Assembly (NCBI RefSeq): GCF_900089605.1
Contig: NZ_LT594324.1
Location: 4,898,001-4,962,000, forward strand
Length of the DNA: 64,000 nt
Direction of reading: 5' to 3'
DNA from: Micromonospora narathiwatensis
GTDB taxonomy: Bacteria > Actinomycetota > Actinomycetes > Mycobacteriales > Micromonosporaceae
How positions within the stretch are numbered: position 1 is the stretch's first letter; each line of letters begins with the position of its first letter. This document shows positions 1-64,000 of this stretch, piece after piece. The notes under the pieces are model-generated. The model did no database searches and was not told the origin of the DNA. It saw only the letters and a list, made by a program, of their open reading frames with translations. A program made the translations under genes and the position numbers.

Positions 1-353
1 TCGGCAAGCCCGGCGCCGGGCTCTCCGGCGGTCAGCAGCAGCGCCTCTGCATCGCCCGGACCATCGCCGTCGAGCCGCAGGTGGTGCTGATGGACGAGCC
101 CTGCTCGGCGCTGGACCCGATCTCCACGCTGGCCATCGAGGACCTGATGTTCCAGCTCAAGGACAAGTTCACCATCATCATCGTCACGCACAACATGCAG
201 CAGGCCGCCCGGGTGTCGGACCGGACCGCCTTCTTCTCCATCGAGAAGACCGGCGACCCGGGCCGACTGATCGAGTACGACAACACCCAGAAGATCTTCA
301 GCAACCCGAGCCAGAAGAAGACCGAGGACTACATCACCGGCCGCTTCGGCTGA
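1..353 (+). CDS. pstB: Phosphate ABC transporter ATPase PstB, C-terminal part
   Basis: This is the 3' part of a gene that begins before the window. The visible product carries the ABC signature LSGGQQQRL, a Walker B ending LMDEP, a D-loop (SALDP) and the H-loop of IVTHNMQQA. The signature followed by [18 protein letters not shown] and the tail with YITGRFG is characteristic of PstB, which powers high-affinity phosphate import with PstS, PstC and PstA in the cytoplasmic membrane. The reading frame starts at base 3 and ends with TGA. A hairpin terminator follows, so this is probably the last gene of a pst operon. A phosphate permease and a polyphosphate kinase lie about 5 kb downstream. Confidence 0.93.
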
Positions 354-371
354 GCCGCTGGTCTCCCGGTC

Positions 372-411
372 CGCGAGGGGCGTCGGTCGAGCAGACCGGC
401 GCCCCTTCGCG
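372..411. terminator. Hairpin terminator between convergent genes
   Basis: Arms CGCGAGGGGCG at 372-382 and CGCCCCTTCGCG at 400-411 pair around a short loop with one bulge and one mismatch. There is no long T tract, as is usual in high-GC actinomycetes. It sits between pstB and the convergent hydrolase gene and could serve both. Confidence 0.6.
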
Positions 412-430
412 TGTCCGCGCCGGGCCGCGC

Positions 431-1618
431 TCAGCTCAGCGTCGCGAAGAACCGCCGCAGGTCGGCCACGAGCAGGTCCGGCGCCTCGTGGGCGGCGAAG
501 TGCCCGCCCCGGTCGTACGTGTGCCAGGAGACGATGTTCTTGTGGTCGCGCTCGGCGAGGGTCCGGATCGACTGGAAGTCCCAGGCGAAGTTGGCCAGGC
601 CGAGCGGCACGGTGGTCGGCTCCAGCCGCTCGGTGCCGCGCCCGTTGACCTTCTGCGTCGGGTGGACCACCTCGGCGTCCTCGTAGTAGAAGCGCGCCGA
701 GGAGGCCGCGGTGTTGGTCAGCCAGTAGATCATCACGTTGGCGAGCACGTACTCGGGGTCGAGCTGCTCGCCCATCAGCTGGGCCGCCCAGCCGAGCAGG
801 CCCACGGGCGAGTCCGCGAGCGCGTGCGCGACATTCTGCGGCTCGGTCGAGTGCAGCTTGTCGTAGCCGCCCCGCCGCCGCACGAACCAGTCGGCGAAGG
901 CCACCTTGCCCCGCTCCTCCTCGGAGAGCGTGGCCAGCTCGTCGGCGTCCCCGGACGGCAGCGAGAAGACCTGGCTGACGTGGACGCCGATCACGTGCTC
1001 CGGGGCGGCCCGACCCACCTCGGGACTGACGAACGCGCCGAGGTCGTTGCCGGCGGCGCCGTAGCGGTCGTACCCGAGGCGGCGCATCAGCCCGGCCCAG
1101 GCGCGGGCCACCCGGAACCGGTTCCAGCCCCGCTCGCGGGACGGCCCGGAGAAGCCGAACCCGGGGAGCGACGGGATGACCAGGTGGAAGGCAGCGGCCG
1201 GGTCGGCGCCGTGTGCCCGGGGGTCGGTCAGCGGGCCGATCACGTCCAGCCACTCGACCACCGTGGTCGGCCAGCCGTGGGTGAGGATCAGCGGAACGGC
1301 GTCCGGCTCGGGCGAGCGGACGTGCAGGAAGTGCACGGTCTGTCCGTCGATCTCGGTGGTGAACTGCGGGTACGCGTTGAGCCGGGCCTCCCAGGCGCGC
1401 CAGTCGTACGTCGTCCGCCAGCGCTCGGCGAGCCGCCGCACGTAGCCGAGCGGGACGCCGTACTCCCAGCCCGGCGGGACCGGGCCGGCCGGGGCTGCCC
1501 CGGCGTCGGCGGGCAGTTCCTCGGTCCACCGGGTACGGGCCAGCCGGTCGACCAGGTCGTCCAGCTCGGCCTGCGGAACGTCGATACGGAACGGGACGAT
1601 CGCGGTGTTGTCAGCCAT
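431..1618 (-). CDS. Epoxide hydrolase-like alpha/beta hydrolase (EHN domain)
   Basis: A 395-residue protein of the microsomal-type epoxide hydrolase family. The first 110 residues resemble the epoxide hydrolase N-terminal domain ([16 protein letters not shown] near the start). The hydrolase core has the oxyanion segment [10 protein letters not shown], the nucleophile-elbow aspartate in AAGNDLGAF and a late histidine in [10 protein letters not shown]. Such enzymes open epoxides to diols or act as soluble hydrolases in the cytoplasm; the substrate is unknown. I start at the ATG giving [10 protein letters not shown] because an upstream in-frame start would run through the palindromic intergenic region. 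It is divergent from a WYL-domain regulator, which is the likely controller. Confidence 0.85.
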
Positions 1619-1632
1619 GTCCCGAACGTAGA

Positions 1633-1664
1633 GACCGATTAGGCAAGGATCGTTCCTAATGGTC
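1633..1664. promoter_or_regulatory. Candidate operator palindrome between divergent genes
   Basis: An interrupted palindrome with arms GACCgATTAGG (1633-1643) and CCTAATGGTC (1655-1664) and an 11-nt spacer. One extra base breaks perfect symmetry. It is centred in the 62-bp gap between the hydrolase and the regulator gene, where an autoregulating repressor would act on both promoters. Assignment to the adjacent WYL protein is inference. Confidence 0.55.
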
Positions 1665-1680
1665 GGGCAGAATCCGGAAC

Positions 1681-2637
1681 ATGTTGGAGACCTCGGCACG
1701 GCTGCTGCGCCTGCTGTCGCTGTTGCAGACCCCGCGCGAGTGGACCGGCACCGAGCTGGCCGAGCGCCTCTCGGTGAGCACCCGGACCGTCCGCAACGAC
1801 GTGGAGCGGCTACGCGCCCTCGGCTACCCGGTGCACGGCACCCGGGGCGCGATCGGCGGGTACCGGCTCGGGGCGGGGGCGGCCCTGCCTCCGCTGCTCC
1901 TCGACGACGAGGAGGCGGTGGCGGTGGCGGTCGGGCTGCGTACCGCCGCCGCAGGCGGCGTCGCCGGCATCGAGGAGACCTCGCTGCGAGCCCTCGCGAA
2001 GCTGGAGCAGGTCCTCCCCCACCGGCTGCGCCGCAGGGTCGGCGCGCTGCACACCCACACGGTGCGGGTGCCGCACGATCAACCTGGCCCGACCGTGGAC
2101 GCGGACACGCTCAGCGCGATCAGCGCGGCCTGCCGGGATCGGGAACGGCTGCGCTTCGACTACGTCCGGCACGACGGCACCGCCGACCGCCGGGACGTGG
2201 AGCCGTACCGGCTGGTCAACTGGGGGCGCCGCTGGTACCTGGTGGCCTTCGACCCGCAGCGGGACGACTGGCGGACCTTCCGGGTGGACCGGATCACCCC
2301 GCGCACCCCGACCGGTCCCCGGTTCCCCGCGCGTGAGCTGCCCGAGGACGTGGTGGACCGGGTGCGGCACGGCGTCTCCTCGGCTGCCTGGCGGCACCGC
2401 GCCCGGGTGCTGGTGCACGCGCCGGCCGAGGTGGTGACCGAGCGGATCAACCCGGCCGTCGGCACCGTCGAGCCGGTCGACGCCGACACCTGCCTGCTGC
2501 ACACCGGCGCCGACCGGCTGGAGACCGTCGCGGTGTGGCTCGGCCTCCTCGACGCCGACTTCACCGTCCAGGACCCGCCGGAGCTGGCCGACCTGCTGCG
2601 TACCCTCGCCGACCGTTACCTCCGCGCGGCCGGCTGA
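1681..2637 (+). CDS. HTH-WYL domain transcriptional regulator (YafY/DeoR-like)
   Basis: A 318-residue regulator. Residues 1-60 form a winged helix-turn-helix of the HTH_11 type ([20 protein letters not shown]). The middle carries the WYL ligand-binding domain, visible as [13 protein letters not shown] near residue 180, and the C-terminal third fits the WCX extension. WYL regulators sense small molecules or nucleic acids and either repress or activate neighbours. The ATG is 63 bp from the divergent hydrolase start, and a palindrome between them is the obvious binding site. The ligand cannot be read from sequence. Confidence 0.87.
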
Positions 2638-2703
2638 CGGGCTCGGCACGCCTCGCCCGACCGTCGGTCACCGCAGGATGCCGCACCCCGCCGGCCCGGC
2701 CGG

Positions 2704-3531
2704 TCAGTCGAGGACGAAGCGGGGCGCGCCGGCGTCGGGCAGGTCGAGGCGGGGGGTGATCGGGGTGGCGGCGTCGCGGGTCGCCGCCGCCGCCGTCACG
2801 CCGGCCAGGTCGCCGGCCGCGGCGACCTGGGCCAGGGTGACCAGGGTGGGCGGAAGCATGTTCAGCTCCCCGGCCTCCGCCCGGGCCAGGGCGTCCGCCG
2901 GCCGGATCCACAGCGTGTGGTCGGCCTCGCCGGAGACGTCCCGGGTCCGCTGCCCCTCCGGCAGCAGGGCCACGAAGAAGTACGTGTCGAAGCGGCGCGG
3001 CTCGAACTCCGGTGTGATCCACCGGCTCCACGGCAGCAGCAGGTCGGACCGGAGGGTGAGCCGCCGGCCGGCCAGCAGGTCGGCGAAGCCGGTCCGGCGG
3101 GCCTCCAGGTCCTGCCGGGCGGTCTCCCAGTCGTCCCCGCTCACGTCGCCGACCACGCCGGCCGGATCCGGGCCGGCCAGCAGCACCCCGGCCTCCTCGA
3201 AGACCTCCCGGGCGGCGGCGCAGACCACCGCCTGAGCGGCGTCCGGGGCGAGCCCGAGGCGGTCGCCCCACCCGGCCGGGTCCGGACCGGCCCAGCCCAG
3301 GTGCGCCTGGGAGTCGGAGGGGTCCACCCCGCCGCCGGGGAACGCGTACATCCCGCCGAAGGCCATCGCGGCGACCCGACGGATGACGTACACCTCGAAG
3401 TCGACGCCGGTGGGGCGGAGCAGCAGCACGGTGGCCGCGACCCGGGGCGCGGCCGGCACGCCGCCCTCGGCGTGGAACCGGCGGGCGTGCTCCACCAGGG
3501 CGGGGGGTGCGGCGAAACCGTCGATCGTCAT
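2704..3531 (-). CDS. NUDIX hydrolase, NUDT19-like
   Basis: A 275-residue NUDIX protein. The core is visible as the GGMYAFPGGGVD strand-turn and the catalytic helix AAREVFEEAGVLL, but about 35 residues separate the glycine of the NUDIX box from the REVFEEAG half. A long insertion inside the box is known from the NUDT19 family of acyl-CoA/CoA diphosphatases, so hydrolysis of CoA esters is the best guess; other nucleoside-diphosphate-linked substrates are possible. It is monocistronic, convergent with the regulator upstream and divergent from the oxidoreductase that follows. Confidence 0.82.
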   Translation of the reverse strand: MTIDGFAAPPALVEHARRFHAEGGVPAAPRVAATVLLLRPTGVDFEVYVIRRVAAMAFGGMYAFPGGGVDPSDSQAHLGWAGPDPAGWGDRLGLAPDAAQAVVCAAAREVFEEAGVLLAGPDPAGVVGDVSGDDWETARQDLEARRTGFADLLAGRRLTLRSDLLLPWSRWITPEFEPRRFDTYFFVALLPEGQRTRDVSGEADHTLWIRPADALARAEAGELNMLPPTLVTLAQVAAAGDLAGVTAAAATRDAATPITPRLDLPDAGAPRFVLD

Positions 3532-3651
3532 CCTGCGAGCCTAGTTCCCGACGGCTGGGCGCCCACCGGCCGCGGCGCCCGCCGGACAGGCGATCTTGGC
3601 AGGATGTGACCCCTACGGGGGCCAGTTGTCGGTGGCGGTCGAAGGGGTGAC

Positions 3652-4644
3652 ATGGTCCAGGAAATCAGCACCAGGAAGACACGTTGGGGAATCCTCTCCA
3701 CCGGGTGGATCGCCGGCCGGTTCGCGGAGGACCTGCGGCTGGTGCCGGGTGCCGAGCTGGTCGCGGTCGGCTCACGTACCCGGGAGAGCGCCGAACTGTT
3801 CGCGGCCCGGCACGACGTGCCCCGGGCGTACGCCTCCTGGGCGGAACTGGCCGCGGACCCGGACCTCGACGTGATCTACGTGGCCACCCCGCACGCCGCG
3901 CACCACGAGGCGACCCTGGCCTGCCTGGCCGGCGGCAAGGCCGTACTGGTGGAGAAGCCGTGCACCCTCGACCTGGCCACCAGCACCGAGCTGGTCGAGA
4001 CGGCACGGGCCCGCGGCCTGTTCCTGATGGAGGCCATGTGGATGCGGACCAACCCGATCATTCTGCGGGTGGTTGAGCTGATCGCGGAGGGGGCGATCGG
4101 CGAGGTGACCCACGTACGGGCCGACTTCGGGGTGGCCGGGCCGTTCCCGCCGGAGCACCGGATGCGGGCCCGGACGCTGGGCGGGGGCGCCCTGCTCGAC
4201 CTCGGCGTCTACCCGGTGAGCCTGGCCCACCTGCTGCTCGGCGTGCCGCAGCACACGCACGCCTGGGCGAGGCTGAGCCCCGAGGGCGTGGACGAGAACA
4301 CCGGCATCGTCCTCGGCTGGGACTCCGGCGCGGTGGCGACGCTGAGCTGCGGGATGGTCGGGGCCACCGCGATCACCGCCTCGATCACCGGCACCTCCGG
4401 GCGGATCGACCTGTCCGAGCCGTTCTTCCGGCCCGGGTCGGCGGTGCTGCACCGGCTCGGCGCGGAACCGGAGACCATCCCGGCCGACCTGACCGGCGGC
4501 GGCTACCAGTACGAGGCCGCCGAGGTGCAGCGCTGCCTGGCCGCCGGGCTGACCGAGAGTCCGCTGGTCCCGCACTCGGCCACGCTCGAGGTGATGGCCC
4601 TCCTGGACGACATCCGCACCCGCGTGGGCGTCTCCTACGCCTGA
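3652..4644 (+). CDS. Gfo/Idh/MocA family NAD(P)-dependent oxidoreductase
   Basis: A 330-residue dehydrogenase. The N-terminal Rossmann fold begins at RWGILSTGWIAGRFAEDL. The family's VEKPCTLD segment supplies the conserved EKP lysine, and the C-terminal alpha/beta domain includes GGGALLDLGVYPVSLAHLL. Members oxidise or reduce sugars, inositols or dihydrodiols; this one resembles the dihydrodiol/xylose dehydrogenase branch, but the substrate is not clear. The gene stands alone and ends two bases before a strong terminator hairpin. Confidence 0.87.
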   Translation: MVQEISTRKTRWGILSTGWIAGRFAEDLRLVPGAELVAVGSRTRESAELFAARHDVPRAYASWAELAADPDLDVIYVATPHAAHHEATLACLAGGKAVLVEKPCTLDLATSTELVETARARGLFLMEAMWMRTNPIILRVVELIAEGAIGEVTHVRADFGVAGPFPPEHRMRARTLGGGALLDLGVYPVSLAHLLLGVPQHTHAWARLSPEGVDENTGIVLGWDSGAVATLSCGMVGATAITASITGTSGRIDLSEPFFRPGSAVLHRLGAEPETIPADLTGGGYQYEAAEVQRCLAAGLTESPLVPHSATLEVMALLDDIRTRVGVSYA

Positions 4645-4646
4645 GC

Positions 4647-4673
4647 AGGAGGGGCCCGACAAGGGCCCCTCCT
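4647..4673. terminator. Perfect 11-bp terminator hairpin
   Basis: AGGAGGGGCCC and GGGCCCCTCCT pair perfectly around a 5-nt loop, followed by TTTC. It separates the convergent oxidoreductase and phosphate-permease genes and can act on both strands. Confidence 0.85.
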
Positions 4674-4679
4674 TTCACC

Positions 4680-5684
4680 TCAGAACAGGGGGCGGACCAG
4701 CAGGTACGCCAGGCAGGCGATGGCCGCCGCGGCCGGGAAGGTGATGATCCAGGCGACCACGATGTTGCCGGCCACGTTCCAGCGGACCGCGGAGAGCCGC
4801 TTGGTCGCACCGACACCCATGATCGCCGAGGTGATCGTGTGGGTGGTGGAGATCGGGGCCTTCAGCACCAGGGCGTTGAAGTAGAGCACGGCGCTGGCGA
4901 CCGTCTCGGCCGCGAAGCCCTCCGGCGGACCCAGGTCGATGATCTTCCGCCCGAGGGTACGGATGATCCGCCAGCCGCCCGCGTAGGTGCCGGCCGCCAG
5001 CATGGCCGCCGAGGTCCAGAACACCCACTGCGGGATGTGCGTCTTGTCGGACTGGAAACCACCGGTGTAGAGGGCCAGCACGATGATGCCCATGGTCTTG
5101 GCGGCGTCCTGCATGCCGTGACCGACCGACATCGCGGCCGCGGAGAGGGTCTGCGCCCAGCGGAAGCCCCGGTTGAGCTTGGCCGGCTGGCCCTTCCGGA
5201 ACAGCCAGAGGATCGCCAGCATCACCAGGAAGCCGAGCACCAGGCCGACCATCGGTGAGAGCACCATCGGGATGATGACCTTGTCGATGATGTTGCCCCA
5301 CTGCACGACGCCGTCGGCGGCGAAGAGGGTCGCACCGACCAGGCCGCCGAAGAGCGCGTGCGAGGAGGAGGACGGCAGGCCGAAGTACCAGGTGATCAGG
5401 TTCCAGGCGATCGCGCCGAGCACGCCGGCGAAGACCACCCCGAGACTGGTCACCCCGGTGGGGAGGGTGACCAGGCCGTCGCCGACCGTCTTGGCCACCC
5501 CGGCGCCGAAGTGTGCGCCGACGAAGTTGCCGACGGCCGCCAGCGCGAGGGCGACCCGGGGAGTCAGCGCCCGGGTGGAGACGCTGGTGGCGATGGCGTT
5601 GGCCGCGTCGTGGAAGCCGTTCGTGTAGTCGAACGCCATGGCAACCACGATCACCGCCAGCACGGCGATGAGTTCGGGACTCAC
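4680..5684 (-). CDS. pit: Low-affinity inorganic phosphate transporter, PiT family
   Basis: A 334-residue, strongly hydrophobic permease with about ten membrane segments. The two family repeats show as NGFHDAANAIATSV near residue 22 and VGHGMQDAAKTMG near residue 193. Both are versions of the PiT signature in the two inverted halves. FGLPSSSSHALFGG and LKAPISTTHTITSA are further PiT hallmarks. It imports phosphate, probably as a metal-phosphate complex, using the proton gradient. The gene starts 4 bp after the DUF47 gene ends, so the two form one operon. Confidence 0.93.
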   Translation of the reverse strand: MSPELIAVLAVIVVAMAFDYTNGFHDAANAIATSVSTRALTPRVALALAAVGNFVGAHFGAGVAKTVGDGLVTLPTGVTSLGVVFAGVLGAIAWNLITWYFGLPSSSSHALFGGLVGATLFAADGVVQWGNIIDKVIIPMVLSPMVGLVLGFLVMLAILWLFRKGQPAKLNRGFRWAQTLSAAAMSVGHGMQDAAKTMGIIVLALYTGGFQSDKTHIPQWVFWTSAAMLAAGTYAGGWRIIRTLGRKIIDLGPPEGFAAETVASAVLYFNALVLKAPISTTHTITSAIMGVGATKRLSAVRWNVAGNIVVAWIITFPAAAAIACLAYLLVRPLF

Positions 5685-5688
5685 GGGC

Positions 5689-6315
5689 TCAGGACTCCTT
5701 GACCGCGATTGTCTCGACGGTGTTCGCCACGTGCTCGAAGGCGTCGCAGGCGGCCTCCAGCTCGTCGGCCACCTCCTTCATCTTCAGCACCGTGAGCGCG
5801 TCGTACTCACCGGAGAAGAGTCGGACGAGCAGCATCCGGTAGGCCTGGTCACCGTCGTTCTCCAGGCGGTTGCACTCGATCCAGTACTCCTCGAGGTTCT
5901 TCATCGACCGCAGCTGCGGCATCGCCTCGGCGGTCAGCTTCGCCTGCTGGTCCAGCACGTTCACCAGCTCGTGCAGCTCGCGCGGCAGCGCGGGGAGCTT
6001 GGTCAGGCCGTACAGGTAGAGCAGGTTGCCCACCGCCTCCAGGTGGTCCATCACGTCGTCGAGCAGCGAGCCCAGCCGGTAGATGTCCTCCCGATCGAAC
6101 GGGGTGATGAAGGTAGAGTTGATCTTCTTGTACAGCTCGTGGGTGATCTGGTCGCTGTCGTGCTCGACCTCGGTCAGCCGCTCGCTCACCGACTGCACGT
6201 CGACCCCGGGCAGCGCCAGTTCGTTGAGGAGTTCGGTACCCCGCACCAGGTTCTGCGCGGCCCTGGTGAAGAGCTCGTAGAAAGCGCCCTCGGTGGGACG
6301 GAAGGAAAACTTCAC
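5689..6315 (-). CDS. DUF47 (PhoU-like) phosphate transport accessory protein
   Basis: A 208-residue all-helical protein of the DUF47/PhoU-related family (COG1392). It is seen as paired helix motifs ERLTEVEHDSDQITHEL with TPFDREDIYRLGSLLDDVMD and a second half CNRLENDGDQAYRMLL. Such proteins almost always precede pit genes and are thought to modulate or gate the permease from the cytoplasm. Here it is the first gene of a two-gene operon with pit. A PHO-box-like repeat lies about 120 bp upstream. Confidence 0.9.
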   Translation of the reverse strand: MKFSFRPTEGAFYELFTRAAQNLVRGTELLNELALPGVDVQSVSERLTEVEHDSDQITHELYKKINSTFITPFDREDIYRLGSLLDDVMDHLEAVGNLLYLYGLTKLPALPRELHELVNVLDQQAKLTAEAMPQLRSMKNLEEYWIECNRLENDGDQAYRMLLVRLFSGEYDALTVLKMKEVADELEAACDAFEHVANTVETIAVKES

Positions 6316-6433
6316 AGCACGGACCTCGTCGTGTCGGTGGAAGGGTGGCCGTCGCCCCGCTGGGCGTCTGCAGAGGGCATGCTAGGTACCCCCGGGAAGC
6401 GGGCATTCGCCGGCCCACCCCTGGTCAGACCCG

Positions 6434-6466
6434 ATTTACCGCCCGTTCACCCGCCGTTTACCTTCA
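6434..6466 (+). promoter_or_regulatory. PHO-box-like triple 11-bp direct repeat
   Basis: Three contiguous 11-mers, ATTTACCGCCC, GTTCACCCGCC and GTTTACCTTCA, match the spacing and core (GTTCACC-like) of actinobacterial PhoP operators. The site covers the last codons and stop of ppk2 and lies 119-151 bp upstream of the DUF47-pit operon, whose transcription runs leftward. Overlap with coding sequence weakens the case. Confidence 0.45.
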
Positions 6467-7442
6467 TCCTCCGGCTCTCGCTCCGCAACCGCAGACGCTC
6501 CCGCTCCACGTCGAAATCCGCGGCCGGATACCCCAGATCGAGCGCGTCGAACGTCTCCCGCAGCAACTGGGCCACCGCCCAGTCGCGGTACCACTTCCGG
6601 TCGGCCGGCACCACGAACCAGGGCGCGGCGTCCGTGTCGCACCGCCGCAGCGCCTCGGCGTACGCGGCCTGGTAGTCGTCCCAGCGGGCCCGGGTGTCCA
6701 GGTCGCTCGGGTTGTACTTCCAGTGCTTCGTCGGGTCGGTGAGCCGTTCCGCCAGCCGCTCGCCCTGCTCGGCGTACGAGATGTGCAGCATCACCTTCAG
6801 CAGGGTGACCGAGTTGTCCGCCAACTCCCGCTCGAACGCGTTCATGGCGTCATAGCGGCCCCGCCAGGTGGCCTCGTCGACCAGCGACTCGACCCGGCCG
6901 ATCAGCACGTCCTCGTAGTGGGAGCGGTTGAAGATCCCGACGTATCCGGGCGGCGGCAGGGCGCGCCGGATCCGCCAGAGGAAGTCGTGCCGCAGCTCCT
7001 CCTCGGTCGGCGGCCCGAACGAACGGATGTGCAGCCCGAGCGGGTTCATCGCGCCGGCCACCCGCTTGATCGTGCCGTCCTTGCCGCCGCAGTCCATCGC
7101 CTGGAGCACCAGCAGCACCCGGCGCGGGCGACCACCCGCCAGGTACGCGCCGGCCTGGCTCGGGGCGCTGGCCGGCGCCTGCGCACCGGTGGCGGCCTTC
7201 GCCGACGCGTACAGCATCTCCTGCTGGCGGCCGAGTTCCGCGCCGAGCAGCCCGACCTGCTTGCGCGCCCACTCCTTGGGCCGGCTCCCGGCCACCGAGG
7301 GCAGCCCCGGCGTCGACCGCGGATCGACGCCCGCCAGGTCCACCGGTCCGGCGCCCGGCGTCACCCGGAGCAGTTCCCGCATCGCGCCGCCCTCGGGGCG
7401 CACCGCCTCATCGACTCCGCTCATCCCCCGATCTTCACCCAC
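6447..7442 (-). CDS. ppk2: Polyphosphate kinase 2 family nucleotide phosphotransferase
   Basis: A PPK2-type kinase of about 330 residues. The P-loop is LQAMDCGGKDGTIKRV, the Walker B region GYVGIFNRSHYEDVLI and the lid-type segment VMLHISYAEQGERL. The enzyme transfers phosphate between polyphosphate and nucleotides in the cytoplasm. The sequence does not settle whether it favours AMP, ADP or GDP. The true start could be 18 bp further in (MSGVDEAV). With DUF47-pit immediately downstream and pstB nearby it belongs to a phosphate-handling neighbourhood. Its 3' end overlaps the PHO-box-like repeat. Confidence 0.9.
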   Translation of the reverse strand: MGEDRGMSGVDEAVRPEGGAMRELLRVTPGAGPVDLAGVDPRSTPGLPSVAGSRPKEWARKQVGLLGAELGRQQEMLYASAKAATGAQAPASAPSQAGAYLAGGRPRRVLLVLQAMDCGGKDGTIKRVAGAMNPLGLHIRSFGPPTEEELRHDFLWRIRRALPPPGYVGIFNRSHYEDVLIGRVESLVDEATWRGRYDAMNAFERELADNSVTLLKVMLHISYAEQGERLAERLTDPTKHWKYNPSDLDTRARWDDYQAAYAEALRRCDTDAAPWFVVPADRKWYRDWAVAQLLRETFDALDLGYPAADFDVERERLRLRSESRRMKVNGG

Positions 7443-7479
7443 CCGGCCAACCCCCGCCTCCCGAGCAGAACGCCCGCCC

Positions 7480-7506
7480 CGTCACAAAAGCGGGCGGCGG
7501 GGCGTC
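7480..7506 (+). promoter_or_regulatory. ECF41-type autoregulated promoter
   Basis: C-GTCACA (7480-7486), a spacer of exactly 16 nt, then CGTC (7503-7506). This agrees at all but the first base with the published ECF41 consensus TGTCACA-N16-CGTC. It lies 47 bp upstream of the ECF41 sigma gene itself, consistent with autoregulation. Confidence 0.75.
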
Positions 7507-7552
7507 CCAGGGGTACGGGGAGAATGTGGGCTCCGGCGGGAGGGAGCGGGAC

Positions 7553-8506
7553 ATGGTGGATCTGGCGGCGGAGTTCGAGGCGGAACGGGGGCACCTGCTG
7601 GCGGTCGCGCACCGGATGCTGGGCAGCCGGAGCGAGGCCGAGGACGCGGTGCAGGAGACCTGGCTGCGGTACGCGAAGGCGCTCGCCGACCCCGCCGACC
7701 GCGCCCAGATCCGCGATCTGCGCGGCTGGCTGACCACCACCTGCTCGCGGATCTGCCTGGACGTGCTCCGCTCCGCCCGGGTACGCCGCGAGGCGTACCC
7801 CGGTCAGTGGCTGCCGGAGCCGGTGGTGACCGACGTGCCCGCGGTGGACGGCTTCGCCCCCGACCCGGCCGAGCGGGCCGTCCGGGCCGAACAGCTCGGC
7901 ACCGCCCTGCTGGTGGTGCTGGAGCGGCTGACCCCGGAGCAGCGGGTGGCGTTCGTGCTGCACGACGTCTTCGCCGTGCCCTTCGGCACCGTCGCCGACG
8001 TGCTCGGCACCACCCCTGTCGCAGCCCGGCAGCTCGCCTCCCGGGCCCGCCGGGCGGTGGCCGGGCCGGACAGCCCACGGCACACCGCCGACCTGGCCGA
8101 GCAGCAGCGGGTGCTCACCGCGTTCGTGGCCGCGGTGGAGTCCGGGGAGCTGGACGGGCTGGTCCAGGTGCTCGCCCCGGACGTGGTGATGATCGGCGAC
8201 GGCGGCGGGCACGTCCCGGCGGCCCGCCGGCCGGTGGTCGGCGCCGTCGCCGTGGCCCGCTTCCTCCTCGGCCTCTTCGGCCAGGCCGCCCGGCACGGCG
8301 GCCGGCTGGTGGCCCGGCCCGTGCTGGTCGACGGCGCACTGGGCTGGCAGGCGGAGACGGTGTACCGGGGGCAGCCGCTTCGCATGGTCACCTCGTTCGC
8401 CGTGCACGACGGCCGGGTCACCGGGGTGTTCAACCAGGTCAACCCGGAGAAGGTGGCCCGCCTGGCCGGGCTCGGGGCGGACGCCGACTGGCCGCCGCGC
8501 TGGTAG
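7553..8506 (+). CDS. ECF41-family RNA polymerase sigma factor with SnoaL-like C-terminal domain
   Basis: A sigma-70 family ECF factor of 317 residues. Sigma2 includes AHRMLGSRSEAEDAVQETWLRY, sigma4 includes LTPEQRVAFVLHDVFAVPFGTVADVLGTT, and a C-terminal SnoaL-like domain follows. The three ECF41 marks are visible: WLPEP in the linker, DGGG (residue about 215) and NPEK near the end, replacing the usual NPDK. In ECF41 the C-terminal domain acts as a built-in regulator. I use the ATG at 7553 because GGGAGGGAG precedes it by 6 nt; a GTG at 7526 is possible. The usual partner oxidoreductase/epimerase/decarboxylase gene is not adjacent. Confidence 0.88.
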   Translation: MVDLAAEFEAERGHLLAVAHRMLGSRSEAEDAVQETWLRYAKALADPADRAQIRDLRGWLTTTCSRICLDVLRSARVRREAYPGQWLPEPVVTDVPAVDGFAPDPAERAVRAEQLGTALLVVLERLTPEQRVAFVLHDVFAVPFGTVADVLGTTPVAARQLASRARRAVAGPDSPRHTADLAEQQRVLTAFVAAVESGELDGLVQVLAPDVVMIGDGGGHVPAARRPVVGAVAVARFLLGLFGQAARHGGRLVARPVLVDGALGWQAETVYRGQPLRMVTSFAVHDGRVTGVFNQVNPEKVARLAGLGADADWPPRW

Positions 8507-8514
8507 CGGCCGGC

Positions 8515-9021
8515 TCAGACCACCAGGGCCAGCCACTTCCGGTACGACGTGGCGAACGGCTCGGTGCCGTCGCCCAGCGCGTCGAGGAGCCGGCGGGCGG
8601 CGGCCTCCGCCTCGGCGACCACGTCGTCCGGGTAGCCGAAGCGCACCCGGTGCTCGGCGAACTCGTCCTCGTCGCGCAGCTCGACGATGCCGGTCTCCCG
8701 GCGGCGCACCACGTCCAGGTCGAGGTCGATCAGGTGGACCGTGCCCCCACCCTCCCACCGGGCCGGGGTGGTGATGTCGCAGTAGACCTCGCTGGTCCGC
8801 GGCGGCGGGTTGAACATCCCCGTCCACCAGCCGTGCCGGGGCACCAGCAGCACGAACGGGATCTGCTCGACCGAGGGCCGCCCGTGGTAGACCGATTCGG
8901 TGCCGGCCGGCACGCCGAGCCACACGCCGAGGTCGTCCTCGGCGAGCCGGCGGGCCGGGTAGTCGCGGTGGGCGCTGCCGTCGTACTTGCGGTAGATCAC
9001 GCGGACCACATCGCTCGGCAT
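8515..9021 (-). CDS. DUF402 domain protein
   Basis: A 168-residue protein matching the DUF402 pattern: a beta-barrel core with VLLVPRHGWWTGMFNPPP, an acidic metal-site segment VHLIDLDLDVVRR and the closing DEDEFAEH. DUF402 proteins include nucleoside diphosphatases and a domain of RNase E/G-associated proteins, so a phosphatase role is possible but unproven. The frame stays open upstream against the helicase gene. I start at MPSDVVRVIYRKYDG, which leaves a normal divergent promoter gap. Confidence 0.78.
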   Translation of the reverse strand: MPSDVVRVIYRKYDGSAHRDYPARRLAEDDLGVWLGVPAGTESVYHGRPSVEQIPFVLLVPRHGWWTGMFNPPPRTSEVYCDITTPARWEGGGTVHLIDLDLDVVRRRETGIVELRDEDEFAEHRVRFGYPDDVVAEAEAAARRLLDALGDGTEPFATSYRKWLALVV

Positions 9022-9135
9022 GACTGGCACCCTAGCCGATTCCGGCCACGCGACGCGATCGACAGGTAACCGGACGCGACCCGACCGGACCGCGCCACGA
9101 CGCGGTTCGGCGCGACCCCTGTCGGCGGCGGCGGG

Positions 9136-9141
9136 TACGGT
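9136..9141 (+). promoter_or_regulatory. -10 box for a leaderless helicase transcript
   Basis: TACGGT ends 6 nt before the GTG start of the helicase gene, placing the expected transcription start on the start codon. No ribosome binding site is visible. Confidence 0.4.
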
Positions 9142-9147
9142 CGCACG

Positions 9148-11283
9148 GTGACCCTGCCCCGTACCGCCACCGGTCCCGCCGTCGGAAAGAAACGCCGGGG
9201 CAGCCGGCCCAGCGGCGGCGAACTGCTGGCCGCGGCGGTCGGTGCGGTCCCCGGCGGTGCGGCCCGCCCCGGCCAGCAGCAGATGGCCGAGGCGATCGAG
9301 CAGAGCATCAGCTCCGGCGAGCACCTCCTGGTCCAGGCCGGCACGGGCACCGGCAAGTCGCTGGCGTACCTGACCCCGGCGCTGACCGTGGACGGCCCGG
9401 TGGTGATCTCCACCGCCACCCTCGCGTTGCAGTCCCAACTGGTCGATCACGACCTGCCCCGGCTGGCCGACGCGGTGGAGCCGCTGCTCCGCCGTCGGCC
9501 GACCTTCGCGGTGCTGAAGGGCCGGCACCACTACCTGTGCCTGGCCCGGCTGGACAGCTCCACCGAGGAGGAACCGGAGGACACCCTCTTCGACGCGCCC
9601 CGGCCCGGCGGTGGCACCAAATGGCTCGGCGAGGCGGGTCGGCTCGGCAAGCAGATCCAGCGGCTGCGCGACTGGGCGGAGAAGACCGCCACCGGCGACC
9701 GGGACGAGCTGGACCCGGGCGTCGACGACCAGGTGTGGCGGACCGTCTCGATGCCGGCGCGGGAGTGCGTCGGCGCGACCCGCTGCCCGTTCGGGCAGGA
9801 GTGCTTCGCCGAGGCGTCGCGGGCCCGGGCCCGCGAGGCCGACATCGTCGTCACCAACCACAGCCTGCTCGCCGTCGACATGCTCGCCGGCCGGCACATC
9901 GTGCCGCCGCACAAGCTGCTCATCGTCGACGAGGCGCACGAGCTGGCCGACCGGGTCTCCTCGGCGGCCCAGGCCGAGCTGGTACCGGAGCTGATCGACC
10001 GATCCGCCCGCCGGGCCCGGCCGCTGCTCCGCCCGGAGCTGGCCGACCGGCTCACCGAGGCCGGCGACGCCCTCGCGGTGGGGCTGGCCGAGGCGCCGGC
10101 CGGGCGGCTCACCGCCGGGCTGCCACCCGCGCTACGGGAGGCGTGCACGCTGCTGGACGGTGCCACCCGGGCCGCGTTGGAGTCGATCGGCGACATCAAG
10201 TCCGACGACCCGGACCCGGTCCGCAAGCAGCAGGCCAAGGCGGTGCTGGACGAACTCTCCAGCACCGCGCAGCGGCTGCTGGAGGAGGCGGACCACGACG
10301 TGGCCTGGGTGGAGAAGCCGGAGAACGCCAGCCGCCGCGCCCTGGTCGTCGCGCCGCTCTCCGTCGCCGGCACCCTCGCCACCCACCTGTACGACGAGCG
10401 CACGGTGGTCGTCACCTCGGCCACCCTGGCGCTGGGCGGGCGCTTCGACACGGTCGCCCGCGCGCTGGGGCTGGACGCGCCGCCGCCCGCCCCGCCGTCC
10501 CCGGCCGCCGCCGCGCTGGCCACCACGGCCGCCGCCGGTCGGCCCCGACCCGTGGCCGCCGACGCCGAGAGCCCGCGAACCGCGGCCGGCACGGCACCGG
10601 CCACCGAGGGGTCCGGTTGGCGTTCGCTCGACGTCGGCTCGCCGTTCGACTACGCCCGGCAGGGCATCCTGTACGTCGCCGCGCACCTGCCCCGCCCCAG
10701 CGTCTCCGGGCTGCCCGACGCGGCCGGCGAGGAGCTGCTGGCGCTGGTCGGGGCGCTCGGTGGACGTACCCTCGGGCTCTTCTCCTCGCGGCGGGCCGCG
10801 CAGCAGGCGGCGGAGCTGCTCCGCGCGCGGACCGACCTGCCGGTGCTGCTCCAGGGCGAGGAGGCACTGCCGCTGCTGGTGCGCCGGTTCCGGGCGGAAC
10901 GGGAGAGCTGCCTGTTCGGGGTGATGTCGCTCTGGCAGGGGGTGGACGTGCCGGGTGACGCCTGCCAGCTCGTGGTGATCGACCGGCTGCCGTTCCCCCG
11001 GCCGGACGAGCCCCTCGCCGCGGCGCGGGCGGCGGCGGTGGACGCCGGCGGCGGCTCCGGTTTCGCGGCGGTCAGCGTGCCGATCGCCGCGGTCCGGCTG
11101 GCCCAGGGTGTCGGCCGGCTGATCCGGGCCACCGGCGACCGGGGGGTGGTGGCGGTGCTCGACTCCCGGTTGGAGACCGCCCGCGGCTACGGGCCGTTCC
11201 TGCGCCGCTCGCTGCCGCCGTTCTGGTACACCACCCGGCCCGACGTGGCCCGGGGCGCGCTGGAACGGCTCAGCCGCTCCTGA
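9148..11283 (+). CDS. ATP-dependent DNA helicase, DinG/YoaA (XPD-like) family
   Basis: A 711-residue superfamily 2 helicase. Walker A is QAGTGTGKSLAY near residue 66 and motif II is VDEAHEL. Motifs V-VI are WQGVDVPGD and QGVGRLIRATGDRG. Four cysteines fit an iron-sulfur cluster site: one in LKGRHHYLC and three in CVGATRCPFGQECF. Such enzymes unwind DNA 5' to 3', often at R-loops or damaged forks. An Ala/Pro-rich insertion of about 50 residues lies around residues 450-490 between the helicase halves. The gene is monocistronic; the GTG lies directly after a -10-like box. Confidence 0.9.
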   Translation: MTLPRTATGPAVGKKRRGSRPSGGELLAAAVGAVPGGAARPGQQQMAEAIEQSISSGEHLLVQAGTGTGKSLAYLTPALTVDGPVVISTATLALQSQLVDHDLPRLADAVEPLLRRRPTFAVLKGRHHYLCLARLDSSTEEEPEDTLFDAPRPGGGTKWLGEAGRLGKQIQRLRDWAEKTATGDRDELDPGVDDQVWRTVSMPARECVGATRCPFGQECFAEASRARAREADIVVTNHSLLAVDMLAGRHIVPPHKLLIVDEAHELADRVSSAAQAELVPELIDRSARRARPLLRPELADRLTEAGDALAVGLAEAPAGRLTAGLPPALREACTLLDGATRAALESIGDIKSDDPDPVRKQQAKAVLDELSSTAQRLLEEADHDVAWVEKPENASRRALVVAPLSVAGTLATHLYDERTVVVTSATLALGGRFDTVARALGLDAPPPAPPSPAAAALATTAAAGRPRPVAADAESPRTAAGTAPATEGSGWRSLDVGSPFDYARQGILYVAAHLPRPSVSGLPDAAGEELLALVGALGGRTLGLFSSRRAAQQAAELLRARTDLPVLLQGEEALPLLVRRFRAERESCLFGVMSLWQGVDVPGDACQLVVIDRLPFPRPDEPLAAARAAAVDAGGGSGFAAVSVPIAAVRLAQGVGRLIRATGDRGVVAVLDSRLETARGYGPFLRRSLPPFWYTTRPDVARGALERLSRS

Positions 11284-11301
11284 CCGGCCGCCTTCGGCCG
11301 G
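11284..11301. terminator. Hairpin after the helicase gene
   Basis: CCGGCCG and CGGCCGG pair around CCTT one base after the stop. There is no T tract. It lies between convergent genes. Confidence 0.45.
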
Positions 11302-11337
11302 CGGGGTCGACCGGCCCCGGGCCTGGTCGCTCCGCCG

Positions 11338-12642
11338 TCAGGGGGCCTGAGAGGCGACCACTACGGCGTCCGGCGGAGTGTCCGGCACGGTCCGGGCGGC
11401 GAGCCGGCGGATCGCGGTGTTGAGCACCGCGATCAGCGGCACCGCGACGAGCGCTCCGGTGATGCCGGCGAGGACCACCCCGGCCGCGATCCCGATGATC
11501 ACGGCGAGCGGGTGGATGGCCACCGCCCGGCCCATGATCAACGGCTGGAGCACGTGCCCCTCCACCTGCTGCACCCCGATCACCGCGCCGAGAATGATCA
11601 AGGCGGTCACCGGGCCGCTGTCGACGAGCGCGACCAGCACGGCCACCCCGCCGGAGAGCGCCGCCCCGACGATCGGGATGAACGCCCCCAGGAAGACCAA
11701 CGCGGCCAGCGGGAACGCGAACGGGACGTTGAAGACGACCAGGAAGATGCCGATGCCGACGGCATCGATGAAGGCGACCAGCACGGTGGCCCGCACGTAC
11801 GCGCCCAGCGTCGACCAGGAGGCCCGGCCGGCGTCGTCGACCTTCCACCGGGCGGCCACCGGCAGCAGCCGGACCAGGAAACGCCAGATCTTGTTGCCGT
11901 CGCGCAGGAAGAAGAACGTCGCGAAGAGCACCAGAATGGTGCCGGTCAGCACCTCGGCCAGGGTCGCCGTGGCGGAGAGCGCGCTGGTGGTGAAGGTCTT
12001 GGAGTTGCCGGTGATCCAGGTCTGCGCCTCGTCGATGTAGCGGTTGAGCTGGCTGTCCGACACGTGCAGCGGACCGGTCTTGAGCCAGTCCTGGATCTGC
12101 CGTACGCCCTGCGACGACTTCTCGCTCAGCTCGGGCACGCCCCGGATGAACTCGTTCACCACCAGGGTGAGCGTGCCGATCACCGCGACCAGGCCGCCGA
12201 CCAGCACGACACCGGTCGCCAGCGACCGCGGGAAGCGGGCCTTGAGCAGCCAGCCGACCGCCGGGGCGAGCAGCGCGGAGAGCAGCAGCGCGATCGCCAA
12301 CGGGATGATCACGATGCGGATGGTGCCGACGATCCTGAGCAGCGCCCAGGCCACGATGCCGATCGCGATCAACCGCCAGGACCAGGCGGCGCCGATCCGC
12401 AGCGCGTGCGGCACGTCCGCGTCGTCCCGGCTGGCGGTCGACGGGTGCAGGGGGGTCGAGGATTCCCGGCCGGCCGTGGTCGCCGGTCCCGTGGTCGCCG
12501 GACCGGGGGCCGCCGGACCCGACGGGGCGACGTCGGACTGCTCCGGCGCCGCCGCGGGTTCGACCCGGCGGGCCCGGGACGACGCGCGGCCGGACTCGTA
12601 CGCGCGGCGGAGCCGTCCACGCATCCGCTCGAAGCGGCTCAA
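11338..12642 (-). CDS. AI-2E family transporter (PerM-like membrane protein)
   Basis: A membrane protein of about 434 residues. A charged, Ala/Pro-rich cytoplasmic N-terminus of roughly 85 residues precedes about eight membrane segments. The family pattern includes LFATFFFLRDGNKIWRFL and the late GAFIPIVGAALSGG segment. Some members export autoinducer-2 and others act as Na+/H+ antiporters, so substrate is open. I start at a TTG with a good GGGAGGT ribosome site 5 nt upstream; a GTG at 12672 has none. It is divergent from the GroES-like gene. Confidence 0.83.
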   Translation of the reverse strand: MSRFERMRGRLRRAYESGRASSRARRVEPAAAPEQSDVAPSGPAAPGPATTGPATTAGRESSTPLHPSTASRDDADVPHALRIGAAWSWRLIAIGIVAWALLRIVGTIRIVIIPLAIALLLSALLAPAVGWLLKARFPRSLATGVVLVGGLVAVIGTLTLVVNEFIRGVPELSEKSSQGVRQIQDWLKTGPLHVSDSQLNRYIDEAQTWITGNSKTFTTSALSATATLAEVLTGTILVLFATFFFLRDGNKIWRFLVRLLPVAARWKVDDAGRASWSTLGAYVRATVLVAFIDAVGIGIFLVVFNVPFAFPLAALVFLGAFIPIVGAALSGGVAVLVALVDSGPVTALIILGAVIGVQQVEGHVLQPLIMGRAVAIHPLAVIIGIAAGVVLAGITGALVAVPLIAVLNTAIRRLAARTVPDTPPDAVVVASQAP

Positions 12643-12783
12643 GCGCACCTCCCGCAAGAATGGTCCGCCCACGTAACAGGGTGGCCAGGATAGTCCGTCC
12701 GTCCCACCCTAGGTCGGGTCCGCCACATATTGCTCCTGCCCGCTCCGCCCAACCACGCCGACGATCGACCTTGGCGTACGCGG

Positions 12784-12789
12784 TAGCGT
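12784..12789 (+). promoter_or_regulatory. -10 box for a leaderless GroES-like transcript
   Basis: TAGCGT followed by 6 nt and then the GTG start, with no ribosome binding site. Confidence 0.4.
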
Positions 12790-12795
12790 CTTCGC

Positions 12796-13143
12796 GTGAC
12801 CGTCGACCAGAACCTCGACTCCGGCCTGCCGATCCGTCTGCTGCACGACCGCGTGCTGGTACGGACGGAGGGCCCCGACGGTGAACGCCGGTCCACCGCC
12901 GGCATCGTGATCCCGGCCACAGCGGCGGTGGGCAAGCGGCTGGCCTGGGCGACCGCGGTGGGCGTGGGCCCGAACGTGCGCTCCATCGTCTCCGGGGACC
13001 GGGTGCTCTTCGATCCCGACGACCGCTCCGAGGTCGAACTGCACGGCCGGGCGTACGTCCTGCTGCGCGAGCGCGACGTGCACGCGGTCGCCGCCGAGCG
13101 GGTGGAGAACGAGTCCACCGGCTCGACCGGCCTCTACCTGTAG
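12796..13143 (+). CDS. GroES-like co-chaperonin family protein
   Basis: A 115-residue Cpn10-family protein. The opening LPIRLLHDRVLVRTEGPDGERRSTAGIVIPATA matches the GroES start and mobile-loop region. VSGDRVLFDPDDRSEVELHGRAYVLLRERDVHAV matches the barrel end, with about 15 extra C-terminal residues. It is not next to groEL, which sits 11 kb away, and the mobile-loop residues differ from classical GroES. It may be a divergent paralog rather than the housekeeping co-chaperonin. The GTG has no ribosome site and follows a -10-like box. Confidence 0.75.
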   Translation: MTVDQNLDSGLPIRLLHDRVLVRTEGPDGERRSTAGIVIPATAAVGKRLAWATAVGVGPNVRSIVSGDRVLFDPDDRSEVELHGRAYVLLRERDVHAVAAERVENESTGSTGLYL

Positions 13144-13227
13144 GCCCCGACCCCGCCCACCCCCGGGCGCCGTTTGCGCCGCTGCCCGGCGGGAAGCCCA
13201 GGCACCACAGCGCCCTGGGGAGGGACC

Positions 13228-13395
13228 ATGCCGATTGTGCTCAAAAAGCTACTGGCCTGGGGACTCATCGCGTTCCTGATCTACTACGTGGCCTTCCGCC
13301 CGAACGGGGCCGCACAGCTGGTCAAGACGATCGGGGCGGGCCTGATGGCCATCGCCCAGGGCATCGGTGACTTCCTCACCGGCCTGATGGGTTGA
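13228..13395 (+). CDS. Small membrane peptide of unknown function
   Basis: A 55-residue product starting MPIVLKKLLAWGLIAFLIYY. One clear membrane helix spans residues 5-22. An amphipathic C-terminal half follows (LVKTIGAGLMAIAQGIGDFLTGLMG). A strong ribosome site GGGGAGGG lies 3 nt before the ATG. It is 84 bp behind the GroES-like gene on the same strand and may share its transcript. No family recognised. Confidence 0.7.
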   Translation: MPIVLKKLLAWGLIAFLIYYVAFRPNGAAQLVKTIGAGLMAIAQGIGDFLTGLMG

Positions 13396-13411
13396 CCACG
13401 CCCCGGCCGGC

Positions 13412-13433
13412 CCGGGCGCGCTCCGGCGCCCGG
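13412..13433. terminator. GC hairpin between convergent genes
   Basis: CCGGGCGC and GCGCCCGG pair around GCTCCG and can be extended outward with mismatches. It lies between the small peptide gene and the PrsW gene. Confidence 0.5.
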
Positions 13434-13452
13434 CGGCCAGGGGCGCAGCCGG

Positions 13453-14892
13453 TCAGGCGCCGGGCCAGGGCGCGGCCTGGTGGGGGCCGTACCAGCCGGG
13501 TGGGCCGTAGCCGGCCGGGTAGGCCGGGGGCGGCGGCGGGGCCAGCACCACCGGGATCGGCACCACCGGCTCGTCCGGGGCCTCGACTGCGCGCCGCGAC
13601 CCGTCCGGGAACCGCAGGTGGTAGTGCCGCCCGTCCCAGACGCCGACCGGCGCCTGCGGGTCCCGGCCCACGAAGAACGCCCGGTACGCGCCGATCGAGT
13701 CCAGCAACTCCCGCTCCTCCCGCGCCGTCCGTTCCCGTTCGGCCGATGTCCGGTCCAGCCCCCGGCGCATGCCGTCGCGCAGCAGCGCCAGCCGGGTCGC
13801 GGCGAACTGGTAGCCCCGCATCGCCTGCACACCGCCCTCGCCGGCCACCCGCCGGGCCCAGGTACGCGCGGCGTGCCGCCGGCCGAGGCTGCCCAGGGCC
13901 GCCACCTCCGGCGGGGTGAGCCAGCCGGCCCGGACGTAGTCCGGCAGGGTGCGTTCGGTGAGCCGCCCCTCCCAGGCGCGCAGCCAGACCGCCAGCCCCA
14001 CCATCGCGAAGAAGATCGGCACCATCACGCCGATGTAGCCGTACAGGGCGATCAGCGGCTGGCCGGTGCTGGCGGCCAGCGAGGGCAGCAGGTTCCAGGT
14101 GCCGTGCAGCATCATCGCCACCAGCAGGCCGGCGATCGGGGCGAGGACGCGGACCCGCCGGTCGGCCGTACGGGCGGCGATGCCCAGCCCCACCCCGGTC
14201 ATCGACGTGAACAGCGGGTGGGCGAAGCCGAAGAGCAGGATCCGGACGATGAAAATGGCGATCACCTGTTGGGCGCCGGTCGCCGGGCCGTACTCCTCGA
14301 CACCGGCGCGGTAGCCGTACCCGCCCAGGTAGAGGATGTTCTCCACCATGGCGAAGCCGATCGCGGAGAGCCCGCAGTAGACCAGCCCGTCGGTGATCCC
14401 GGAGAACTCCCGGCGGCGGAAGATCAGCAGCAGGATCGGGGCGGCCGCCTTGGTCAGCTCCTCGATGAACGGGGCGACCAGCACGGCGGTCAGCGCCGTG
14501 GGCAGCCCCCAGTGCTTGAACAGGCCGGCCGAGCCCTCGTTGACCAGCAACGCGATCGACGTCGCGACGAACGCGCCCCAGACGAAGCAGAAGATCAGAT
14601 ACGGCAGCGGCTCCGGTTCGTACCGGTCCAGCCAGAGGAAGCAGGCCACGAGCACCGGCACCGGCAGGATCGCCGCGACCACCCCGACCAGCAGTGCCTC
14701 CGGGCCGAGGTCGGAGCCGAGCCGGTAGAGGATGAAGACCGCGCCCACGGCGATCACCAGCAGCACACCGACGAACACCAGGACGCGCCGCCAGTCGAGG
14801 CGGCGCACCGGCATCCGGGGAGTCGACGACCCCGGCGGTGGGAGGGCGGGCACGGGCGGCGGCGGGGGTCCGCCGGGCGGGGTGTCGGCCAT
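13453..14892 (-). CDS. PrsW-family intramembrane metalloprotease
   Basis: A 479-residue integral membrane protein. A proline-rich N-terminus precedes eight or more membrane helices carrying the PrsW motifs: a glutamate pair in APFIEELTKA, GITDGLVYCGLSAIGFAMVENI, and histidines in FGFAHPLF and MMLHGTWN. Such proteases cleave membrane proteins, classically anti-sigma factors. The C-terminal 190 residues are soluble and end Pro/Gly-rich. I start at MADTPPGG; the longer alternative (MRPDQRG) would overlap the region before the SAM-IV riboswitch. No anti-sigma partner is adjacent. Confidence 0.88.
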   Translation of the reverse strand: MADTPPGGPPPPPVPALPPPGSSTPRMPVRRLDWRRVLVFVGVLLVIAVGAVFILYRLGSDLGPEALLVGVVAAILPVPVLVACFLWLDRYEPEPLPYLIFCFVWGAFVATSIALLVNEGSAGLFKHWGLPTALTAVLVAPFIEELTKAAAPILLLIFRRREFSGITDGLVYCGLSAIGFAMVENILYLGGYGYRAGVEEYGPATGAQQVIAIFIVRILLFGFAHPLFTSMTGVGLGIAARTADRRVRVLAPIAGLLVAMMLHGTWNLLPSLAASTGQPLIALYGYIGVMVPIFFAMVGLAVWLRAWEGRLTERTLPDYVRAGWLTPPEVAALGSLGRRHAARTWARRVAGEGGVQAMRGYQFAATRLALLRDGMRRGLDRTSAERERTAREERELLDSIGAYRAFFVGRDPQAPVGVWDGRHYHLRFPDGSRRAVEAPDEPVVPIPVVLAPPPPPAYPAGYGPPGWYGPHQAAPWPGA

Positions 14893-14956
14893 GGCGTCAG
14901 CGTAGTCACCCGTGCCGCGCTGGTCCGGCCGCATCGGCTCGCGCTATGCTCCCGGG

Positions 14957-15085
14957 CAGGTCACGAGCGCCAGCGTCAAGCCCCGGCTTGCTGGCCGGCA
15001 ACCCTCGTCGAGTTCGCGGTGGGGTGCCCCGGGTGATGACCGGGCCCAGCCCGAACCGCGTGCTGGGCAAGCGCGGACCCCGTCC
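14957..15085 (+). promoter_or_regulatory. SAM-IV riboswitch
   Basis: The conserved SAM-IV core is readable. GGTCACGAGCGCCAGCG starts at 14959, followed by AAGCCCCGGCTTGCTGGCC and GGCAACCCTCG, then CGCGGTGGGGTGCCCCGGG and the closing GATGACC. P1 pairs GGTCA (14959-14963) with TGACC (15037-15041). A downstream GC-rich hairpin region to about 15085 fits the extra SAM-IV helix. It precedes a PLP enzyme of sulfur metabolism. SAM binding should lower expression. Confidence 0.88.
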
Positions 15086-15098
15086 CGGTAGCCCACAC

Positions 15099-15120
15099 CC
15101 CGGGGTCCCCTGGACCCGGG
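15099..15120 (+). promoter_or_regulatory. Likely expression platform hiding the ribosome site
   Basis: CCGGGGTCC and GGACCCGG form a hairpin with one bulge. Its 3' arm ends inside the GGGAGG ribosome site (15118-15123), 7 nt before the ATG. This suggests translational rather than transcriptional control by the SAM-IV aptamer. Confidence 0.5.
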
Positions 15121-15130
15121 AGGCTCCGGC

Positions 15131-16420
15131 ATGACCGTCACCCTCGTACCCGCCCCGCTCACGCTCTCCGCGCCGCCGGCGCCGCACCGTCCGGACCCGC
15201 TCGCCGTGCTCGGCGTACCGGGGGAGATCAACCTGGACCACGCCGCCAGCGCGCCGTGCGCGCGGGCCGCGGCCGACGCGGTGGCCGAGCTGCTGCCCTG
15301 GTACGCGAGCGTGCACCGCGGCGCCGGGGCGCTGTCGCGGCGCTGCACCCTGGCCTACGAGCGGGCGCGGCAGACGGTGGCCGACTTCCTCGGCGCCCGC
15401 CCCGACGACCACGTGGTCTTCACCCGGAACACCACCGACGCGGTCAACCTGCTCGCCCGGGCGCTGCCCGCCGGCACCACCGTGGTCACCTTCGCCGGCG
15501 AGCACCACGCCAACCTGCTGCCCTGGCCGCGCGGCTCGGTCCGGCTCCCGGTGCCGGCCGGTCCCGCCGAGGCGGTACGCGCCCTCGACGCCGCCCTGCG
15601 CGAGCTGCGCCGGGCCGGCCGGTCGGCCACCGGCGCGGGACCCGACCTGCCGGTGCTGGTCGCGGTGACCGGCGCGAGCAACGTGACCGGCGAACGCTGG
15701 CCGGTGGCCGAGCTGGCCCGGGTGGCCCGCCGGCACGACGCCCGGATCCTGGTGGACGCCGCGCAGCTCGCCCCGCACGCCCCGGTCGACCTGGCCGCGC
15801 TGGACGTGGACTACCTGGCGCTCTCCGGCCACAAGCTGTACGCCCCGTTCGGCGCCGGCGTGCTGGTCGGGCGCGGGGACTGGCTGGATGCCGCCCCGCC
15901 GTACCTGGCCGGCGGCGGTGCGACCAGTCACGTCGGTACGGCCACCCACGACGTGCGCTGGACCACCGGGCCGGCGCGGCACGAGGCCGGCACCCCGAAC
16001 CTGCTCGGCGCGGTGGCGCTCGCCGCGGTCTGCGCCGCGCTCGGCGAGGCGGACCGGGACGCGCTGCACGCCCGCGAGCAGGCGCTGCTGACCCGGCTGC
16101 GGAGCGGGATCGCCGCCCTGCCGCACGTGGTGGAGCTGCGTACCTTCGGGCCGGACGCGCCCCGGGTGGGCATCGTCTCGTTCGTGGTCGCCGGCCGGGA
16201 CTCCGCCGAGGTCGCCGCCGAGTTGGCCGCGGCGCACCGGATCGGGGTCCGGGACGGCCTCTTCTGCGCCCACCCGTTGGCCCGGCGACTGCTGGCCGAG
16301 GCGGCGGCGCGCAGCGGGCGGCGTGACCTGCCCCCGACCGCGCTGCGGGCCAGCCTCGGCCTCGGCACCACCGCCGCCGAGGTGGACGCGCTCGTCGCCG
16401 CCCTCGCCCGCCTGACCTGA
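15131..16420 (+). CDS. Class V aminotransferase-fold enzyme, cysteine desulfurase-like
   Basis: A 429-residue PLP enzyme. The PLP lysine is in YLALSGHKLYAPFGAG (residue about 236) and the aspartate/histidine pocket shows as ILVDAAQLAPH. A cysteine in RDGLFCAHPLARRLL sits where SufS-type desulfurases keep theirs. It probably removes sulfur from cysteine or a related thiol, or is a lyase of the same fold. A SAM-IV riboswitch directly upstream ties it to methionine/cysteine balance. It is monocistronic, with its stop 5 bp from the convergent FUSC gene. Confidence 0.85.
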   Translation: MTVTLVPAPLTLSAPPAPHRPDPLAVLGVPGEINLDHAASAPCARAAADAVAELLPWYASVHRGAGALSRRCTLAYERARQTVADFLGARPDDHVVFTRNTTDAVNLLARALPAGTTVVTFAGEHHANLLPWPRGSVRLPVPAGPAEAVRALDAALRELRRAGRSATGAGPDLPVLVAVTGASNVTGERWPVAELARVARRHDARILVDAAQLAPHAPVDLAALDVDYLALSGHKLYAPFGAGVLVGRGDWLDAAPPYLAGGGATSHVGTATHDVRWTTGPARHEAGTPNLLGAVALAAVCAALGEADRDALHAREQALLTRLRSGIAALPHVVELRTFGPDAPRVGIVSFVVAGRDSAEVAAELAAAHRIGVRDGLFCAHPLARRLLAEAAARSGRRDLPPTALRASLGLGTTAAEVDALVAALARLT

Positions 16421-16424
16421 GGGC

Positions 16425-17690
16425 TCAACCGACGGGGGGTGCCGTGGGTGGCCTGGGGGCGGGGGTCTGCTCGGTCCTGCCGCCACCGCGCTGCTCCCGC
16501 TCGCCGAACGCCTGCCGGACCAGCCGGTTCGCCTCCTCCTGCTCGATTCCGGAGGCCACCATCAGGTCGCTCGCCGTGGTACGGACCTGCGCGATCACCA
16601 CGCTGCCGGAGAAGCCGACCCCCTCGGCGTACGCCCGGCCGGCCTCGCTGACCGCGCGCAGCGACCGCTCCCGGGCCTGCTGGGGCTCCTCCCCGACGGC
16701 GAACTCGTGCCGGAGCAGGCGTACCGACTCGGCGAGGTGGGCGACGGCGGCGGGCATCGGTTCGGGAACGGGTTCCTCGTCCTCGATCAGGGTGACCGAG
16801 CGGCGGATCAGCGTGCCGCTGTTGCGCATCGCCCGGTCGATCGGGTCGGCCGCCTCGGCGTAGTGGGTCAGCTCGTTGCGCCGGTGCCAGCGGGCCGGCG
16901 AGATGGTGATGGTCTCCTTGGCGCCCTCGATCGCCTCCGAGAACTCGGCCAGCTCCTCCTTGTTCTCCCGGAGCCGATGCAGCGCCCGCTGCGCCGCCTC
17001 GCGGTCCCGGGTACGCAGCGCCTCGGCGCAGATGTCGAGCTGCCCGGCGAGCAGTTCCAACGCCGGCCGGGCGGCCCGGTTGATCACCCGTAGCGGATTG
17101 AGCGGCAGCAGGATTGCGGTCACCAGCAACGCGATCGAGCCGCCCACGGCCGCGTCGATGAAGCGGGGGATCTCCAGGTTCTTGGTGGACGGGCTGAGGG
17201 TCACGATCAGCACGGCGGTGGCCGCGGCCTGGATCACGACCGCCACGCTCGCCCCGGCGAAGATGCTCAACAGGATCGCCGCGGTCACCACCACGCCCAA
17301 CTGCCATGCGCCGGTCCCGAGCCCGAGGATCAGGCCGTCGCCGATCAACACCCCGATCGCCACCCCGACGATCAGCTCCACGGTCCGGCGGAACCGCTGG
17401 CCGACGGAGGCGGCCAGGGTGCCCACCGCGGAGATCGGGGCGAAGACCGGTTGCGGGTTGCCGAGCAGCCGGTGGGAGACCAGATAGGCCAGGGCGGCGG
17501 CGAGGCCCGCCTGGACGGCGAGACCGCTGGCGGTACGCACCCGGTGCCACCGGTCGTGCCAGGTGGCTCGACCCCGGTGCCGCAGCTCATCCATCGCCTC
17601 GGCGATCCGGGCCGAGTCGACGTCGACCAGCCCCTCGCGCAGCCGGGTCCGCCGCAGGAACGATGGTCGTCGGTCCCGGGCAATGGTCAT
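16425..17690 (-). CDS. FUSC / aromatic acid exporter family membrane protein
   Basis: A 421-residue protein. Its N-terminal half holds about six membrane helices of the fusaric acid resistance/ArAE type (GLAVQAGLAAALAYLVSHRLLG, FAPISAVGTLAASVGQRFRRTVELIVGVAIGVLIGDGL). The C-terminal half is a long soluble helical domain rich in charged residues. Family members export aromatic acids or unknown hydrophobic compounds. Divergent from the HD phosphohydrolase gene. Confidence 0.82.
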   Translation of the reverse strand: MTIARDRRPSFLRRTRLREGLVDVDSARIAEAMDELRHRGRATWHDRWHRVRTASGLAVQAGLAAALAYLVSHRLLGNPQPVFAPISAVGTLAASVGQRFRRTVELIVGVAIGVLIGDGLILGLGTGAWQLGVVVTAAILLSIFAGASVAVVIQAAATAVLIVTLSPSTKNLEIPRFIDAAVGGSIALLVTAILLPLNPLRVINRAARPALELLAGQLDICAEALRTRDREAAQRALHRLRENKEELAEFSEAIEGAKETITISPARWHRRNELTHYAEAADPIDRAMRNSGTLIRRSVTLIEDEEPVPEPMPAAVAHLAESVRLLRHEFAVGEEPQQARERSLRAVSEAGRAYAEGVGFSGSVVIAQVRTTASDLMVASGIEQEEANRLVRQAFGEREQRGGGRTEQTPAPRPPTAPPVG

Positions 17691-17760
17691 GGCCGGGACT
17701 ACCCGTCACACACCCGGTGAATCCTCGCCCACCGGGCGGCGGCACGGCAGACTGCACCGG

Positions 17761-18402
17761 GTGGACGAGCTGATCGAGCGCTGGCGGGACGCGGCCCACA
17801 CGGCGGGGGCAACCGAACCGGCCGAGGTCGAGCGGGCCGGGGCACGGCTGCTGGCCGCGTGGCGGGAGCCGCACCGGCGGTACCACACCACCACGCACCT
17901 GCGGGCGGTGCTGGACGTGGTCGACGCGTACGCCGGATCGGCCCGCCGACCGGCGCTGGTCCGGCTCGCGGCCTGGTGCCACGACGCGGTCTACGACCCG
18001 CGGTCGGGCGGGGACGCCAACGAGCGGGCCAGCGCCGAGCTGGCCGGCGGTCTGCTCGCCGCCGCCGGGTTGCCGGCGGACGCGGTGACCGAGGTACGCC
18101 GACTCGTGCTGCTCACCGCCGGACACGCGACGCGGCCCGACGACCCGGACGGCGCCCTGCTCTGCGACGCCGACCTGGCGATCCTGGCCGCCCCGCCGGA
18201 CGGGTACGACCGGTACGCCGCAGCGATCCGCCGCGAGTACGCGCACGTCCCCGATTCGGACTTCCGGGCCGGCCGGGCGGCCGTGCTGGCGGGCCTGCTG
18301 GCCCTGCCGGCGCTCTACCGACTCCCCGGGCCACACGCCCGTTGGGAGGCTCCCGCCCGGGCCAACCTCAGCCGGGAACTCGCGGCCCTGGAAGTCGGGT
18401 GA
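17761..18402 (+). CDS. HD-domain metal-dependent phosphohydrolase
   Basis: A 213-residue protein of the predicted HD superfamily (COG4339 type). REPHRRYHTTTHL near residue 40 and LAAWCHDAVYDPRSGGDANERAS give the metal-binding histidines and HD pair, and the later CDADLAILAAPPDGYDRYA completes the set. Substrate is unknown; nucleotides are likely. The GTG start is chosen because no conserved sequence precedes VDELIERWRDA. Its 3' end overlaps the convergent DUF4031 gene by 35 bp. Confidence 0.82.
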   Translation: MDELIERWRDAAHTAGATEPAEVERAGARLLAAWREPHRRYHTTTHLRAVLDVVDAYAGSARRPALVRLAAWCHDAVYDPRSGGDANERASAELAGGLLAAAGLPADAVTEVRRLVLLTAGHATRPDDPDGALLCDADLAILAAPPDGYDRYAAAIRREYAHVPDSDFRAGRAAVLAGLLALPALYRLPGPHARWEAPARANLSRELAALEVG

Positions 18403-18655
18403 GGTGCTTGGGGCGGCGGAGGCCGGAGTCGCGCAGGAGGCGGACGAGGTCGCGGGAGGGCACCACCCGGGCGCCGAGCCAGACGGCCATCGGGAACCGA
18501 TCGGCCGGCAGGTCGTAGTGGTCCCGGTCGAAGCCACGGCGGGGCGCGCCCAACGCCTCGGCGAAGGCGTGCAGCTCCGCGTACGAGACGTCACTGATCA
18601 GGTGTGACCAGAGCCGTCCCCGCCAGGGCACCACGGGCCGGTCCAGATAGAGCAT
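18368..18655 (-). CDS. DUF4031 domain protein
   Basis: A 95-residue protein starting MLYLDRPVVPWRGRLWSHLISD, the typical DUF4031 opening, with LGAPRRGFDRDHYDLP in the middle. Function unknown. The ATG lies 4 bp after the glpD stop on the same strand, so it is probably co-transcribed with glpD. Its last 35 bp overlap the end of the convergent HD gene, an unusually long antisense overlap. Confidence 0.8.
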   Translation of the reverse strand: MLYLDRPVVPWRGRLWSHLISDVSYAELHAFAEALGAPRRGFDRDHYDLPADRFPMAVWLGARVVPSRDLVRLLRDSGLRRPKHLTRLPGPRVPG

Positions 18656-18659
18656 GCCG

Positions 18660-20489
18660 CTAGCGGGACGACGGCAGCTCGACGCTGTCGCCCTCGCCGC
18701 CCCGGTCCGCCGCGAAACCGCGCACGTCCGGGGCACCCAGCCGGGCCGCGTCGGCGGCCACGTCGTCGGGCATCAGCTGCGACCGCCGCTCGGCCTCCAC
18801 CCGGGCCCGGTAGTGGGCCACCTCGCGGGCCCGGGTCGCCTCGTCCCAGCCGAGCACCGCGCCCATCAGCTCCGCGGCGTGCTCCGCCGACTCCAGGCCC
18901 CGGTGGCTGGTCTCGAAGGAGATCCGGGTACGCCGGGTCAGCACGTCCTCCAGGTGCAGCGCGCCCTCGGCGCGGGCCGCGTACGTCACCTCGGCGGCCA
19001 GGTACTCCGGGGCACCGGCCAGCGGCGAGCCGAGCAGCGGATCGGCGTCGACCAGGGCGAGCAGGTCCCGGGTGAGCGTGCCGTACCGCTCCAGCAGGTG
19101 CTCGACCACCCCGACCGGCACCCCGTGCCGGCGGGCCAGGTCGGCCCGGTCCCGCCACATCGCCGGGTAACCGTCCGCGCCGAGCAGCGGCAGATCGGCG
19201 GTACGCGACCGGCGCGTCCCGCCCAGCCGGTGCCCGGCCCGGTCGACCACGTCCGCGGCCATCACCCGGTACGTCGTGTACTTGCCGCCGGCCACCAGCA
19301 GCAGGCCGAGCATCGGCTCGACCACCGCGTGCTCGCGGGACAGCTTGGAGGTGGAGTCCGCCTCGCCGGCCAGCAGCGGGCGCAGCCCGGCGTACACGCC
19401 CTCGATGTCGTCGGTGGTGAGCGGCCGGTCCAGCACCACGTTGACCTGCTCCAGCAGGTAGTCGATGTCGCGGGCGGTGGCCGCCGGGTGGGACCGGTCC
19501 AGCCGCCAGTCGGTGTCGGTGGTGCCGATGATCCAGTGACCGCCCCACGGGATCACGAAGAGCACGCTGGTGGCGGTACGCAGGATCAGCCCGGCCTCGC
19601 CGGTGATCGCCGAGCGGGGCACCACCAGGTGCACGCCCTTGGAGGCCCGTACGCGCAGGCCGGGGCGCAGCCCGACGTCGTTGAGCATCCGCGACATGTC
19701 GTCGCTCCACACGCCGGTCGCGGCGATCACCGTACGGGCGCGTACCTCGAACTCGGCGTCGGGCGACCCGGCGGGCGCCTCCAGGTCGCGGACCCGGACC
19801 CCGGTGACCTCGCGCGCCTGCCGGATCAGGCCGACCGCCCGGGCGCTGGTCACCACGGTCGCCCCGAGGCTGGCCGCCGTCCGGGCCAGCGTCACCACCA
19901 GGCGCGCGTCGTCGACCTGCCCGTCGTAGTAGCGGATCGCCCCGGCCAGATTGCCCGCCCGCAGGCTCGGGAAGACCCGGCGGGCGCCCTCCCGGGTCAG
20001 GTGTCGGTGCAGCGGCATGCCCCGCCCCCCGCCGAACATCCCGGCGAACGCGTCGTAGGCGGCCACCCCGGCGCCGTAGTAGGAGCGGCGGAAGAGCCGC
20101 CCCGGCAGATCACGCAGCCCGCCCTCGGCGGGCAGCGGGACCAGGAACGGCACCGGGCGCACCAGGTGCGGGGCGAGCCGGGTGGCGAGCAGCCCGCGCT
20201 CGGTGAGCGCCTCGTGGACGAGGTGGAACTCCAACTGCTCCAGGTAGCGCAGGCCGCCGTGGATCAGTTTGCTGGAGCGGCTGGAGGTGCCGGCGGCAAG
20301 GTCCCGCGCCTCCACCAGGGCCACCTTCAGCCCCCGGGACGCGGCGTCGAGCGCGGCGCCGGCTCCGGTCACCCCGCCGCCGATGACCAGCACGTCGAAC
20401 CGCTCGGCGCGGAGTCGACGCAGGTCTTCGGCGCGGCGCTCGGCGGAGAGCTGACCGGCCACGGATCGGGACACGTTGGGGTCGCGCAC
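18660..20489 (-). CDS. glpD: Aerobic glycerol-3-phosphate dehydrogenase GlpD
   Basis: A flavoprotein of about 609 residues. The FAD-binding start is FDVLVIGGGVTGAGAALDAASRG near residue 30, followed by the substrate-side SSRSSKLIHGGLRYL and WIIGTTDTDW. LLVAGGKYTTYRVMAADVVD lies near the C-terminal domain. It oxidises glycerol-3-phosphate to dihydroxyacetone phosphate at the membrane and feeds electrons to quinones. I start at the GTG giving MRDPNVSRS; an ATG 36 bp upstream (MSPERRDGY) is possible. DUF4031 follows in the same transcript. No glpF or glpK is visible here. Confidence 0.9.
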   Translation of the reverse strand: MRDPNVSRSVAGQLSAERRAEDLRRLRAERFDVLVIGGGVTGAGAALDAASRGLKVALVEARDLAAGTSSRSSKLIHGGLRYLEQLEFHLVHEALTERGLLATRLAPHLVRPVPFLVPLPAEGGLRDLPGRLFRRSYYGAGVAAYDAFAGMFGGGRGMPLHRHLTREGARRVFPSLRAGNLAGAIRYYDGQVDDARLVVTLARTAASLGATVVTSARAVGLIRQAREVTGVRVRDLEAPAGSPDAEFEVRARTVIAATGVWSDDMSRMLNDVGLRPGLRVRASKGVHLVVPRSAITGEAGLILRTATSVLFVIPWGGHWIIGTTDTDWRLDRSHPAATARDIDYLLEQVNVVLDRPLTTDDIEGVYAGLRPLLAGEADSTSKLSREHAVVEPMLGLLLVAGGKYTTYRVMAADVVDRAGHRLGGTRRSRTADLPLLGADGYPAMWRDRADLARRHGVPVGVVEHLLERYGTLTRDLLALVDADPLLGSPLAGAPEYLAAEVTYAARAEGALHLEDVLTRRTRISFETSHRGLESAEHAAELMGAVLGWDEATRAREVAHYRARVEAERRSQLMPDDVAADAARLGAPDVRGFAADRGGEGDSVELPSSR

Positions 20490-20539
20490 CCGTCCACGGT
20501 AACCGTCCCGGCGCTCCGGCGACATGTGCCGTCGGGCCG

Positions 20540-20545
20540 TACGGT
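20540..20545 (+). promoter_or_regulatory. -10-like box close to the subtilase start
   Basis: TACGGT lies 8 nt upstream of the ATG of the membrane subtilase gene, so its transcript would have almost no leader. A GAGGGG also sits in this gap. Confidence 0.35.
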
Positions 20546-20553
20546 GAGGGGTC

Positions 20554-23061
20554 ATGGAGATCGCTCCCGCCGCAGCCCCGTTTCCCGCCCCCCATCGGCC
20601 CGGCCCCTGGCCGGTGGTCGCGGCGGTGCTCGTCGGCGGCTGGGCCGTCCTGGTGACCGTGTCGGGCCAGGTCGTCGGCTGGGCGGTCGACCAGGTGCTG
20701 CTGGTCACCGGCCTGCCCCGGGCGGTGCTGGTGTGGCCGCTGGTCGCGCTGGCCACCGTACTGCTGGTGGGTGCGCCCAGCCTGGCGCTCGCGCTGCTCC
20801 CCCGTTCCCCGGCGGTCCGGGCCACCGGCCGCGCGTGGCTGGGCGGCGCGCTCGCCCTCGGCGCGCTGGCCCTGCTACGCACGGTGCCGCCGGTACACCA
20901 GGAGGCGTACCTGGCGGCGCTGGCCGCGACCGCCGCGGTGCTCGCGCTGATCGTCGGTCGGTTGTCGCGCCGCCGCGCGAACGCCGCGCCCGGCACCGCC
21001 GTCCCCGGCCCGAGCGGTGCGCCGCCGGCCGCCGCGGAACACCTCGTGGCCGGCCCGGCGGTGCGCCCGACCGGACCGGCGGGCGGTGACGGCGGGCGCC
21101 GGCTCGGCCCGGTCACCCTGCTGGCGGTCGCCGCCGGGCTGGCGTCGCTGCTGCCCTGGGCCTGGGTGGGCGCGCTCGGCGGGGCGCTGGAGACGCTGCT
21201 CGCCGGCCTCGCCGCCGCCGCGCTCGGCGGCCTCGCCGGGGCCTTGCTCGACGCCACGTTCTGGGCCCGGTTCGCCGTCGGCACGCCGCCGCGCCCGGCC
21301 CGGCTGGTGCTGGTCGGGGGCCTGGTCGCCGGGGTCGCCCTGCTGCCGCTGGCCGCCGGGGCCGGGCAGTCCGGGGCACAGCTACCGGCGCTGTTGCTGC
21401 TGCCGCCGCTCGGTTTCGTGCTGGCCGCGCTGGAGGCCGCCGCCCGCCGCTCCGGCCGGCCGGCCGGCCGCGCCCCGGTCCGCTGGCTGGTCGGACTCGC
21501 GCTGGCCGGGCCGCTCGCCTTCACCGACCCGGAGGAGATCACCGTCCTGCTGGCGGCCGGCCGCGACGTCCCGTACTGGGTCGCCGTCGGAGCGGGCGCG
21601 GCGTTCGCCGTCGCGGTGCTGCTCGCCGTCGGGTACGGCGTCCTGCTGGCCCGGCCCCGCGCCGGCGCCCCCCGACGCACGGCGGCCGGCCTGGCCGCCG
21701 CGTCCCTGCTCGCCGCCGTGGCCGTGGTGTACGTCGTCCCCGGCCACCCCGGCCTGTACGGGGAGCGGCTGCTGGTGGTGCTGCGCGAGCAGGCCGACCT
21801 GAGCGGGATCCCGGCCGGCGCACCCGGCCGGGACGGGCGGAACAGCCGGGCGACGGAGGTCTACCGGCGCCTGGTGACCACCGCCGACCGGACCCAGGGC
21901 GACCTGCGCCGGGAGCTGACCCGGCTGCGCCTCAACCCGACGCCGTACTACCTGCTCAACGCCATCGAGACGGACGGCGGTCCGGAGGTGCGGGCCTGGC
22001 TCTCCGGCCGGCCGGAGGTGGCCCGGGTGCTGGTCAGCCAACGGCTGCGCCCGTTGCCGGCGGCGGAGCCCCCGGCCCACGGGGACCAGCCGGCACCCGC
22101 CGGCCCGGTCTGGAACGTCTCGCTGATCGGCGCGGACCGGGTCTGGTCGGAGCTGCGGGTGACCGGCGCGGGCGTGGTGGTCGGCAGTTCGGACTCCGGG
22201 GTGGACGGCCGGCACCCGGCGCTGGCGGCCGGCTTCCGGGGCGGCGACGACTCCTGGTACGACCCGTGGGAGCACCGCACCGCGCCGGGCGACCGGGGCG
22301 GTCACGGTACGCACACGGTGGGCAGTGCGGTGGGCCGGAACGGGATCGGGGTGGCCCCCGGCGCGCAGTGGGTGGGCTGCGTCAACCTGGACCGCAACCT
22401 GGGCAGCCCGGCGCACTACCTCGACTGCCTCCAGTTCATGCTGGCCCCGTTCCCGGCCGGCGGAAACCCGTTCACCGACGGCCGGCCGGACCGCGCACCG
22501 GATGTGCTGACCAACTCCTGGGGCTGCCCGCCGATCGAGGGTTGCGACCCGGGGGCGCTGCGGCCGGCGACCGCCGCGCTCGCCACCGCCGGCATCCTGG
22601 TGGTGGCCGCCGCCGGCAACACCGGCCCGTACTGCGGTTCGGTCGCCGACCCGCCGGCCGCGTACGCCGACGTGGTGACGGTCGGGGCGGTGGACCGGGC
22701 GCGCCAGGTCACCAGCTTCTCCAGCCGGGGGCCCGCCGCCGGCGGTCTCGCCAAGCCGGACCTCGTCGCGCCCGGGGCGGGGGTGCTGTCGGCGTTCCCC
22801 GGGGGCGGTTACGCCACTCTGGACGGCACGTCGATGGCCACACCGCAGGTGGCCGGGGTGGTGGCGCTGATGTGGTCGGCGAATCCGGCGCTCGTCGGCG
22901 ACCTGGCGCGGACCCGGCGGATCCTCCTCGACACCACCGCCAAGGCCGGCGTACCCGCGGGTGCGGACACCTGCGGCAGCGCCCGCAACCTGACCGGCGC
23001 CGGACTGGTCGACGCCTACGCCGCCGTACGCGCCGCCCAGCGGGCGGGGGCCCCTTCGTGA
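20554..23061 (+). CDS. Membrane-anchored S8 (subtilisin-like) serine protease
   Basis: An 835-residue fusion. Residues 1-400 contain about ten hydrophobic segments with no recognised family. A linker of roughly 100 residues follows, with an inhibitor-I9-like stretch (PTPYYLLNAIETDGGPEVRAWLSGRPEVARVLVSQ, split here by description only). The catalytic domain runs from about 520. The triad is visible: Asp in SSDSGVDGRHP (about 548), His in GGHGTHTVG (about 584) and Ser in DGTSMATPQVAG (about 761), with the oxyanion Asn in AAAGNTGP. The protease should face outside the membrane. Most bacterial subtilases have one signal peptide, not a polytopic N-terminus. Confidence 0.87.
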   Translation: MEIAPAAAPFPAPHRPGPWPVVAAVLVGGWAVLVTVSGQVVGWAVDQVLLVTGLPRAVLVWPLVALATVLLVGAPSLALALLPRSPAVRATGRAWLGGALALGALALLRTVPPVHQEAYLAALAATAAVLALIVGRLSRRRANAAPGTAVPGPSGAPPAAAEHLVAGPAVRPTGPAGGDGGRRLGPVTLLAVAAGLASLLPWAWVGALGGALETLLAGLAAAALGGLAGALLDATFWARFAVGTPPRPARLVLVGGLVAGVALLPLAAGAGQSGAQLPALLLLPPLGFVLAALEAAARRSGRPAGRAPVRWLVGLALAGPLAFTDPEEITVLLAAGRDVPYWVAVGAGAAFAVAVLLAVGYGVLLARPRAGAPRRTAAGLAAASLLAAVAVVYVVPGHPGLYGERLLVVLREQADLSGIPAGAPGRDGRNSRATEVYRRLVTTADRTQGDLRRELTRLRLNPTPYYLLNAIETDGGPEVRAWLSGRPEVARVLVSQRLRPLPAAEPPAHGDQPAPAGPVWNVSLIGADRVWSELRVTGAGVVVGSSDSGVDGRHPALAAGFRGGDDSWYDPWEHRTAPGDRGGHGTHTVGSAVGRNGIGVAPGAQWVGCVNLDRNLGSPAHYLDCLQFMLAPFPAGGNPFTDGRPDRAPDVLTNSWGCPPIEGCDPGALRPATAALATAGILVVAAAGNTGPYCGSVADPPAAYADVVTVGAVDRARQVTSFSSRGPAAGGLAKPDLVAPGAGVLSAFPGGGYATLDGTSMATPQVAGVVALMWSANPALVGDLARTRRILLDTTAKAGVPAGADTCGSARNLTGAGLVDAYAAVRAAQRAGAPS

Positions 23062-23062
23062 C

Positions 23063-23081
23063 CGCCTCCGGCGAGGAGGCG
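23063..23081. terminator. Hairpin after the subtilase gene
   Basis: CGCCTCC and GGAGGCG pair around GGCGA two bases after the stop codon. No T tract. Confidence 0.5.
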
Positions 23082-23155
23082 CCGGTTAACAAACCTGACA
23101 GTCGGGCCGCTCGGGTGGTGCCCGGCGGGCGACGGATGGCCTAGGGTCGGCGACC

Positions 23156-24082
23156 ATGGACGTGGAGATCATCGAGCTGGGCCAGGACCGCCTGCCGGCG
23201 GTCACCGACCTCTGCCGGCGGGCCCTCGACCTGCCCGAGGACGCGGCCGAGGCACCGGCCATCGTGGACACCCTCGCCGCCCGCGCGGCGGCCGACCGGC
23301 CGGTGCTGACGCTCGGTGCGGTACGCGGCGACGAGCTGATCGGAGCGCTGGTCGGCTCGGTGGCGCGGGATCCCCGACTCGGCCACGTCGACCTGCTGGC
23401 GGTGGCGCCGCAGGAGCGGCGGCGGGGGGTCGGGCGGGCCCTGCTGGCCGAGGCGGAGCGGCGACTGGCCGGGCTCGGCGCGGTCGAGCTGCTGCTCGCC
23501 GGGAATCCCCCGTACTACGCCTGGCCGGGTATCGACGTGCGGTACACCCCGGCGGTCTGTGCCGCGCTGCGGCTCGGCTACCGGCAGGACCGTACGGCGT
23601 GGAACATGACCGCTGACCTGACGGAGGGGTCCCCGGCGCTGCGTACGACGGAGGCCGCCGAACGCCGGCTGGCCGAGCGGGGCGTGACGGTACGCCCGGC
23701 CGAGCCGGCGGACCTGCCGGGGCTGGCCGCGTTCGCCCGCGCCACCTTCGGCGGGGCGTGGGACGCCGAGCTGGCCGGTTCCCTGGGCCGGTCGGGCGCG
23801 GGCGCGCACCTGGCCGAGCGGGACGGCGAGCTGCTGGGTTTCGCCGCGTACGGCTCGTCCCGGCCGGGCTGGTTCGGGCCGATGGGTACGGCCCCGGCGG
23901 CCGAGGGCTCGGGCATCGGCGGGGTGCTGCTGCGGCGCTGCCTGCGCGACCAGGCGGCGGACGGGCACGGTACGGCGCAGATCGGCTGGGTGGGTCCGGT
24001 GCCGTTCTACGCGAACGCGGCGGGCGCGCGGATCGAGCGGGTGTTCTTCCTGTATCGCAAGGCGTTGACCGGACAGGAATGA
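23156..24082 (+). CDS. Double GNAT-domain N-acetyltransferase
   Basis: A 308-residue protein with two GNAT folds in tandem. The first has DLLAVAPQERRRGVGRALLAEAERRL, a clear acetyl-CoA motif A (RRRGVGRA). The second (from about residue 180) has GTAPAAEGSGIGGVLLRRCL, a looser version. The arrangement is like mycothiol-synthase-type duplicated acetyltransferases, but acceptor and function are unknown. A TAGGGT box lies 8 nt before the ATG, suggesting a very short leader. Confidence 0.8.
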   Translation: MDVEIIELGQDRLPAVTDLCRRALDLPEDAAEAPAIVDTLAARAAADRPVLTLGAVRGDELIGALVGSVARDPRLGHVDLLAVAPQERRRGVGRALLAEAERRLAGLGAVELLLAGNPPYYAWPGIDVRYTPAVCAALRLGYRQDRTAWNMTADLTEGSPALRTTEAAERRLAERGVTVRPAEPADLPGLAAFARATFGGAWDAELAGSLGRSGAGAHLAERDGELLGFAAYGSSRPGWFGPMGTAPAAEGSGIGGVLLRRCLRDQAADGHGTAQIGWVGPVPFYANAAGARIERVFFLYRKALTGQE

Positions 24083-24175
24083 CTAAAGGAGCGAAAGGCA
24101 CATAGACGTAAATAATGCCATTCCAGCCCGCCGGTCATTGACCGCCGCCTACGGTCGTGCGTAGAGGAGGCAGCC

Positions 24176-24418
24176 ATGACGACGGATGACGAACGGACCG
24201 GCGACCAGCCGGCGAGCTGGCGCCCGGTCGGCGAACTCCCCGGCCAACTGCCGTTCGACCGGCTCGACTATGGCGACGCCGAGCAGCTGGCGGAGATGGC
24301 CCGCGTCGACGAGCCACCCACCGAGGAACCGCTGCAACTGGTGGACGAGCCGATCCGCATCGCGCCCCCGTACGACCGGACCCACAAGCGACGCAACCAG
24401 CGACCGCTGCCGACGTGA
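24176..24418 (+). CDS. Small hydrophilic protein of unknown function
   Basis: An 80-residue acidic protein, MTTDDERTGDQPASWRPVG at the start and a basic tail HKRRNQRPLPT. No membrane segment or recognised domain. A GAGGAGG ribosome site lies a few bases before the ATG. A perfect terminator follows nine bases after the stop. The preceding 90 bp are AT-richer than the surroundings and probably hold the promoter. Confidence 0.65.
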   Translation: MTTDDERTGDQPASWRPVGELPGQLPFDRLDYGDAEQLAEMARVDEPPTEEPLQLVDEPIRIAPPYDRTHKRRNQRPLPT

Positions 24419-24426
24419 GCGAACGG

Positions 24427-24460
24427 AAAGGGGCGGACCGCTGACGCGGCCCGCCCCTTT
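24427..24460. terminator. Bidirectional intrinsic terminator
   Basis: A perfect 10-bp stem AAAGGGGCGG/CCGCCCCTTT around a 14-nt loop. It has A and T runs at its base on either strand and lies between the small gene and the convergent groEL. Confidence 0.88.
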
Positions 24461-24483
24461 CGGCGTACTCGTGGAGCTTGGAC

Positions 24484-26334
<1,851 letters not shown>

Positions 26335-26341
26335 GACTTGT

Positions 26342-26368
26342 TTAGCACTCTCCCTAGCCGAGTGCAAG
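26342..26368. promoter_or_regulatory. Second CIRCE element, imperfect
   Basis: TTAGCACTC-N9-GAGTGCAAG keeps the canonical 9-9-9 layout with two mismatched positions between the arms. It lies 7 bp beyond the perfect copy, so HrcA dimers could bind side by side. Confidence 0.85.
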
Positions 26369-26382
26369 CACGACGCCCCCGC

Positions 26383-27888
26383 TCAGCCGAGTTCCGCGGC
26401 CAGTTGGGCGGTGTTCACCGGGCCTTCCTGGGCCCGCTGTTCGGCGTACGTGACCAGCAGTCCGACGAGCTGCGCCAGGTAGGCGGGGGTGACCAGCAGG
26501 GCGGAGAGCACGGCCACCGCGACGACCCCCGCCGCCGTACCGGGGGCGTCCATCGGGTGCGTGCCGAACGAGAACTGTCCGATCATCTCGAGCACCGCGC
26601 CGACCAGGGCGCCGCCGATCGCCGCGACGGCAACCAGCGCGACCCGGCCCAGCACCATCCCGAACCGCCGGTGGAAGATCTGGAAGGACCGGCCGATCGG
26701 GTTCTCCCGCTCGAAGAGGTAGACCGGGCCGGCCAGGGCCACGGCGAACACCACGTAGATCCCGGGCAGCACGCAGAAGCAGAGGCCGACCGAGAACAGC
26801 AGCGTGGCGAGGAGGGTCCAGCCCCAGAGGCCGAGGGCGCGCCGCAGGCCGTACCGGAGGGCGGCGCCGACCCCGACGGGCTCGCCGGCCGCCTGGCGGG
26901 TGATCACCCAGGAGCCGGCGGCCCAGCCGGTGCTCTGCAACGGGCCGAAGAGCAGGCTGGCCGCGATGATCACGCCGTAGAAGGTGAAGAAGTCCGGAAA
27001 GTAGCCGGCCGGCAGGACCATGGCGCCGTCCGGCCCGGCGACGAGCTGGTCCGGCGGGGCGAAGGTCGCCGAGAGGATCGACATCACCGCCGCCGGGACC
27101 GCCTGGGTGAGCAGCATGATCGGCAGCAACGGCCGCCAGCCTCGACGTACCGCCGCCGAGCAACGGGCGAACCAGGCCCCGACCCCGGCGTACGGCGGCG
27201 TGACCAGCGGGTCACCGGGGTCGACGCCCGGGTGCCAGCCGTAGGGCTGACCGGGCATCGCGGGACCGGGATACGCCCCGGCCGGTGCGGGACCACCCGC
27301 GGCCGGCCACGCCCAGCCCTGCGGCTGCCCGGCCGGGTCCGACGGGTACGCCCCCCAGGGTTGCCCGCCGTACGCCCCGAACCCCGGCTGGCCCGGAGCC
27401 GCGCCCTGGCCCGGCACGCCCCACTGCCCGGGTTGCGTGGGCACGCCGCCCTGGCCCGGCACGCCCCACTGCCCGGGCGGCACGGGCACGCCGCCCTGGC
27501 CCGGCGCGATCGGCTGCCCGGGCACCGCCCCGTAGAAGGGCGCGACCGGCTGCCCGGGCACCGCGAACGGGCCGGGCGGGACAGGCTGACCGGGTTGGGT
27601 TGGTGCCGCCGCCGGCACCACCGGCTGATCGGGTTGCGCCGGGATGGCCGGATCACCCTGCCCGGGCCGACCGGGTTGCGCCGGTACGGCCGGGTCGCCG
27701 TGGCTGGACTGGGCGGGTACGCCCGGAACTGTCGGGGTGGACTGTCCGGACGCGGCCGGCTCGCCCGGCTGCCCGGGTGGCGGTGCCGGCTCGGCGGTCG
27801 GCGGCTCGAACCGGGTCGGGTCGACCGGGGCACCGGACGACGCCGGGGGCCTCGGCTCGACGGGATCCGACGGCGGCTGATCGGACAT
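26383..27888 (-). CDS. Proline-rich multi-pass membrane protein
   Basis: A 501-residue protein in two parts. Residues 1-235 are Pro/Gly/Gln-rich and contain near-repeats of VPGQG and [10 protein letters not shown]. The rest has about six membrane helices resembling the membrane domain linked to glycerophosphodiester phosphodiesterases ([23 protein letters not shown] at its start). No catalytic domain is visible. Function is unknown; the low-complexity tail probably lies in the cytoplasm. Both CIRCE elements lie beyond its 3' end. Confidence 0.72.
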
Positions 27889-27973
27889 GAACCCTCCTCA
27901 GCTGCGATGGCTGGAACGGCTCATGATCCTCCACGGTGCGCGCCCGCACCGCAGCCCCTGACCGGGTGGAAAG

Positions 27974-27990
27974 GCCGCCGGGCGGGCGGC
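27974..27990 (-). terminator. Hairpin after the cold-shock gene
   Basis: GCCGCC and GGCGGC pair around GGGCG, 8 bp past the stop codon of the minus-strand cold-shock gene. Confidence 0.4.
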
Positions 27991-27997
27991 GACGGGA

Positions 27998-28201
27998 TCA
28001 GGCGATGACCCGGACCCGCTCCGCCTGCGGGCCCTTCTGCCCCTGCGCGATCTCGAACTCGACCCGCTGGCCGTCGTCCAGCGCCTTGTAGCCGTCCATC
28101 TCGATCGCGGAGAAATGAACGAAGACGTCCTGCCCGCCGTCGACGGCGATGAAGCCGTAGCCCTTTTCGGCGTTGAACCACTTGACGGTGCCCTGTGCCA
28201 C
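27998..28201 (-). CDS. Cold-shock domain protein, CspA family
   Basis: A 67-residue single cold-shock domain. It carries both RNA-binding motifs, KGYGFI and VFVHFSAI, in the order [27 protein letters not shown]. It binds single-stranded RNA or DNA and acts as an RNA chaperone. The GTG start has a GAGGAAG ribosome site 7 nt upstream. A strong hairpin sits about 42 bp before the start and may belong to the mRNA leader. Confidence 0.93.
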
Positions 28202-28242
28202 GGTGCACTTCCTCACTCTGCGCGGCGTTCCCACAACCCGGA

Positions 28243-28275
28243 AACCGGCGGACCGGCACCGGCGGTCCACCGGTT
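28243..28275 (-). promoter_or_regulatory. Hairpin in the cold-shock leader region
   Basis: Arms AACCGGCGGACCG (28243-28255) and CGGTCCACCGGTT (28263-28275) pair with one mismatch around 7 nt. It lies 42-74 bp upstream of the cold-shock start codon. It may be leader structure or an operator palindrome. Confidence 0.45.
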
Positions 28276-28424
28276 CGCGATCGGCGTCGACCACTGAATC
28301 GGGTGACCGAAATCGCACGCTACACGAGGCGTGACGACCGCGCACGACCACAAATCGGGCATATTCCGACCGGCATTCGACCCGGACAGTCGGGAACCCG
28401 TCGCTCTCCGGTATGCATTGCGAC

Positions 28425-28949
28425 ATGACCAGCGCGCCGACCACGCCCCGGACCGCGAACATCCGCCGGGCCCGCCCGGAGGACGCCGCCCGGATGCGGG
28501 CACTCCGGTTGGAGATGCTCGCCGACTCGCCGCTGGCGTTCCTGGAGACCGTGGCGGAGGCCGCCGCCCGGCCGCACGCCGGGTACGCGGCCCGGATCGC
28601 CGCGGTCGCCACGGGCACGGAGGTGGCCCAGTTCCTGGCCGATCCGGGCGGTCGTCTGGTCGGCCACGCCGGCGGCTCGGTCGCACCGGACGAGCCGGGG
28701 CTGACCGTGGTCCACGCTGTCTACGTCACGCCGGCCTGGCGCGGCACCGGCCTGGTCGGCGCGCTGCTCGACGAGGTGGCCGCCTGGTCCCGCGCCTGCG
28801 GCCGGCCGGAACTGATGCTGGAGGTGGTGGTCGGCAACGAGCGGGCCTGTCGGGCGTACCAGAAGCTGGGCTTCGTGGACACCGGGGTACGCGTCCCGCA
28901 CCCCAGGATCCCCGCCCTCAGAGAACTCCAGATGCGCCGCCCCGCCTGA
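28425..28949 (+). CDS. GNAT family N-acetyltransferase
   Basis: A 174-residue acetyltransferase. The start region [21 protein letters not shown] is typical. Motif A is [21 protein letters not shown] and the closing strand-helix is [24 protein letters not shown]. Substrate unknown. An ATG 12 bp upstream (MHCD) is an alternative start and neither has a clear ribosome site. It diverges from the cold-shock gene. Confidence 0.85.
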
Positions 28950-28965
28950 CCGACCGGCGCCAACC

Positions 28966-29004
28966 GGGGCCCCTCCGCCACCCGTGGGCGGCAAGAAGGG
29001 CCCC
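28966..29004. terminator. Likely terminator between convergent genes
   Basis: GGGGCCCC (28966-28973) can pair with GGGCCCC (28998-29004), enclosing a smaller CCGCC/GGCGG hairpin. It lies just past the stops of a GNAT gene and of paaN. Confidence 0.4.
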
Positions 29005-29014
29005 TCCTCGCACC

Positions 29015-30688
29015 TCAGACGTGGCGGCGCGACTGCACGATGCGGAAGCGGTTCGCGACGTATGCGCCGTCGGTCAGTGCCGAGTTGGCCGCCGCGTTCG
29101 CCCCGCTGCCGTGGAAGTCGGAGAACGCCGCCGACTGGTTGACGAAGACCCCGCCGGTGAGGTTGCAGGACAGGTGCACGCCGACCTCGACCGCCGCGGT
29201 CTCGGCCGCGTCGAGCACCGCCTCGTCGGTGGCGTACACCCCCGCGGTGAGTGCGCCCTTCTCGGCCACCGTCGAGCGCAGGATCTCCAGGCTGTGCGGG
29301 GTGGAGTTGGTGGCGATGACGAACGAGATCGGCCCGAACCACTCCCGGGAGTAGGTCGCCGTGTCGGTCGCGTCCAGCTTGACGATGGTCGGCGTACGCA
29401 CCACGGCGCCGGGGAAGGACGGGTGCTCGACGGTCCGCGACTCCAGCACCGTCTCGCCGACCTTGGTGACCTCCTCCAGCCGCTCCAGCACGCCGTCGTT
29501 GACGATCGCGCCGGTGAACTCGACGCCCCGGGCCGGGTCGGCGGTGAGCTTGCCGACCGCCGCGGCGATCCCGGCGGCCACCTCGTCGAAGCTCTTGTGC
29601 CCCTGGTCGGTCTCGATGCCGCCCCGGGGGATCAGCAGGTTCTGCGAGGTGGTGCACATCTGGCCGCTGTACAGGGCGAGCGTGAAGCCCAGGTTGCGGC
29701 ACATCCCGACGAAGTCGTCGGTGGAGTCGATCACCACCGTGTTCAGGCCGGCCTTCTCGGTGTAGACGGCGGCCTGCCGGGCGTTCGCCTCCAGCCAGTC
29801 GCCGTACTCGCTGGAGCCGGTGAAGTCAACGATCTTGACGGCCGGGTGCAGGGCCAGGGTCGAGGCGAGCTTCTCGTCCGCCGCCTCCGGGGCGAGCTGC
29901 ACCAGGTTCGGGTCGAAGCCGGCCTCGGCGAGCACCTGGCGGGCGTACCGGACGGTGATGGCGAGCGGCAGCACCGCGCGCGGGTGCGGCTTGACGACCA
30001 CCGGGTTGCCGGTGACCAGCGAGGCGAACAGACCCGGGTACGAGTTCCAGGTCGGGAAGGTGTTGCAGCCGATCACCAGCGCCACGCCACGCGGCACCAC
30101 GTGGAAGGTCTTGCTCATCCGCAGCGGGTCGCCCTTGCCGGCGGGCTTCTCCCAGCCGGCCGTCCCCGGGTGGCGGGTCATCTCGGCGTACGCGTAGGCG
30201 ATCGCCTCCAACGCGCGGTCCAGCGCGTGCGCGCCGCCGGCCTGGAAGGCCATCACGAACGCCTGGCCGCTGGTGAACTGCACCGCGTTGGCCAGCTCGA
30301 ACACGTTCTTGTGCAGCCGGTCGAGGATCTCCAGGCAGACGCCCACCCGGGCCTGCGGGCCGGCGTCGCGCCAGGCGGGCAGGGCGGCGCTGGCGGCGGC
30401 CACGAGCTGGTCGGCGGTGGCGTGCGGGTAGCGCACGTTCAGCTCCACGCCGAACGGGCTGGCCTCGGTGGCGACGGTCCCGCCGTCGCCCGGCTGGTCG
30501 AGGGGGAAGTCACTGTTCAGGTACGCCTCGAAGGCGGCCTTGCCCTCGGCGGCGGCGGTCTCGCCGTACACCCGGGGGCTGGGCGACTCGGGATAGGCGG
30601 ACCAGTACCCACGCTCCGTGATCGCGGTCAGCGCCCGGGTGAGGGTCTCGGCGTGCCTGTCGTACAGGGGGTGCGGCGTCTCCGTCAT
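29015..30688 (-). CDS. paaN: Phenylacetic acid degradation protein PaaN, aldehyde dehydrogenase type
   Basis: A 557-residue protein of the PaaN branch of aldehyde dehydrogenases. The NAD-site region VVPRGVALVIGCNTFPTWNSYPGLF and VVVKPHPRAVLPLAI are visible. VDFTGSSEYGDWLEANARQAAVYTEKAGLNTV gives the glutamate region, and the catalytic cysteine lies in YSGQMCTTSQNLLIP. It is thought to oxidise a ring-cleavage aldehyde in phenylacetate breakdown. Start at MTETPHPLYD, ignoring a longer unlikely N-terminus. No other paa genes are in the window. Confidence 0.88.
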   Translation of the reverse strand: MTETPHPLYDRHAETLTRALTAITERGYWSAYPESPSPRVYGETAAAEGKAAFEAYLNSDFPLDQPGDGGTVATEASPFGVELNVRYPHATADQLVAAASAALPAWRDAGPQARVGVCLEILDRLHKNVFELANAVQFTSGQAFVMAFQAGGAHALDRALEAIAYAYAEMTRHPGTAGWEKPAGKGDPLRMSKTFHVVPRGVALVIGCNTFPTWNSYPGLFASLVTGNPVVVKPHPRAVLPLAITVRYARQVLAEAGFDPNLVQLAPEAADEKLASTLALHPAVKIVDFTGSSEYGDWLEANARQAAVYTEKAGLNTVVIDSTDDFVGMCRNLGFTLALYSGQMCTTSQNLLIPRGGIETDQGHKSFDEVAAGIAAAVGKLTADPARGVEFTGAIVNDGVLERLEEVTKVGETVLESRTVEHPSFPGAVVRTPTIVKLDATDTATYSREWFGPISFVIATNSTPHSLEILRSTVAEKGALTAGVYATDEAVLDAAETAAVEVGVHLSCNLTGGVFVNQSAAFSDFHGSGANAAANSALTDGAYVANRFRIVQSRRHV

Positions 30689-30740
30689 GCCCGCCATCAT
30701 GCAACAGGAAGCCACCAGATCAGTAGGGGCGTGTCACAAC

Positions 30741-31760
30741 TCAGATCGCCAGCTGCCAGTCCGTCGAGCCGGCCGCCGGGCGGAAGCCGAGCTGCTCGTT
30801 GATCGCGATCATGTGGGCGTTCTCGGCCGCGTTGTACGTGTCGATCGTCCGCAGCCCGGGCTCGTGTGCCAGGGCGTGCTCCAGATTCTCGATCTTGGTG
30901 AACAGGCCGAGCCGGTGACCGCGGTGGTCCGGGTCGACGATGGTGATCTGCTGCCAGGCGTGCCGGGTGGTGTTCGCGTCGAGGCTGAGCATGCTCCAGG
31001 CGGCCAGCCGGCCGGACGCCTCGTGCACCGCGCCGGCGTTGTAGCGGCGGACTCCCCGCGCGTCCAGCGCCCGCTCCCGGCCCCGGATCCGGTCGGCGTC
31101 CATCTGCTCCTGCTCCCACCGGAGGTCCCCGAGGGGAGCGTCGACCAGCAGCCGGCCCTCCAGATGGGCGACGTCGCCGACGTACTCCTGCGGGGCGTGG
31201 TCGCCCCAGCGGACCGTGCGGTAGCCGGCGGCGGCCGCCCCGGCCTCGGCCAGGAGGGCCGTCAGCCCGGACCGGTCGAGCGCGGCGACGTCGAGTCGGC
31301 GGCGGACGTCGGCGAGCGCCGGACGGGCGCCGACGGCGGCGGCGAAGGCGGCCCCGGGCAGCTCCCGGCCCTCCTCCCCGGGCAACGGGGTGACGGTCGA
31401 GCCGACCATCCGCTTGCCGCCGTGCTCCCGCAGCAGCCGCAGGCCATGCTCGTGCAGCGCGCGCCCCACCCCGCGCCGCCGGTACGCCGGGTCCACCACC
31501 AACTCGGCGCTGGCGGTCTCGGTGTTGTCCAGCGTGTGCAGGTACAGACGGATCCAACCGGCGGGCACCCCGTCGAGCCGGGCCACCGACCAGCGGGTGT
31601 CGATCCCCGGCATCGGATGCCGGAGCGGCGCCCCGAACCGCCGCCGACACAGCGGCGGGAGGTCCGGCTCGTCCAGGGCCTGGGCCGCGACCGCAATCCG
31701 GTACGTCTCGTCGAGCGTGGCGTGGTCGTCCGGGTCGAGCGGGGTGACGGAGATGGCCAT
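30741..31760 (-). CDS. Two-domain GNAT acetyltransferase with structured leader
   Basis: A 339-residue protein with two GNAT-like halves. The first has ELVVDPAYRRRGVGRALHEHGLRLL, a full acetyl-CoA motif. The second has ITIVDPDHRGHRLGLFTKIENLEHA and a closing NAAENAHMIAINEQLGFRPA. Substrate unknown. The ATG giving MAISVTPLD is the sensible start. The same frame stays open back to a GTG at 31904, directly after a good promoter, so a 48-residue Arg-rich extension from a leaderless mRNA cannot be excluded. The leader holds strong RNA structure. Confidence 0.83.
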   Translation of the reverse strand: MAISVTPLDPDDHATLDETYRIAVAAQALDEPDLPPLCRRRFGAPLRHPMPGIDTRWSVARLDGVPAGWIRLYLHTLDNTETASAELVVDPAYRRRGVGRALHEHGLRLLREHGGKRMVGSTVTPLPGEEGRELPGAAFAAAVGARPALADVRRRLDVAALDRSGLTALLAEAGAAAAGYRTVRWGDHAPQEYVGDVAHLEGRLLVDAPLGDLRWEQEQMDADRIRGRERALDARGVRRYNAGAVHEASGRLAAWSMLSLDANTTRHAWQQITIVDPDHRGHRLGLFTKIENLEHALAHEPGLRTIDTYNAAENAHMIAINEQLGFRPAAGSTDWQLAI

Positions 31761-31784
31761 GGAGCGAGCCTGCGTCACGCACAG

Positions 31785-31819
31785 CGAAGGGGCCAGCGGA
31801 TTTCCCGCTGGCCCCTTCG
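31785..31819 (-). terminator. Perfect 15-bp hairpin in the GNAT leader
   Basis: CGAAGGGGCCAGCGG and CCGCTGGCCCCTTCG pair without mismatch around 5 nt. It lies between the promoter and the start codon of the GNAT gene, 25 bp before the ATG. This is terminator-like but lacks a T run, so it may be an attenuator. Confidence 0.6.
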
Positions 31820-31828
31820 GAAGTTGGT

Positions 31829-31901
31829 CGGGAGGGACGTCCGCACAACGCCTCCGGCGTTGGGCCAAAAGACCTAAAAGTCTTCGGCGGATGCCCTCCC
31901 G
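31829..31901 (-). promoter_or_regulatory. Structured leader RNA of the GNAT gene
   Basis: A long-range stem joins CGGGAGGG...TCCG with its complement at 31888-31901, with a small internal loop. It encloses two hairpins, AACGCC/GGCGTT (31847-31861) and AAGAC/GTCTT (31869-31884). Together with the 15-bp hairpin downstream this looks like a folded regulatory leader. No known riboswitch class recognised. Confidence 0.5.
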
Positions 31902-31909
31902 CACCGAGC

Positions 31910-31938
31910 ATCTTCCGCCGTCCGGTTCCTGCCGTCAA
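31910..31938 (-). promoter_or_regulatory. Sigma-70-like promoter of the GNAT gene
   Basis: On the minus strand TTGACG, a 17-nt spacer and GAAGAT. Transcription would begin near 31903, right where the structured leader begins. Confidence 0.6.
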
Positions 31939-32044
31939 GTCCTTGTCGGCGGATTTTCCACACTCACAGCGAATGGCCAGTTACCCCGCGAAACGACCCG
32001 ATCCCCCGCCCGGGCGATCCGCCCCTCCCCCGGCCGGCTGGCGC

Positions 32045-32076
32045 GGGCCTGGTCTGGGGCGGGCCTGGTCCGGGGC
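32045..32076 (+). repeat. Tandem 16-bp duplication
   Basis: GGGCCTGGTCTGGGGC is followed directly by GGGCCTGGTCCGGGGC, differing at one base. Non-coding, downstream of thrC. Confidence 0.7.
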
Positions 32077-32083
32077 GGGAGTT

Positions 32084-32131
32084 CGGCGATCCGGCGGTGT
32101 CGGAGGAGCCAGGGACGCCGCCAGATCGCCG
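32084..32131 (-). terminator. Terminator of thrC
   Basis: CGGCGATC (32084-32091) pairs with GATCGCCG (32124-32131). The stem continues with GGCGG/CCGCC after one mismatch. It begins 9 bp past the thrC stop on the minus strand. Confidence 0.65.
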
Positions 32132-32139
32132 ACCCGGTG

Positions 32140-33429
32140 TCAGCCCAGGAGCCCGGCGTCACGCGCGGCGCGCAGCGAGGGCCTGATGCGGTGGGTCGGG
32201 CCGACCTGGGCCGCCACCGCGTCGATCGTCTTGAGTCCCTCGCCGGTGTTGAAGACGACGGTCTCGGCGGCCGGGTCGAGGCGACCCGACTCGACCAGCT
32301 TGCGCAGCACCGCCACGGTGACCCCGCCGGCGGTCTCCGCGAAGACCCCGGCGGTACGGGCGAGCAGCCGGATACCGGCCCGGATCTCCTCGTCGTCGAC
32401 GTACTCCATCCAGCCGCCGGTGCGGCGCACCGCCTCTAGGGCGTAGAGGCCGGCGGCCGGGTCGCCGATGTTCAACGACTTGGCGATGCCGGTCGGCTTG
32501 ACCGGGACGATCGTGTCGCTGCCGGTGTGCAGCGCGGTGGCGATCGGGTTGCAACCGGCGGACTGGGCGCCGAACACCTTCCAGCCCCCGGCCGGCGCCT
32601 CCACCAGCCCGATCTCGACCAGCTCGGAAAACGCCTTGTCGATCTTCGTGAGCAGCTCCCCGCTGGCCATCGGGATGACCACCTGGGCGGGGATCCGCCA
32701 GCCGAGCTGCTCGGCCACCTCGTACCCGAGGGTCTTGGAGCCCTCGGCGTAGAACGGCCGGACGTTGACGTTGACGAAGGCGGTGTCCTCGAACTCGTCG
32801 GTCTCCACCAGCTCGCCGCAGAGCCGGTTCACGTCGTCGTACGAGCCGTCGATGGCGACCAGGTCGCCGCCGTAGACGGCGGTGGTCACCACCTTGCCCT
32901 GCTCCAGGTCGCTGGGGATGAAGACCACCGAGGGCGCCCCGGCCCGGGCCGCGTGGGCGGCGACCGAGTTGGCCAGGTTGCCGGTGGAGGCGCAGGCGTA
33001 CCGGGTGAAGCCGAGCGCCCGGGCGGCGGTCAGCGCCACCGAGACCACCCGGTCCTTGAACGAGTGGGTCGGGTTGGCGCTGTCGTCCTTGACCCAGAGC
33101 GGGGCGGTGATGCCCAGTTCGGCGGCCAGGTGCGGGGCGGCGACCAGCGGGGTCAGCCCGGGGTCCAGGGTGACCCGGGTGGCCGGGTCCTGGCCGGCGG
33201 GGAGCAGGGCGGCGTACCGCCAGAGGTTCTTCGGGCCGGCCTCGATCTGTTCCCGGGTGACGGCGGCCAGGGCGGCGGCGTCGTAGTCGACCTCCAGCGG
33301 GCCGAAACACTCGTAGCAGGCGTGCTGGGCGGCGAGCGGGTAGCGCGCGGAACACGCGCGGCAGACCAGGGCGCGGGCCGGGCTGAGGGTGGTGTCGATG
33401 CCGGAGGCGGCAGGAAGCGTCGACGTCAT
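32140..33429 (-). CDS. thrC: Threonine synthase
   Basis: A 429-residue PLP enzyme making threonine from O-phosphohomoserine. The PLP lysine is in NPTHSFKDRVVSVAL and the phosphate-cradle segment is STGNLANSVAAHAARAG. GAQSAGCNPIATAL and PTGIAKSLNIGDPA follow. The N-terminus has a CRAC...CYEC zinc-ribbon-like pair of cysteine motifs, as in the actinobacterial form. A SAM-I riboswitch lies immediately upstream, so expression should fall when SAM is high. It has its own terminator; hom and thrB are not here. Confidence 0.95.
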   Translation of the reverse strand: MTSTLPAASGIDTTLSPARALVCRACSARYPLAAQHACYECFGPLEVDYDAAALAAVTREQIEAGPKNLWRYAALLPAGQDPATRVTLDPGLTPLVAAPHLAAELGITAPLWVKDDSANPTHSFKDRVVSVALTAARALGFTRYACASTGNLANSVAAHAARAGAPSVVFIPSDLEQGKVVTTAVYGGDLVAIDGSYDDVNRLCGELVETDEFEDTAFVNVNVRPFYAEGSKTLGYEVAEQLGWRIPAQVVIPMASGELLTKIDKAFSELVEIGLVEAPAGGWKVFGAQSAGCNPIATALHTGSDTIVPVKPTGIAKSLNIGDPAAGLYALEAVRRTGGWMEYVDDEEIRAGIRLLARTAGVFAETAGGVTVAVLRKLVESGRLDPAAETVVFNTGEGLKTIDAVAAQVGPTHRIRPSLRAARDAGLLG

Positions 33430-33443
33430 GTCGAGAAATTCCT

Positions 33444-33572
33444 CTCATCTTTCCCCGCATCGCCGGGTGCGGCGGGGACGGAATTGGCACCTGCCCGCCG
33501 TCGCTCGACGTCGAGCGCGCGGGTGGTTGCCGGGGCGTCATCGGGCCGTATCCCTCAGCCCCTCTGGATGAG
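33444..33572 (-). promoter_or_regulatory. SAM-I (S-box) riboswitch
   Basis: On the minus strand the S-box consensus is clear. CTCATC opens P1, followed by CAGAGGGGCTGAGGGA, GGCCCGATGACGCC and CGGCAACC. GGTGCCAATTCC comes later, and GAAAGATGAG closes P1. P1 ends 14 nt before the thrC ATG and abuts the AGAGGA ribosome site, which suggests translational control. Confidence 0.95.
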
Positions 33573-33677
33573 GTATGCAGTTGTGCGGTCAAGTCTATGC
33601 GGGGTCCGCCGCCAGCGCGACCAGGTGTTCCACCTGGTGAGCCGGTGAGTCGGGAGACACGTGGCAGGATCGCCGGG

Positions 33678-34064
33678 ATGGGGATGACGGCACGGCTCGG
33701 CGCGCTGGCCGGCACCGTCCTACTCGCCGCCTGCACGCCCGTACCGACCGGCACCCCGGTCGGCGGCGGCGACGCGCCGATCCGGTCCACCACCGCCACT
33801 CCGGACCTCGCCGCCTGCCCCGCCGACGGGATACGCATCACCGCGCTCGGGGTGAGCGCCGCGATGGGCCTGCGGGCGATGGGCCTGGATCTGGTCAACT
33901 GCGGGACCGGGCCGTACGCGCTGGAGGGTCACCCGGTGCCGCGGCTCCGGGGATCGATCGATCTCGGCAACACCGGCCGGCTCGGGGTCAGCGCCTGGAA
34001 GCGGGACGACCGTCCCGCCCCGACGCCCAGCGCCCCACCCCCCGTCCCCGACAGCCGCCGCTGA
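33678..34064 (+). CDS. Short DUF4232-like lipoprotein
   Basis: A predicted lipoprotein of 128 residues with lipobox LAAC near residue 19 and a Thr/Pro-rich linker. ACPADGIRITALGVSAAMGLRAMGLDLVNCGTGPYALEGHPVPRL resembles the first half of DUF4232. The tail then jumps to DLGNTGRLGVSAWKRD, which in related proteins closes the domain, so a central part may be missing. The ATG at 33684 is an alternative start. Function unknown; anchored outside the membrane. Confidence 0.62.
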   Translation: MGMTARLGALAGTVLLAACTPVPTGTPVGGGDAPIRSTTATPDLAACPADGIRITALGVSAAMGLRAMGLDLVNCGTGPYALEGHPVPRLRGSIDLGNTGRLGVSAWKRDDRPAPTPSAPPPVPDSRR

Positions 34065-34076
34065 GCACCCCGCTCA

Positions 34077-34126
34077 AGATCTTGGTAGGAATCGGCCCCT
34101 GGAGGGGCCATTCGCTACCAAGATCT
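34077..34126. repeat. Long palindromic repeat / bidirectional terminator
   Basis: AGATCTTGGTAG (34077-34088) pairs with CTACCAAGATCT (34115-34126). Inside, GAAT/ATTC and GGCCCC/GGGGCC continue the stem nearly to its tip. It lies between convergent genes and may belong to a dispersed palindrome family. Confidence 0.7.
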
Positions 34127-34141
34127 CGAACGGGCGTCGGG

Positions 34142-34564
34142 TCAGGCCAGGCGCGGTGGCGGGGTGGGGCGGCGGCGCAGCTTCGCGTCCAGCGCCAGGT
34201 TGCCCGGGCCGAGCACCGCGATGAGCACGAACGACCAGCAGAAGAGGGCGGCCATCTCACCGCCGTTGCGCAGCGGCAGCAGCCCGTGCGGTTGGTGCAC
34301 CACGAAGTACGCGTACGCCATGGAGCCGGAGGCGAGTAACGCCGCGGGCCGGGTCACCAGGCCGACGAGCACGAGGCCGCCGCAGACGAGTTGGATCAGC
34401 GCGGCCCACCAGCCGGGCCACTGCCCGACCGGGATCGCCTTGCCGCTCATCTGGTTGCCGCCCAGCACGCCGAAGACCGACGCCGCGCCGTGGCAGACGA
34501 AGAGCAGACCGATGACCATGCGGAACAGGGAGAGTGCGGGACCGTTCAGCCGGGCCGGAACCAT
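34142..34564 (-). CDS. DoxX family membrane protein
   Basis: A 140-residue protein with four membrane helices, starting MVPARLNGPALSLFRMVIGLLFVCHG and including GGLVLVGLVTRPAALLASGSMAYAYF, the DoxX pattern. Some DoxX proteins act with superoxide dismutase or rhodanese in redox defence; the role here is unknown. Start chosen at the ATG preceded by GGAGG at 5 nt. A CebR-like palindrome lies 110 bp upstream. Confidence 0.83.
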   Translation of the reverse strand: MVPARLNGPALSLFRMVIGLLFVCHGAASVFGVLGGNQMSGKAIPVGQWPGWWAALIQLVCGGLVLVGLVTRPAALLASGSMAYAYFVVHQPHGLLPLRNGGEMAALFCWSFVLIAVLGPGNLALDAKLRRRPTPPPRLA

Positions 34565-34674
34565 CAGAACCTCCATTGACGAGGATGGATGGATTCCAGG
34601 ATGCGACTCGAACGTATCGAAGTTAATAAATTCCTTCCTGGTGGGACGATCCGCAATGCCCCTGTTCAGAAGAG

Positions 34675-34688
34675 TGGGAACGCTCCCA
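34675..34688. promoter_or_regulatory. CebR/LacI-type operator-like palindrome
   Basis: TGGGAACGCTCCCA differs by one base from TGGGAGCGCTCCCA, the known CebR operator of Streptomyces. It lies 111 bp upstream of the doxX-like start and within the AT-rich gap after the ABC permease gene. Confidence 0.5.
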
Positions 34689-34727
34689 TGATATCGCCGT
34701 TTGTCAACTGTCTCCCGCCTGCGCCGG

Positions 34728-35615
34728 TCAGCTCGTGACGTCCTTGCGGGTGAAGCGCCAGAACGCCAGCGCCCAGAATCCGGTGGCGTAGACGATCGCC
34801 GAGATGGCTCCGCGTACCAGGTCGTCGGTCTGCACCGGGGTGGAGAGCAGGCCCAGCCAGGCGCTGCTGTAGTGGGTGGGCAGGAACGCGCGCAGCCCGC
34901 CCAGCGCGGTGATCTGGTCCAGGATGCTGGAGAGGATCCAGAGCAGCACCGCCCCGCCGACCGCGCCGAGCGCGGCGTCCGTGGTCACCGAGAGCAGGAA
35001 CGCCAGGCCGGCCACCACCAGCAGGATGATCGCCAGGTAGCCGAGCACCGCGAGCAGGCGGAGCAGCCCCTCGGCCGGAGGCAGCTCGGCGGAGACCTGG
35101 CTGCGCAGCGGGGACCAGCCGTACCGGAGGGTGCCGGCGAGCAGCGCGGTGCCGGCGAGCAGCAGCAGGGCCAGCCCCGAGTACGCGAGCGCGACCAGCA
35201 GCTTCACCGTCAGCAGCCGGGCCCGGGGAACCGGGATCGCCAGCAGGTAACGCAGGCTGCCCCAGCTCGCCTCGCTGGCCACCGTGTCCCCGCAGAACAG
35301 CGCCACCACCACGACCAGCAGGAACGATGACGACACGAAGATCGAGAAGAGGGTGAAGTTCAACCCGCCGGAGACGGCCAGGTCGACCAGGCTGCCGAAC
35401 TCGTTGTTCCGGTTCCGGTCCGCGTTGCCGGAGTTGAACTGGAACGCGATCAGGATGATCAGCGGCAGCAGCACCATGAACCCGAGCGCGAGCTGGGTAC
35501 GCCGCCGCGCCGCCTGCCGGCCGAACTCGGCCCGGAACGGCAGGGTCGCCGACGGCCGGTAGCCCGGCGCCGCTCCGCCCCGGCCCGCCGTACGCACGGA
35601 TGACGACTGTCCCAT
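34728..35615 (-). CDS. ABC-2 type permease
   Basis: A 295-residue membrane protein. After a soluble N-terminus come about six helices (LALGFMVLLPLIILIAF, SSSFLLVVVVALFCGDTVASEASWGSLRYLLAIPVPRARLL and others, abbreviated). GDTVASEASWGSLRYLL is the typical ABC-2 permease loop. It overlaps the end of the hydrolase-ATPase gene (TGATG), so the two are translated together and form one transporter. The GTG 3 bp earlier is an alternative start. Confidence 0.85.
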   Translation of the reverse strand: MGQSSSVRTAGRGGAAPGYRPSATLPFRAEFGRQAARRRTQLALGFMVLLPLIILIAFQFNSGNADRNRNNEFGSLVDLAVSGGLNFTLFSIFVSSSFLLVVVVALFCGDTVASEASWGSLRYLLAIPVPRARLLTVKLLVALAYSGLALLLLAGTALLAGTLRYGWSPLRSQVSAELPPAEGLLRLLAVLGYLAIILLVVAGLAFLLSVTTDAALGAVGGAVLLWILSSILDQITALGGLRAFLPTHYSSAWLGLLSTPVQTDDLVRGAISAIVYATGFWALAFWRFTRKDVTS

Positions 35616-38485
35616 CACCGGTCCCCGCTCCCCCGAGAGTTCTCGCCGACCAGGGCGAGGAACGCGTCCTCCAGGCGACGCCGGGGCACCACCCGGTCCA
35701 CCCCGATGCCGGCCCGGACCAGCTCGGCCACCACCTCGCTGCGGGCGGTGCCGTTGGTGTCCACCACCAGCCCGCCGTCCCCGCCGGGCAGCACCCGTAC
35801 GCCGTCCAGCCGGTCGAGCACGCTGCGCGCCGCGTCCGGGTCGCTCACCTCGAAGAGCACGCTCGGCGACTCGCCGACGATGTCCTCGACCGGACCGGAG
35901 GCGACGATCCGCCCCTTGGTCACCACGACGGCGTGGGTGCAGGTCTGTTCCACCTCGGCCAGCAGGTGGCTGGAGACCAGCACCGCCCGGCCGTCGGTGG
36001 CGTACCGCTGGAGCACCCGGCGCATCTCGGCGATCTGCGGCGGGTCCAGGCCGTCCGTCGGTTCGTCGAGCACCAGCAGCTCGGGCAGGCCCAGCATGGC
36101 CTGCGCGATGGCGAGCCGCTGTCGCATGCCGTGGCTGTACTTGCGGGTCTTGCGGTGCACCGAGTCACCCAGCCCGGCGATCTCCAGCGCCTGGTCGAAG
36201 TGCGCCTCCGCCCAGGGCCGCCCGGTCGCCCGCCAGTACGCCTTGAGGTTCTCCAGGCCGGACAGGTGCGGCAGGAAGCCCGGCCCCTCCACCAGCGCAC
36301 CGATCCGGGAGAGCACCGGCGAGCCGGGCACCAGCCGGTGCCCGAAGACGTAGATCTCGCCGGCGGTGGGCTGGGTCAGCCCCATCAGCACCCGCAGGGT
36401 GGTGGTCTTGCCGGCGCCGTTCGGCCCGAGCAGGCCGACCACCTGGCCGGGGTGCACCTCGAAGTCCACGTTGGAGACGGCGACGAAGCCGTCCGCGTAC
36501 TCCTTGCGGAGCTGGCGGACGGCGAGCGGCACGCCCGCGTACTCCGGGTGGACCGAACTGTCCTGGCGGCGGTGCCGGCGGCGGGCGAGCAGGACGACCA
36601 CGGCGAGCCCGACCGCGATCGCGGCGAGCAGGCCGACCAGCGCCCAGCGCCAGACGGTGGCCGTGGTGGGGATCGGCTGGGCGTCGACCGTGGGCAGGGT
36701 CAGCGGGCCGCCGCCGAGGGCGACGGTGTGCACGGCCGGCTCGGCCGGGGTCGCGTACGCCTGGTCGGAGGTGGACACGACGACCCGCAGCCGGTGCCCG
36801 GACTCGATCCGGCGGACGATCGCCGGCAGGGTGACGGTGACCGGCTGGGCGGCGTCGATCGTCGCCGGCAGGCCGGTCAGCCGGACCGGCGCGACCAGGC
36901 CGTCGGGCAGGGTGGCCGCGCCCTTCGGATCGACGTCGTAGAGCTTGACGAAGAGCACCGCCGCGCCGGTGGGCGAGGCCGCCCTGATCCGTACGGTCGG
37001 CGCGCCGACCACGTCGACCGGCTCGGCCAGCGGCTCGGACTCGAACCGGGCGTGCTGGCCGGGGATGTCCCCCGCCACCCCGTTCAGCAGCGAACCGATC
37101 GCCCCGGCGAACGGCACCGAGGAGATCGCCGCCGGGTTGCCGTTGGGCGGGTTGGCGATCGGCCGGGCCGGGCCGGTCAGCGTGACCTCGGTGCGCCCCT
37201 GCCCGGCCACGCCGGGATAGTCGGCGGTGTGGTAGCCGGTGGCCACCAGGCCCCGGTCGAGCGCGTCGAAACCGGCGATCCGGGAGAAGGTGAAGGACCC
37301 GCCCGGCGCCGAGCCCTCGCCCTTGACGTAGTGGTCGAGCCACTGCGCGGTGAGGAACTTCACCCGGTCGGAGTCGGAGGTGGGACCCGCGCCGCCGTCG
37401 TGGCCGCCGGTGAACCAGGCGACCCGGACGGGGGTGCCGGCGGCGGCGATGCCGCGCGCGTTGGCGTCCGCCTCGGTGAGCGGGAAGAGGGTGTCCGCCT
37501 CGCCCTGCACCAGCAGGGTGGGCGCCTTGATCCGGTCGAGCACCCCGGCCGGTGAGGAGCGGCGCAGCAGCTCGACCGCCTGGGCGTCGGCCCGCCCGGT
37601 GGTGGCGATCCGCAGGTACGCGGCGCAGACGTCGGCGGCGAACCGACCGCAGGACGGGTCGGCGGGGCCCCCGGGCACCCGCCCGGAGCTGGTGCCGGGA
37701 CCGGCGCCAGGCTGCGGGCTGGGCGCGCCGGCCGACGCGGGGGCGCCCTCGGGCTGGCCGGCGGTGTTGCCGGAGACGCCGGCCGGGCCCGAGCCGACGT
37801 TGCCGCCGCCGCCGAAGAAGAGGCCGGCCCAGCCCTTCTTGAACACGCCCTCGGTGGGTTCCTTGCCGGTGCTCTCCGGCAGGAACGACCGGGACAGGTC
37901 GTTCCAGGTGATCATCGGGACGACCGCGTCGACCCGGCTGTCCTGCGCGGCCAGCAGCAGGGCCAGGCCGCCGCCGTACGAGCCGCCGACCACGCCGACC
38001 CGGGGGTCACCGGCCGTGTCGAGGCGGATGTCCGGGCGGGCGGCGAGCCGGTCGATCAGGCGTTGCGCGTCCCGCACCTCGTAGTCCGGGCTGTCCAGGT
38101 GGATCTCCCCGCCGCTGCGGCCGAAGCCCCGCGCCGTCCAGGTGAGCACGGCGTACCCGTGGCCGGCCAGGTCCTCCGCGTCGGCGCGGACCGACTCCTT
38201 GGTGCCGCCGAAGCCGTGCGCCAACAGCACCGCCGGGACCCGGTGCCGGGCCGAGGCGTCGCGCGGCAGATAGAGCGTGGTGTCCAGGTCGACCGGCTGG
38301 TCGCCGGCCGGTCCGGAGCGGACGGTCACCAGCGCCGACTCGGTCCGGAACCCGGGCCGCTGCGGCCGGGCCGCCCAGGCCACGGCGGCGGCCACCAGGA
38401 CGACCGCCACCGCCCCGGCGACGACCCGGCGGCGGCGGGTGGCCAGGGCACGCCGGATCCGCGCGGCGGCGAGCGGTGATCTCAT
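35615..38485 (-). CDS. Fusion of S15-type alpha/beta hydrolase and ABC transporter ATPase
   Basis: A 956-residue protein with a clear order. An Arg-rich start and membrane helix (20-39) lead into an X-Pro dipeptidyl-peptidase/CocE-like hydrolase (AVLLAHGFGG; nucleophile GGSYGGG near residue 168; Gly/Pro-rich insertion near 260-310). A jelly-roll C-terminal domain of the PepX_C type (about 480-600) follows, then a second helix (about 614-636). The end is a complete ABC ATPase: Walker A GPNGAGKTTT (about 687), signature YSHGMRQRLA (about 783), Walker B LLVLDEPTDGL. The hydrolase should lie outside and the ATPase inside. It is followed by its permease. Confidence 0.9.
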   Translation of the reverse strand: MRSPLAAARIRRALATRRRRVVAGAVAVVLVAAAVAWAARPQRPGFRTESALVTVRSGPAGDQPVDLDTTLYLPRDASARHRVPAVLLAHGFGGTKESVRADAEDLAGHGYAVLTWTARGFGRSGGEIHLDSPDYEVRDAQRLIDRLAARPDIRLDTAGDPRVGVVGGSYGGGLALLLAAQDSRVDAVVPMITWNDLSRSFLPESTGKEPTEGVFKKGWAGLFFGGGGNVGSGPAGVSGNTAGQPEGAPASAGAPSPQPGAGPGTSSGRVPGGPADPSCGRFAADVCAAYLRIATTGRADAQAVELLRRSSPAGVLDRIKAPTLLVQGEADTLFPLTEADANARGIAAAGTPVRVAWFTGGHDGGAGPTSDSDRVKFLTAQWLDHYVKGEGSAPGGSFTFSRIAGFDALDRGLVATGYHTADYPGVAGQGRTEVTLTGPARPIANPPNGNPAAISSVPFAGAIGSLLNGVAGDIPGQHARFESEPLAEPVDVVGAPTVRIRAASPTGAAVLFVKLYDVDPKGAATLPDGLVAPVRLTGLPATIDAAQPVTVTLPAIVRRIESGHRLRVVVSTSDQAYATPAEPAVHTVALGGGPLTLPTVDAQPIPTTATVWRWALVGLLAAIAVGLAVVVLLARRRHRRQDSSVHPEYAGVPLAVRQLRKEYADGFVAVSNVDFEVHPGQVVGLLGPNGAGKTTTLRVLMGLTQPTAGEIYVFGHRLVPGSPVLSRIGALVEGPGFLPHLSGLENLKAYWRATGRPWAEAHFDQALEIAGLGDSVHRKTRKYSHGMRQRLAIAQAMLGLPELLVLDEPTDGLDPPQIAEMRRVLQRYATDGRAVLVSSHLLAEVEQTCTHAVVVTKGRIVASGPVEDIVGESPSVLFEVSDPDAARSVLDRLDGVRVLPGGDGGLVVDTNGTARSEVVAELVRAGIGVDRVVPRRRLEDAFLALVGENSRGSGDR

Positions 38486-38848
38486 GCGGCACACGGTACG
38501 GCTCGAACCCTGTGTGGTACCTGAGATCCGCCGTACGGCCGTCCGGCTGCCTCGTTCGGCGGGTGGATCCGGTCGACCGTGGAACGCCGAGCGCATTCCG
38601 GCGAACGGAATTCTGATCGCGTGAATTCACGCCTACGCCCGCAAAACGCCACCGATCCGGCTATCTCGGCGACCGTCGCAAACCGCTGCGTGGTCACCGC
38701 ACAACGAGCCGTGACACAGCCCGAAGTGACGCTAAGCCGACTCGGCGCGGGCCGTCACGCCTCGCGTGGGTCCGCTAACTTCCGGTCCGTTGCAAAGGAT
38801 TGCGCACGCAGTCAGTCCAGACCGACCCCGTCATGAAGGACCATCACG
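38486..38848. other. Divergent intergenic region
   Basis: A 363-bp gap between the divergent hydrolase-ABC and roadblock genes. It contains a perfect 14-bp palindrome GCGTGAATTCACGC at 38619-38632 and is AT-richer than its flanks toward the right. No gene seen. Confidence 0.5.
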
Positions 38849-39352
38849 GTGACCAGCCCCTTCCGGCACGACAACGTCGAGCGGCAGCGCCCCGCCGGGG
38901 CACCCAGCCCCGAGGCCCGCACCTTCCACTGGCTGCTCGACTCGTTCACCTCCAGCACGGCCGGGGTGGTGGAGGCGATAGCGGTCTCCGCCGACGGGCT
39001 GCTGATCGCCACGTCGGGCAGCAAGGACCGGTCCAACGCGGAACGGCTGGCCGCCGTCGTCTCCGGCATGACCAGCCTCGCCGGGGGCGCCGCGAAGTGG
39101 TACGCGCTGGGCGCCCTCAACCGGGTGATCGTGGACATGGCCGAGGGGTACCTGCTGATCGGCGCGATCAGCAGCGGCTCGGTGCTCGGCGTGGTCGCCG
39201 ACCGCTCGGCGAACCTCGGCACCGTGGCGTACGAGATGACGCTCTTCGCCGGCCAGGCCGGCGGGACGCTGAGCCCGCGGCTGATCAACGAGCTGAAGAA
39301 CGCCGTACCGCCACCCGTGGCGGACCGGGCGGGCCGGGCGAAGGGAGCCTGA
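38849..39352 (+). CDS. Roadblock/LC7 domain protein (CvnB-like)
   Basis: A 167-residue protein with one roadblock domain: FHWLLDSFTSSTAGVVEAIAVSADGLLIATS opening it, later MAEGYLLIGAISSGSVLGVVADRSANLGTVAYEM. In actinomycete conservons such proteins regulate a small GTPase together with a sensor kinase and DUF742 protein. None of those partners is next to it here. The GTG has a GAAGGA site 8 nt before it. Confidence 0.87.
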   Translation: MTSPFRHDNVERQRPAGAPSPEARTFHWLLDSFTSSTAGVVEAIAVSADGLLIATSGSKDRSNAERLAAVVSGMTSLAGGAAKWYALGALNRVIVDMAEGYLLIGAISSGSVLGVVADRSANLGTVAYEMTLFAGQAGGTLSPRLINELKNAVPPPVADRAGRAKGA

Positions 39353-39411
39353 ACCCACCGCCGAGCCGACCCCTGGCCAGGGCAGGGCTGACCGGGCGGA
39401 CGCGCGTCCCG

Positions 39412-39447
39412 GCCCGTGCCGGCGCCGCGGGCACCGCCGGCACGGGC
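39412..39447 (+). terminator. Perfect 13-bp hairpin after the roadblock gene
   Basis: GCCCGTGCCGGCG and CGCCGGCACGGGC pair around a 10-nt loop, 59 bp past the roadblock stop and before the AAA ATPase gene. Confidence 0.6.
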
Positions 39448-39466
39448 ACGACCTGCGGCCGGCGGC

Positions 39467-39472
39467 TACTGT
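39467..39472 (+). promoter_or_regulatory. -10 box for a leaderless AAA ATPase transcript
   Basis: TACTGT lies 7 nt before the GTG of the ATPase gene, with no ribosome site between. Confidence 0.4.
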
Positions 39473-39479
39473 CGGGCGG

Positions 39480-41777
39480 GTGGCGGAACCCGAGCTGACC
39501 CTGACCGCGAGTCTGCGGCCGGCCGCGCTGGACGCCCGGCGTGGCGTCGTCCGCCTGCACCCGGAGGTGCTGACCGCGCTGGCGCTGCGTCCCGGCGACC
39601 CGGTCCGGCTGGCCGGCCGCCGGGTGACCGCCGGCATCGTCGCCCCGGCCGAGGCGACCGCGAGCAGCGCGCTGCTCTACGCCGACGACCTGATCCTGGG
39701 CAACCTGGGCCTGCGCGACGGCGGGCAGGTGCGGGTCAGCCCGCTGCCGGTGGTCCCGGCCCGCGCGGTGACCCTGGCCGGCCCGGTCGGGATCGTCGCC
39801 GCGGTCTCCCCGGAGATGCTCCGCCTCGCCCTGCTCGGCAAGCCGGTCACCACCGGCGACGACGTCTCGCTGCTGCCCCAGGACGTGCTCCCCGACGCCG
39901 CGGTCCGCGGTCTGGTCGAGGCCGCCCGGCGCAGCCTCGCCAACACCGTCGGGTACGCCTGGACCAGCACCCTGCTCACCGTCGTCGCGGCCGATCCGGC
40001 GGCCGGCGCGCTGGTCACCATGGACACCGTGGTCGGCTGGGAGCACGGCCCGGCCACCCGCGGCTCCGGGACGGCCGGCCAGGACCCGAGCGGCCGGCTG
40101 GCCCCCGACGCGACCGGGGCCGGCGGCCGGGCGCCGATCGACCGGCCGGGCGGGATCGGGGCCGAACGGGCCTCGGCGGCCCCGCCGGAGCCCGGCCTCG
40201 CCGAGCCGACGGAGGCGCCGGGCCTCGACGAACTGCCCGGGCTGCGGGCCCAGGCCGAGGAACTCACCGAGCTGCTCGACCTCGGTTTCAACCACCGGGA
40301 GGTGCTGGGCCGGCTCGGCACCGCCGTGTCGCTGGGCGTCCTGCTCAGCGGGCCGGCCGGCTCGGGCAAGTCGGCGCTGGTCCGCGCGGTCGCCGCCCGG
40401 GTACGCGCCCGGGTGTGCCCGCTGTGGGCGCCGGAGCTGGCCGCGCTGACCAACGACGCGGCGGCCCGCCGACTGCGCGAGGCGGCCGGGGCGGTACGCG
40501 CGAACGGCCCCGCCGTCCTGCTGGTCACCGACATGGAGGCCGTCGCCCCGGCCGACGAGCCGGGACCGCTGGCCACGGTGTTCCGGCAGGTCGTCGCCGA
40601 GACGGTCCGGGCCGGGGCGGCCGTGGTCTGCACCACCGGCCGCCCCGAGGCGGTGGACCCGGCCCTGCGCGCCCCGGACCTGCTCTCGCTGCGGATCACC
40701 GTCCCCCTGCCCGACCAGGCGTTGCGGCGGGAGATGCTGACCGTGCTCACCCGACAGGTGCCGCTCGCCGAGGACGTCCGGCTGGACGAGGTGGCCGCCC
40801 GTACGCCGGGGTTCGTCGCCGCCGACCTGGCCGCGCTGGTCCGCGAGGCCGGCGTACGCGCCGCGCTGCGGCAGAAGACGGCCGAGACGCCGACGGTGGC
40901 GATGGCCGACTTCACCGCCGCGCTGGAGGTGGTCCGGCCCACCACGATGGCCGGGTCCACCCTGGAACTGGCCTCGGTGACCCTCGACGACGTCGGGGGC
41001 CTGCACGAGGTCAAGGAGACGCTGACCGAGTCGGTGCTCTGGCCGCTGACCTACCCGGACACCTTCGCCCGGCTGGGCGTGACGCCCCCGCGCGGGGTGC
41101 TGCTCTACGGGCCGCCCGGCTGCGGCAAGACGTACCTGGTCACCGCGCTGGCCGGCTCGGGGCGGGCGAACGTGCTGTCGGTGAAGGGCGCGGAACTGCT
41201 CTCCAAGTGGGTGGGCGAGAGCGAACGCGCGGTCCGGGAGCTGTTCCGCCGGGCCCGGGAGGCCGCGCCGACGCTGGTCTTCCTGGACGAGGTGGACGCG
41301 CTCGCCCCGGTCCGCGGTCAGGCCACCGACGGCGGTACGACCGACCGGGTGGTGGCCGCCCTGCTCACCGAGCTGGACGGGGTGGAGGCGCTGCGCAACG
41401 TGGTGGTGGTCGGCGCGACGAACCGGCCGGACCTGGTCGACCCGGCGCTGCTCCGCCCCGGGCGACTGGAACGGCTGGTGTACGTGCCACCGCCGGACGG
41501 CCCCGCCCGGGCGGAGATCCTCGGGGCCGCCGCCCGGAACGTCCCGCTGGCCGACGACGTCGACCTGGCCGCGCTCGGCGCGGAGCTGGACGGCTTCTCG
41601 GCGGCCGACTGCGCTGCCCTGGTCCGCGAGGCGGCGCTGGCGGCGATGCGCGAGTCGCTGGCCGCCGCCACGGTCACCGCCGCGCACGTCGAGACCGCCC
41701 GCGCCCGCGTCCGCCCCTCCCTCGACCCCGCCCAGGTCTCCTGGCTCGCCGCCTACGCCGAGAAGCAGACGGGCTGA
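39480..41777 (+). CDS. CDC48/VCP-like double AAA ATPase
   Basis: A 765-residue protein: a CDC48 N-domain (1-200), a Pro/Gly linker and two AAA modules. The second is intact: Walker A YGPPGCGKTY (about 545), Walker B TLVFLDEVDALAP (about 603) and arginine fingers in LLRPGRLERL. The first keeps its P-loop (GPAGSGKSA, about 291), but Walker B reads LLVTDMEAV instead of xxxxDE, and the arginine-finger motif is replaced by RAPDLLSL. Ring 1 probably binds nucleotide without hydrolysing it. Such ATPases unfold proteins; the partner is unknown. Confidence 0.9.
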   Translation: MAEPELTLTASLRPAALDARRGVVRLHPEVLTALALRPGDPVRLAGRRVTAGIVAPAEATASSALLYADDLILGNLGLRDGGQVRVSPLPVVPARAVTLAGPVGIVAAVSPEMLRLALLGKPVTTGDDVSLLPQDVLPDAAVRGLVEAARRSLANTVGYAWTSTLLTVVAADPAAGALVTMDTVVGWEHGPATRGSGTAGQDPSGRLAPDATGAGGRAPIDRPGGIGAERASAAPPEPGLAEPTEAPGLDELPGLRAQAEELTELLDLGFNHREVLGRLGTAVSLGVLLSGPAGSGKSALVRAVAARVRARVCPLWAPELAALTNDAAARRLREAAGAVRANGPAVLLVTDMEAVAPADEPGPLATVFRQVVAETVRAGAAVVCTTGRPEAVDPALRAPDLLSLRITVPLPDQALRREMLTVLTRQVPLAEDVRLDEVAARTPGFVAADLAALVREAGVRAALRQKTAETPTVAMADFTAALEVVRPTTMAGSTLELASVTLDDVGGLHEVKETLTESVLWPLTYPDTFARLGVTPPRGVLLYGPPGCGKTYLVTALAGSGRANVLSVKGAELLSKWVGESERAVRELFRRAREAAPTLVFLDEVDALAPVRGQATDGGTTDRVVAALLTELDGVEALRNVVVVGATNRPDLVDPALLRPGRLERLVYVPPPDGPARAEILGAAARNVPLADDVDLAALGAELDGFSAADCAALVREAALAAMRESLAAATVTAAHVETARARVRPSLDPAQVSWLAAYAEKQTG

Positions 41778-41814
41778 GCCGCCGCTTCGGCGGGACCGGT
41801 CGCCGCTACGGCCG

Positions 41815-42876
41815 TCACTCGCCGGGCTCGTCGCGCGGCTGCGAGCGGCGTACCTGCTCGGATCCCCGGTGCCGCGGCGGCTCCTCCGGCTCGGGCCGCT
41901 CGGCGTACTCGGCGTCGTCGTAGTCGTCGCCCTCGTCGTAGGCGTCGTACTCCTCCTCCTCGGGCGACCGGCGGCGGTGCGGCGGGCGACGGTGCCCGCC
42001 CTCCTCCTCGGGCCCCCCGGCACGGCCCCGCTCCGGTCCCTCCCGGGTCCGCTCCTCGCGCAGCGCGGTCTCGTGGTCCTTGACCACCCGGGAGTCCTCG
42101 ATCTCGCCGCGCCACCCCTCGACCGAGTCGGGGTCGAGCACGGTACGGGTCATCACGTGCCGGACGAAGTGCTTCAGCTCCAGCCGCACCCGGCGCCCCT
42201 GGGCGCGCCAGAGGTTGCCGGTGTGCTCGAAGAGGCCCTGCGGGTGGTACTCCAGGACGACGAGGATCCTGGTCAGCTCGGGCCCGACCTCGTGGAAGCT
42301 GACCGTGCCGTCGACCGCGCCCTTCTCGCCCTTGGAACGCCAGTGGATCAGGCGGTCCGGGATCTGCCGGACGACCGTCGACTCCCAGGTCCGGTGCGAC
42401 CAGAACACCTGGGCCTTCCAGGTCAGGTTCTCGTCGGAGTCGGTCTCGGCCCGGGCGACCGTCTTCATGAAGGTCGGGAAGTCGCCGAACTGGGTCCACT
42501 GGTTGTACGCGACCCGGACCGGCACGCCGACCTCGATGGTCTCCACGATGTTGGTGACCTTCGGCTTCCGGCCGCCCCGACCACCCTTGCCGCCAGCGCC
42601 GAACGCCGACATCAACCTCTCCTTACCGCCGGCCAGACCGGCATGGAAGATCGCCGTCATCGGGGAGTGGCCCTCGGCGAGTTTGTGCACGCCGGTGGCC
42701 GCGGCGATCAGTCCGGGACCGCCGCCCTGCCTGGCGTACTCGCTGAGTCGGCCGGTGGCGCCGGTGATCCGCTCGGTCATCACCTGCACGGCCCGCTCAC
42801 CGATCGCGGCGGCCAGGTTGCGCAGCTCGCCGCCGAGCTGATCACGTGCCTTGTCGGCGAGGTTGTCGGTCGCCAT
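41815..42876 (-). CDS. SRPBCC-domain protein resembling gas-vesicle-cluster GvpZ
   Basis: A 353-residue protein. The helical, Gly-rich N-terminal half is followed by a polyketide cyclase/dehydrase (SRPBCC) domain: IEVGVPVRVAYNQWTQFGDFPTFM, then VVLEYHPQGLFEHTGNLWRAQGRR. A highly acidic tail follows. This architecture matches proteins encoded in Streptomyces gas vesicle clusters. The ATG directly follows the TGA of the upstream gene and has GGAGG 8 nt before it, so translation is coupled. No gas vesicle structural gene is in the window. Confidence 0.78.
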   Translation of the reverse strand: MATDNLADKARDQLGGELRNLAAAIGERAVQVMTERITGATGRLSEYARQGGGPGLIAAATGVHKLAEGHSPMTAIFHAGLAGGKERLMSAFGAGGKGGRGGRKPKVTNIVETIEVGVPVRVAYNQWTQFGDFPTFMKTVARAETDSDENLTWKAQVFWSHRTWESTVVRQIPDRLIHWRSKGEKGAVDGTVSFHEVGPELTRILVVLEYHPQGLFEHTGNLWRAQGRRVRLELKHFVRHVMTRTVLDPDSVEGWRGEIEDSRVVKDHETALREERTREGPERGRAGGPEEEGGHRRPPHRRRSPEEEEYDAYDEGDDYDDAEYAERPEPEEPPRHRGSEQVRRSQPRDEPGE

Positions 42877-42878
42877 GG

Positions 42879-43319
42879 TCACCGCCTCCGCCGCCGGCCG
42901 GCAGGTTCCGCCCGGTCCTCGTCGTCACGCGCTGCGGGCTGCTCGGCCAGCTCCTGCTCCTCGTCGGGGGCCGACCGCTCCGGCGGCTCCTCGCCCTGCT
43001 GACCGGTGCCGGACCTGCGGCGCAGCGCGTCGGCGCCGTCGCGCAGCCTGCCGCTCAACGCATCGATGCCGCCGCCGGCTGCGGCCGTCGCCGCGGCTCT
43101 GCCAGCGGTGGCGAGCGGACCGCCGAGCCGGGCCAGGTTGCCGAGCTGGGGGGAGGTGTTCAACAGATCCGTGCCGTACTTGAGCAGGCCACCGGGCTGT
43201 TGACTGGCCCGGCCGATGGCCACCGCGGCGGCGAGGGTGAGGGCGCTACGCAGCTTCCTGCGGCGGCCGATGACGTAACCGAGGCCCACCGCCAGTGCGA
43301 TCCGAGCTCCGCTCTTCAT
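42879..43319 (-). CDS. Small membrane-anchored protein paired with the SRPBCC gene
   Basis: A 146-residue protein. The N-terminus MKSGARIALAVGLGYVIGRRRKLRSALTLAAAVAIG has one or two short hydrophobic segments. The rest is an Ala/Gly-rich helix and a charged tail ending RRRRR. It resembles the GvpY-like proteins that accompany SRPBCC genes in streptomycetes. An AAGGAG site lies 7 nt before the ATG. It is coupled to the following gene; function unknown. Confidence 0.65.
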   Translation of the reverse strand: MKSGARIALAVGLGYVIGRRRKLRSALTLAAAVAIGRASQQPGGLLKYGTDLLNTSPQLGNLARLGGPLATAGRAAATAAAGGGIDALSGRLRDGADALRRRSGTGQQGEEPPERSAPDEEQELAEQPAARDDEDRAEPAGRRRRR

Positions 43320-43611
43320 CAGTTCTCCTTCGCTCCCCGGCGGACGAGGACACCTCTTGCGTAGGGCAGGCCGGAAAACAGCTACCGGGGATCAGCGGAA
43401 AAGAGCCCGCGACCGGGCGTCCCATATGTGCGGACCCGGCGGGCAGTACCCCAGCCCTCGGCCACAAAACATTCCCGCACTGTTCCGCAAGGCGCACCAC
43501 AGCGGGCATTCGGAGGCCCGGCCCCAATCAGTGCAAGACTGCCGCAAAACAGTCAGGCAGGTCGACGCGAGCAGGAAGAAGGCGATGAACGACGGAAGGG
43601 AGTGAACGGAT
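43320..43611. other. Intergenic region
   Basis: A 292-bp gap that is AT-richer than its surroundings. It must contain the promoter of the leftward gene pair. I see no convincing gene or strong structure in it. Confidence 0.4.
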
Positions 43612-44121
43612 TCAGCGTGCGGGAAGGGCCGAATCCAGACACATCTCGGCGTGCAACTTCCCGTCCCGCTCGCGCAATTTCGCGCCGCATTTCCTGAGAA
43701 CGGATACGGCGCCCTGGTTCTCCGGCGTCGTATCGGCCACAACCGTGTGCATGCCGGCCGCCGCGGCGGCGTTCAACAGCTCGCGCAGGGCCGCCGCACC
43801 GAGCCCCCGGCCCCGCGCCGAGCGCCCCAGCCACATCCCGGTCTCCACCGTCCCGGGCTCGTCGCGGCGGGTCATCCGGACCATGCCGACCACCTCGCCG
43901 CCGGCCACGATCGCGTACATCCGGGTGCGGGTGGGGCCGTCCAGGCCGCCGAAGCTGGCCCGGTGGAACGCCCGGAACGCGTCCCGACGGGCCAACGACC
44001 AACCGGCCGGAGCCTCCACCGGGGGCATGACGTCCTCCGGCTCCGCCTCGGCCGCGGCTACGGAGAGCAACGGCTCCAGGTTTCGCTCGTCCACCAACTC
44101 CAGTCGTACGACACCCGCCAC
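43612..44121 (-). CDS. GNAT family N-acetyltransferase
   Basis: A 169-residue acetyltransferase. GMVRMTRRDEPGTVETGMWLGRSARGRGLGAAALREL gives strand 4 and motif A, and TTPENQGAVSVLRKCGAKL the closing unit. The start is uncertain: a GTG giving MAGVVRLELVDERN is most likely, since upstream codons look non-conserved. Substrate unknown. Confidence 0.8.
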   Translation of the reverse strand: MAGVVRLELVDERNLEPLLSVAAAEAEPEDVMPPVEAPAGWSLARRDAFRAFHRASFGGLDGPTRTRMYAIVAGGEVVGMVRMTRRDEPGTVETGMWLGRSARGRGLGAAALRELLNAAAAAGMHTVVADTTPENQGAVSVLRKCGAKLRERDGKLHAEMCLDSALPAR

Positions 44122-44272
44122 GAGCCGCAGTCTGCCGGCCGTACCGGCCCAAGTCCACCCCTTTGGGCCCGGACTGCCGGTCCGGACGAGCGGATCAGCC
44201 GGTCGTACCCCCTCCGTGTTCCACCTCACGCTCCGTTGTCATCCGACCGGGCTTTCCTCCGTCGGCCGACCC

Positions 44273-45109
44273 TCACCCGGCCGGGTCGAACTCGCAGAAC
44301 ACCACCGAGGCGTCGTCGGTCCGCTTGTGCCGGCGCAGCCGGTCCGGGTGGTCCCGCTCGGCGGCCCGGACCCGACCGATCAGCCCCTCGGGTCCCTCCG
44401 CCGCCGTCACGTCCAGCAGGCCGGTCCAGTCGAACAGGCCGAACTGGTCGACCGCGCAGGACGCGCCGTCGCTGAGCAGCGCCGCCCGCCGGAGCGCCCC
44501 CGGCCCGCGCAGCGGCAGCGTCCCGGTCATCGCGTGGTACGCGGCGTCCGGGTCGGCGGCGGCGACCCAGTAGCCGTGCGTCCGGTTCATCCGCTCCCGC
44601 TGCACGATCACCGACCGACGGAACCGGGTCACCGGGTCGGCGTCGGCCCCGGGCAGTTGCGCGGTGGTACGGCGCAGGTCCGCCATGGCCGCGTCGAGCC
44701 GCCCGTCGGAGACCACGCTGACCTGGCCGCCGACGTCCAGCACCAGCGGGCTGTCGCAGAGCACCAGGTAGTCCACCTGGTCGCCGCCCTCGCGGAGCAG
44801 GCAGACGGTGGACGACGGGGTACCCGGGTGGTCGAGGTCGCACTGCCCGCCGTGGTCCGCGCGGACCGCCAGGAGAGCCGCCGCCAGGCTGCTCATCAGC
44901 GTCGCCGCCGGACGGGCCGCGACAGCCAGGCCGATCCGGGCGGCCAGGTGCCGGACGTACCAGGCCGGCCCGTGTACGCAGCCGGTGTCGAAGCCCTCCG
45001 GCACCGTGGCCCCGTCGAGGACCCCGACCAGCGGACCGAACCCGAAGACCACGTCCTCGTTGACCAGCCGGCCGGGGGCCGGGTCGGAGGCGGAACGTAC
45101 CCGCATCAT
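44273..45109 (-). CDS. PP2C-like protein phosphatase domain protein
   Basis: A 278-residue protein with a divergent PPM/PP2C fold. RLVNEDVVFGFGPLVGVLDGAT supplies the first metal aspartates (NED, LDGAT), DYLVLCDSPLVL and LLSDGASCAVDQFG the middle, and RTDDASVVFCEFDP the closing DD. The metal residues look retained, so phosphatase activity is plausible. The start may be one codon further (MRVRSASD). Substrate unknown. Confidence 0.78.
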   Translation of the reverse strand: MMRVRSASDPAPGRLVNEDVVFGFGPLVGVLDGATVPEGFDTGCVHGPAWYVRHLAARIGLAVAARPAATLMSSLAAALLAVRADHGGQCDLDHPGTPSSTVCLLREGGDQVDYLVLCDSPLVLDVGGQVSVVSDGRLDAAMADLRRTTAQLPGADADPVTRFRRSVIVQRERMNRTHGYWVAAADPDAAYHAMTGTLPLRGPGALRRAALLSDGASCAVDQFGLFDWTGLLDVTAAEGPEGLIGRVRAAERDHPDRLRRHKRTDDASVVFCEFDPAG

Positions 45110-45319
45110 CGGCGCCGTCCCGATCGGCCGCGCCGGCTGACTGCCGGTCGGGTACCGGCGATCTGGTGCCCCCATCCGTCGACTCCCTCCGTCGCCCGCC
45201 CGCCTACCCGGACCGGCGGACGCCATGCCCGGGGCGCGTCGGCGGGGCGCCGGTCGGCCTGCCCCCGGTCCGCGTCCTCGCCGCCCCGTCCAGCGGTCAC
45301 GATCGTCGGCGCTCCGGTC

Positions 45320-45331
45320 GGGGGGGGGGGG
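45320..45331. repeat. Homopolymer tract of 12 G
   Basis: Twelve consecutive G on the plus strand, directly abutting the stop codon of the DUF3263 gene, which reads the other way. Such tracts slip easily in replication and sequencing. Confidence 0.9.
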
Positions 45332-45826
45332 TCAGCGCCGCCGGTTGCGGGTCCGCGCCGAGCGCAGCCGGCGCAGCCGGCCGACCAGCACCGGCTCGGC
45401 GGCCAGCGCGGCCGGGTGGTCGAGCAGCGCGTTGAGCAACTGGTAGTACCGGGTGGCGGAGAGCCCGAAGGTGTCCCGGATCGACTGTTCCTTCGCGCCG
45501 GCGTGCTTCCACCACTGCTGCTCGAAGGCGAGGATCTGCCGGTCCCGTTCGGTGAGCCCGTCACCCGGCTCGGCCAGCGGGTGTGCATCCTCACCCGCGA
45601 GCACCGCGTCCGCTTCCGGCGCGGGTGCGGGGTCGGGGTCGGCCTCGACGGCAGGCGCGGCCTCCACAGCCGGGGCGGAACGGGGCGGCGGGACGGTGAC
45701 GCCGGTGTCCCGGCGCGCCGCGTCGGCGGGCGGCGGAACGGGCCCGCCGGCCTCTCGGCGCGCGGTGTCGGCGGGCCCGGACGGCTCAGACCGGCCGGTG
45801 GCGGCCGGGGAGGCGTCGGCGGGCAT
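45332..45826 (-). CDS. DUF3263 domain protein
   Basis: A 164-residue protein. The first 95 residues are low-complexity, Ala/Pro-rich and probably disordered. Then comes the DUF3263 domain: LTERDRQILAFEQQWWKHAGAKEQSIRDTFGLSATRYYQLLNALLD. It has the look of a sigma-region-4-like DNA-binding helix-turn-helix. Function unknown, conserved in actinobacteria. I start at MPADASPA. Confidence 0.85.
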   Translation of the reverse strand: MPADASPAATGRSEPSGPADTARREAGGPVPPPADAARRDTGVTVPPPRSAPAVEAAPAVEADPDPAPAPEADAVLAGEDAHPLAEPGDGLTERDRQILAFEQQWWKHAGAKEQSIRDTFGLSATRYYQLLNALLDHPAALAAEPVLVGRLRRLRSARTRNRRR

Positions 45827-45958
45827 GGCGCTCCTCGGGAAGCGGACGACCGACACGGCGAACCGCCGGCCGGGGAGCCCCAGCCTAACCAGAGGCCGCC
45901 CCGGCTGCATCGGACGCGACTCCGCGCCGCCGACCCGGGCCGGCGGCGCGGACCACGG

Positions 45959-46975
45959 TCAGGCGATGTCCCGCCGGCGCATCGCCCAGAACGCGGCGAT
46001 CAGGACCGCCGCGCCGCCGAGGCCGAGCACCAGCGCCGAGTCCTGCCAGGTGATCAGCAACTGCGCCGGATGGCACTCGCCCTTGGCGAACTCGCACGCC
46101 CGGTAGTCGAGCAGTTCCACCTGCTTCGTGAACCACGCCTGGGCATAGGTGGAGAGGACGTACCGGTCACCGAACGGGACCTTGAGCACCCCGACCGCGA
46201 TGCGGACGGCGACCTCGCTGATCCCGAAGACCGCCACAACGGCGCCGAGCGCCATCGCGGTGTGCCGGCCGAGCGAGGCGAGCGCGAACGCGGCCCCGCC
46301 GATCAGCAGGATGAGCCCGACGGCCCGCAGGCCGTCCAGCCCGATCGACTGCCAGGCCCCGGCGGTCATCTTGGCGGTGGTACCCCGGTAGGTGCCGATG
46401 AGCCAGAAGGCCAGCGTCCAGAGCGCGCCGAGCACGAGGCTCGCCCCGAGGGACGCGGTCAGCACGGCGGCCAGCTTGGTGCCGAGCACGGTGAGCCGTT
46501 TCGGCCGCCACAGCAGCAGGTTCATCATTCCGCCGTTGGCCCACTCGGCGCCGATGAAGGAGGCGCCGACGAGGAACGCGAAGAGCGCGACCGCGCCGGC
46601 GAAGACGGCGATGAACATCGGGAACTCGGCCCGGAAGTCGAACTGGTAGGGCAGGTTCCACTTCAGGTCGAACATCTCCGGCTGGGGCATCCAGTCCCGG
46701 CCGCAGTTCGGCCCGAACCGCTCCTCGATGTCCTGGTCGCCGCGGGCCTGGGCGGCCTCGCAGGTGGCGACGGTCTTCTTCCAGTCCTCCACCGCCTGGC
46801 GGTACTGGGCGTCGGAGGTCGCCTGGGCCTGCGCCACGACCTCCTTGGACAGCTTGTGACTGGAGAAGCTGAACGCGGTGGCCACGCCGGCCAGCCCGAG
46901 CACCAGCAGGACCAGCAGCAGCCGGGTGAGCCGGCGCTTGGCCAGCCGGCGCAACTCCGTGACGAACAGGCTCAC
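45959..46975 (-). CDS. ABC-2 type permease
   Basis: A 338-residue membrane protein with a basic start (ELRRLAKRRLTRLLLVLLVLG). A periplasmic-side loop of about 110 residues after the first helix contains three cysteines. Five more helices follow, with ASFIGAEWANGGMMNLLLWRPKR, the ABC-2 loop. The GTG overlaps the ATPase stop (GTGA), so the pair is coupled and forms one exporter. GGAGGAGG lies 9 nt upstream. Substrate unknown. Confidence 0.85.
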   Translation of the reverse strand: MSLFVTELRRLAKRRLTRLLLVLLVLGLAGVATAFSFSSHKLSKEVVAQAQATSDAQYRQAVEDWKKTVATCEAAQARGDQDIEERFGPNCGRDWMPQPEMFDLKWNLPYQFDFRAEFPMFIAVFAGAVALFAFLVGASFIGAEWANGGMMNLLLWRPKRLTVLGTKLAAVLTASLGASLVLGALWTLAFWLIGTYRGTTAKMTAGAWQSIGLDGLRAVGLILLIGGAAFALASLGRHTAMALGAVVAVFGISEVAVRIAVGVLKVPFGDRYVLSTYAQAWFTKQVELLDYRACEFAKGECHPAQLLITWQDSALVLGLGGAAVLIAAFWAMRRRDIA

Positions 46976-47985
46976 GCGCCCCAACCTCCTCCGGTGCTGC
47001 CGCCGACGCCCGGCTCAGCGACCCTCGTGGACTCGTCGACCTGCCGGTGCTGGCCGGGGACCGGGGCGGTGGCGGTCAGTTCGAGGAAGACGCTCTCCAG
47101 GTCGACCGCGACCGGCGTCAGCTCGCTGACGTACAGGCCCTGCTCGGCGAGGAGGCGGCTGACCGTGGCCGGCTTGTCGACGCCGCCAAGCATCAGGTGG
47201 TCCGGTTCCGTGGTGGTGACCCGGATCCCGGCCCGGGTGAGCGTCTCGGCGGCCTGTGGCAGATCGGTGACGGCCTCCAGCCGGACCCGTACGGTGCCGT
47301 GCGAGTGGGCGGCGAGCACCTGCTCGACCGGCCCGAACGCGACCCGCCGGCCCAGCGAGATGATGGTGACCGAGTCGCAGATGAGCTGGATCTCGCCGAG
47401 AATGTGGCTGGAGAGCACCACGGTCATGCCCGAGGCGGCGAGATCCCGCATCAGGCTGCGCATCTCCCGGATGCCACCGGGGTCGAGACCGTTGGCGGGC
47501 TCGTCCAGAATCAGCAGCTTCGGGCTCTTGAGCAGCGCCGAGGCGACCGCGAGCCGCTGCTTCATGCCGAGCGAGTAGGTCTTCACCCGCTCGCCGGCCC
47601 GGTCGCGGAGCCCGACCAGTTCCAGTACCTCGTCGACCCGCTGCCGGGGCAGCTCCCCGGCCTGGGCGAGCAGGCCGAGGGTGTCGCGCGCGGAGAAGTG
47701 CGGGAAGAACTGCGGGCTCTCCACGATGGCCCCGACCTGCCCGGCGACGGTCGGCAGCGCCTGCGGCAGCTCGTGGCCGAGGATGGCCATCCGGCCGCCG
47801 TTGGGCCGGATGAGGCCGAGCAGGGTACGCAGCGTGGTGGTCTTGCCCGAGCCGTTCGGGCCGAGGAAGCCGTGCACCTGCCCGGCCTCGACCAGCATGT
47901 CGAACCCGTCGAGCGCGTGGCGTGTCCCGCGCTTTCGGCTCCGGTACGTCTTGCGGAGACCCTCGATCTCCAGGACAGCCGTCAA
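46972..47985 (-). CDS. ABC transporter ATP-binding protein
   Basis: A 337-residue ATPase of the exporter (DrrA/NatA-like) type: Walker A LGPNGSGKTTT, Q-loop VESPQFFP, signature YSLGMKQRLAVA, Walker B LLILDEPANGLDP, H-loop LSSHIL. The C-terminal extension resembles DrrA-type regulatory tails. Start TTG with GGGAGG 5 nt upstream. The promoter region contains two similar palindromes, so it is probably repressed by a GntR-type regulator that is not encoded nearby. Confidence 0.9.
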   Translation of the reverse strand: MTAVLEIEGLRKTYRSRKRGTRHALDGFDMLVEAGQVHGFLGPNGSGKTTTLRTLLGLIRPNGGRMAILGHELPQALPTVAGQVGAIVESPQFFPHFSARDTLGLLAQAGELPRQRVDEVLELVGLRDRAGERVKTYSLGMKQRLAVASALLKSPKLLILDEPANGLDPGGIREMRSLMRDLAASGMTVVLSSHILGEIQLICDSVTIISLGRRVAFGPVEQVLAAHSHGTVRVRLEAVTDLPQAAETLTRAGIRVTTTEPDHLMLGGVDKPATVSRLLAEQGLYVSELTPVAVDLESVFLELTATAPVPGQHRQVDESTRVAEPGVGGSTGGGWGA

Positions 47986-48020
47986 GCTGACCTCCCCCGA
48001 TGAGTAGTGACAGCGGACAC

Positions 48021-48058
48021 CATACGCGGTATGCAGCGAGGCGCAATACCGGGTATGC
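48021..48058. promoter_or_regulatory. Twin palindromic operators of the ABC operon
   Basis: CATACGCGGTATGC (48021-48034) and CAATACCGGGTATGC (48044-48058) are similar inverted repeats about two helical turns apart. On the minus strand a TTGCGC-N16-TATGGT promoter overlaps them, so a bound regulator would block transcription. Confidence 0.6.
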
Positions 48059-48094
48059 AGGGTGTCGCGCGTCGAGCGGGGCCGCTCTTCACGC

Positions 48095-48880
48095 TCAGGC
48101 GCAGATGACGTGCACCCCGGCGTCACGGAACGCCTGCACCACGGCGGCGGACGCGCCGGAGTCGGTCACCAGCGTCTCCACGCGGTCCACCGGGCAGATC
48201 CGGGCGAACGCGTGACCGCCCAGCTTGGACGAGTCGGCGATCACCACCACCCGCTTGGCCCGGGCCACCATGAGGCTGTTCATCGCGGCCTCGCCCTCGT
48301 GGTGGGCGGCGGCGCCGAGCTGGGGGTCGATCGCGTCCACGCCGAGCAGCGCGACGTCCAGGGTCACCTCGCGCAGCAGCGCCCCGCCCAGCGGGCCGAC
48401 CAGCTCGAACGACTTGGGCCGGACCACGCCGCCGGCCACCACCACCTTCATTCGCGAGCGGACCAGCAGCTCGTTGGCGATGTTCAGCGCGTTGGTGACC
48501 ACGGTGAGCTGGGCGCCCTCGGCGCTGGTGTTGAGGTCCGGCCGGACGGCGAGGGCCCGGGCCACCTCGGTGCTGGTGGTGCCGCCGTTCAGGCCGACCA
48601 CGGTGCCCGGGGAGACCAGCGCAGCGGCGGCCGCGCCGATCCGCTGCTTCTCGGCCGAGTGCTTGGCCGTCTTGTAGCGCAGCGGCAGGTCGTACGAGAC
48701 GCCGTTGGCGACCGCCCCACCCCGGGTCCGGGTGATCATCTGCTGCTGGGCGAGCTGGTCGAAGTCACGCCGGATGGTGGCCTGGGAGACGTCCAGGCGC
48801 CCGGCCGCCTCCTCGACGCTGACCCGGCCACTGTCGGTCAGCATCTCGAGCAGCGCGTTCCATCGGGCGTACCGGTCCAC
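48095..48880 (-). CDS. DeoR/GlpR-family transcriptional regulator
   Basis: A 261-residue repressor. The N-terminal helix-turn-helix is VSVEEAAGRLDVSQATIRRDFDQLAQQQMITRTRGGAV, a DeoR signature. The sugar-phosphate sensor domain includes VGLNGGTTSTEVARAL and VVIADSSKLGG. It likely represses the divergent amino-sugar operon, in the manner of AgaR, with a sugar phosphate as inducer. I prefer the GTG at 48880, which has GGAGG 8 nt upstream, to the GTG at 48895. Confidence 0.88.
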   Translation of the reverse strand: MDRYARWNALLEMLTDSGRVSVEEAAGRLDVSQATIRRDFDQLAQQQMITRTRGGAVANGVSYDLPLRYKTAKHSAEKQRIGAAAAALVSPGTVVGLNGGTTSTEVARALAVRPDLNTSAEGAQLTVVTNALNIANELLVRSRMKVVVAGGVVRPKSFELVGPLGGALLREVTLDVALLGVDAIDPQLGAAAHHEGEAAMNSLMVARAKRVVVIADSSKLGGHAFARICPVDRVETLVTDSGASAAVVQAFRDAGVHVICA

Positions 48881-49004
48881 CGCGGGGGCCTCCACTGACT
48901 CTGCACGAACCGTGATTGATTGCGTGCACAGTAGTGCGCGAAACTACCAAGGCGCAAAACCCTGAGCTGCGCGATCTCGGAGCCGGTTGCCACGACCACC
49001 CGAC

Positions 49005-49026
49005 TTCGCGCAGAATGACGCGCGAA
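49005..49026. promoter_or_regulatory. Candidate operator of the amino-sugar locus
   Basis: TTCGCGC-N8-GCGCGAA is a perfect inverted repeat 54 bp before the SIS gene. A further half-site GCGCGAA occurs at 48937-48943 in the same divergent gap. Binding by the adjacent DeoR protein is inferred. Confidence 0.55.
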
Positions 49027-49079
49027 AGGCGGCCATAACGCGCCGTATTGCGCAAGGTCTCCCCTGGCGAGGAGTTGTC

Positions 49080-50009
49080 ATGGCGTACGTGCACGCGGAG
49101 ATCGCGAGCCAGCCCGACTGCTGGCGGGAGGCGGCGCGGCTCGCCCCGGCCGTGGCCGACCACCTGCCCCGGCCCGGCGAGCGGGTCGCCGTGGTCGGTT
49201 GCGGCACGTCGTGGTTCATGGGCATGGCGTACGCCGGGCTGCGCGAGCGCGCCGGCCAGGGCGAGACCGACGCCTTCCAGGCCAGCGAGTTCCCCGCCGG
49301 TCGGCGCTACGACCGGCTCATCGCGATCACCCGTTCCGGCACCACCACCGAGGTGCTGGACCTGCTCGCCGCGCTGCGCGGTCAGGTCCCGACCACGGTC
49401 CTGGTCGGCGACCCGGCCTCCCCTGCGGTCGAGCTGGCGGACGCCGCAGTGCCCCTGCCCTTCGCCGACGAACGCTCGGTCGTGCAGACCCGCTTCGCCA
49501 CCACCGCGCTCGCCCTGCTCCGCGCCCACCTCGGCGACGACCTGGGCCGGCTGGCCGCCGACGCCGAGGTGGCCGTCCGCGCCCCGCTGCCGATCGACCC
49601 GGCCACCATCGAGCAGGTCACCTTCCTCGGGCGCGGCTGGACGGTCGGGCTCGCCCAGGAGGCCGCGCTGAAGTGCCGCGAGGCGGCCACCTTCTGGGCC
49701 GAGGCGTACCCGGCGATGGACTACCGGCACGGCCCGATCTCGGTCGCCGCCCCGGGGCGGCTGGTCTGGGCGTTCGGCGGGATCCCCGACGGGCTGCCCG
49801 AGGACGTGGCCGCCACCGGCGCCGCCTTCGTGCACAGCCGTACGCACGGCTGCCGCGCGGTGCTGACCAGTTGGGCGGCGGGTCGCACCCCGGTCGACCC
49901 GATGGCCGACCTGATCCTCGCCCAGCGCTTCGCCGTCGCGCTGGCCACCAGCCGGGGCCTGGACCCGGACGCGCCCCGGCACCTGACCCGCTCCGTGGTG
50001 CTCGCGTGA
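49080..50009 (+). CDS. SIS-domain sugar isomerase/deaminase
   Basis: A 309-residue protein with two SIS domains: VAVVGCGTSWFMGMAYAGLRE and ITRSGTTTEVLDLLAAL in the first, VTFLGRGWTVGLAQEAALKCREA and AEAYPAMDYRHGPISV in the second. The pattern is that of AgaS/GlmS-isomerase-like enzymes acting on amino-sugar phosphates. It heads an operon with a ROK kinase and nagA, so deamination/isomerisation of glucosamine- or galactosamine-6-phosphate fits. GGCGAGGAG precedes the ATG. Confidence 0.87.
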   Translation: MAYVHAEIASQPDCWREAARLAPAVADHLPRPGERVAVVGCGTSWFMGMAYAGLRERAGQGETDAFQASEFPAGRRYDRLIAITRSGTTTEVLDLLAALRGQVPTTVLVGDPASPAVELADAAVPLPFADERSVVQTRFATTALALLRAHLGDDLGRLAADAEVAVRAPLPIDPATIEQVTFLGRGWTVGLAQEAALKCREAATFWAEAYPAMDYRHGPISVAAPGRLVWAFGGIPDGLPEDVAATGAAFVHSRTHGCRAVLTSWAAGRTPVDPMADLILAQRFAVALATSRGLDPDAPRHLTRSVVLA

Positions 50010-50053
50010 GCGAGTGCCAGCGAGCGAATCATCAACTCAGCGCGTTGGTGCCG

Positions 50054-50088
50054 CACGCCGGCACGCAGCGAAGCGGAGTGCCGGCGTG
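50054..50088 (+). promoter_or_regulatory. Hairpin covering the ROK kinase start codon
   Basis: CACGCCGGCAC (50054-50064) and GTGCCGGCGTG (50078-50088) pair perfectly; the last GTG is the start codon of the next gene. The GGAG ribosome site lies at the loop edge. Translation of the kinase may need ribosomes arriving from the upstream gene to open it. Confidence 0.5.
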
Positions 50089-51006
50089 AGCTCAGGCGAC
50101 GAGGTCGTCGTCGCGCTGGACGTGGGTGGCACCGGGATGAAGTGCGCCCTGGTCCGCCCGGACGGCACGATGGTGCACGCCGAACGGCACGCCACCGAGG
50201 CGGCCCGCGGTCCGGAGGCGGTGGTCGGCACGATCCTCGACGTCGCCGAAGGGCTGGCCGGCAAGGCCCACGCGGACGGGCTGACGGCGGTGGCCTGCGG
50301 GATCGCCGTACCGGGGGTGGTCGACGAGGCCCGCGGGGTCGCGGTCTGGTCGGCGAACGTGGGCTTCCGGGACGTACCGCTGCGGGAGCTGGCGCGGGGG
50401 CGGCTCGGCCTGCCCACGGCGCTCGGGCACGACGTGCGGGTGGGCGGCCTGGCGGAGGCCCGGGTCGGCGCCGGCCGCGACGCCGGCCACGTGCTCTTCG
50501 TCGCGATCGGCACCGGCATCGCCGCCGCCCACGTGGTCGACGGGTCGGCCGCCGCCGGCGCGCACGGCGCCGCCGGCGAGATCGGCCACATCCTGGTACG
50601 CCCCGACGGTCCGCGCTGCGGCTGCGGTCGCCCCGGCTGCCTGGAGGCGATGGCCTCGGCCGCCGCGATCGGCCGCCGGTACGCCGAACTGGCCGGCGTC
50701 CCGGCCACCGCCGCCGAGGTGGCGGACCGGGCGGCGGCCGGCGAGCCGCTGGCCGGCCGGGTCTGGCGGGAGGCCGTCGAGGCGCTCGCCGACGGGTTGG
50801 CCACCGGTCAGGCGCTCTTCGACGTGGCGACGATCGTGATCGGCGGCGGGCTGGCCCAGGCCGGCCCCCGGCTGCTCGACCCGCTGCGCGCGGCGCTGGG
50901 GGAACGGCTGACCTTCCACCGGGAGCCGCGCCTGGTGGCGGCGGCCCTCGGCGACGAGGCCGGCTGCCTCGGCGCCGCTCTGCTCGCCCTCGACACACTG
51001 GATTAA
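50086..51006 (+). CDS. ROK-family sugar kinase, N-acetylglucosamine kinase-like
   Basis: A 306-residue kinase. The ATP phosphate-binding loop is VVVALDVGGTGMKCALV. The ROK zinc motif is CGCGRPGCLEAMAS and GEIGHILV supplies the sugar-contact region. It phosphorylates a hexose or N-acetylhexosamine in the cytoplasm. Between a SIS enzyme and nagA, GlcNAc or GalNAc is the likely substrate. GTG start; its codon is buried in a hairpin. Confidence 0.88.
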   Translation: MSSGDEVVVALDVGGTGMKCALVRPDGTMVHAERHATEAARGPEAVVGTILDVAEGLAGKAHADGLTAVACGIAVPGVVDEARGVAVWSANVGFRDVPLRELARGRLGLPTALGHDVRVGGLAEARVGAGRDAGHVLFVAIGTGIAAAHVVDGSAAAGAHGAAGEIGHILVRPDGPRCGCGRPGCLEAMASAAAIGRRYAELAGVPATAAEVADRAAAGEPLAGRVWREAVEALADGLATGQALFDVATIVIGGGLAQAGPRLLDPLRAALGERLTFHREPRLVAAALGDEAGCLGAALLALDTLD

Positions 51007-51015
51007 GGAGAGTCG

Positions 51016-52125
51016 ATGACCCTGCGCGTGTCCGGCAAGGTGGTGACCCCGACCGGCGTGATCCGGCAGGGCTGCGTGGAGGTCGCCGGCGACCGGATCC
51101 GGGCCGTCGCCGAGTACCCGTCGGTACGCGACGGGCACTGGATCGTGCCGGGCTTCGTGGACATGCACACCCACGGCGGGGGCGGGCACACCTTCACCAC
51201 CGGCGATGCGGCGTCGGCCCGCGAGGCGGCCGGGTTCCACCTGCGGCACGGCACCACCACCCTGCTGGCCAGCCTGGTCAGCTCGCCGTTGGCACTGATG
51301 CGGGAGGCGACGGCCGCGTACCGGCCGCTGGTCGAGTCCGGGGTGCTGGCCGGGATCCACTTCGAGGGGCCGTACCTGTCGGCGGACCGGTGCGGCGCGC
51401 AGAACCCGGAGTTCCTCCGCGACCCGTCCACCGACGAGCTGGCGGAGCTGATCGAGCTGGGCGGCGGCGCGGTCCGGATGGTCACCCTGGCCCCGGAGCG
51501 GGACGGCGCGCTGGAGGCGATCAAGCTGCTCGTCGCGCGCGGCGTGGTGGCCGCCGTCGGGCACACCGACGCCACCTGGGCGCAGACCCGGGCCGCCGTT
51601 GACGCCGGGGCGAGCGTCGGTACGCACCTGTTCAACGGGATGCGCCCGGTGCACCACCGGGAGCCCGGGCCGGTGGTGGCCCTGCTCGACGCGCCGAACG
51701 TGATCTGCGAGCTGGTCGCCGACGGGGTGCACCTGCACGACGGCATGCTCACCTTCGCCGCCTCGACGGCCGGCCCGGAGCGGGCCGCGCTGATCACCGA
51801 CGCGATGGCCGCCGCCGGCATGCCCGACGGAGAGTACGAGTTGGGCGGCCAGGCCGTCACCGTGGCCGACGGGGTGGCCCGACTGAGCCGGGACGGCGCG
51901 ATCGCCGGCAGCACGTTGACCATGGACGCCGCCCTGCGGCACGCCGTCGCGGCCGGGGTCGCGCTGCCCGACGCCTGCCGGATGGTCGCCACCACCCCGG
52001 CTCGGGCGATCGGGCTCGGTGACCAGGTCGGGGCGTTGCAGGCCGGGCTCCGGGCCGACCTCGTCGTGCTCGACGACGAGCTCGACGTGGTCCGGGTGAT
52101 GCGGGCCGGCGCCTGGCTGGAGTGA
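51016..52125 (+). CDS. nagA: N-acetylglucosamine-6-phosphate deacetylase
   Basis: A 369-residue amidohydrolase. The metal and substrate motifs are visible: PGFVDMHTHGGGGHTF, GIHFEGPYLS (catalytic metal Glu), VGHTDATWAQ, HLFNGMRPVHHREPG and ITDAMAAAG (catalytic Asp). It removes acetate from GlcNAc-6-phosphate, feeding the SIS enzyme of the same operon. AAGGAGAG precedes the ATG, 9 bp after the kinase stop. Confidence 0.94.
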   Translation: MTLRVSGKVVTPTGVIRQGCVEVAGDRIRAVAEYPSVRDGHWIVPGFVDMHTHGGGGHTFTTGDAASAREAAGFHLRHGTTTLLASLVSSPLALMREATAAYRPLVESGVLAGIHFEGPYLSADRCGAQNPEFLRDPSTDELAELIELGGGAVRMVTLAPERDGALEAIKLLVARGVVAAVGHTDATWAQTRAAVDAGASVGTHLFNGMRPVHHREPGPVVALLDAPNVICELVADGVHLHDGMLTFAASTAGPERAALITDAMAAAGMPDGEYELGGQAVTVADGVARLSRDGAIAGSTLTMDAALRHAVAAGVALPDACRMVATTPARAIGLGDQVGALQAGLRADLVVLDDELDVVRVMRAGAWLE

Positions 52126-52161
52126 CGCGGGAGGCAGCACCGCAACAGCCAACTCCGGCCG

Positions 52162-53373
52162 TCAGCCGGCGGTGGGGACCTCGACGCCCAGGACGGCCTG
52201 CTCGTCGGGGCGGTGCACCAGCACGTCCGACAGGTACGACTGCACGGCGTGGCGCATGCCGACGTCCCGGCCCTCCCGCTCGGACAGCAGCCACTTGTGC
52301 TCGATGATCTGGGTGAACAGCTCCTGCGGCTCCAGCTTGCTGCGCAGGTGCGCGGGCACCGCCCGGACCACCGGCTCGAACACCTCGGTGAGCCAGCGGT
52401 GCGCGGCCTGCTGCTCGTCGGTCAGGTCGCTCTCGGTCCGGTACGCGTCCAGGTCGTTGAGGAGCTTGCGGGCCTGGTTCTCCTCGGCGTCCAGGCCGGT
52501 GAGCCGGAGCAGCCGACGGGTGTGGTAGCCGACGTCGACCACCTTGGGCCGGACCAGGTAACGCCCGTTGTCGACGGTGGACATAGCCACCTCGGCGACG
52601 TCGAAGCCCAGTTCGTTGAGGCGGCGGATCCGCCCCTCGATGTCGCGCCGGGCCTCCCGCTCGATCTGCTGCTCGTAGGTGATCTCGTGCCAGAGCCGCT
52701 CGTACCGCTGCACGACCTCCTCGCAGACCACCTCCGGGTCGATCGACTCGTGCAGCAGCCCGGCGGCCTGGAGGTCCAGCGCCTCGCCGAAGATGTTGAC
52801 CCGGGCGATCTCCAGGTCCTCACCGCGCTGCCCGTTGGAAAGCGAGCGGTGCAGCGCCCCGGTCTCGGCGTCCACCAGGTAGGCGGCGAACGCGCCGGCG
52901 TCCCGCCGGAACAGCGTGTTGGACAGCGAGCAGTCGCCCCAGAAGAAACCGGTCAGGTGCATCCGGACCAGCAGCACGGCCAGTGCGTCGAGCAGCCGGT
53001 TCATCGTCTCCGGCCGCAGCATCCGGGAGAAGAGCGCCCGGTACGGCAGCGAGAACTGGAGGTGCCGGGTGATCAGCACCGGGTCCAGCGGCCGGCCGTC
53101 GTCGGCCTGCCGGTCGGCCACGATCGCGACCGCCTCGACCGACGGGAAGTCGATCCGCTCCAACGCCCGGAGCAGGTCGTACTCCCGCTCGGCGACCCGC
53201 TCGCCGGTCTCCTTCACCGCGTAGACGTAGTCGCCGAGCCGGACGAAGCGCACGATGTGCCGCGAGATGCCCTGCGGCAGCGCGACCAGGTGCTGGGCAG
53301 GCCACTCCTCCAACGGGGTCGACCAGGGCAGGTCGAGCAGCGCCGGGTCGACGAGGGCCGAGGTGATCCGCAC
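52162..53373 (-). CDS. DUF4032 domain protein with kinase-like N-terminus
   Basis: A 403-residue protein. The N-terminal 190 residues look like a small kinase fold: YVYAVKETGERVAEREYDLL has the lysine-glutamate pair and FFWGDCSLSNTLF a catalytic-loop-like D...N. AAYLVDAETG stands where DFG would be. The rest is the helical DUF4032 region (SALVDPALLDLPWSTPLEEWP belongs to its start). Function unknown; actinobacteria-wide. GTG start. Confidence 0.82.
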   Translation of the reverse strand: MRITSALVDPALLDLPWSTPLEEWPAQHLVALPQGISRHIVRFVRLGDYVYAVKETGERVAEREYDLLRALERIDFPSVEAVAIVADRQADDGRPLDPVLITRHLQFSLPYRALFSRMLRPETMNRLLDALAVLLVRMHLTGFFWGDCSLSNTLFRRDAGAFAAYLVDAETGALHRSLSNGQRGEDLEIARVNIFGEALDLQAAGLLHESIDPEVVCEEVVQRYERLWHEITYEQQIEREARRDIEGRIRRLNELGFDVAEVAMSTVDNGRYLVRPKVVDVGYHTRRLLRLTGLDAEENQARKLLNDLDAYRTESDLTDEQQAAHRWLTEVFEPVVRAVPAHLRSKLEPQELFTQIIEHKWLLSEREGRDVGMRHAVQSYLSDVLVHRPDEQAVLGVEVPTAG

Positions 53374-53474
53374 GGGGACAAGTCTGACGGCTGACCCCGT
53401 CGATGCGCTTCACATCGTGGGGCGGCACACAGCCGCCGAACGGCCGTGGCGGGTCGGTCGCCGCCGACGGCCGG

Positions 53475-53480
53475 TAGCGT
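53475..53480 (+). promoter_or_regulatory. -10 box for a leaderless PAP2 transcript
   Basis: TAGCGT is 6 nt before the GTG of the phosphatase gene; there is no ribosome site. The same sequence and spacing precede the GroES-like gene. Confidence 0.42.
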
Positions 53481-53486
53481 GGTCGC

Positions 53487-54254
53487 GTGCGGGAGACCAC
53501 TGGGGTACGCGACAAGCTGCGGCTCCGGCCCGTCCGGCCGGCCGGCTGGTGGTTCGACGGGCTGCTGCTCGCCGCCCTGGTGGGCCTGACCGTGGCGCTC
53601 GCCACCGGGCACCTCTTCGGCCTCGACCGGGGGGCCGCCGACTGGGCCGCGGAGCACCGTCCGACCGCCGCCCGGTGGGCCGCGATGCTCCTCAACTACC
53701 TGGGCCAGGGCACCCCGCTGACCCTCCTCGCGGCCGCGCTCGGGGTGGTGGTGGCGGTCCGGCTCCGGTCGATCCGCCCGGTGCTGCCGCCGGTGGCCGC
53801 GTTCGTGCTCACCTATCTGACCATCGGGCCGCTGAAGGTGTGGACCGCCCGGCCCGCGCCCAGCGCCAGCGTCAAGGAGCCGTTCCTGCCGCCCGACCAG
53901 ACGTTGCCGCTGTTCCAGCACGACCTGCCGGTGCGCTTCGCCCAGTCGTACCCGTCGGGGCACGTGGCCAACGCGATCGTCTGGTACGGCATGCTCGCCC
54001 TGCTCCTGGCGCCGCTACTGCGCACCCTCGGCCGCACCGTCCCGCCCCGGCTGGTCACCGTGGTCCGGGTGCTGCCGCCACTGATCGTGCTGAGCACGAC
54101 GACGTACCTCGGCTGGCACTGGCTGACCGACTCGGTCGCCGGGCTGCTGCTCGGCCTGCTGCTGGACCGGCTGCTGCACCGGGTGCCCTGGAACGACCTG
54201 CCGTTGCCCGCCGTACTGCGGAACTGGGACCGGCCGTTCATCTCGGGCCCGTAG
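53487..54254 (+). CDS. PAP2-family membrane phosphatase
   Basis: A 255-residue protein with six membrane helices and the three PAP2 motifs: KVWTARPAP, SYPSGHVAN and GWHWLTDSVAG. It probably dephosphorylates lipid phosphates such as undecaprenyl pyrophosphate or phosphatidic acid at the outer face of the membrane. The APC gene follows 9 bp downstream. Confidence 0.88.
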   Translation: MRETTGVRDKLRLRPVRPAGWWFDGLLLAALVGLTVALATGHLFGLDRGAADWAAEHRPTAARWAAMLLNYLGQGTPLTLLAAALGVVVAVRLRSIRPVLPPVAAFVLTYLTIGPLKVWTARPAPSASVKEPFLPPDQTLPLFQHDLPVRFAQSYPSGHVANAIVWYGMLALLLAPLLRTLGRTVPPRLVTVVRVLPPLIVLSTTTYLGWHWLTDSVAGLLLGLLLDRLLHRVPWNDLPLPAVLRNWDRPFISGP

Positions 54255-54257
54255 CCT
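54252..54257 (+). promoter_or_regulatory. -10-like box overlapping the PAP2 stop
   Basis: TAGCCT, whose TAG is the PAP2 stop, lies 6 nt before the GTG of the permease gene. It could start an independent leaderless transcript. Confidence 0.3.
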
Positions 54258-54263
54258 GCGCCC

Positions 54264-55505
54264 GTGGTTCAACTGGCGCGGCGGCTGGCCGTACCCGATG
54301 CGGTGGTCATCGGGCTGGGATCGATGCTCGGTGCGGGCGTCTTCGTGGTCTTCGCCCCGGCCGCCGCGGCGGCCGGTGGCCTGGGTCTGCTGATCGCACT
54401 GGCCCTGGCCGGCTTCATCGCCTACTGCAACGCGACCAGCTCGGCCCGGTTGGCCGTCCGCTACCCGGAGTCCGGCGGCACCTACGTCTACGGCCGGGAA
54501 CGGCTGCACCCGTTCGCCGGTTTCCTCGCCGGCTGGGGGTTCGTGGTCGGCAAGACGGCGAGCTGCGCGGCGATGGCGCTGACCATCGGGGCCTACCTCT
54601 GGCCGGGGCGGGCGCGGCTCGTCGCGATCCTCGCGGTGGTGGCGGTGACCGCGGTGAACCTGCGCGGCATCGGCAAGACCGCGACCGCCACCCGGGTGCT
54701 GGTCGGCGTCACCCTCGCGGTCCTCGTCGTGGTGGCGGTGACCGGCGCGCCGCACATCGCACCCGACCGGCTGGACGGCCTCGGCGGGACCGGGTTCCGG
54801 GGCGTGCTGACCGCCGCCGGGCTGCTCTTCTTCGCCTTCGCCGGGTACGCCCGGATCGCCACCCTCGGCGAGGAGGTCCGTGACCCGGAACGGACCATCC
54901 CCCGCGCCGTGCCGCTCGCGCTCGGCATCGTGCTGGCCGGCTACCTGGTGCTGGCGGTGGTCGCGCTCGGCGTGCTGGGCGAGGAGCGGCTGGCCACCGC
55001 CGCCGCGCCGCTCGCCGAGACGGTCTCCGCCGCCGGGCTGCCCGGCCTCGCCTGGCTGGTCCGGGCCGGGGCGACCGTGGCGGTGACCGGCGTACTGCTG
55101 TCCCTGCTCGCCGGGGTCGGCCGGACCGCGCTGGCGATGGCCCGCCGCAGGGACCTGCCCGGCGCGCTGGCCGCCGTGCACCCGCGCCTGCGGGTGCCGC
55201 ACCGCGCCGAGCTGGCCGTGGCCGCCGTGGTGGCGGTCGTGGTGGCCCTGGGCGACATCCGGGGCGCCATCGGCTTCTCCAGCTGCACGGTGCTGGTCTA
55301 CTACGCGATCACCAACGCCTCGGCGCTCACCCTGGGCCGTGAGCCGGCCCGGAAGGTCCCGGTGCAACTGCTGGCCGCGCTGGGGCTGGTCGGCTGCCTG
55401 GTGCTGGCGGTCAGCCTGCCGGTGGCCAGCGTGGTCGCCGGGTTCGGGGTGCTCGCCCTCGGCGCCCTCGGGTACGCCCTACGCCACGCCGTCGGCCGGG
55501 CCTGA
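54264..55505 (+). CDS. APC family amino acid permease
   Basis: A 413-residue permease with about twelve helices. The start DAVVIGLGSMLGAGVFVVFAPAA is the APC helix-1 motif GSMLGAGVF, and ARLAVRYPESGGTYVYGRERL is the loop before helix 3. FFAFAGYARIATLGEEVRDPERTIPRA is the helix-6/7 region. It probably moves an amino acid or polyamine by proton symport or exchange. Confidence 0.9.
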   Translation: MVQLARRLAVPDAVVIGLGSMLGAGVFVVFAPAAAAAGGLGLLIALALAGFIAYCNATSSARLAVRYPESGGTYVYGRERLHPFAGFLAGWGFVVGKTASCAAMALTIGAYLWPGRARLVAILAVVAVTAVNLRGIGKTATATRVLVGVTLAVLVVVAVTGAPHIAPDRLDGLGGTGFRGVLTAAGLLFFAFAGYARIATLGEEVRDPERTIPRAVPLALGIVLAGYLVLAVVALGVLGEERLATAAAPLAETVSAAGLPGLAWLVRAGATVAVTGVLLSLLAGVGRTALAMARRRDLPGALAAVHPRLRVPHRAELAVAAVVAVVVALGDIRGAIGFSSCTVLVYYAITNASALTLGREPARKVPVQLLAALGLVGCLVLAVSLPVASVVAGFGVLALGALGYALRHAVGRA

Positions 55506-55511
55506 CCCGGG

Positions 55512-57290
55512 TCACTCCTCCGGTTGCCTCGGGGCCGGCGTACCGGCCGGCTCCGGCGAGATCGAAGTGGTCTCCCGGAGCAGGGCGGTCAGCCCGGCCC
55601 GTCGAGCCACCACGGTCAGCCGGTCCCCCGCCTGGATCACCATCCTCGGGTCGGCGGACCAGTCGGTCCGCTGCCCGGCGCGGCTGTGCGCGAGCAGGCG
55701 TACCTCCCCCGGACGGGCCACCGCGGCGAGCGGGCGACCGTCCAGCGGGGAACCGGCCCCCACCGGCACCTCGGTGACCAGCAGCGCGTGCCGGCCGACC
55801 GGGATGGTGGCGATCACGGCGCGGTCCAGCAGCGCCGCCGCGAACGCGGGCGCGGCCAGGTACGACACGCTGCGCGAGATGCCGATGCCGAACGCCCGCT
55901 GGATCCGCTCGGCGAAGTCGCCGTCGAAGAGGCGGAGCACCACCCGCAGGTCGGCGTCGAACGAGCGGGCATTCAACGCGGCGCGCAGGTTGGCCCCGTC
56001 GTCGGTGGAGACCACCACCAACGCCTGACAGGTGTCGACGGAGGCGGCCCGCAGCGTCTCCTCCAGCCCGGCGTCCCCGACGATCAGCGGTACGCCCAGC
56101 CGGTGCGCGAGCGGGGCGCCGCGCGCGTCGGGGTTCCGGTCGATGGCGACCACCTCGACCCCGAAGTCGTACAGCTGGGCCATCACCCGGGTGCCGATGT
56201 TGCCCAGCCCGACCACCACCACGTGGCCGGAGCGGTCGGGTTGGATCCGGCCGTTGTGCAGGGCGAGGCGGGCGTTGACGATGCCGTCGACCACGGCCGC
56301 CGTGATCAGCGGGATCAGCGCCAGCCCGGCCAGGGTGAGCACCACCTGCATGATCTGGGCGGTGGCGGGCTTGTCGAGGTCGGGGTCCTGCCCGCTCAAC
56401 GAGGTGACCAGGGTGAGATAGAGGGCGTCGGACCAGCCCACGTGCGCGGCGCCGGAGTTCAGCCAGCCGAGGACGGCGATCATCGCGAGCAGCGCCAGCA
56501 CCGCGATACCGATCTTGCGGGTGGCGAAGCTGCGGACCGCGCGGAGCAGCACCATCGCGGGCTGCCGGCGCCGCCGGGCCCGGGCCAGCCGGCGGGCGGC
56601 CAGCTCGGCGCCGGCCGGCCGGCCGGTCGCCTCGGCCAGCACCACGTCGGCCGCCGCCTCGTCGGCGGGCAGCACCCGGACCAGTTCCGGGTCGGTGGTG
56701 ACGGCCAGCCCGCAGAGCACGTCCGACGGGCGTACGTCGGCACGGCGGGCCGCGTAGAGGGTGCGGCCGGCGTGCCGGAAGTGGGTGGGGGCCAGCTCGC
56801 CGAGCGCGGCGGCGACGAACGCCGGGGCGGCCATCGCGGCGTCGGAGAGCACCGCCGAGTCGGGGAAGAGCTGCCGCAGGCCGTCGGCGAGGCTGGTGTT
56901 GAACATGCGTACCACCAGGCGCAGCCGGGGCTCGACCTCCTGGGCACAGAGCGCGGCATGCATGTTGCCCACGTCGTCCTGGTGCAGCAGGGCCAGCCCG
57001 TCGGCGCCGGCGAGCCCGGCGCGGCGGAAGGCGGCCTCGTCGAGCCGGTCGGCCAGGACCACCTGGACGCCCTCGATGTCCCGGCCGTCCGGGCCCTCGG
57101 TGCGGCGGCGCCCGGGCACGACCAGGGTGACCCGGATCCGCCCGGTGGACGACTCGGTGGCGAGCAACGACCGGACCACCCAGTACGCCAGCGGGTCGGA
57201 GCCGCAGACCACGTAGTGCGGGTGGGCGTCGCCGTTCATCCGGAGCCGCCCGGCGGCGCGGCGCGCGCGCTCGCGCAGGGGCTCGGTCAT
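55512..57290 (-). CDS. RCK-TM-TM-RCK ion-channel-like NAD-binding protein
   Basis: A 592-residue protein with a TrkA-N/RCK domain on each side of two membrane helices. RCK1 begins HYVVCGSDPLAYWVVRSLL and RCK2 has GHVVVVGLGNIGTRVMAQL followed by a TrkA-C part. Between the helices, where K+ channels have TVGYG, the sequence is TLVTSLSGQDPDLDK. The topology resembles CASTOR/POLLUX-type channels rather than classic Kch. Function may be cation conductance or regulation. Confidence 0.82.
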   Translation of the reverse strand: MTEPLRERARRAAGRLRMNGDAHPHYVVCGSDPLAYWVVRSLLATESSTGRIRVTLVVPGRRRTEGPDGRDIEGVQVVLADRLDEAAFRRAGLAGADGLALLHQDDVGNMHAALCAQEVEPRLRLVVRMFNTSLADGLRQLFPDSAVLSDAAMAAPAFVAAALGELAPTHFRHAGRTLYAARRADVRPSDVLCGLAVTTDPELVRVLPADEAAADVVLAEATGRPAGAELAARRLARARRRRQPAMVLLRAVRSFATRKIGIAVLALLAMIAVLGWLNSGAAHVGWSDALYLTLVTSLSGQDPDLDKPATAQIMQVVLTLAGLALIPLITAAVVDGIVNARLALHNGRIQPDRSGHVVVVGLGNIGTRVMAQLYDFGVEVVAIDRNPDARGAPLAHRLGVPLIVGDAGLEETLRAASVDTCQALVVVSTDDGANLRAALNARSFDADLRVVLRLFDGDFAERIQRAFGIGISRSVSYLAAPAFAAALLDRAVIATIPVGRHALLVTEVPVGAGSPLDGRPLAAVARPGEVRLLAHSRAGQRTDWSADPRMVIQAGDRLTVVARRAGLTALLRETTSISPEPAGTPAPRQPEE

Positions 57291-57377
57291 GCCCGGATGG
57301 TAGTCAGCCACTCGCGATGCGCGCAGCCCTTGGATCACGAACGCATGGCGTTTCGGGGTACGGGTAGAGCAGACGGT

Positions 57378-57869
57378 ATGCAGACGTTCCTCCCGTACCC
57401 GAACTTCCTGGCCAGCGCACGGGTGCTGGACCAGAAGCGGCTGGGCAAGCAGCGGGTGGAGGCCATCCAGGTCCTACGCGGGCTGACCTGGCCGACGTAC
57501 GGCTGGCGCAACCACCCGGCGGTCAGGATGTGGGCCGGGTACGAGGAGGCGCTGACCCGGTACGGGCTGGACATGTGCGCCGTGTGGTGCGAGCCGGGCC
57601 GGGCGGACACCTGCGCGGCCACGCTGACCACCGACCTCGCGACCACCTGCGGCATCGACACCGTGCGTACCCAGGCGGAGCTGGCCGAGGCCGGGGAGCT
57701 GCCGCCCTGGCTGGGCCGGGAGGACCTGCACCGCAGCCACCGGTCGTCGCTGCTGCGCAAGGATCCGGCGCACTACGGCCCGCGGTTCGGTGACGTCCCG
57801 CCCGATCTGGAGTACGTCTGGCCCGGCTCCGACCGGGAACGGCGCTGTCCGCCGCCGTCCGAGGGCTGA
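57378..57869 (+). CDS. MSMEG_6728 family protein (pyrimidine-dimer-glycosylase-like fold)
   Basis: A 163-residue protein starting MQTFLPYPNFLASARVLDQK, with RLGKQRVEAIQVLRGL and GWRNHPAVRMWAGYEEAL. It is a distant relative of T4 endonuclease V (Pyr_excise). Whether it has DNA glycosylase activity is unknown. A TAGAGC box 7 nt before the ATG suggests a short leader. Confidence 0.8.
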   Translation: MQTFLPYPNFLASARVLDQKRLGKQRVEAIQVLRGLTWPTYGWRNHPAVRMWAGYEEALTRYGLDMCAVWCEPGRADTCAATLTTDLATTCGIDTVRTQAELAEAGELPPWLGREDLHRSHRSSLLRKDPAHYGPRFGDVPPDLEYVWPGSDRERRCPPPSEG

Positions 57870-57975
57870 ACCGGCCTGCCGGGTGGCCCACGGAGGGATC
57901 GAAATGCGTTGCCCGCCGCACCCGTGCCGCCCTACCGTGATCGCGCAAGGTCAACCACCGCTCCGGGAGCCGTCG

Positions 57976-58065
57976 ATGTCGCTACGACACGCCACCACTG
58001 TGCCGTCGTGGCTGCTCAGCGACGGTTGCCGAGCCGAAGGTCCCCGCGCCGGGTGGCCGGACTGA
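57976..58065 (+). CDS. Small ORF ahead of the HNH gene
   Basis: A 29-codon ORF, MSLRHATTVPSWLLSDGCRA and on to WPD. A GGGAG ribosome site lies 6 nt before the ATG, and a TTGCCC-N18-TACCGT promoter-like pair is further upstream. An intrinsic terminator follows 22 bp after its stop and just before the HNH gene. It may be a leader peptide or an independent small protein. Confidence 0.4.
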   Translation: MSLRHATTVPSWLLSDGCRAEGPRAGWPD

Positions 58066-58087
58066 CGCGTACCCGCGTGTTCGTCAC

Positions 58088-58120
58088 AGCCGCCCGTCCC
58101 GTGGACCAGGGCGGCTTTTT
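58088..58120 (+). terminator. Intrinsic terminator with T tract
   Basis: AGCCGCCC and GGGCGGCT pair perfectly, followed by TTTTT. It lies 35 bp before the HNH start and after the small ORF. It is one of the few T-rich terminators in the window. Confidence 0.85.
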
Positions 58121-58154
58121 GCTGCCGTTCCGCCGATCGTGAAGGGAGAGCCCG

Positions 58155-58598
58155 GTGGACGCCGTCCTCGTCATCAACGCCGACCTCGGCCCGCTGCACC
58201 GGGTCACCGTCCAGCACGCGATCCGGATGCTCTGCCGGCGGGTCGCCGAGATCCACGAGGCCGAGCCGGACCGGGTCATCGGGGTCTTCCCGATGCCGCG
58301 CGTGGTCCGCCTCGTCCGCTACGTCGTCACCCGCTGGCGGTTCAGCGCCGGCCCGGCCTGGTCGCGGGGCGGGGTGCTGCGCCGCGACGGGTGGCGGTGC
58401 GCGTACTGCGACGCCCCGGGCAGCACCATCGACCACATCCTGCCCCGCTCGCGCGGCGGCCGGAACACCTGGAAGAACACCACCGCCGCCTGCTACGAGT
58501 GCAACCAGCGCAAGGGCGACCGGACGCCGGCCGAGGCGGGCATGCCGCTGCGGCGCGAGCCGGTGACGCCGACCTGGGCGGCGCTCGCGGGGCGGTGA
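58155..58598 (+). CDS. HNH endonuclease family protein
   Basis: A 147-residue protein. After a leading domain (VLVINADLGPLHRVTVQHAIRML) comes the HNH motif: CAYCDAPGSTIDHILPRSRGG, NTTAACYECNQRKGDRT. Four cysteines for zinc and the DH/N/K set are intact. It is the common actinobacterial single-HNH protein; the biological role is unknown. GAAGGGAG precedes the GTG. It sits behind a terminator, so read-through or an internal promoter is needed. Confidence 0.87.
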   Translation: MDAVLVINADLGPLHRVTVQHAIRMLCRRVAEIHEAEPDRVIGVFPMPRVVRLVRYVVTRWRFSAGPAWSRGGVLRRDGWRCAYCDAPGSTIDHILPRSRGGRNTWKNTTAACYECNQRKGDRTPAEAGMPLRREPVTPTWAALAGR

Positions 58599-58606
58599 CG
58601 GGCCGG

Positions 58607-58660
58607 CCGGCGGGCACAGGGGGCCGCGTCGGGGGTACGCCCCGGCGCGGCGCCCGCCGG
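58607..58660. terminator. Imperfect GC hairpin between convergent genes
   Basis: CCGGCGGGC and GCCCGCCGG can pair around a structured GC-rich loop, between the ends of the HNH and enoyl-CoA hydratase genes. Confidence 0.35.
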
Positions 58661-58683
58661 TCCCTTCCCGCCCGGGCGACCCG

Positions 58684-59451
58684 TCAGCCGGCGGCGGGCG
58701 GGGTCCAGGTGAAGCGCGGCGGCCGGCGCCCGTTGACCGCCGCCACTCCCTCGCGGGCCTCGCCGCTGGCCCGGACCTGCCCGTGCCACCAGGCGATCCG
58801 CGCGTCGTCGGCGCGCCCGTCGATGATCTCCTTCGCGGCCGTCACGGTGAGCTGGGAGCGCTCGGCGACGGCCGTGGTGACCGCGTCGACCCGGGCGGCC
58901 AGGGCGTCGGCCGGCAGCACCTCGTCGACCAGGCCGATCCGCAGCGCCCGGTCGGCGTCGACAAGTTCGCTGGTGAACAGCAGGTGCTTGGCGGCGGACG
59001 GGCCGACCAGGCCGGCCAGCCGCCGGGTGGTCGGCGCGGGATAGACCAGCCCCAGCCGCGCCGGGGGTACGCCGAACCGGGCGTCCGCCGTGGCGAGCCG
59101 CAGGTCGCAGGCGACGGCGAGCTGGCACCCGCCGCCGACGCAGGCACCCTCGATCGCGGCCACGGTGGGCTTGGCGAAGGCCGCCAGCCGTTCCTCGGCG
59201 GCCACCGCGATGCTGCCGTCACCGGCCTCCAGCAGCTCGTCCAGGTCACCCAGGTCGGCACCGGCGCAGAACGTGCCGTCCGCGCCGGTGAGCACCAGCG
59301 CCCGCACCGCCCGGTCCGCCTCCAGGCCGTCGAGCAGCACCGGAAGCTGCCGCCACATCCCCGGGGTCATCGCGTTGCGACGGGCCGAGTTCCGGATCAC
59401 CACGGTGGCCACCGGGCCGGTCACCGTGACGGTCAACTCCGCGTCCGACAT
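58684..59451 (-). CDS. Enoyl-CoA hydratase/isomerase family protein
   Basis: A 255-residue crotonase-fold protein. The oxyanion segments are visible: RNSARRNAMTPGM, TGADGTFCAGADLGDL and GACVGGGCQLAVACDLRLA. The family's catalytic acids are only partly recognisable, so hydratase versus another crotonase reaction is open. GGAGGAG lies 2-3 nt before the ATG. Probably monocistronic. Confidence 0.88.
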   Translation of the reverse strand: MSDAELTVTVTGPVATVVIRNSARRNAMTPGMWRQLPVLLDGLEADRAVRALVLTGADGTFCAGADLGDLDELLEAGDGSIAVAAEERLAAFAKPTVAAIEGACVGGGCQLAVACDLRLATADARFGVPPARLGLVYPAPTTRRLAGLVGPSAAKHLLFTSELVDADRALRIGLVDEVLPADALAARVDAVTTAVAERSQLTVTAAKEIIDGRADDARIAWWHGQVRASGEAREGVAAVNGRRPPRFTWTPPAAG

Positions 59452-59489
59452 GTCTCCTCCTCCGCCGGTCGGGCCGACCATAACGGCGC

Positions 59490-59528
59490 GGGCCCGACGA
59501 CCACCCGCGTGGGGTGGCCGCCGGGCCC
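59490..59528 (-). terminator. Terminator of the M4 protease gene
   Basis: GGGCCCG...CCACCC (59490-59506) pairs with GGGTGG...CGGGCCC (59512-59528) with two internal mismatches. It begins 18 bp past the protease stop. Confidence 0.7.
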
Positions 59529-59546
59529 GCCGACGGTACGGCCAGG

Positions 59547-61946
59547 TCAGGAGACGTTGACCGCGGTGTCGTCAATGACGAAGGACGTCTGGTAGAGGAC
59601 GTCTTCGGTGGCGGTGAACTTCAGGGTGACGTTCTGGCCGGCGTAGGCGGCCAGGGAGAACGTCTTCTGGCTGTAGCCGGTGGCCTTGTTCAGGTTGGAA
59701 TAGGTGGCCAGGGTCGTCAGGACGGTGCCGGAGGAGTTGAGGACCTGCACCGTGAGCTTGTCGTAGGCGGTGGTGGTGGTCGTCTCCGAGCTGTCGATGT
59801 GCAGCCAGAAACTGAAGTTGTAGGTGGTGCAGCCGGTCGGCAGGCTCACCGACTGGGACAGGGTGTCGGTGTGGGTGCTGCCGTAGCCGTCCATCCAGGC
59901 GTTCCAGGTGCCGCCGTGGGTGGGCTGGCCGCTGGAGCCGTACTGGCCGATGACGCCGGTCGTGGCGGTCCAGACGGTGTTGCCGGACTCGAAGCCGGGG
60001 TTGCCCAGTTTCTGGCCGGCGCCGGTGCAGCCGCCGCCGGTGCCGTTCACGGTCAGCGTGTACGTCGTGGTCTTGGCGCCGGAGGTCGCGGTGCCGGTGA
60101 TCGTCACCGGGTAGGTGCCGGACGGGGTGCTGGCCGAGGTGCTGATCGTCAGGGTCGACGAGGCGCCCGAGGTCACCGACGCCGGGCTGAACGACGCGCT
60201 CGCGCCGGTCGGCAGGCCGGACGCGGAGAACGTCACGGTCTGCGCGGTCCCGCTGGTGGTCGCCGTCGACACGGTGGTGGAGACCGCGGAACCCGCCGTC
60301 ACCGAACCGGACGTCGGCGAGAGCGAGACGGAGAAGTCGTTGCCGGTCGACCCGCAGGGCGCGTCGTTGCCGGTCACGCTCACCGCGGTCCACGCCGCCT
60401 GGACGGCCTTGTACTCGGTGGAGCAGTTGCCGTACAGGTCGGTGGCGGCCTTGAGGGTGTACGCCCGGGCGGTGTTGGCCGGGTTGCTGGTGTTGACGTA
60501 CGTGGTGTTCGAGGTGAAGTACACGTCGAGCGCCCGGTACCAGATCTTCTCCGCCTTGGCGCGGCCGATGCCGGTCACCGCGGGGGCGGAGCCGCAGACC
60601 GGCGAGGTGCCGTACGCGGTGGCGCCGGTGCCCTCGGCGAGGTTGAAGAAGAAGTGGTTGCCCGGGCCGGACGAGTAGTGCACGTCGACGTTCTTGGTGG
60701 TGGTGGACCAGCAGGAGTGCGACGAGCCGTCCAGCGACGGGTTGTACATGTAGCGGAGCGGCTTGCCGTTGCCGTTGATGTTGATCTTCTCGCCGATGTC
60801 GTAGTCGCCCGGGTCGCTCGGCGCGTTGGCGTAGAACTCCACCATCGTGCCGAAGATGTCGCTGGTGGCCTCGTTGAGGCCGCCGGACTCACCGGAGTAG
60901 ACCAGGCCGGCGACCGCCTCGGTGACGCCGTGGCTCATCTCGTGGCCGGCCACGTCGAGCGAGACCAGCGGACGGGAGTTGCTCGACCCGTCACCGTAGG
61001 TCATCTGGGAGCCGTCCCAGAACGCGTTGACGTAGTTGTTGCCGTAGTGCACCCGGCTCGGCACGCCGGCGCCGTTGCCGAAGATGCCGTTGCGGCCGTG
61101 CACGTTCTTGAAGTAGTCGAACGTCACCGCGGCGCCGAAGTGCGCGTCGACGGCCGCCGACTGCCGGTTGGAGGTGGCGCCGTTGCCCCAGGTGTTGGTC
61201 GAGTTGGTGAACGTCGCGCAGGTCCCGGTGGTGGTGTTGTTCATGTCACAGGTGCGGCCGTTGCCGTGCGACGGGTCCACCATCGAGTAGGTGCTGCCGG
61301 AGAGCGTCGTGTCGATGCTGACGGTGCCCGAGTAGACGCTGTTGCCGGTGCCGGCGACCGACTCGATCTCGTCGTACGAGCCGATCACCTTGCCCGTGCT
61401 GGCGTCGGTGATGACGTGCAGCTTGGACGGGGTCTGCCGGTCGGCCTTCCAGCCGGAGGCGACGGTCTCCCAGGCCAGGCGGCCCTGACCCGAGCTGGCG
61501 TCGACGAAGAGTTCGGACGCGCCAACCGAGGTGAGCGTGCCGGAGAACGTCTTGCGCGCGCTGGCCTGGGCGGCGGCCGAGCCGACCTTGGCGGTGGTGC
61601 TCAGGGTGAGGGGCGCGGTCAGGCCGACCGAGGTGCCGGCCACGGCGCCGTTCGGGGCGGCGTGGACGACGAAGTCGCCGCCGTAGACGCGCAGGCCATG
61701 ATAGGTCCGGGTGTACCGGGTGTGGGTGGCGCCGGAGGCATCCACCTTGGTGCGGACGGCCTGGTACGCCTCACCGCTGGCGCCCTGCACGGCACCGGGG
61801 TTGGTGCGGAGGATGCTGTCCGCACGAGCTACCGCGGACTCCGCGGCCGGAGCGCTGGGTGTTGCCGCGTACGCCGTGGTGGTGACGCAGGTCAGCACGC
61901 CGCTGGTGAGCAGCGCTGCGCTGACGGCGGCAAGGGGTCTTTTCAC
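59547..61946 (-). CDS. Secreted M4 (thermolysin-like) metalloprotease
   Basis: A 799-residue secreted protease. The signal peptide starts KRPLAAVSAALLTSGVL with cleavage near AYA-AT. An FTP/PepSY propeptide extends to about residue 200. The catalytic domain has SLDVAGHEMSHGVTE (HExxH zinc motif) and SGGLNEATSDIFG (third ligand Glu). The M4 C-terminal domain follows, then an Ig-like Ser/Thr-rich domain and a final jelly-roll domain (LGNPGFESGNTVW to FVIDDTAVNVS), probably for binding. GTG start with AGGAGGG 4 nt upstream. Confidence 0.94.
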   Translation of the reverse strand: MKRPLAAVSAALLTSGVLTCVTTTAYAATPSAPAAESAVARADSILRTNPGAVQGASGEAYQAVRTKVDASGATHTRYTRTYHGLRVYGGDFVVHAAPNGAVAGTSVGLTAPLTLSTTAKVGSAAAQASARKTFSGTLTSVGASELFVDASSGQGRLAWETVASGWKADRQTPSKLHVITDASTGKVIGSYDEIESVAGTGNSVYSGTVSIDTTLSGSTYSMVDPSHGNGRTCDMNNTTTGTCATFTNSTNTWGNGATSNRQSAAVDAHFGAAVTFDYFKNVHGRNGIFGNGAGVPSRVHYGNNYVNAFWDGSQMTYGDGSSNSRPLVSLDVAGHEMSHGVTEAVAGLVYSGESGGLNEATSDIFGTMVEFYANAPSDPGDYDIGEKININGNGKPLRYMYNPSLDGSSHSCWSTTTKNVDVHYSSGPGNHFFFNLAEGTGATAYGTSPVCGSAPAVTGIGRAKAEKIWYRALDVYFTSNTTYVNTSNPANTARAYTLKAATDLYGNCSTEYKAVQAAWTAVSVTGNDAPCGSTGNDFSVSLSPTSGSVTAGSAVSTTVSTATTSGTAQTVTFSASGLPTGASASFSPASVTSGASSTLTISTSASTPSGTYPVTITGTATSGAKTTTYTLTVNGTGGGCTGAGQKLGNPGFESGNTVWTATTGVIGQYGSSGQPTHGGTWNAWMDGYGSTHTDTLSQSVSLPTGCTTYNFSFWLHIDSSETTTTTAYDKLTVQVLNSSGTVLTTLATYSNLNKATGYSQKTFSLAAYAGQNVTLKFTATEDVLYQTSFVIDDTAVNVS

Positions 61947-61988
61947 GGGCCCTCCTGAAGGGGGAAAGTTGTGACGGGGGTAGTCACG

Positions 61989-62010
61989 GATGTAGATATA
62001 GCGATACATC
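61989..62010. promoter_or_regulatory. Palindrome between protease and inhibitor-like genes
   Basis: GATGTA-N10-TACATC in the AT-richest part of the divergent gap. It is a candidate operator for either gene; the regulator is unknown. Confidence 0.4.
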
Positions 62011-62117
62011 GAGGAAAGCGGAAGAGGGTCGGGCGATTCCTGCCGGGGACATTGGCCGTTCGGACGAGGCGGCGCAGGTGGGTGGAACCGGATGGCCCCG
62101 CCGTGCGTCCGATCGGC

Positions 62118-62684
62118 ATGAGATCAACTCCCGTCGCCGCGGCCGTCCTCGCCGTGCTCCTCACCCCCCTCGCCGGGTGCGCCCAGGCCGGCGGGACGAG
62201 CGCCACCCCGACCAGCGCCACCCCGACCAGCGCCACCCCGACCAGCGCCACCCCGACCAGCGGCACGCCGACGGAGGGCCCGACCAGCGCACCGACCACC
62301 GAGTCGCCCACCGCCGCCGGCACCGGGCCGGCCGGCAGGCCGGGCGTGGACGTGGTGCTGACCAAGTCCGGCGGCTTCGCCGGGCTGGACGACACGGTGA
62401 CCGTGACGCCCGACGGCCGCTGGACCAAGGTCGACCGGGCGGGCGCCACCCGCACCGGCCAGCTCGACGCCGGTGACCTGGACCGGCTCCGGCAGCTCAC
62501 CGCCGACCGGCGCCTGCTCGCCGAGGCCACCGCCACCGCCCCGGTCAGCACGTGCGCGGACGCCTTCACCTACCAGCTCACCGTGGGTGCGGTCACCACC
62601 AGCTACGTGGACTGCTCGTCGGACCGCACGCCGCCCGCCGCCACCGCGGCCGTGGTCGAGCTGCTCACCCAGGCCACCGACTGA
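62118..62684 (+). CDS. Lipoprotein with emfourin-like (M4 protease inhibitor) domain
   Basis: A 188-residue lipoprotein. The signal ends in lipobox LAGC (cysteine about 21). A spacer of SATPT repeats and Thr/Pro/Ser stretch runs to about residue 75. The last 110 residues start VVLTKSGGFAGLDDTVTV and include CADAFTYQLTVGAVTTSYVDC. The SGGFAG opening and two-sheet layout resemble emfourin, the protein inhibitor of M4 proteases, and it is divergent from an M4 protease gene. Two cysteines could form a disulfide. An inhibitor role is inferred. Confidence 0.68.
   Translation: MRSTPVAAAVLAVLLTPLAGCAQAGGTSATPTSATPTSATPTSATPTSGTPTEGPTSAPTTESPTAAGTGPAGRPGVDVVLTKSGGFAGLDDTVTVTPDGRWTKVDRAGATRTGQLDAGDLDRLRQLTADRRLLAEATATAPVSTCADAFTYQLTVGAVTTSYVDCSSDRTPPAATAAVVELLTQATD
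62199..62273 (+). repeat. 15-bp tandem repeat coding SATPT
   Basis: AGCGCCACCCCGACC occurs four times in a row, then a degenerate fifth copy. It encodes the flexible linker of the lipoprotein, and copy number is likely to vary between strains. Confidence 0.92.
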
Positions 62685-62759
62685 CGCCCGCCGACGGGTA
62701 CGCACGGCGGAACCAGCGCGGGCGGGGGATCCGTCCCGGGGCGACTCGCCCGCACAAAC

Positions 62760-62794
62760 GTCGGGAGGCGCGAGCCTGGCCCGCGCCTCCCGAC
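62760..62794. terminator. Perfect 13-bp bidirectional terminator hairpin
   Basis: GTCGGGAGGCGCG and CGCGCCTCCCGAC pair around 9 nt, between the convergent lipoprotein and DUF998 genes. Confidence 0.75.
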
Positions 62795-62811
62795 AAACCG
62801 CTGCCCCGCCG

Positions 62812-63468
62812 TCAGCGGACCGCCCGGAGCAGGGTCGCCGAGACCCAAGCCCAGCCGGCCGCCACCGCCACCGCGAACGCCACCAGCGCGGCCGCCCGCC
62901 CACCGCTGGCCACCAGCGCCAGCCAGGCCGCCGCGAAGAAGACTCCGGTGATCGCGCTGTACGCCGCCCAGCCGCGCTCGCCGCGCCGGGCGAAACGGCG
63001 GGCGGTGATCAGGCAGGCCGCGATGAGCGCCGAGAAGGCGACCGCCCCGGCGCCGAAGTGCGCGAACCCGTGCCAGCTCACCTCGCCCGGGCCGCGCGGC
63101 GTGCCGGCCGGGAAGCCGTCGAACGGATCGGCCACGAAGATCCCCGCCAGCACCAGGCCGAGACCGTACTGGCCGAGCAACCAGGGGCCGCTGACCGGGC
63201 CGAGACCGGGATGCGGGGTCCGCCGCAGCGCCAGGGCCGCCCCGACGCAGAGCAGCCCGGCGACGATGAAATTGCCTATCTGCAGCCAGCCCAGGTCCCC
63301 GTTGCCGAGCACGCTGACCGGGTGCCGGCGGAAGTCGAAACCGTCGCGGGCCAGCCCCTGGACCAGCGCGACCGCCACCCAGAGCGGGCCGGCCACGACG
63401 CCGCCGGCGAGCAGCACCCGGCCGACGCTCGCCCGCGCCACCGGCCGCACCGTGATCGCCTCGGTCAC
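62812..63468 (-). CDS. DUF998 family membrane protein
   Basis: A 218-residue protein with six membrane helices. The family's early HPVSVLGNGDLGWLQIGNF loop and FDGFPAGTP segment are present. Function unknown. GTG start with GGTGGA upstream. It starts 13 bp after the VOC gene ends on the same strand, so they form an operon. Confidence 0.83.
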   Translation of the reverse strand: MTEAITVRPVARASVGRVLLAGGVVAGPLWVAVALVQGLARDGFDFRRHPVSVLGNGDLGWLQIGNFIVAGLLCVGAALALRRTPHPGLGPVSGPWLLGQYGLGLVLAGIFVADPFDGFPAGTPRGPGEVSWHGFAHFGAGAVAFSALIAACLITARRFARRGERGWAAYSAITGVFFAAAWLALVASGGRAAALVAFAVAVAAGWAWVSATLLRAVR

Positions 63469-63481
63469 CGATCCACCCGTC

Positions 63482-63901
63482 TCAGGCCTGGGTGAACATC
63501 TGGCCGATGCGGATCTTGTTGCCGAACGGGTCGCGGATGCCGAAGTCGATCCCGTACGGCCGCTCGGTCGGCTCGTCGTAGGCCTCCACGCCCTTCGCCA
63601 TCAGCTCCGCGTACGTCTTGTGGGCGTCGTCGGTGGTCATGAAGAGGTGGCCGCCCAGCGCGCCCTTGGTGAGCAGCTCGCGGACCTGCTCGGCGGTGGC
63701 CGGGTCGAGGGCCGGCGGCCCGGGCTTCTCCAGCAGGATCTCGCGCTCCGGGTCACCCGGCAGGTTGACCGTGAGCCAACGCATGAAGCCGAGGTCCGCG
63801 TCCGTGTTGACCTCCATGCCGAGCTTGCCGACGTAGAAGTCGAGGGCCTCGTCCTGGTCGAGAACATAGATCTGAGAGCGGGAAATCGCGTTCATCGTCA
63901 T
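63482..63901 (-). CDS. VOC-fold (glyoxalase/bleomycin resistance type) protein
   Basis: A 139-residue protein. ISRSQIYVLDQDEALDFYVGKLGMEV and YGIDFGIRDPFGNKIRI are the paired beta-alpha-beta units of a vicinal-oxygen-chelate fold. RDPFGNKI is the standard closing motif. Could be a dioxygenase, isomerase or binding protein. The start may be two codons later (MNAISRS). Confidence 0.87.
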   Translation of the reverse strand: MTMNAISRSQIYVLDQDEALDFYVGKLGMEVNTDADLGFMRWLTVNLPGDPEREILLEKPGPPALDPATAEQVRELLTKGALGGHLFMTTDDAHKTYAELMAKGVEAYDEPTERPYGIDFGIRDPFGNKIRIGQMFTQA

Positions 63902-64000
63902 GCCGGAAACGCTAGAGCAGATCGCTGACCTGCCGCTTATCCAAAACTGATCGGTTCCCGGGCGCCTGGGTCGGCGTCGGCCGTCGGTTGCCCCTGCGTC
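63902..64000. other. Intergenic, window end
   Basis: The upstream region of the VOC-DUF998 operon. No gene can be recognised before the window ends. Confidence 0.4.

Follow-up and report, generated by a model that had tools for sequence, protein, structure and literature searches.

Within the window, by which is meant the whole 64,000-nucleotide stretch of DNA that was analysed from the soil bacterium Micromonospora narathiwatensis (4898001-4962000 of its contig), a single gene encodes a hydrolase joined through the membrane to an ABC ATPase, and its last bases also begin an ABC-2 permease gene. The reading we favour, with a probability of roughly 0.5, is that the two genes specify an exporter or flippase of the ABC-2 type, its ATPase subunit bearing an outer CocE/PaL-type esterase that would cleave an acyl ester on its way out of the membrane. 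The fusion recurs, beside the same pump gene, in many related actinobacteria, so it is a genuine machine and not a sequencing accident. The two genes and their parts all lie on the minus strand:

34728..35618, minus: ABC-2 permease of 296 aa, the translationally overlapping partner (Pfam PF12679, 47.9 vs 27.2 bits; next gene in 127/127 fused loci)
35615..38485, minus: fused gene of 956 aa, with TM1, CocE-type hydrolase, TM2 and ABC ATPase (open frame; Pfam domains; fused in 128/138 distinct complete relatives)
38363..38434, minus: predicted membrane helix TM1, residues 18-41, with positive residues ahead of it, N-terminus in (hydropathy 2.53; charge pattern)
37322..38359, minus: alpha/beta-hydrolase catalytic domain, residues 43-388 (Pfam; models)
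37979..37981, minus: catalytic Ser169 in GGSYGG (127/127 aligned proteins)
37493..37495, minus: catalytic Asp331 in DTLFP (127/127 aligned proteins; DxLFP common to PaL)
37400..37402, minus: catalytic His362 in GGH (127/127 aligned proteins)
36674..37294, minus: PepX_C-type jelly-roll domain, residues 398-604 (Pfam PepX_C; beta strands in models)
36572..36664, minus: predicted membrane helix TM2, residues 608-638, followed by an Arg-rich stretch, ATPase side in (helix in model; hydropathy 2.97; charge pattern)
35876..36529, minus: ABC ATPase domain, residues 653-870, with Walker A, signature, Walker B and H-loop intact (Pfam; motifs in 125/125 fused proteins)
35618..35875, minus: C-terminal extension, residues 871-956, with a conserved LEDAFL motif (invariant residues in 42 alignment rows)

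The gene is a single uninterrupted open frame of 956 residues from 38485 to 35615, along which Pfam places Peptidase_S15/Abhydrolase, PepX_C and ABC_tran in that order, and hydropathy peaks at residues 18-41 and 609-637 flank the hydrolase. Frame, domains and hydropathy together bear out the sequence-only reading of this DNA, which had described one chain made of a membrane helix, a hydrolase with its jelly roll, a second helix and an ABC ATPase. The overlap it reported with the permease is likewise present, 4 nt long from a GTG start or 1 nt from an ATG at 35615. A longer start of the fusion gene is possible at 38596 (993 aa); residue 1 at 38485 is where the alignment begins for many close relatives. 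The host genome is one contig of 6.6 Mb and contains one such fusion, and the highest identity to the fusion gene among the named loci (best 80 of 431 matches) is the 94% of Micromonospora sp. MP36.

Beyond Micromonospora, the fusion also occurs in other classes of Actinomycetota. Of 41 genomes (the host's and those of 40 relatives), 38 match the hydrolase part at E 0.001, some of the matches not being fusions; in G031 and G033 the matching frames have only 744 and 712 residues. An even draw of the order yields matches at E 1e-40 in 152 of 200 genomes, and an even draw of the phylum in 26 of 396. The fusion lies in one frame in 23 of these 26 genomes, two others (G222 and G065) are unfused and one (G364) is cut by a contig end. 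Among the loci fetched, 200 with the hydrolase reduce to 151 that are distinct by their last 250 residues and to 138 after removal of 13 incomplete frames. In this set 128 distinct complete relatives, mostly close ones, are fused: 127 were so classed by script, and in L191, whose ATPase match ran past the stop codon, hydrolase and ATPase share one frame of 977 residues. Ten loci are unfused: L149, the eight loci L173-L180, and L206. In L173 the hydrolase and the ATPase occupy two frames that overlap, and the permease follows; this may be a true split or a sequencing slip. L149, L174-L180 and L206 have a related hydrolase alone. The fetched sample leans toward fusions through its 80 loci that are the closest of 431 matches (Micromonosporaceae), taken as the best of a scan of genome contigs, and toward exceptions through L173-L180, which were chosen for short frames in the order and phylum draws. 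Because it leans both ways, the phylum draw (23/26 fused) is the fairer figure. The possibility raised earlier that all close relatives might carry separate genes does not hold, since the close relatives lack them, and an assembly or frameshift artefact is ruled out by the 128 fused relatives and the single contig of the host genome. A plasmid search returned seven records, of which four lie outside Actinomycetota and cover 14-25% of the query; no ABC neighbour is annotated beside the hydrolase in two of these four, the Marinobacter and Vibrio records.

The catalytic Ser169, Asp331 and His362 are kept throughout an alignment of 127 proteins (125 fused plus the stand-alone L141 and L149, with near-copies kept in). 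This triad is in register with that of the PaL lipase (PDB 8YZN, 8YZO), the best match over both hydrolase domains by profile and by structure, which is 23% identical to the hydrolase but has no ABC part. The hydrolase part alone passes the CocE/NonD model TIGR00976 (81.1 bits against a cut-off of 66.3); the solved enzymes listed for that family, cocaine esterase included, are free enzymes, whereas here two membrane helices flank the domain and an ATPase is fused to it. A variable, low-confidence insert occupies about residues 231-274 of the hydrolase domain. The fusion, the intact active-site residues, the overlapping permease gene and their conservation can all be read directly from the sequences compared.

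A full-length predicted model has helices at residues 5-38 and 608-638, with a mean pLDDT of 82.5 and a pTM of 0.62, so that the relative placing of its domains is not confident. In a non-redundant set of 21 fused proteins (less than 75% identical), all 21 carry a higher net charge ahead of TM1 than behind it, and 20 a higher one behind TM2 than ahead of it, with one tie. On this pattern the N-terminus and the ATPase would lie inside the cell and the hydrolase outside. The Cys279/Cys287 pair is present in the same 21 proteins and in at least 90% of 42 alignment rows. From charge pattern and conserved pair together we infer the sidedness, and both support the layout, hydrolase outside and ATPase inside, that had been proposed.

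The permease exceeds the Pfam cut-offs for ABC2_membrane_2 and ABC2_membrane_4 (PF12679 and PF12730) and matches only ABC-2 families at E 0.001. No second match to it occurs in the host genome at E 0.001, and a PDB search with its sequence returned nothing up to E 10. The sequence-only reading had called for a count of how often such a permease follows the fusion: it starts within 600 nt in 127 of the 127 fused loci having at least 500 nt downstream. With the ATPase motif set and an ABC-2 partner permease, the pair has what defines an ABC-2 transporter. As we envisage it, the nucleotide-binding subunit would bear, on a membrane helix, a serine esterase of the CocE/PaL type that faces the outside, and two fused chains with two permeases would form one exporter or flippase. 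Cytoplasmic ATP hydrolysis would move a compound that is amphipathic and probably acylated out of the membrane or its inner leaflet, and esterase domains placed at the exit would cut its ester, making the step irreversible or releasing the product. We infer the 2+2 stoichiometry, the export direction, an ester rather than a peptide substrate and the coupling of transport to hydrolysis. Vertical inheritance together with changing neighbours suggests that the substrate is an envelope housekeeping compound rather than one antibiotic. Capture, the other half of an earlier export-or-capture reading, appears less likely because the families matched by the ATPase and the permease are exporter-type and ABC-2 ones and the neighbours scanned with Pfam (DoxX and six others) include no substrate-binding protein.

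The ATPase domain scores 105 bits with ABC_tran, over the Pfam cut-off. All 125 fused proteins aligned retain its Walker A, signature, Walker B and H-loop motifs, and 124 retain the D-loop Asp, as expected of the complete ATPase with all motifs that had been claimed. Invariant in 42 rows are L938, E939, D940, F942, L943 and L945 of the C-terminal extension, and also Glu733 at the Q-loop position, where all 28 fused proteins compared have Glu. A Glu where the Q-loop usually has Gln is characteristic of BcrA/LanF-type ATPases. The part of PMC5786555 that was available names neither a 'Q-loop' nor an 'E-loop'. The top curated models are those for lantibiotic protection (TIGR03740, 167.4 bits against a cut-off of 309.75) and daunorubicin resistance (162 bits), both missed by a wide margin, and cut-offs are missed for all of the best 25 of 189 ATPase models; the ATPase resembles lantibiotic and drug-exporter ATPases at a level below those models' cut-offs. 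In a tree of the fused ATPases (27 relatives plus the window) and the 13 highest-scoring of 134 other host matches, the two form separate groups with support of 100/99. Fused ATPases of other classes are 55-62% identical to that of the window and the host paralogues at most 45%. One early fusion would be the simplest reading, and the split is also compatible with nearer unfused ATPases outside the sampled set.

These affinities lend some weight to a detoxification pump, which would pull membrane-active natural products from the membrane and hydrolyse them, combining a LanFEG/BcrAB-type exporter and an NSR-type hydrolase in one protein; we regard this as unlikely. The two best ATPase models are protection or resistance models, and among the 13 host paralogues nearest to the ATPase, 6 share the Glu at the Q-loop position. 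The NsrFP exporter is accompanied by SaNSR, a serine protease anchored in the membrane (PMC5786555, available in part), so that exporter and anchored hydrolase belong to one system there too, although NsrFP and SaNSR are separate proteins, of another protease family and with a BceAB-type permease. LanFEG/BcrA-type ABC-2 exporters share with the pair the best-scoring ATPase model, an ABC-2 permease and the Glu for Gln, but differ in having two permease genes rather than one and in carrying no enzyme, and the fusion pair falls below their curated cut-offs. Not only are the ATPase cut-offs missed but also those of the lantibiotic permease models (MutE/MutG, 13.2 vs 145.2 and 12.4 vs 117.2 bits). 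The fused ATPases, moreover, form one group, and in different families the neighbours are of housekeeping type (UvrB/UvrA, a threonine synthase-like PLP enzyme, a double-AAA ATPase); a horizontally moved resistance cassette is unsupported on the same two grounds.

It is rather improbable that the pair exports a peptide and trims it by means of an X-Pro or amino-peptidase on the outer side. Peptidase_S15 (64.4 bits), PepX_C (58.3 bits) and Abhydrolase_1 (62.7 bits) all exceed their Pfam cut-offs. However, Peptidase_S15 covers 132 of 262 profile positions and PepX_C 114 of 217, so that the 'complete S15' domain of the sequence-only reading is too strong as a Pfam statement, about half of the profile being matched; a whole two-domain hydrolase and jelly-roll fold is nonetheless visible in the predicted model. 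The NCBIfam Xaa-Pro dipeptidyl-peptidase model is missed by far (31.5 against 642 bits), the CocE/NonD model is passed and the PaL lipase is nearer in sequence and structure; the 'X-Pro-peptidase-like' label is correspondingly weakened, and on these comparisons 'X-Pro peptidase' would be a weak name for the hydrolase. Although chaplins lie close to the pair in some Streptomyces-type genomes, a search found none in the host and found them in only one of the 41 genomes of the host-and-relatives set, and processing of chaplins or rodlins is rejected, 38 of those 41 genomes matching the hydrolase at E 0.001.

An ATP-gated surface enzyme without transport is about as improbable. In FtsEX, the ATPase cycle controls cell-wall hydrolases; by analogy the ATPase cycle might, through TM2 and the permease, switch or position the outer hydrolase. 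The covalent joining of hydrolase and ATPase through one continuous predicted helix and the permease gene next in 127/127 fused loci would suit such gating. FtsEX-like mechanotransmitters are, however, defined by an FtsX/MacB-type permease, and here only ABC-2 transport families are matched at E 0.001. The linker and TM2 are also without conserved letters, which disfavours a precise lever. In pairwise comparisons (Nei-Gojobori) of the window with seven relatives, dN/dS is 0.04-0.31 in the ATPase, 0.19-0.45 in the hydrolase, 0.41-1.13 in TM1 and 0.15-1.12 in the linker and TM2. By this measure both domains are under purifying selection; with values low in the domains and up to 1.13 in TM1, sequence change is constrained in the domains but barely in the membrane letters. 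This weak constraint and the related hydrolases that stand alone (L149, L174-L180, L206) would fit mere co-anchoring, in which the fusion only fixes the place and ratio of an enzyme and an exporter with unrelated substrates, but that is very improbable, as the fusion in 23 of 26 matching phylum-draw genomes suggests that the link itself matters.

The esterase-bearing exporter we favour is built of known families in a combination that appears undescribed in the literature searched, where no description of a CocE- or S15-ABC fusion was found, most subscription journals lying outside its scope. Such a fusion is absent from the available parts of PMC5786555, PMC9902596, PMC2605481 and PMC11878206, and section 2.9 of the last names no ABC ATPase among domains joined to alpha/beta-hydrolases. 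The available part of the survey PMC2605481 gives one sequence, from Hahella chejuensis, of a DD-peptidase (S12)-ABC_tran protein, which likewise unites an ABC ATPase with a serine-hydrolase domain in a single chain but belongs to another hydrolase family. In a Tsukamurella plasmid record, such a protein is annotated simply as 'alpha/beta fold hydrolase' and its neighbour as 'ABC transporter permease'. ABC exporters usually leave cargo processing to separate enzymes; here a single chain holds both a catalytic domain, predicted to lie outside, and an inner motor domain, and a permease of the same kind adjoins it in 127/127 fused loci. If transport and cleavage are coupled, the pair would make it simple to study, by genetics and biochemistry, how actinobacteria complete or modify a compound that is secreted or belongs to the envelope, and to test whether ATP consumed inside can drive or gate an enzyme outside. 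More tentatively, such proteins may form a phylum-wide class of 'exo-enzyme ABC subunits' coupling ATP use and outer ester cleavage in one chain, the cargo being cut at the exit or the enzyme gated by the ATP cycle.

The genes around the pair vary. A double-AAA ATPase gene (CDC48-like, with CDC48_N below its cut-off) adjoins it, and a PLP-enzyme gene, threonine synthase-like, lies near it in the host family and some others. By Pfam, uvrB is near the pair in L173, L184 and L191, and uvrA too in two of these three loci. The downstream DoxX gene is not supported as a third member, the gap being 151 nt and the distance in relatives variable or the gene not found. Among ten Streptomyces-type loci (genus g22, presumably Streptomyces), five have chaplin matches within the flanks covered and seven have putative rodlin-like genes, to which Pfam gives no match; three have neither.

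Among the relatives of the fusion protein, the related hydrolases at loci L174-L178 and L180, all from one family of the order, have frames of 668-766 residues, and the flanking sequence examined at these loci holds no ABC part and no permease alongside them. These hydrolases may represent a stand-alone form. At L179 (2673-6265) a stand-alone hydrolase is divergent from two ABC ATPase frames, which are of another kind and share 25-31% identity with the ATPase of the window. Two overlapping frames carry the hydrolase and the ATPase in one genome, at L173 (5470-8489), a layout that reflects either a true split or a sequencing slip.

Pfam assignments for the genes flanking the fusion and its permease in the window are as follows:

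38849-39352, + strand: Roadblock/LC7-domain protein, neighbour of the fusion, divergent
39480-41777, + strand: double-AAA ATPase, CDC48-like, neighbour of the fusion, divergent
34142-34576, - strand: membrane protein of the DoxX family, encoded downstream of the permease
33597-34064, + strand: small DUF4232 protein, on the strand opposite to the DoxX gene

The double-AAA gene keeps its proximity to the fusion in the loci of relatives from several families. The DoxX and DUF4232 genes are both found at changing places in relatives' loci or not found; by eye, the DUF4232 protein looks like a lipoprotein.

Near the fusion-permease pair in Streptomyces-type loci L188, L189, L193, L195, L196, L198 and L199 are chaplin genes, identified with Pfam, genes that we take to be rodlin-like and, often, an aldehyde dehydrogenase gene.

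The host paralogue search and the ATPase-domain tree revealed one further gene in the window:

47077-47919, - strand: a second ABC ATPase of the exporter type; its Q-loop position is occupied by Glu

In the tree, this ATPase pairs with the host ATPase near position 70846 of the genome.
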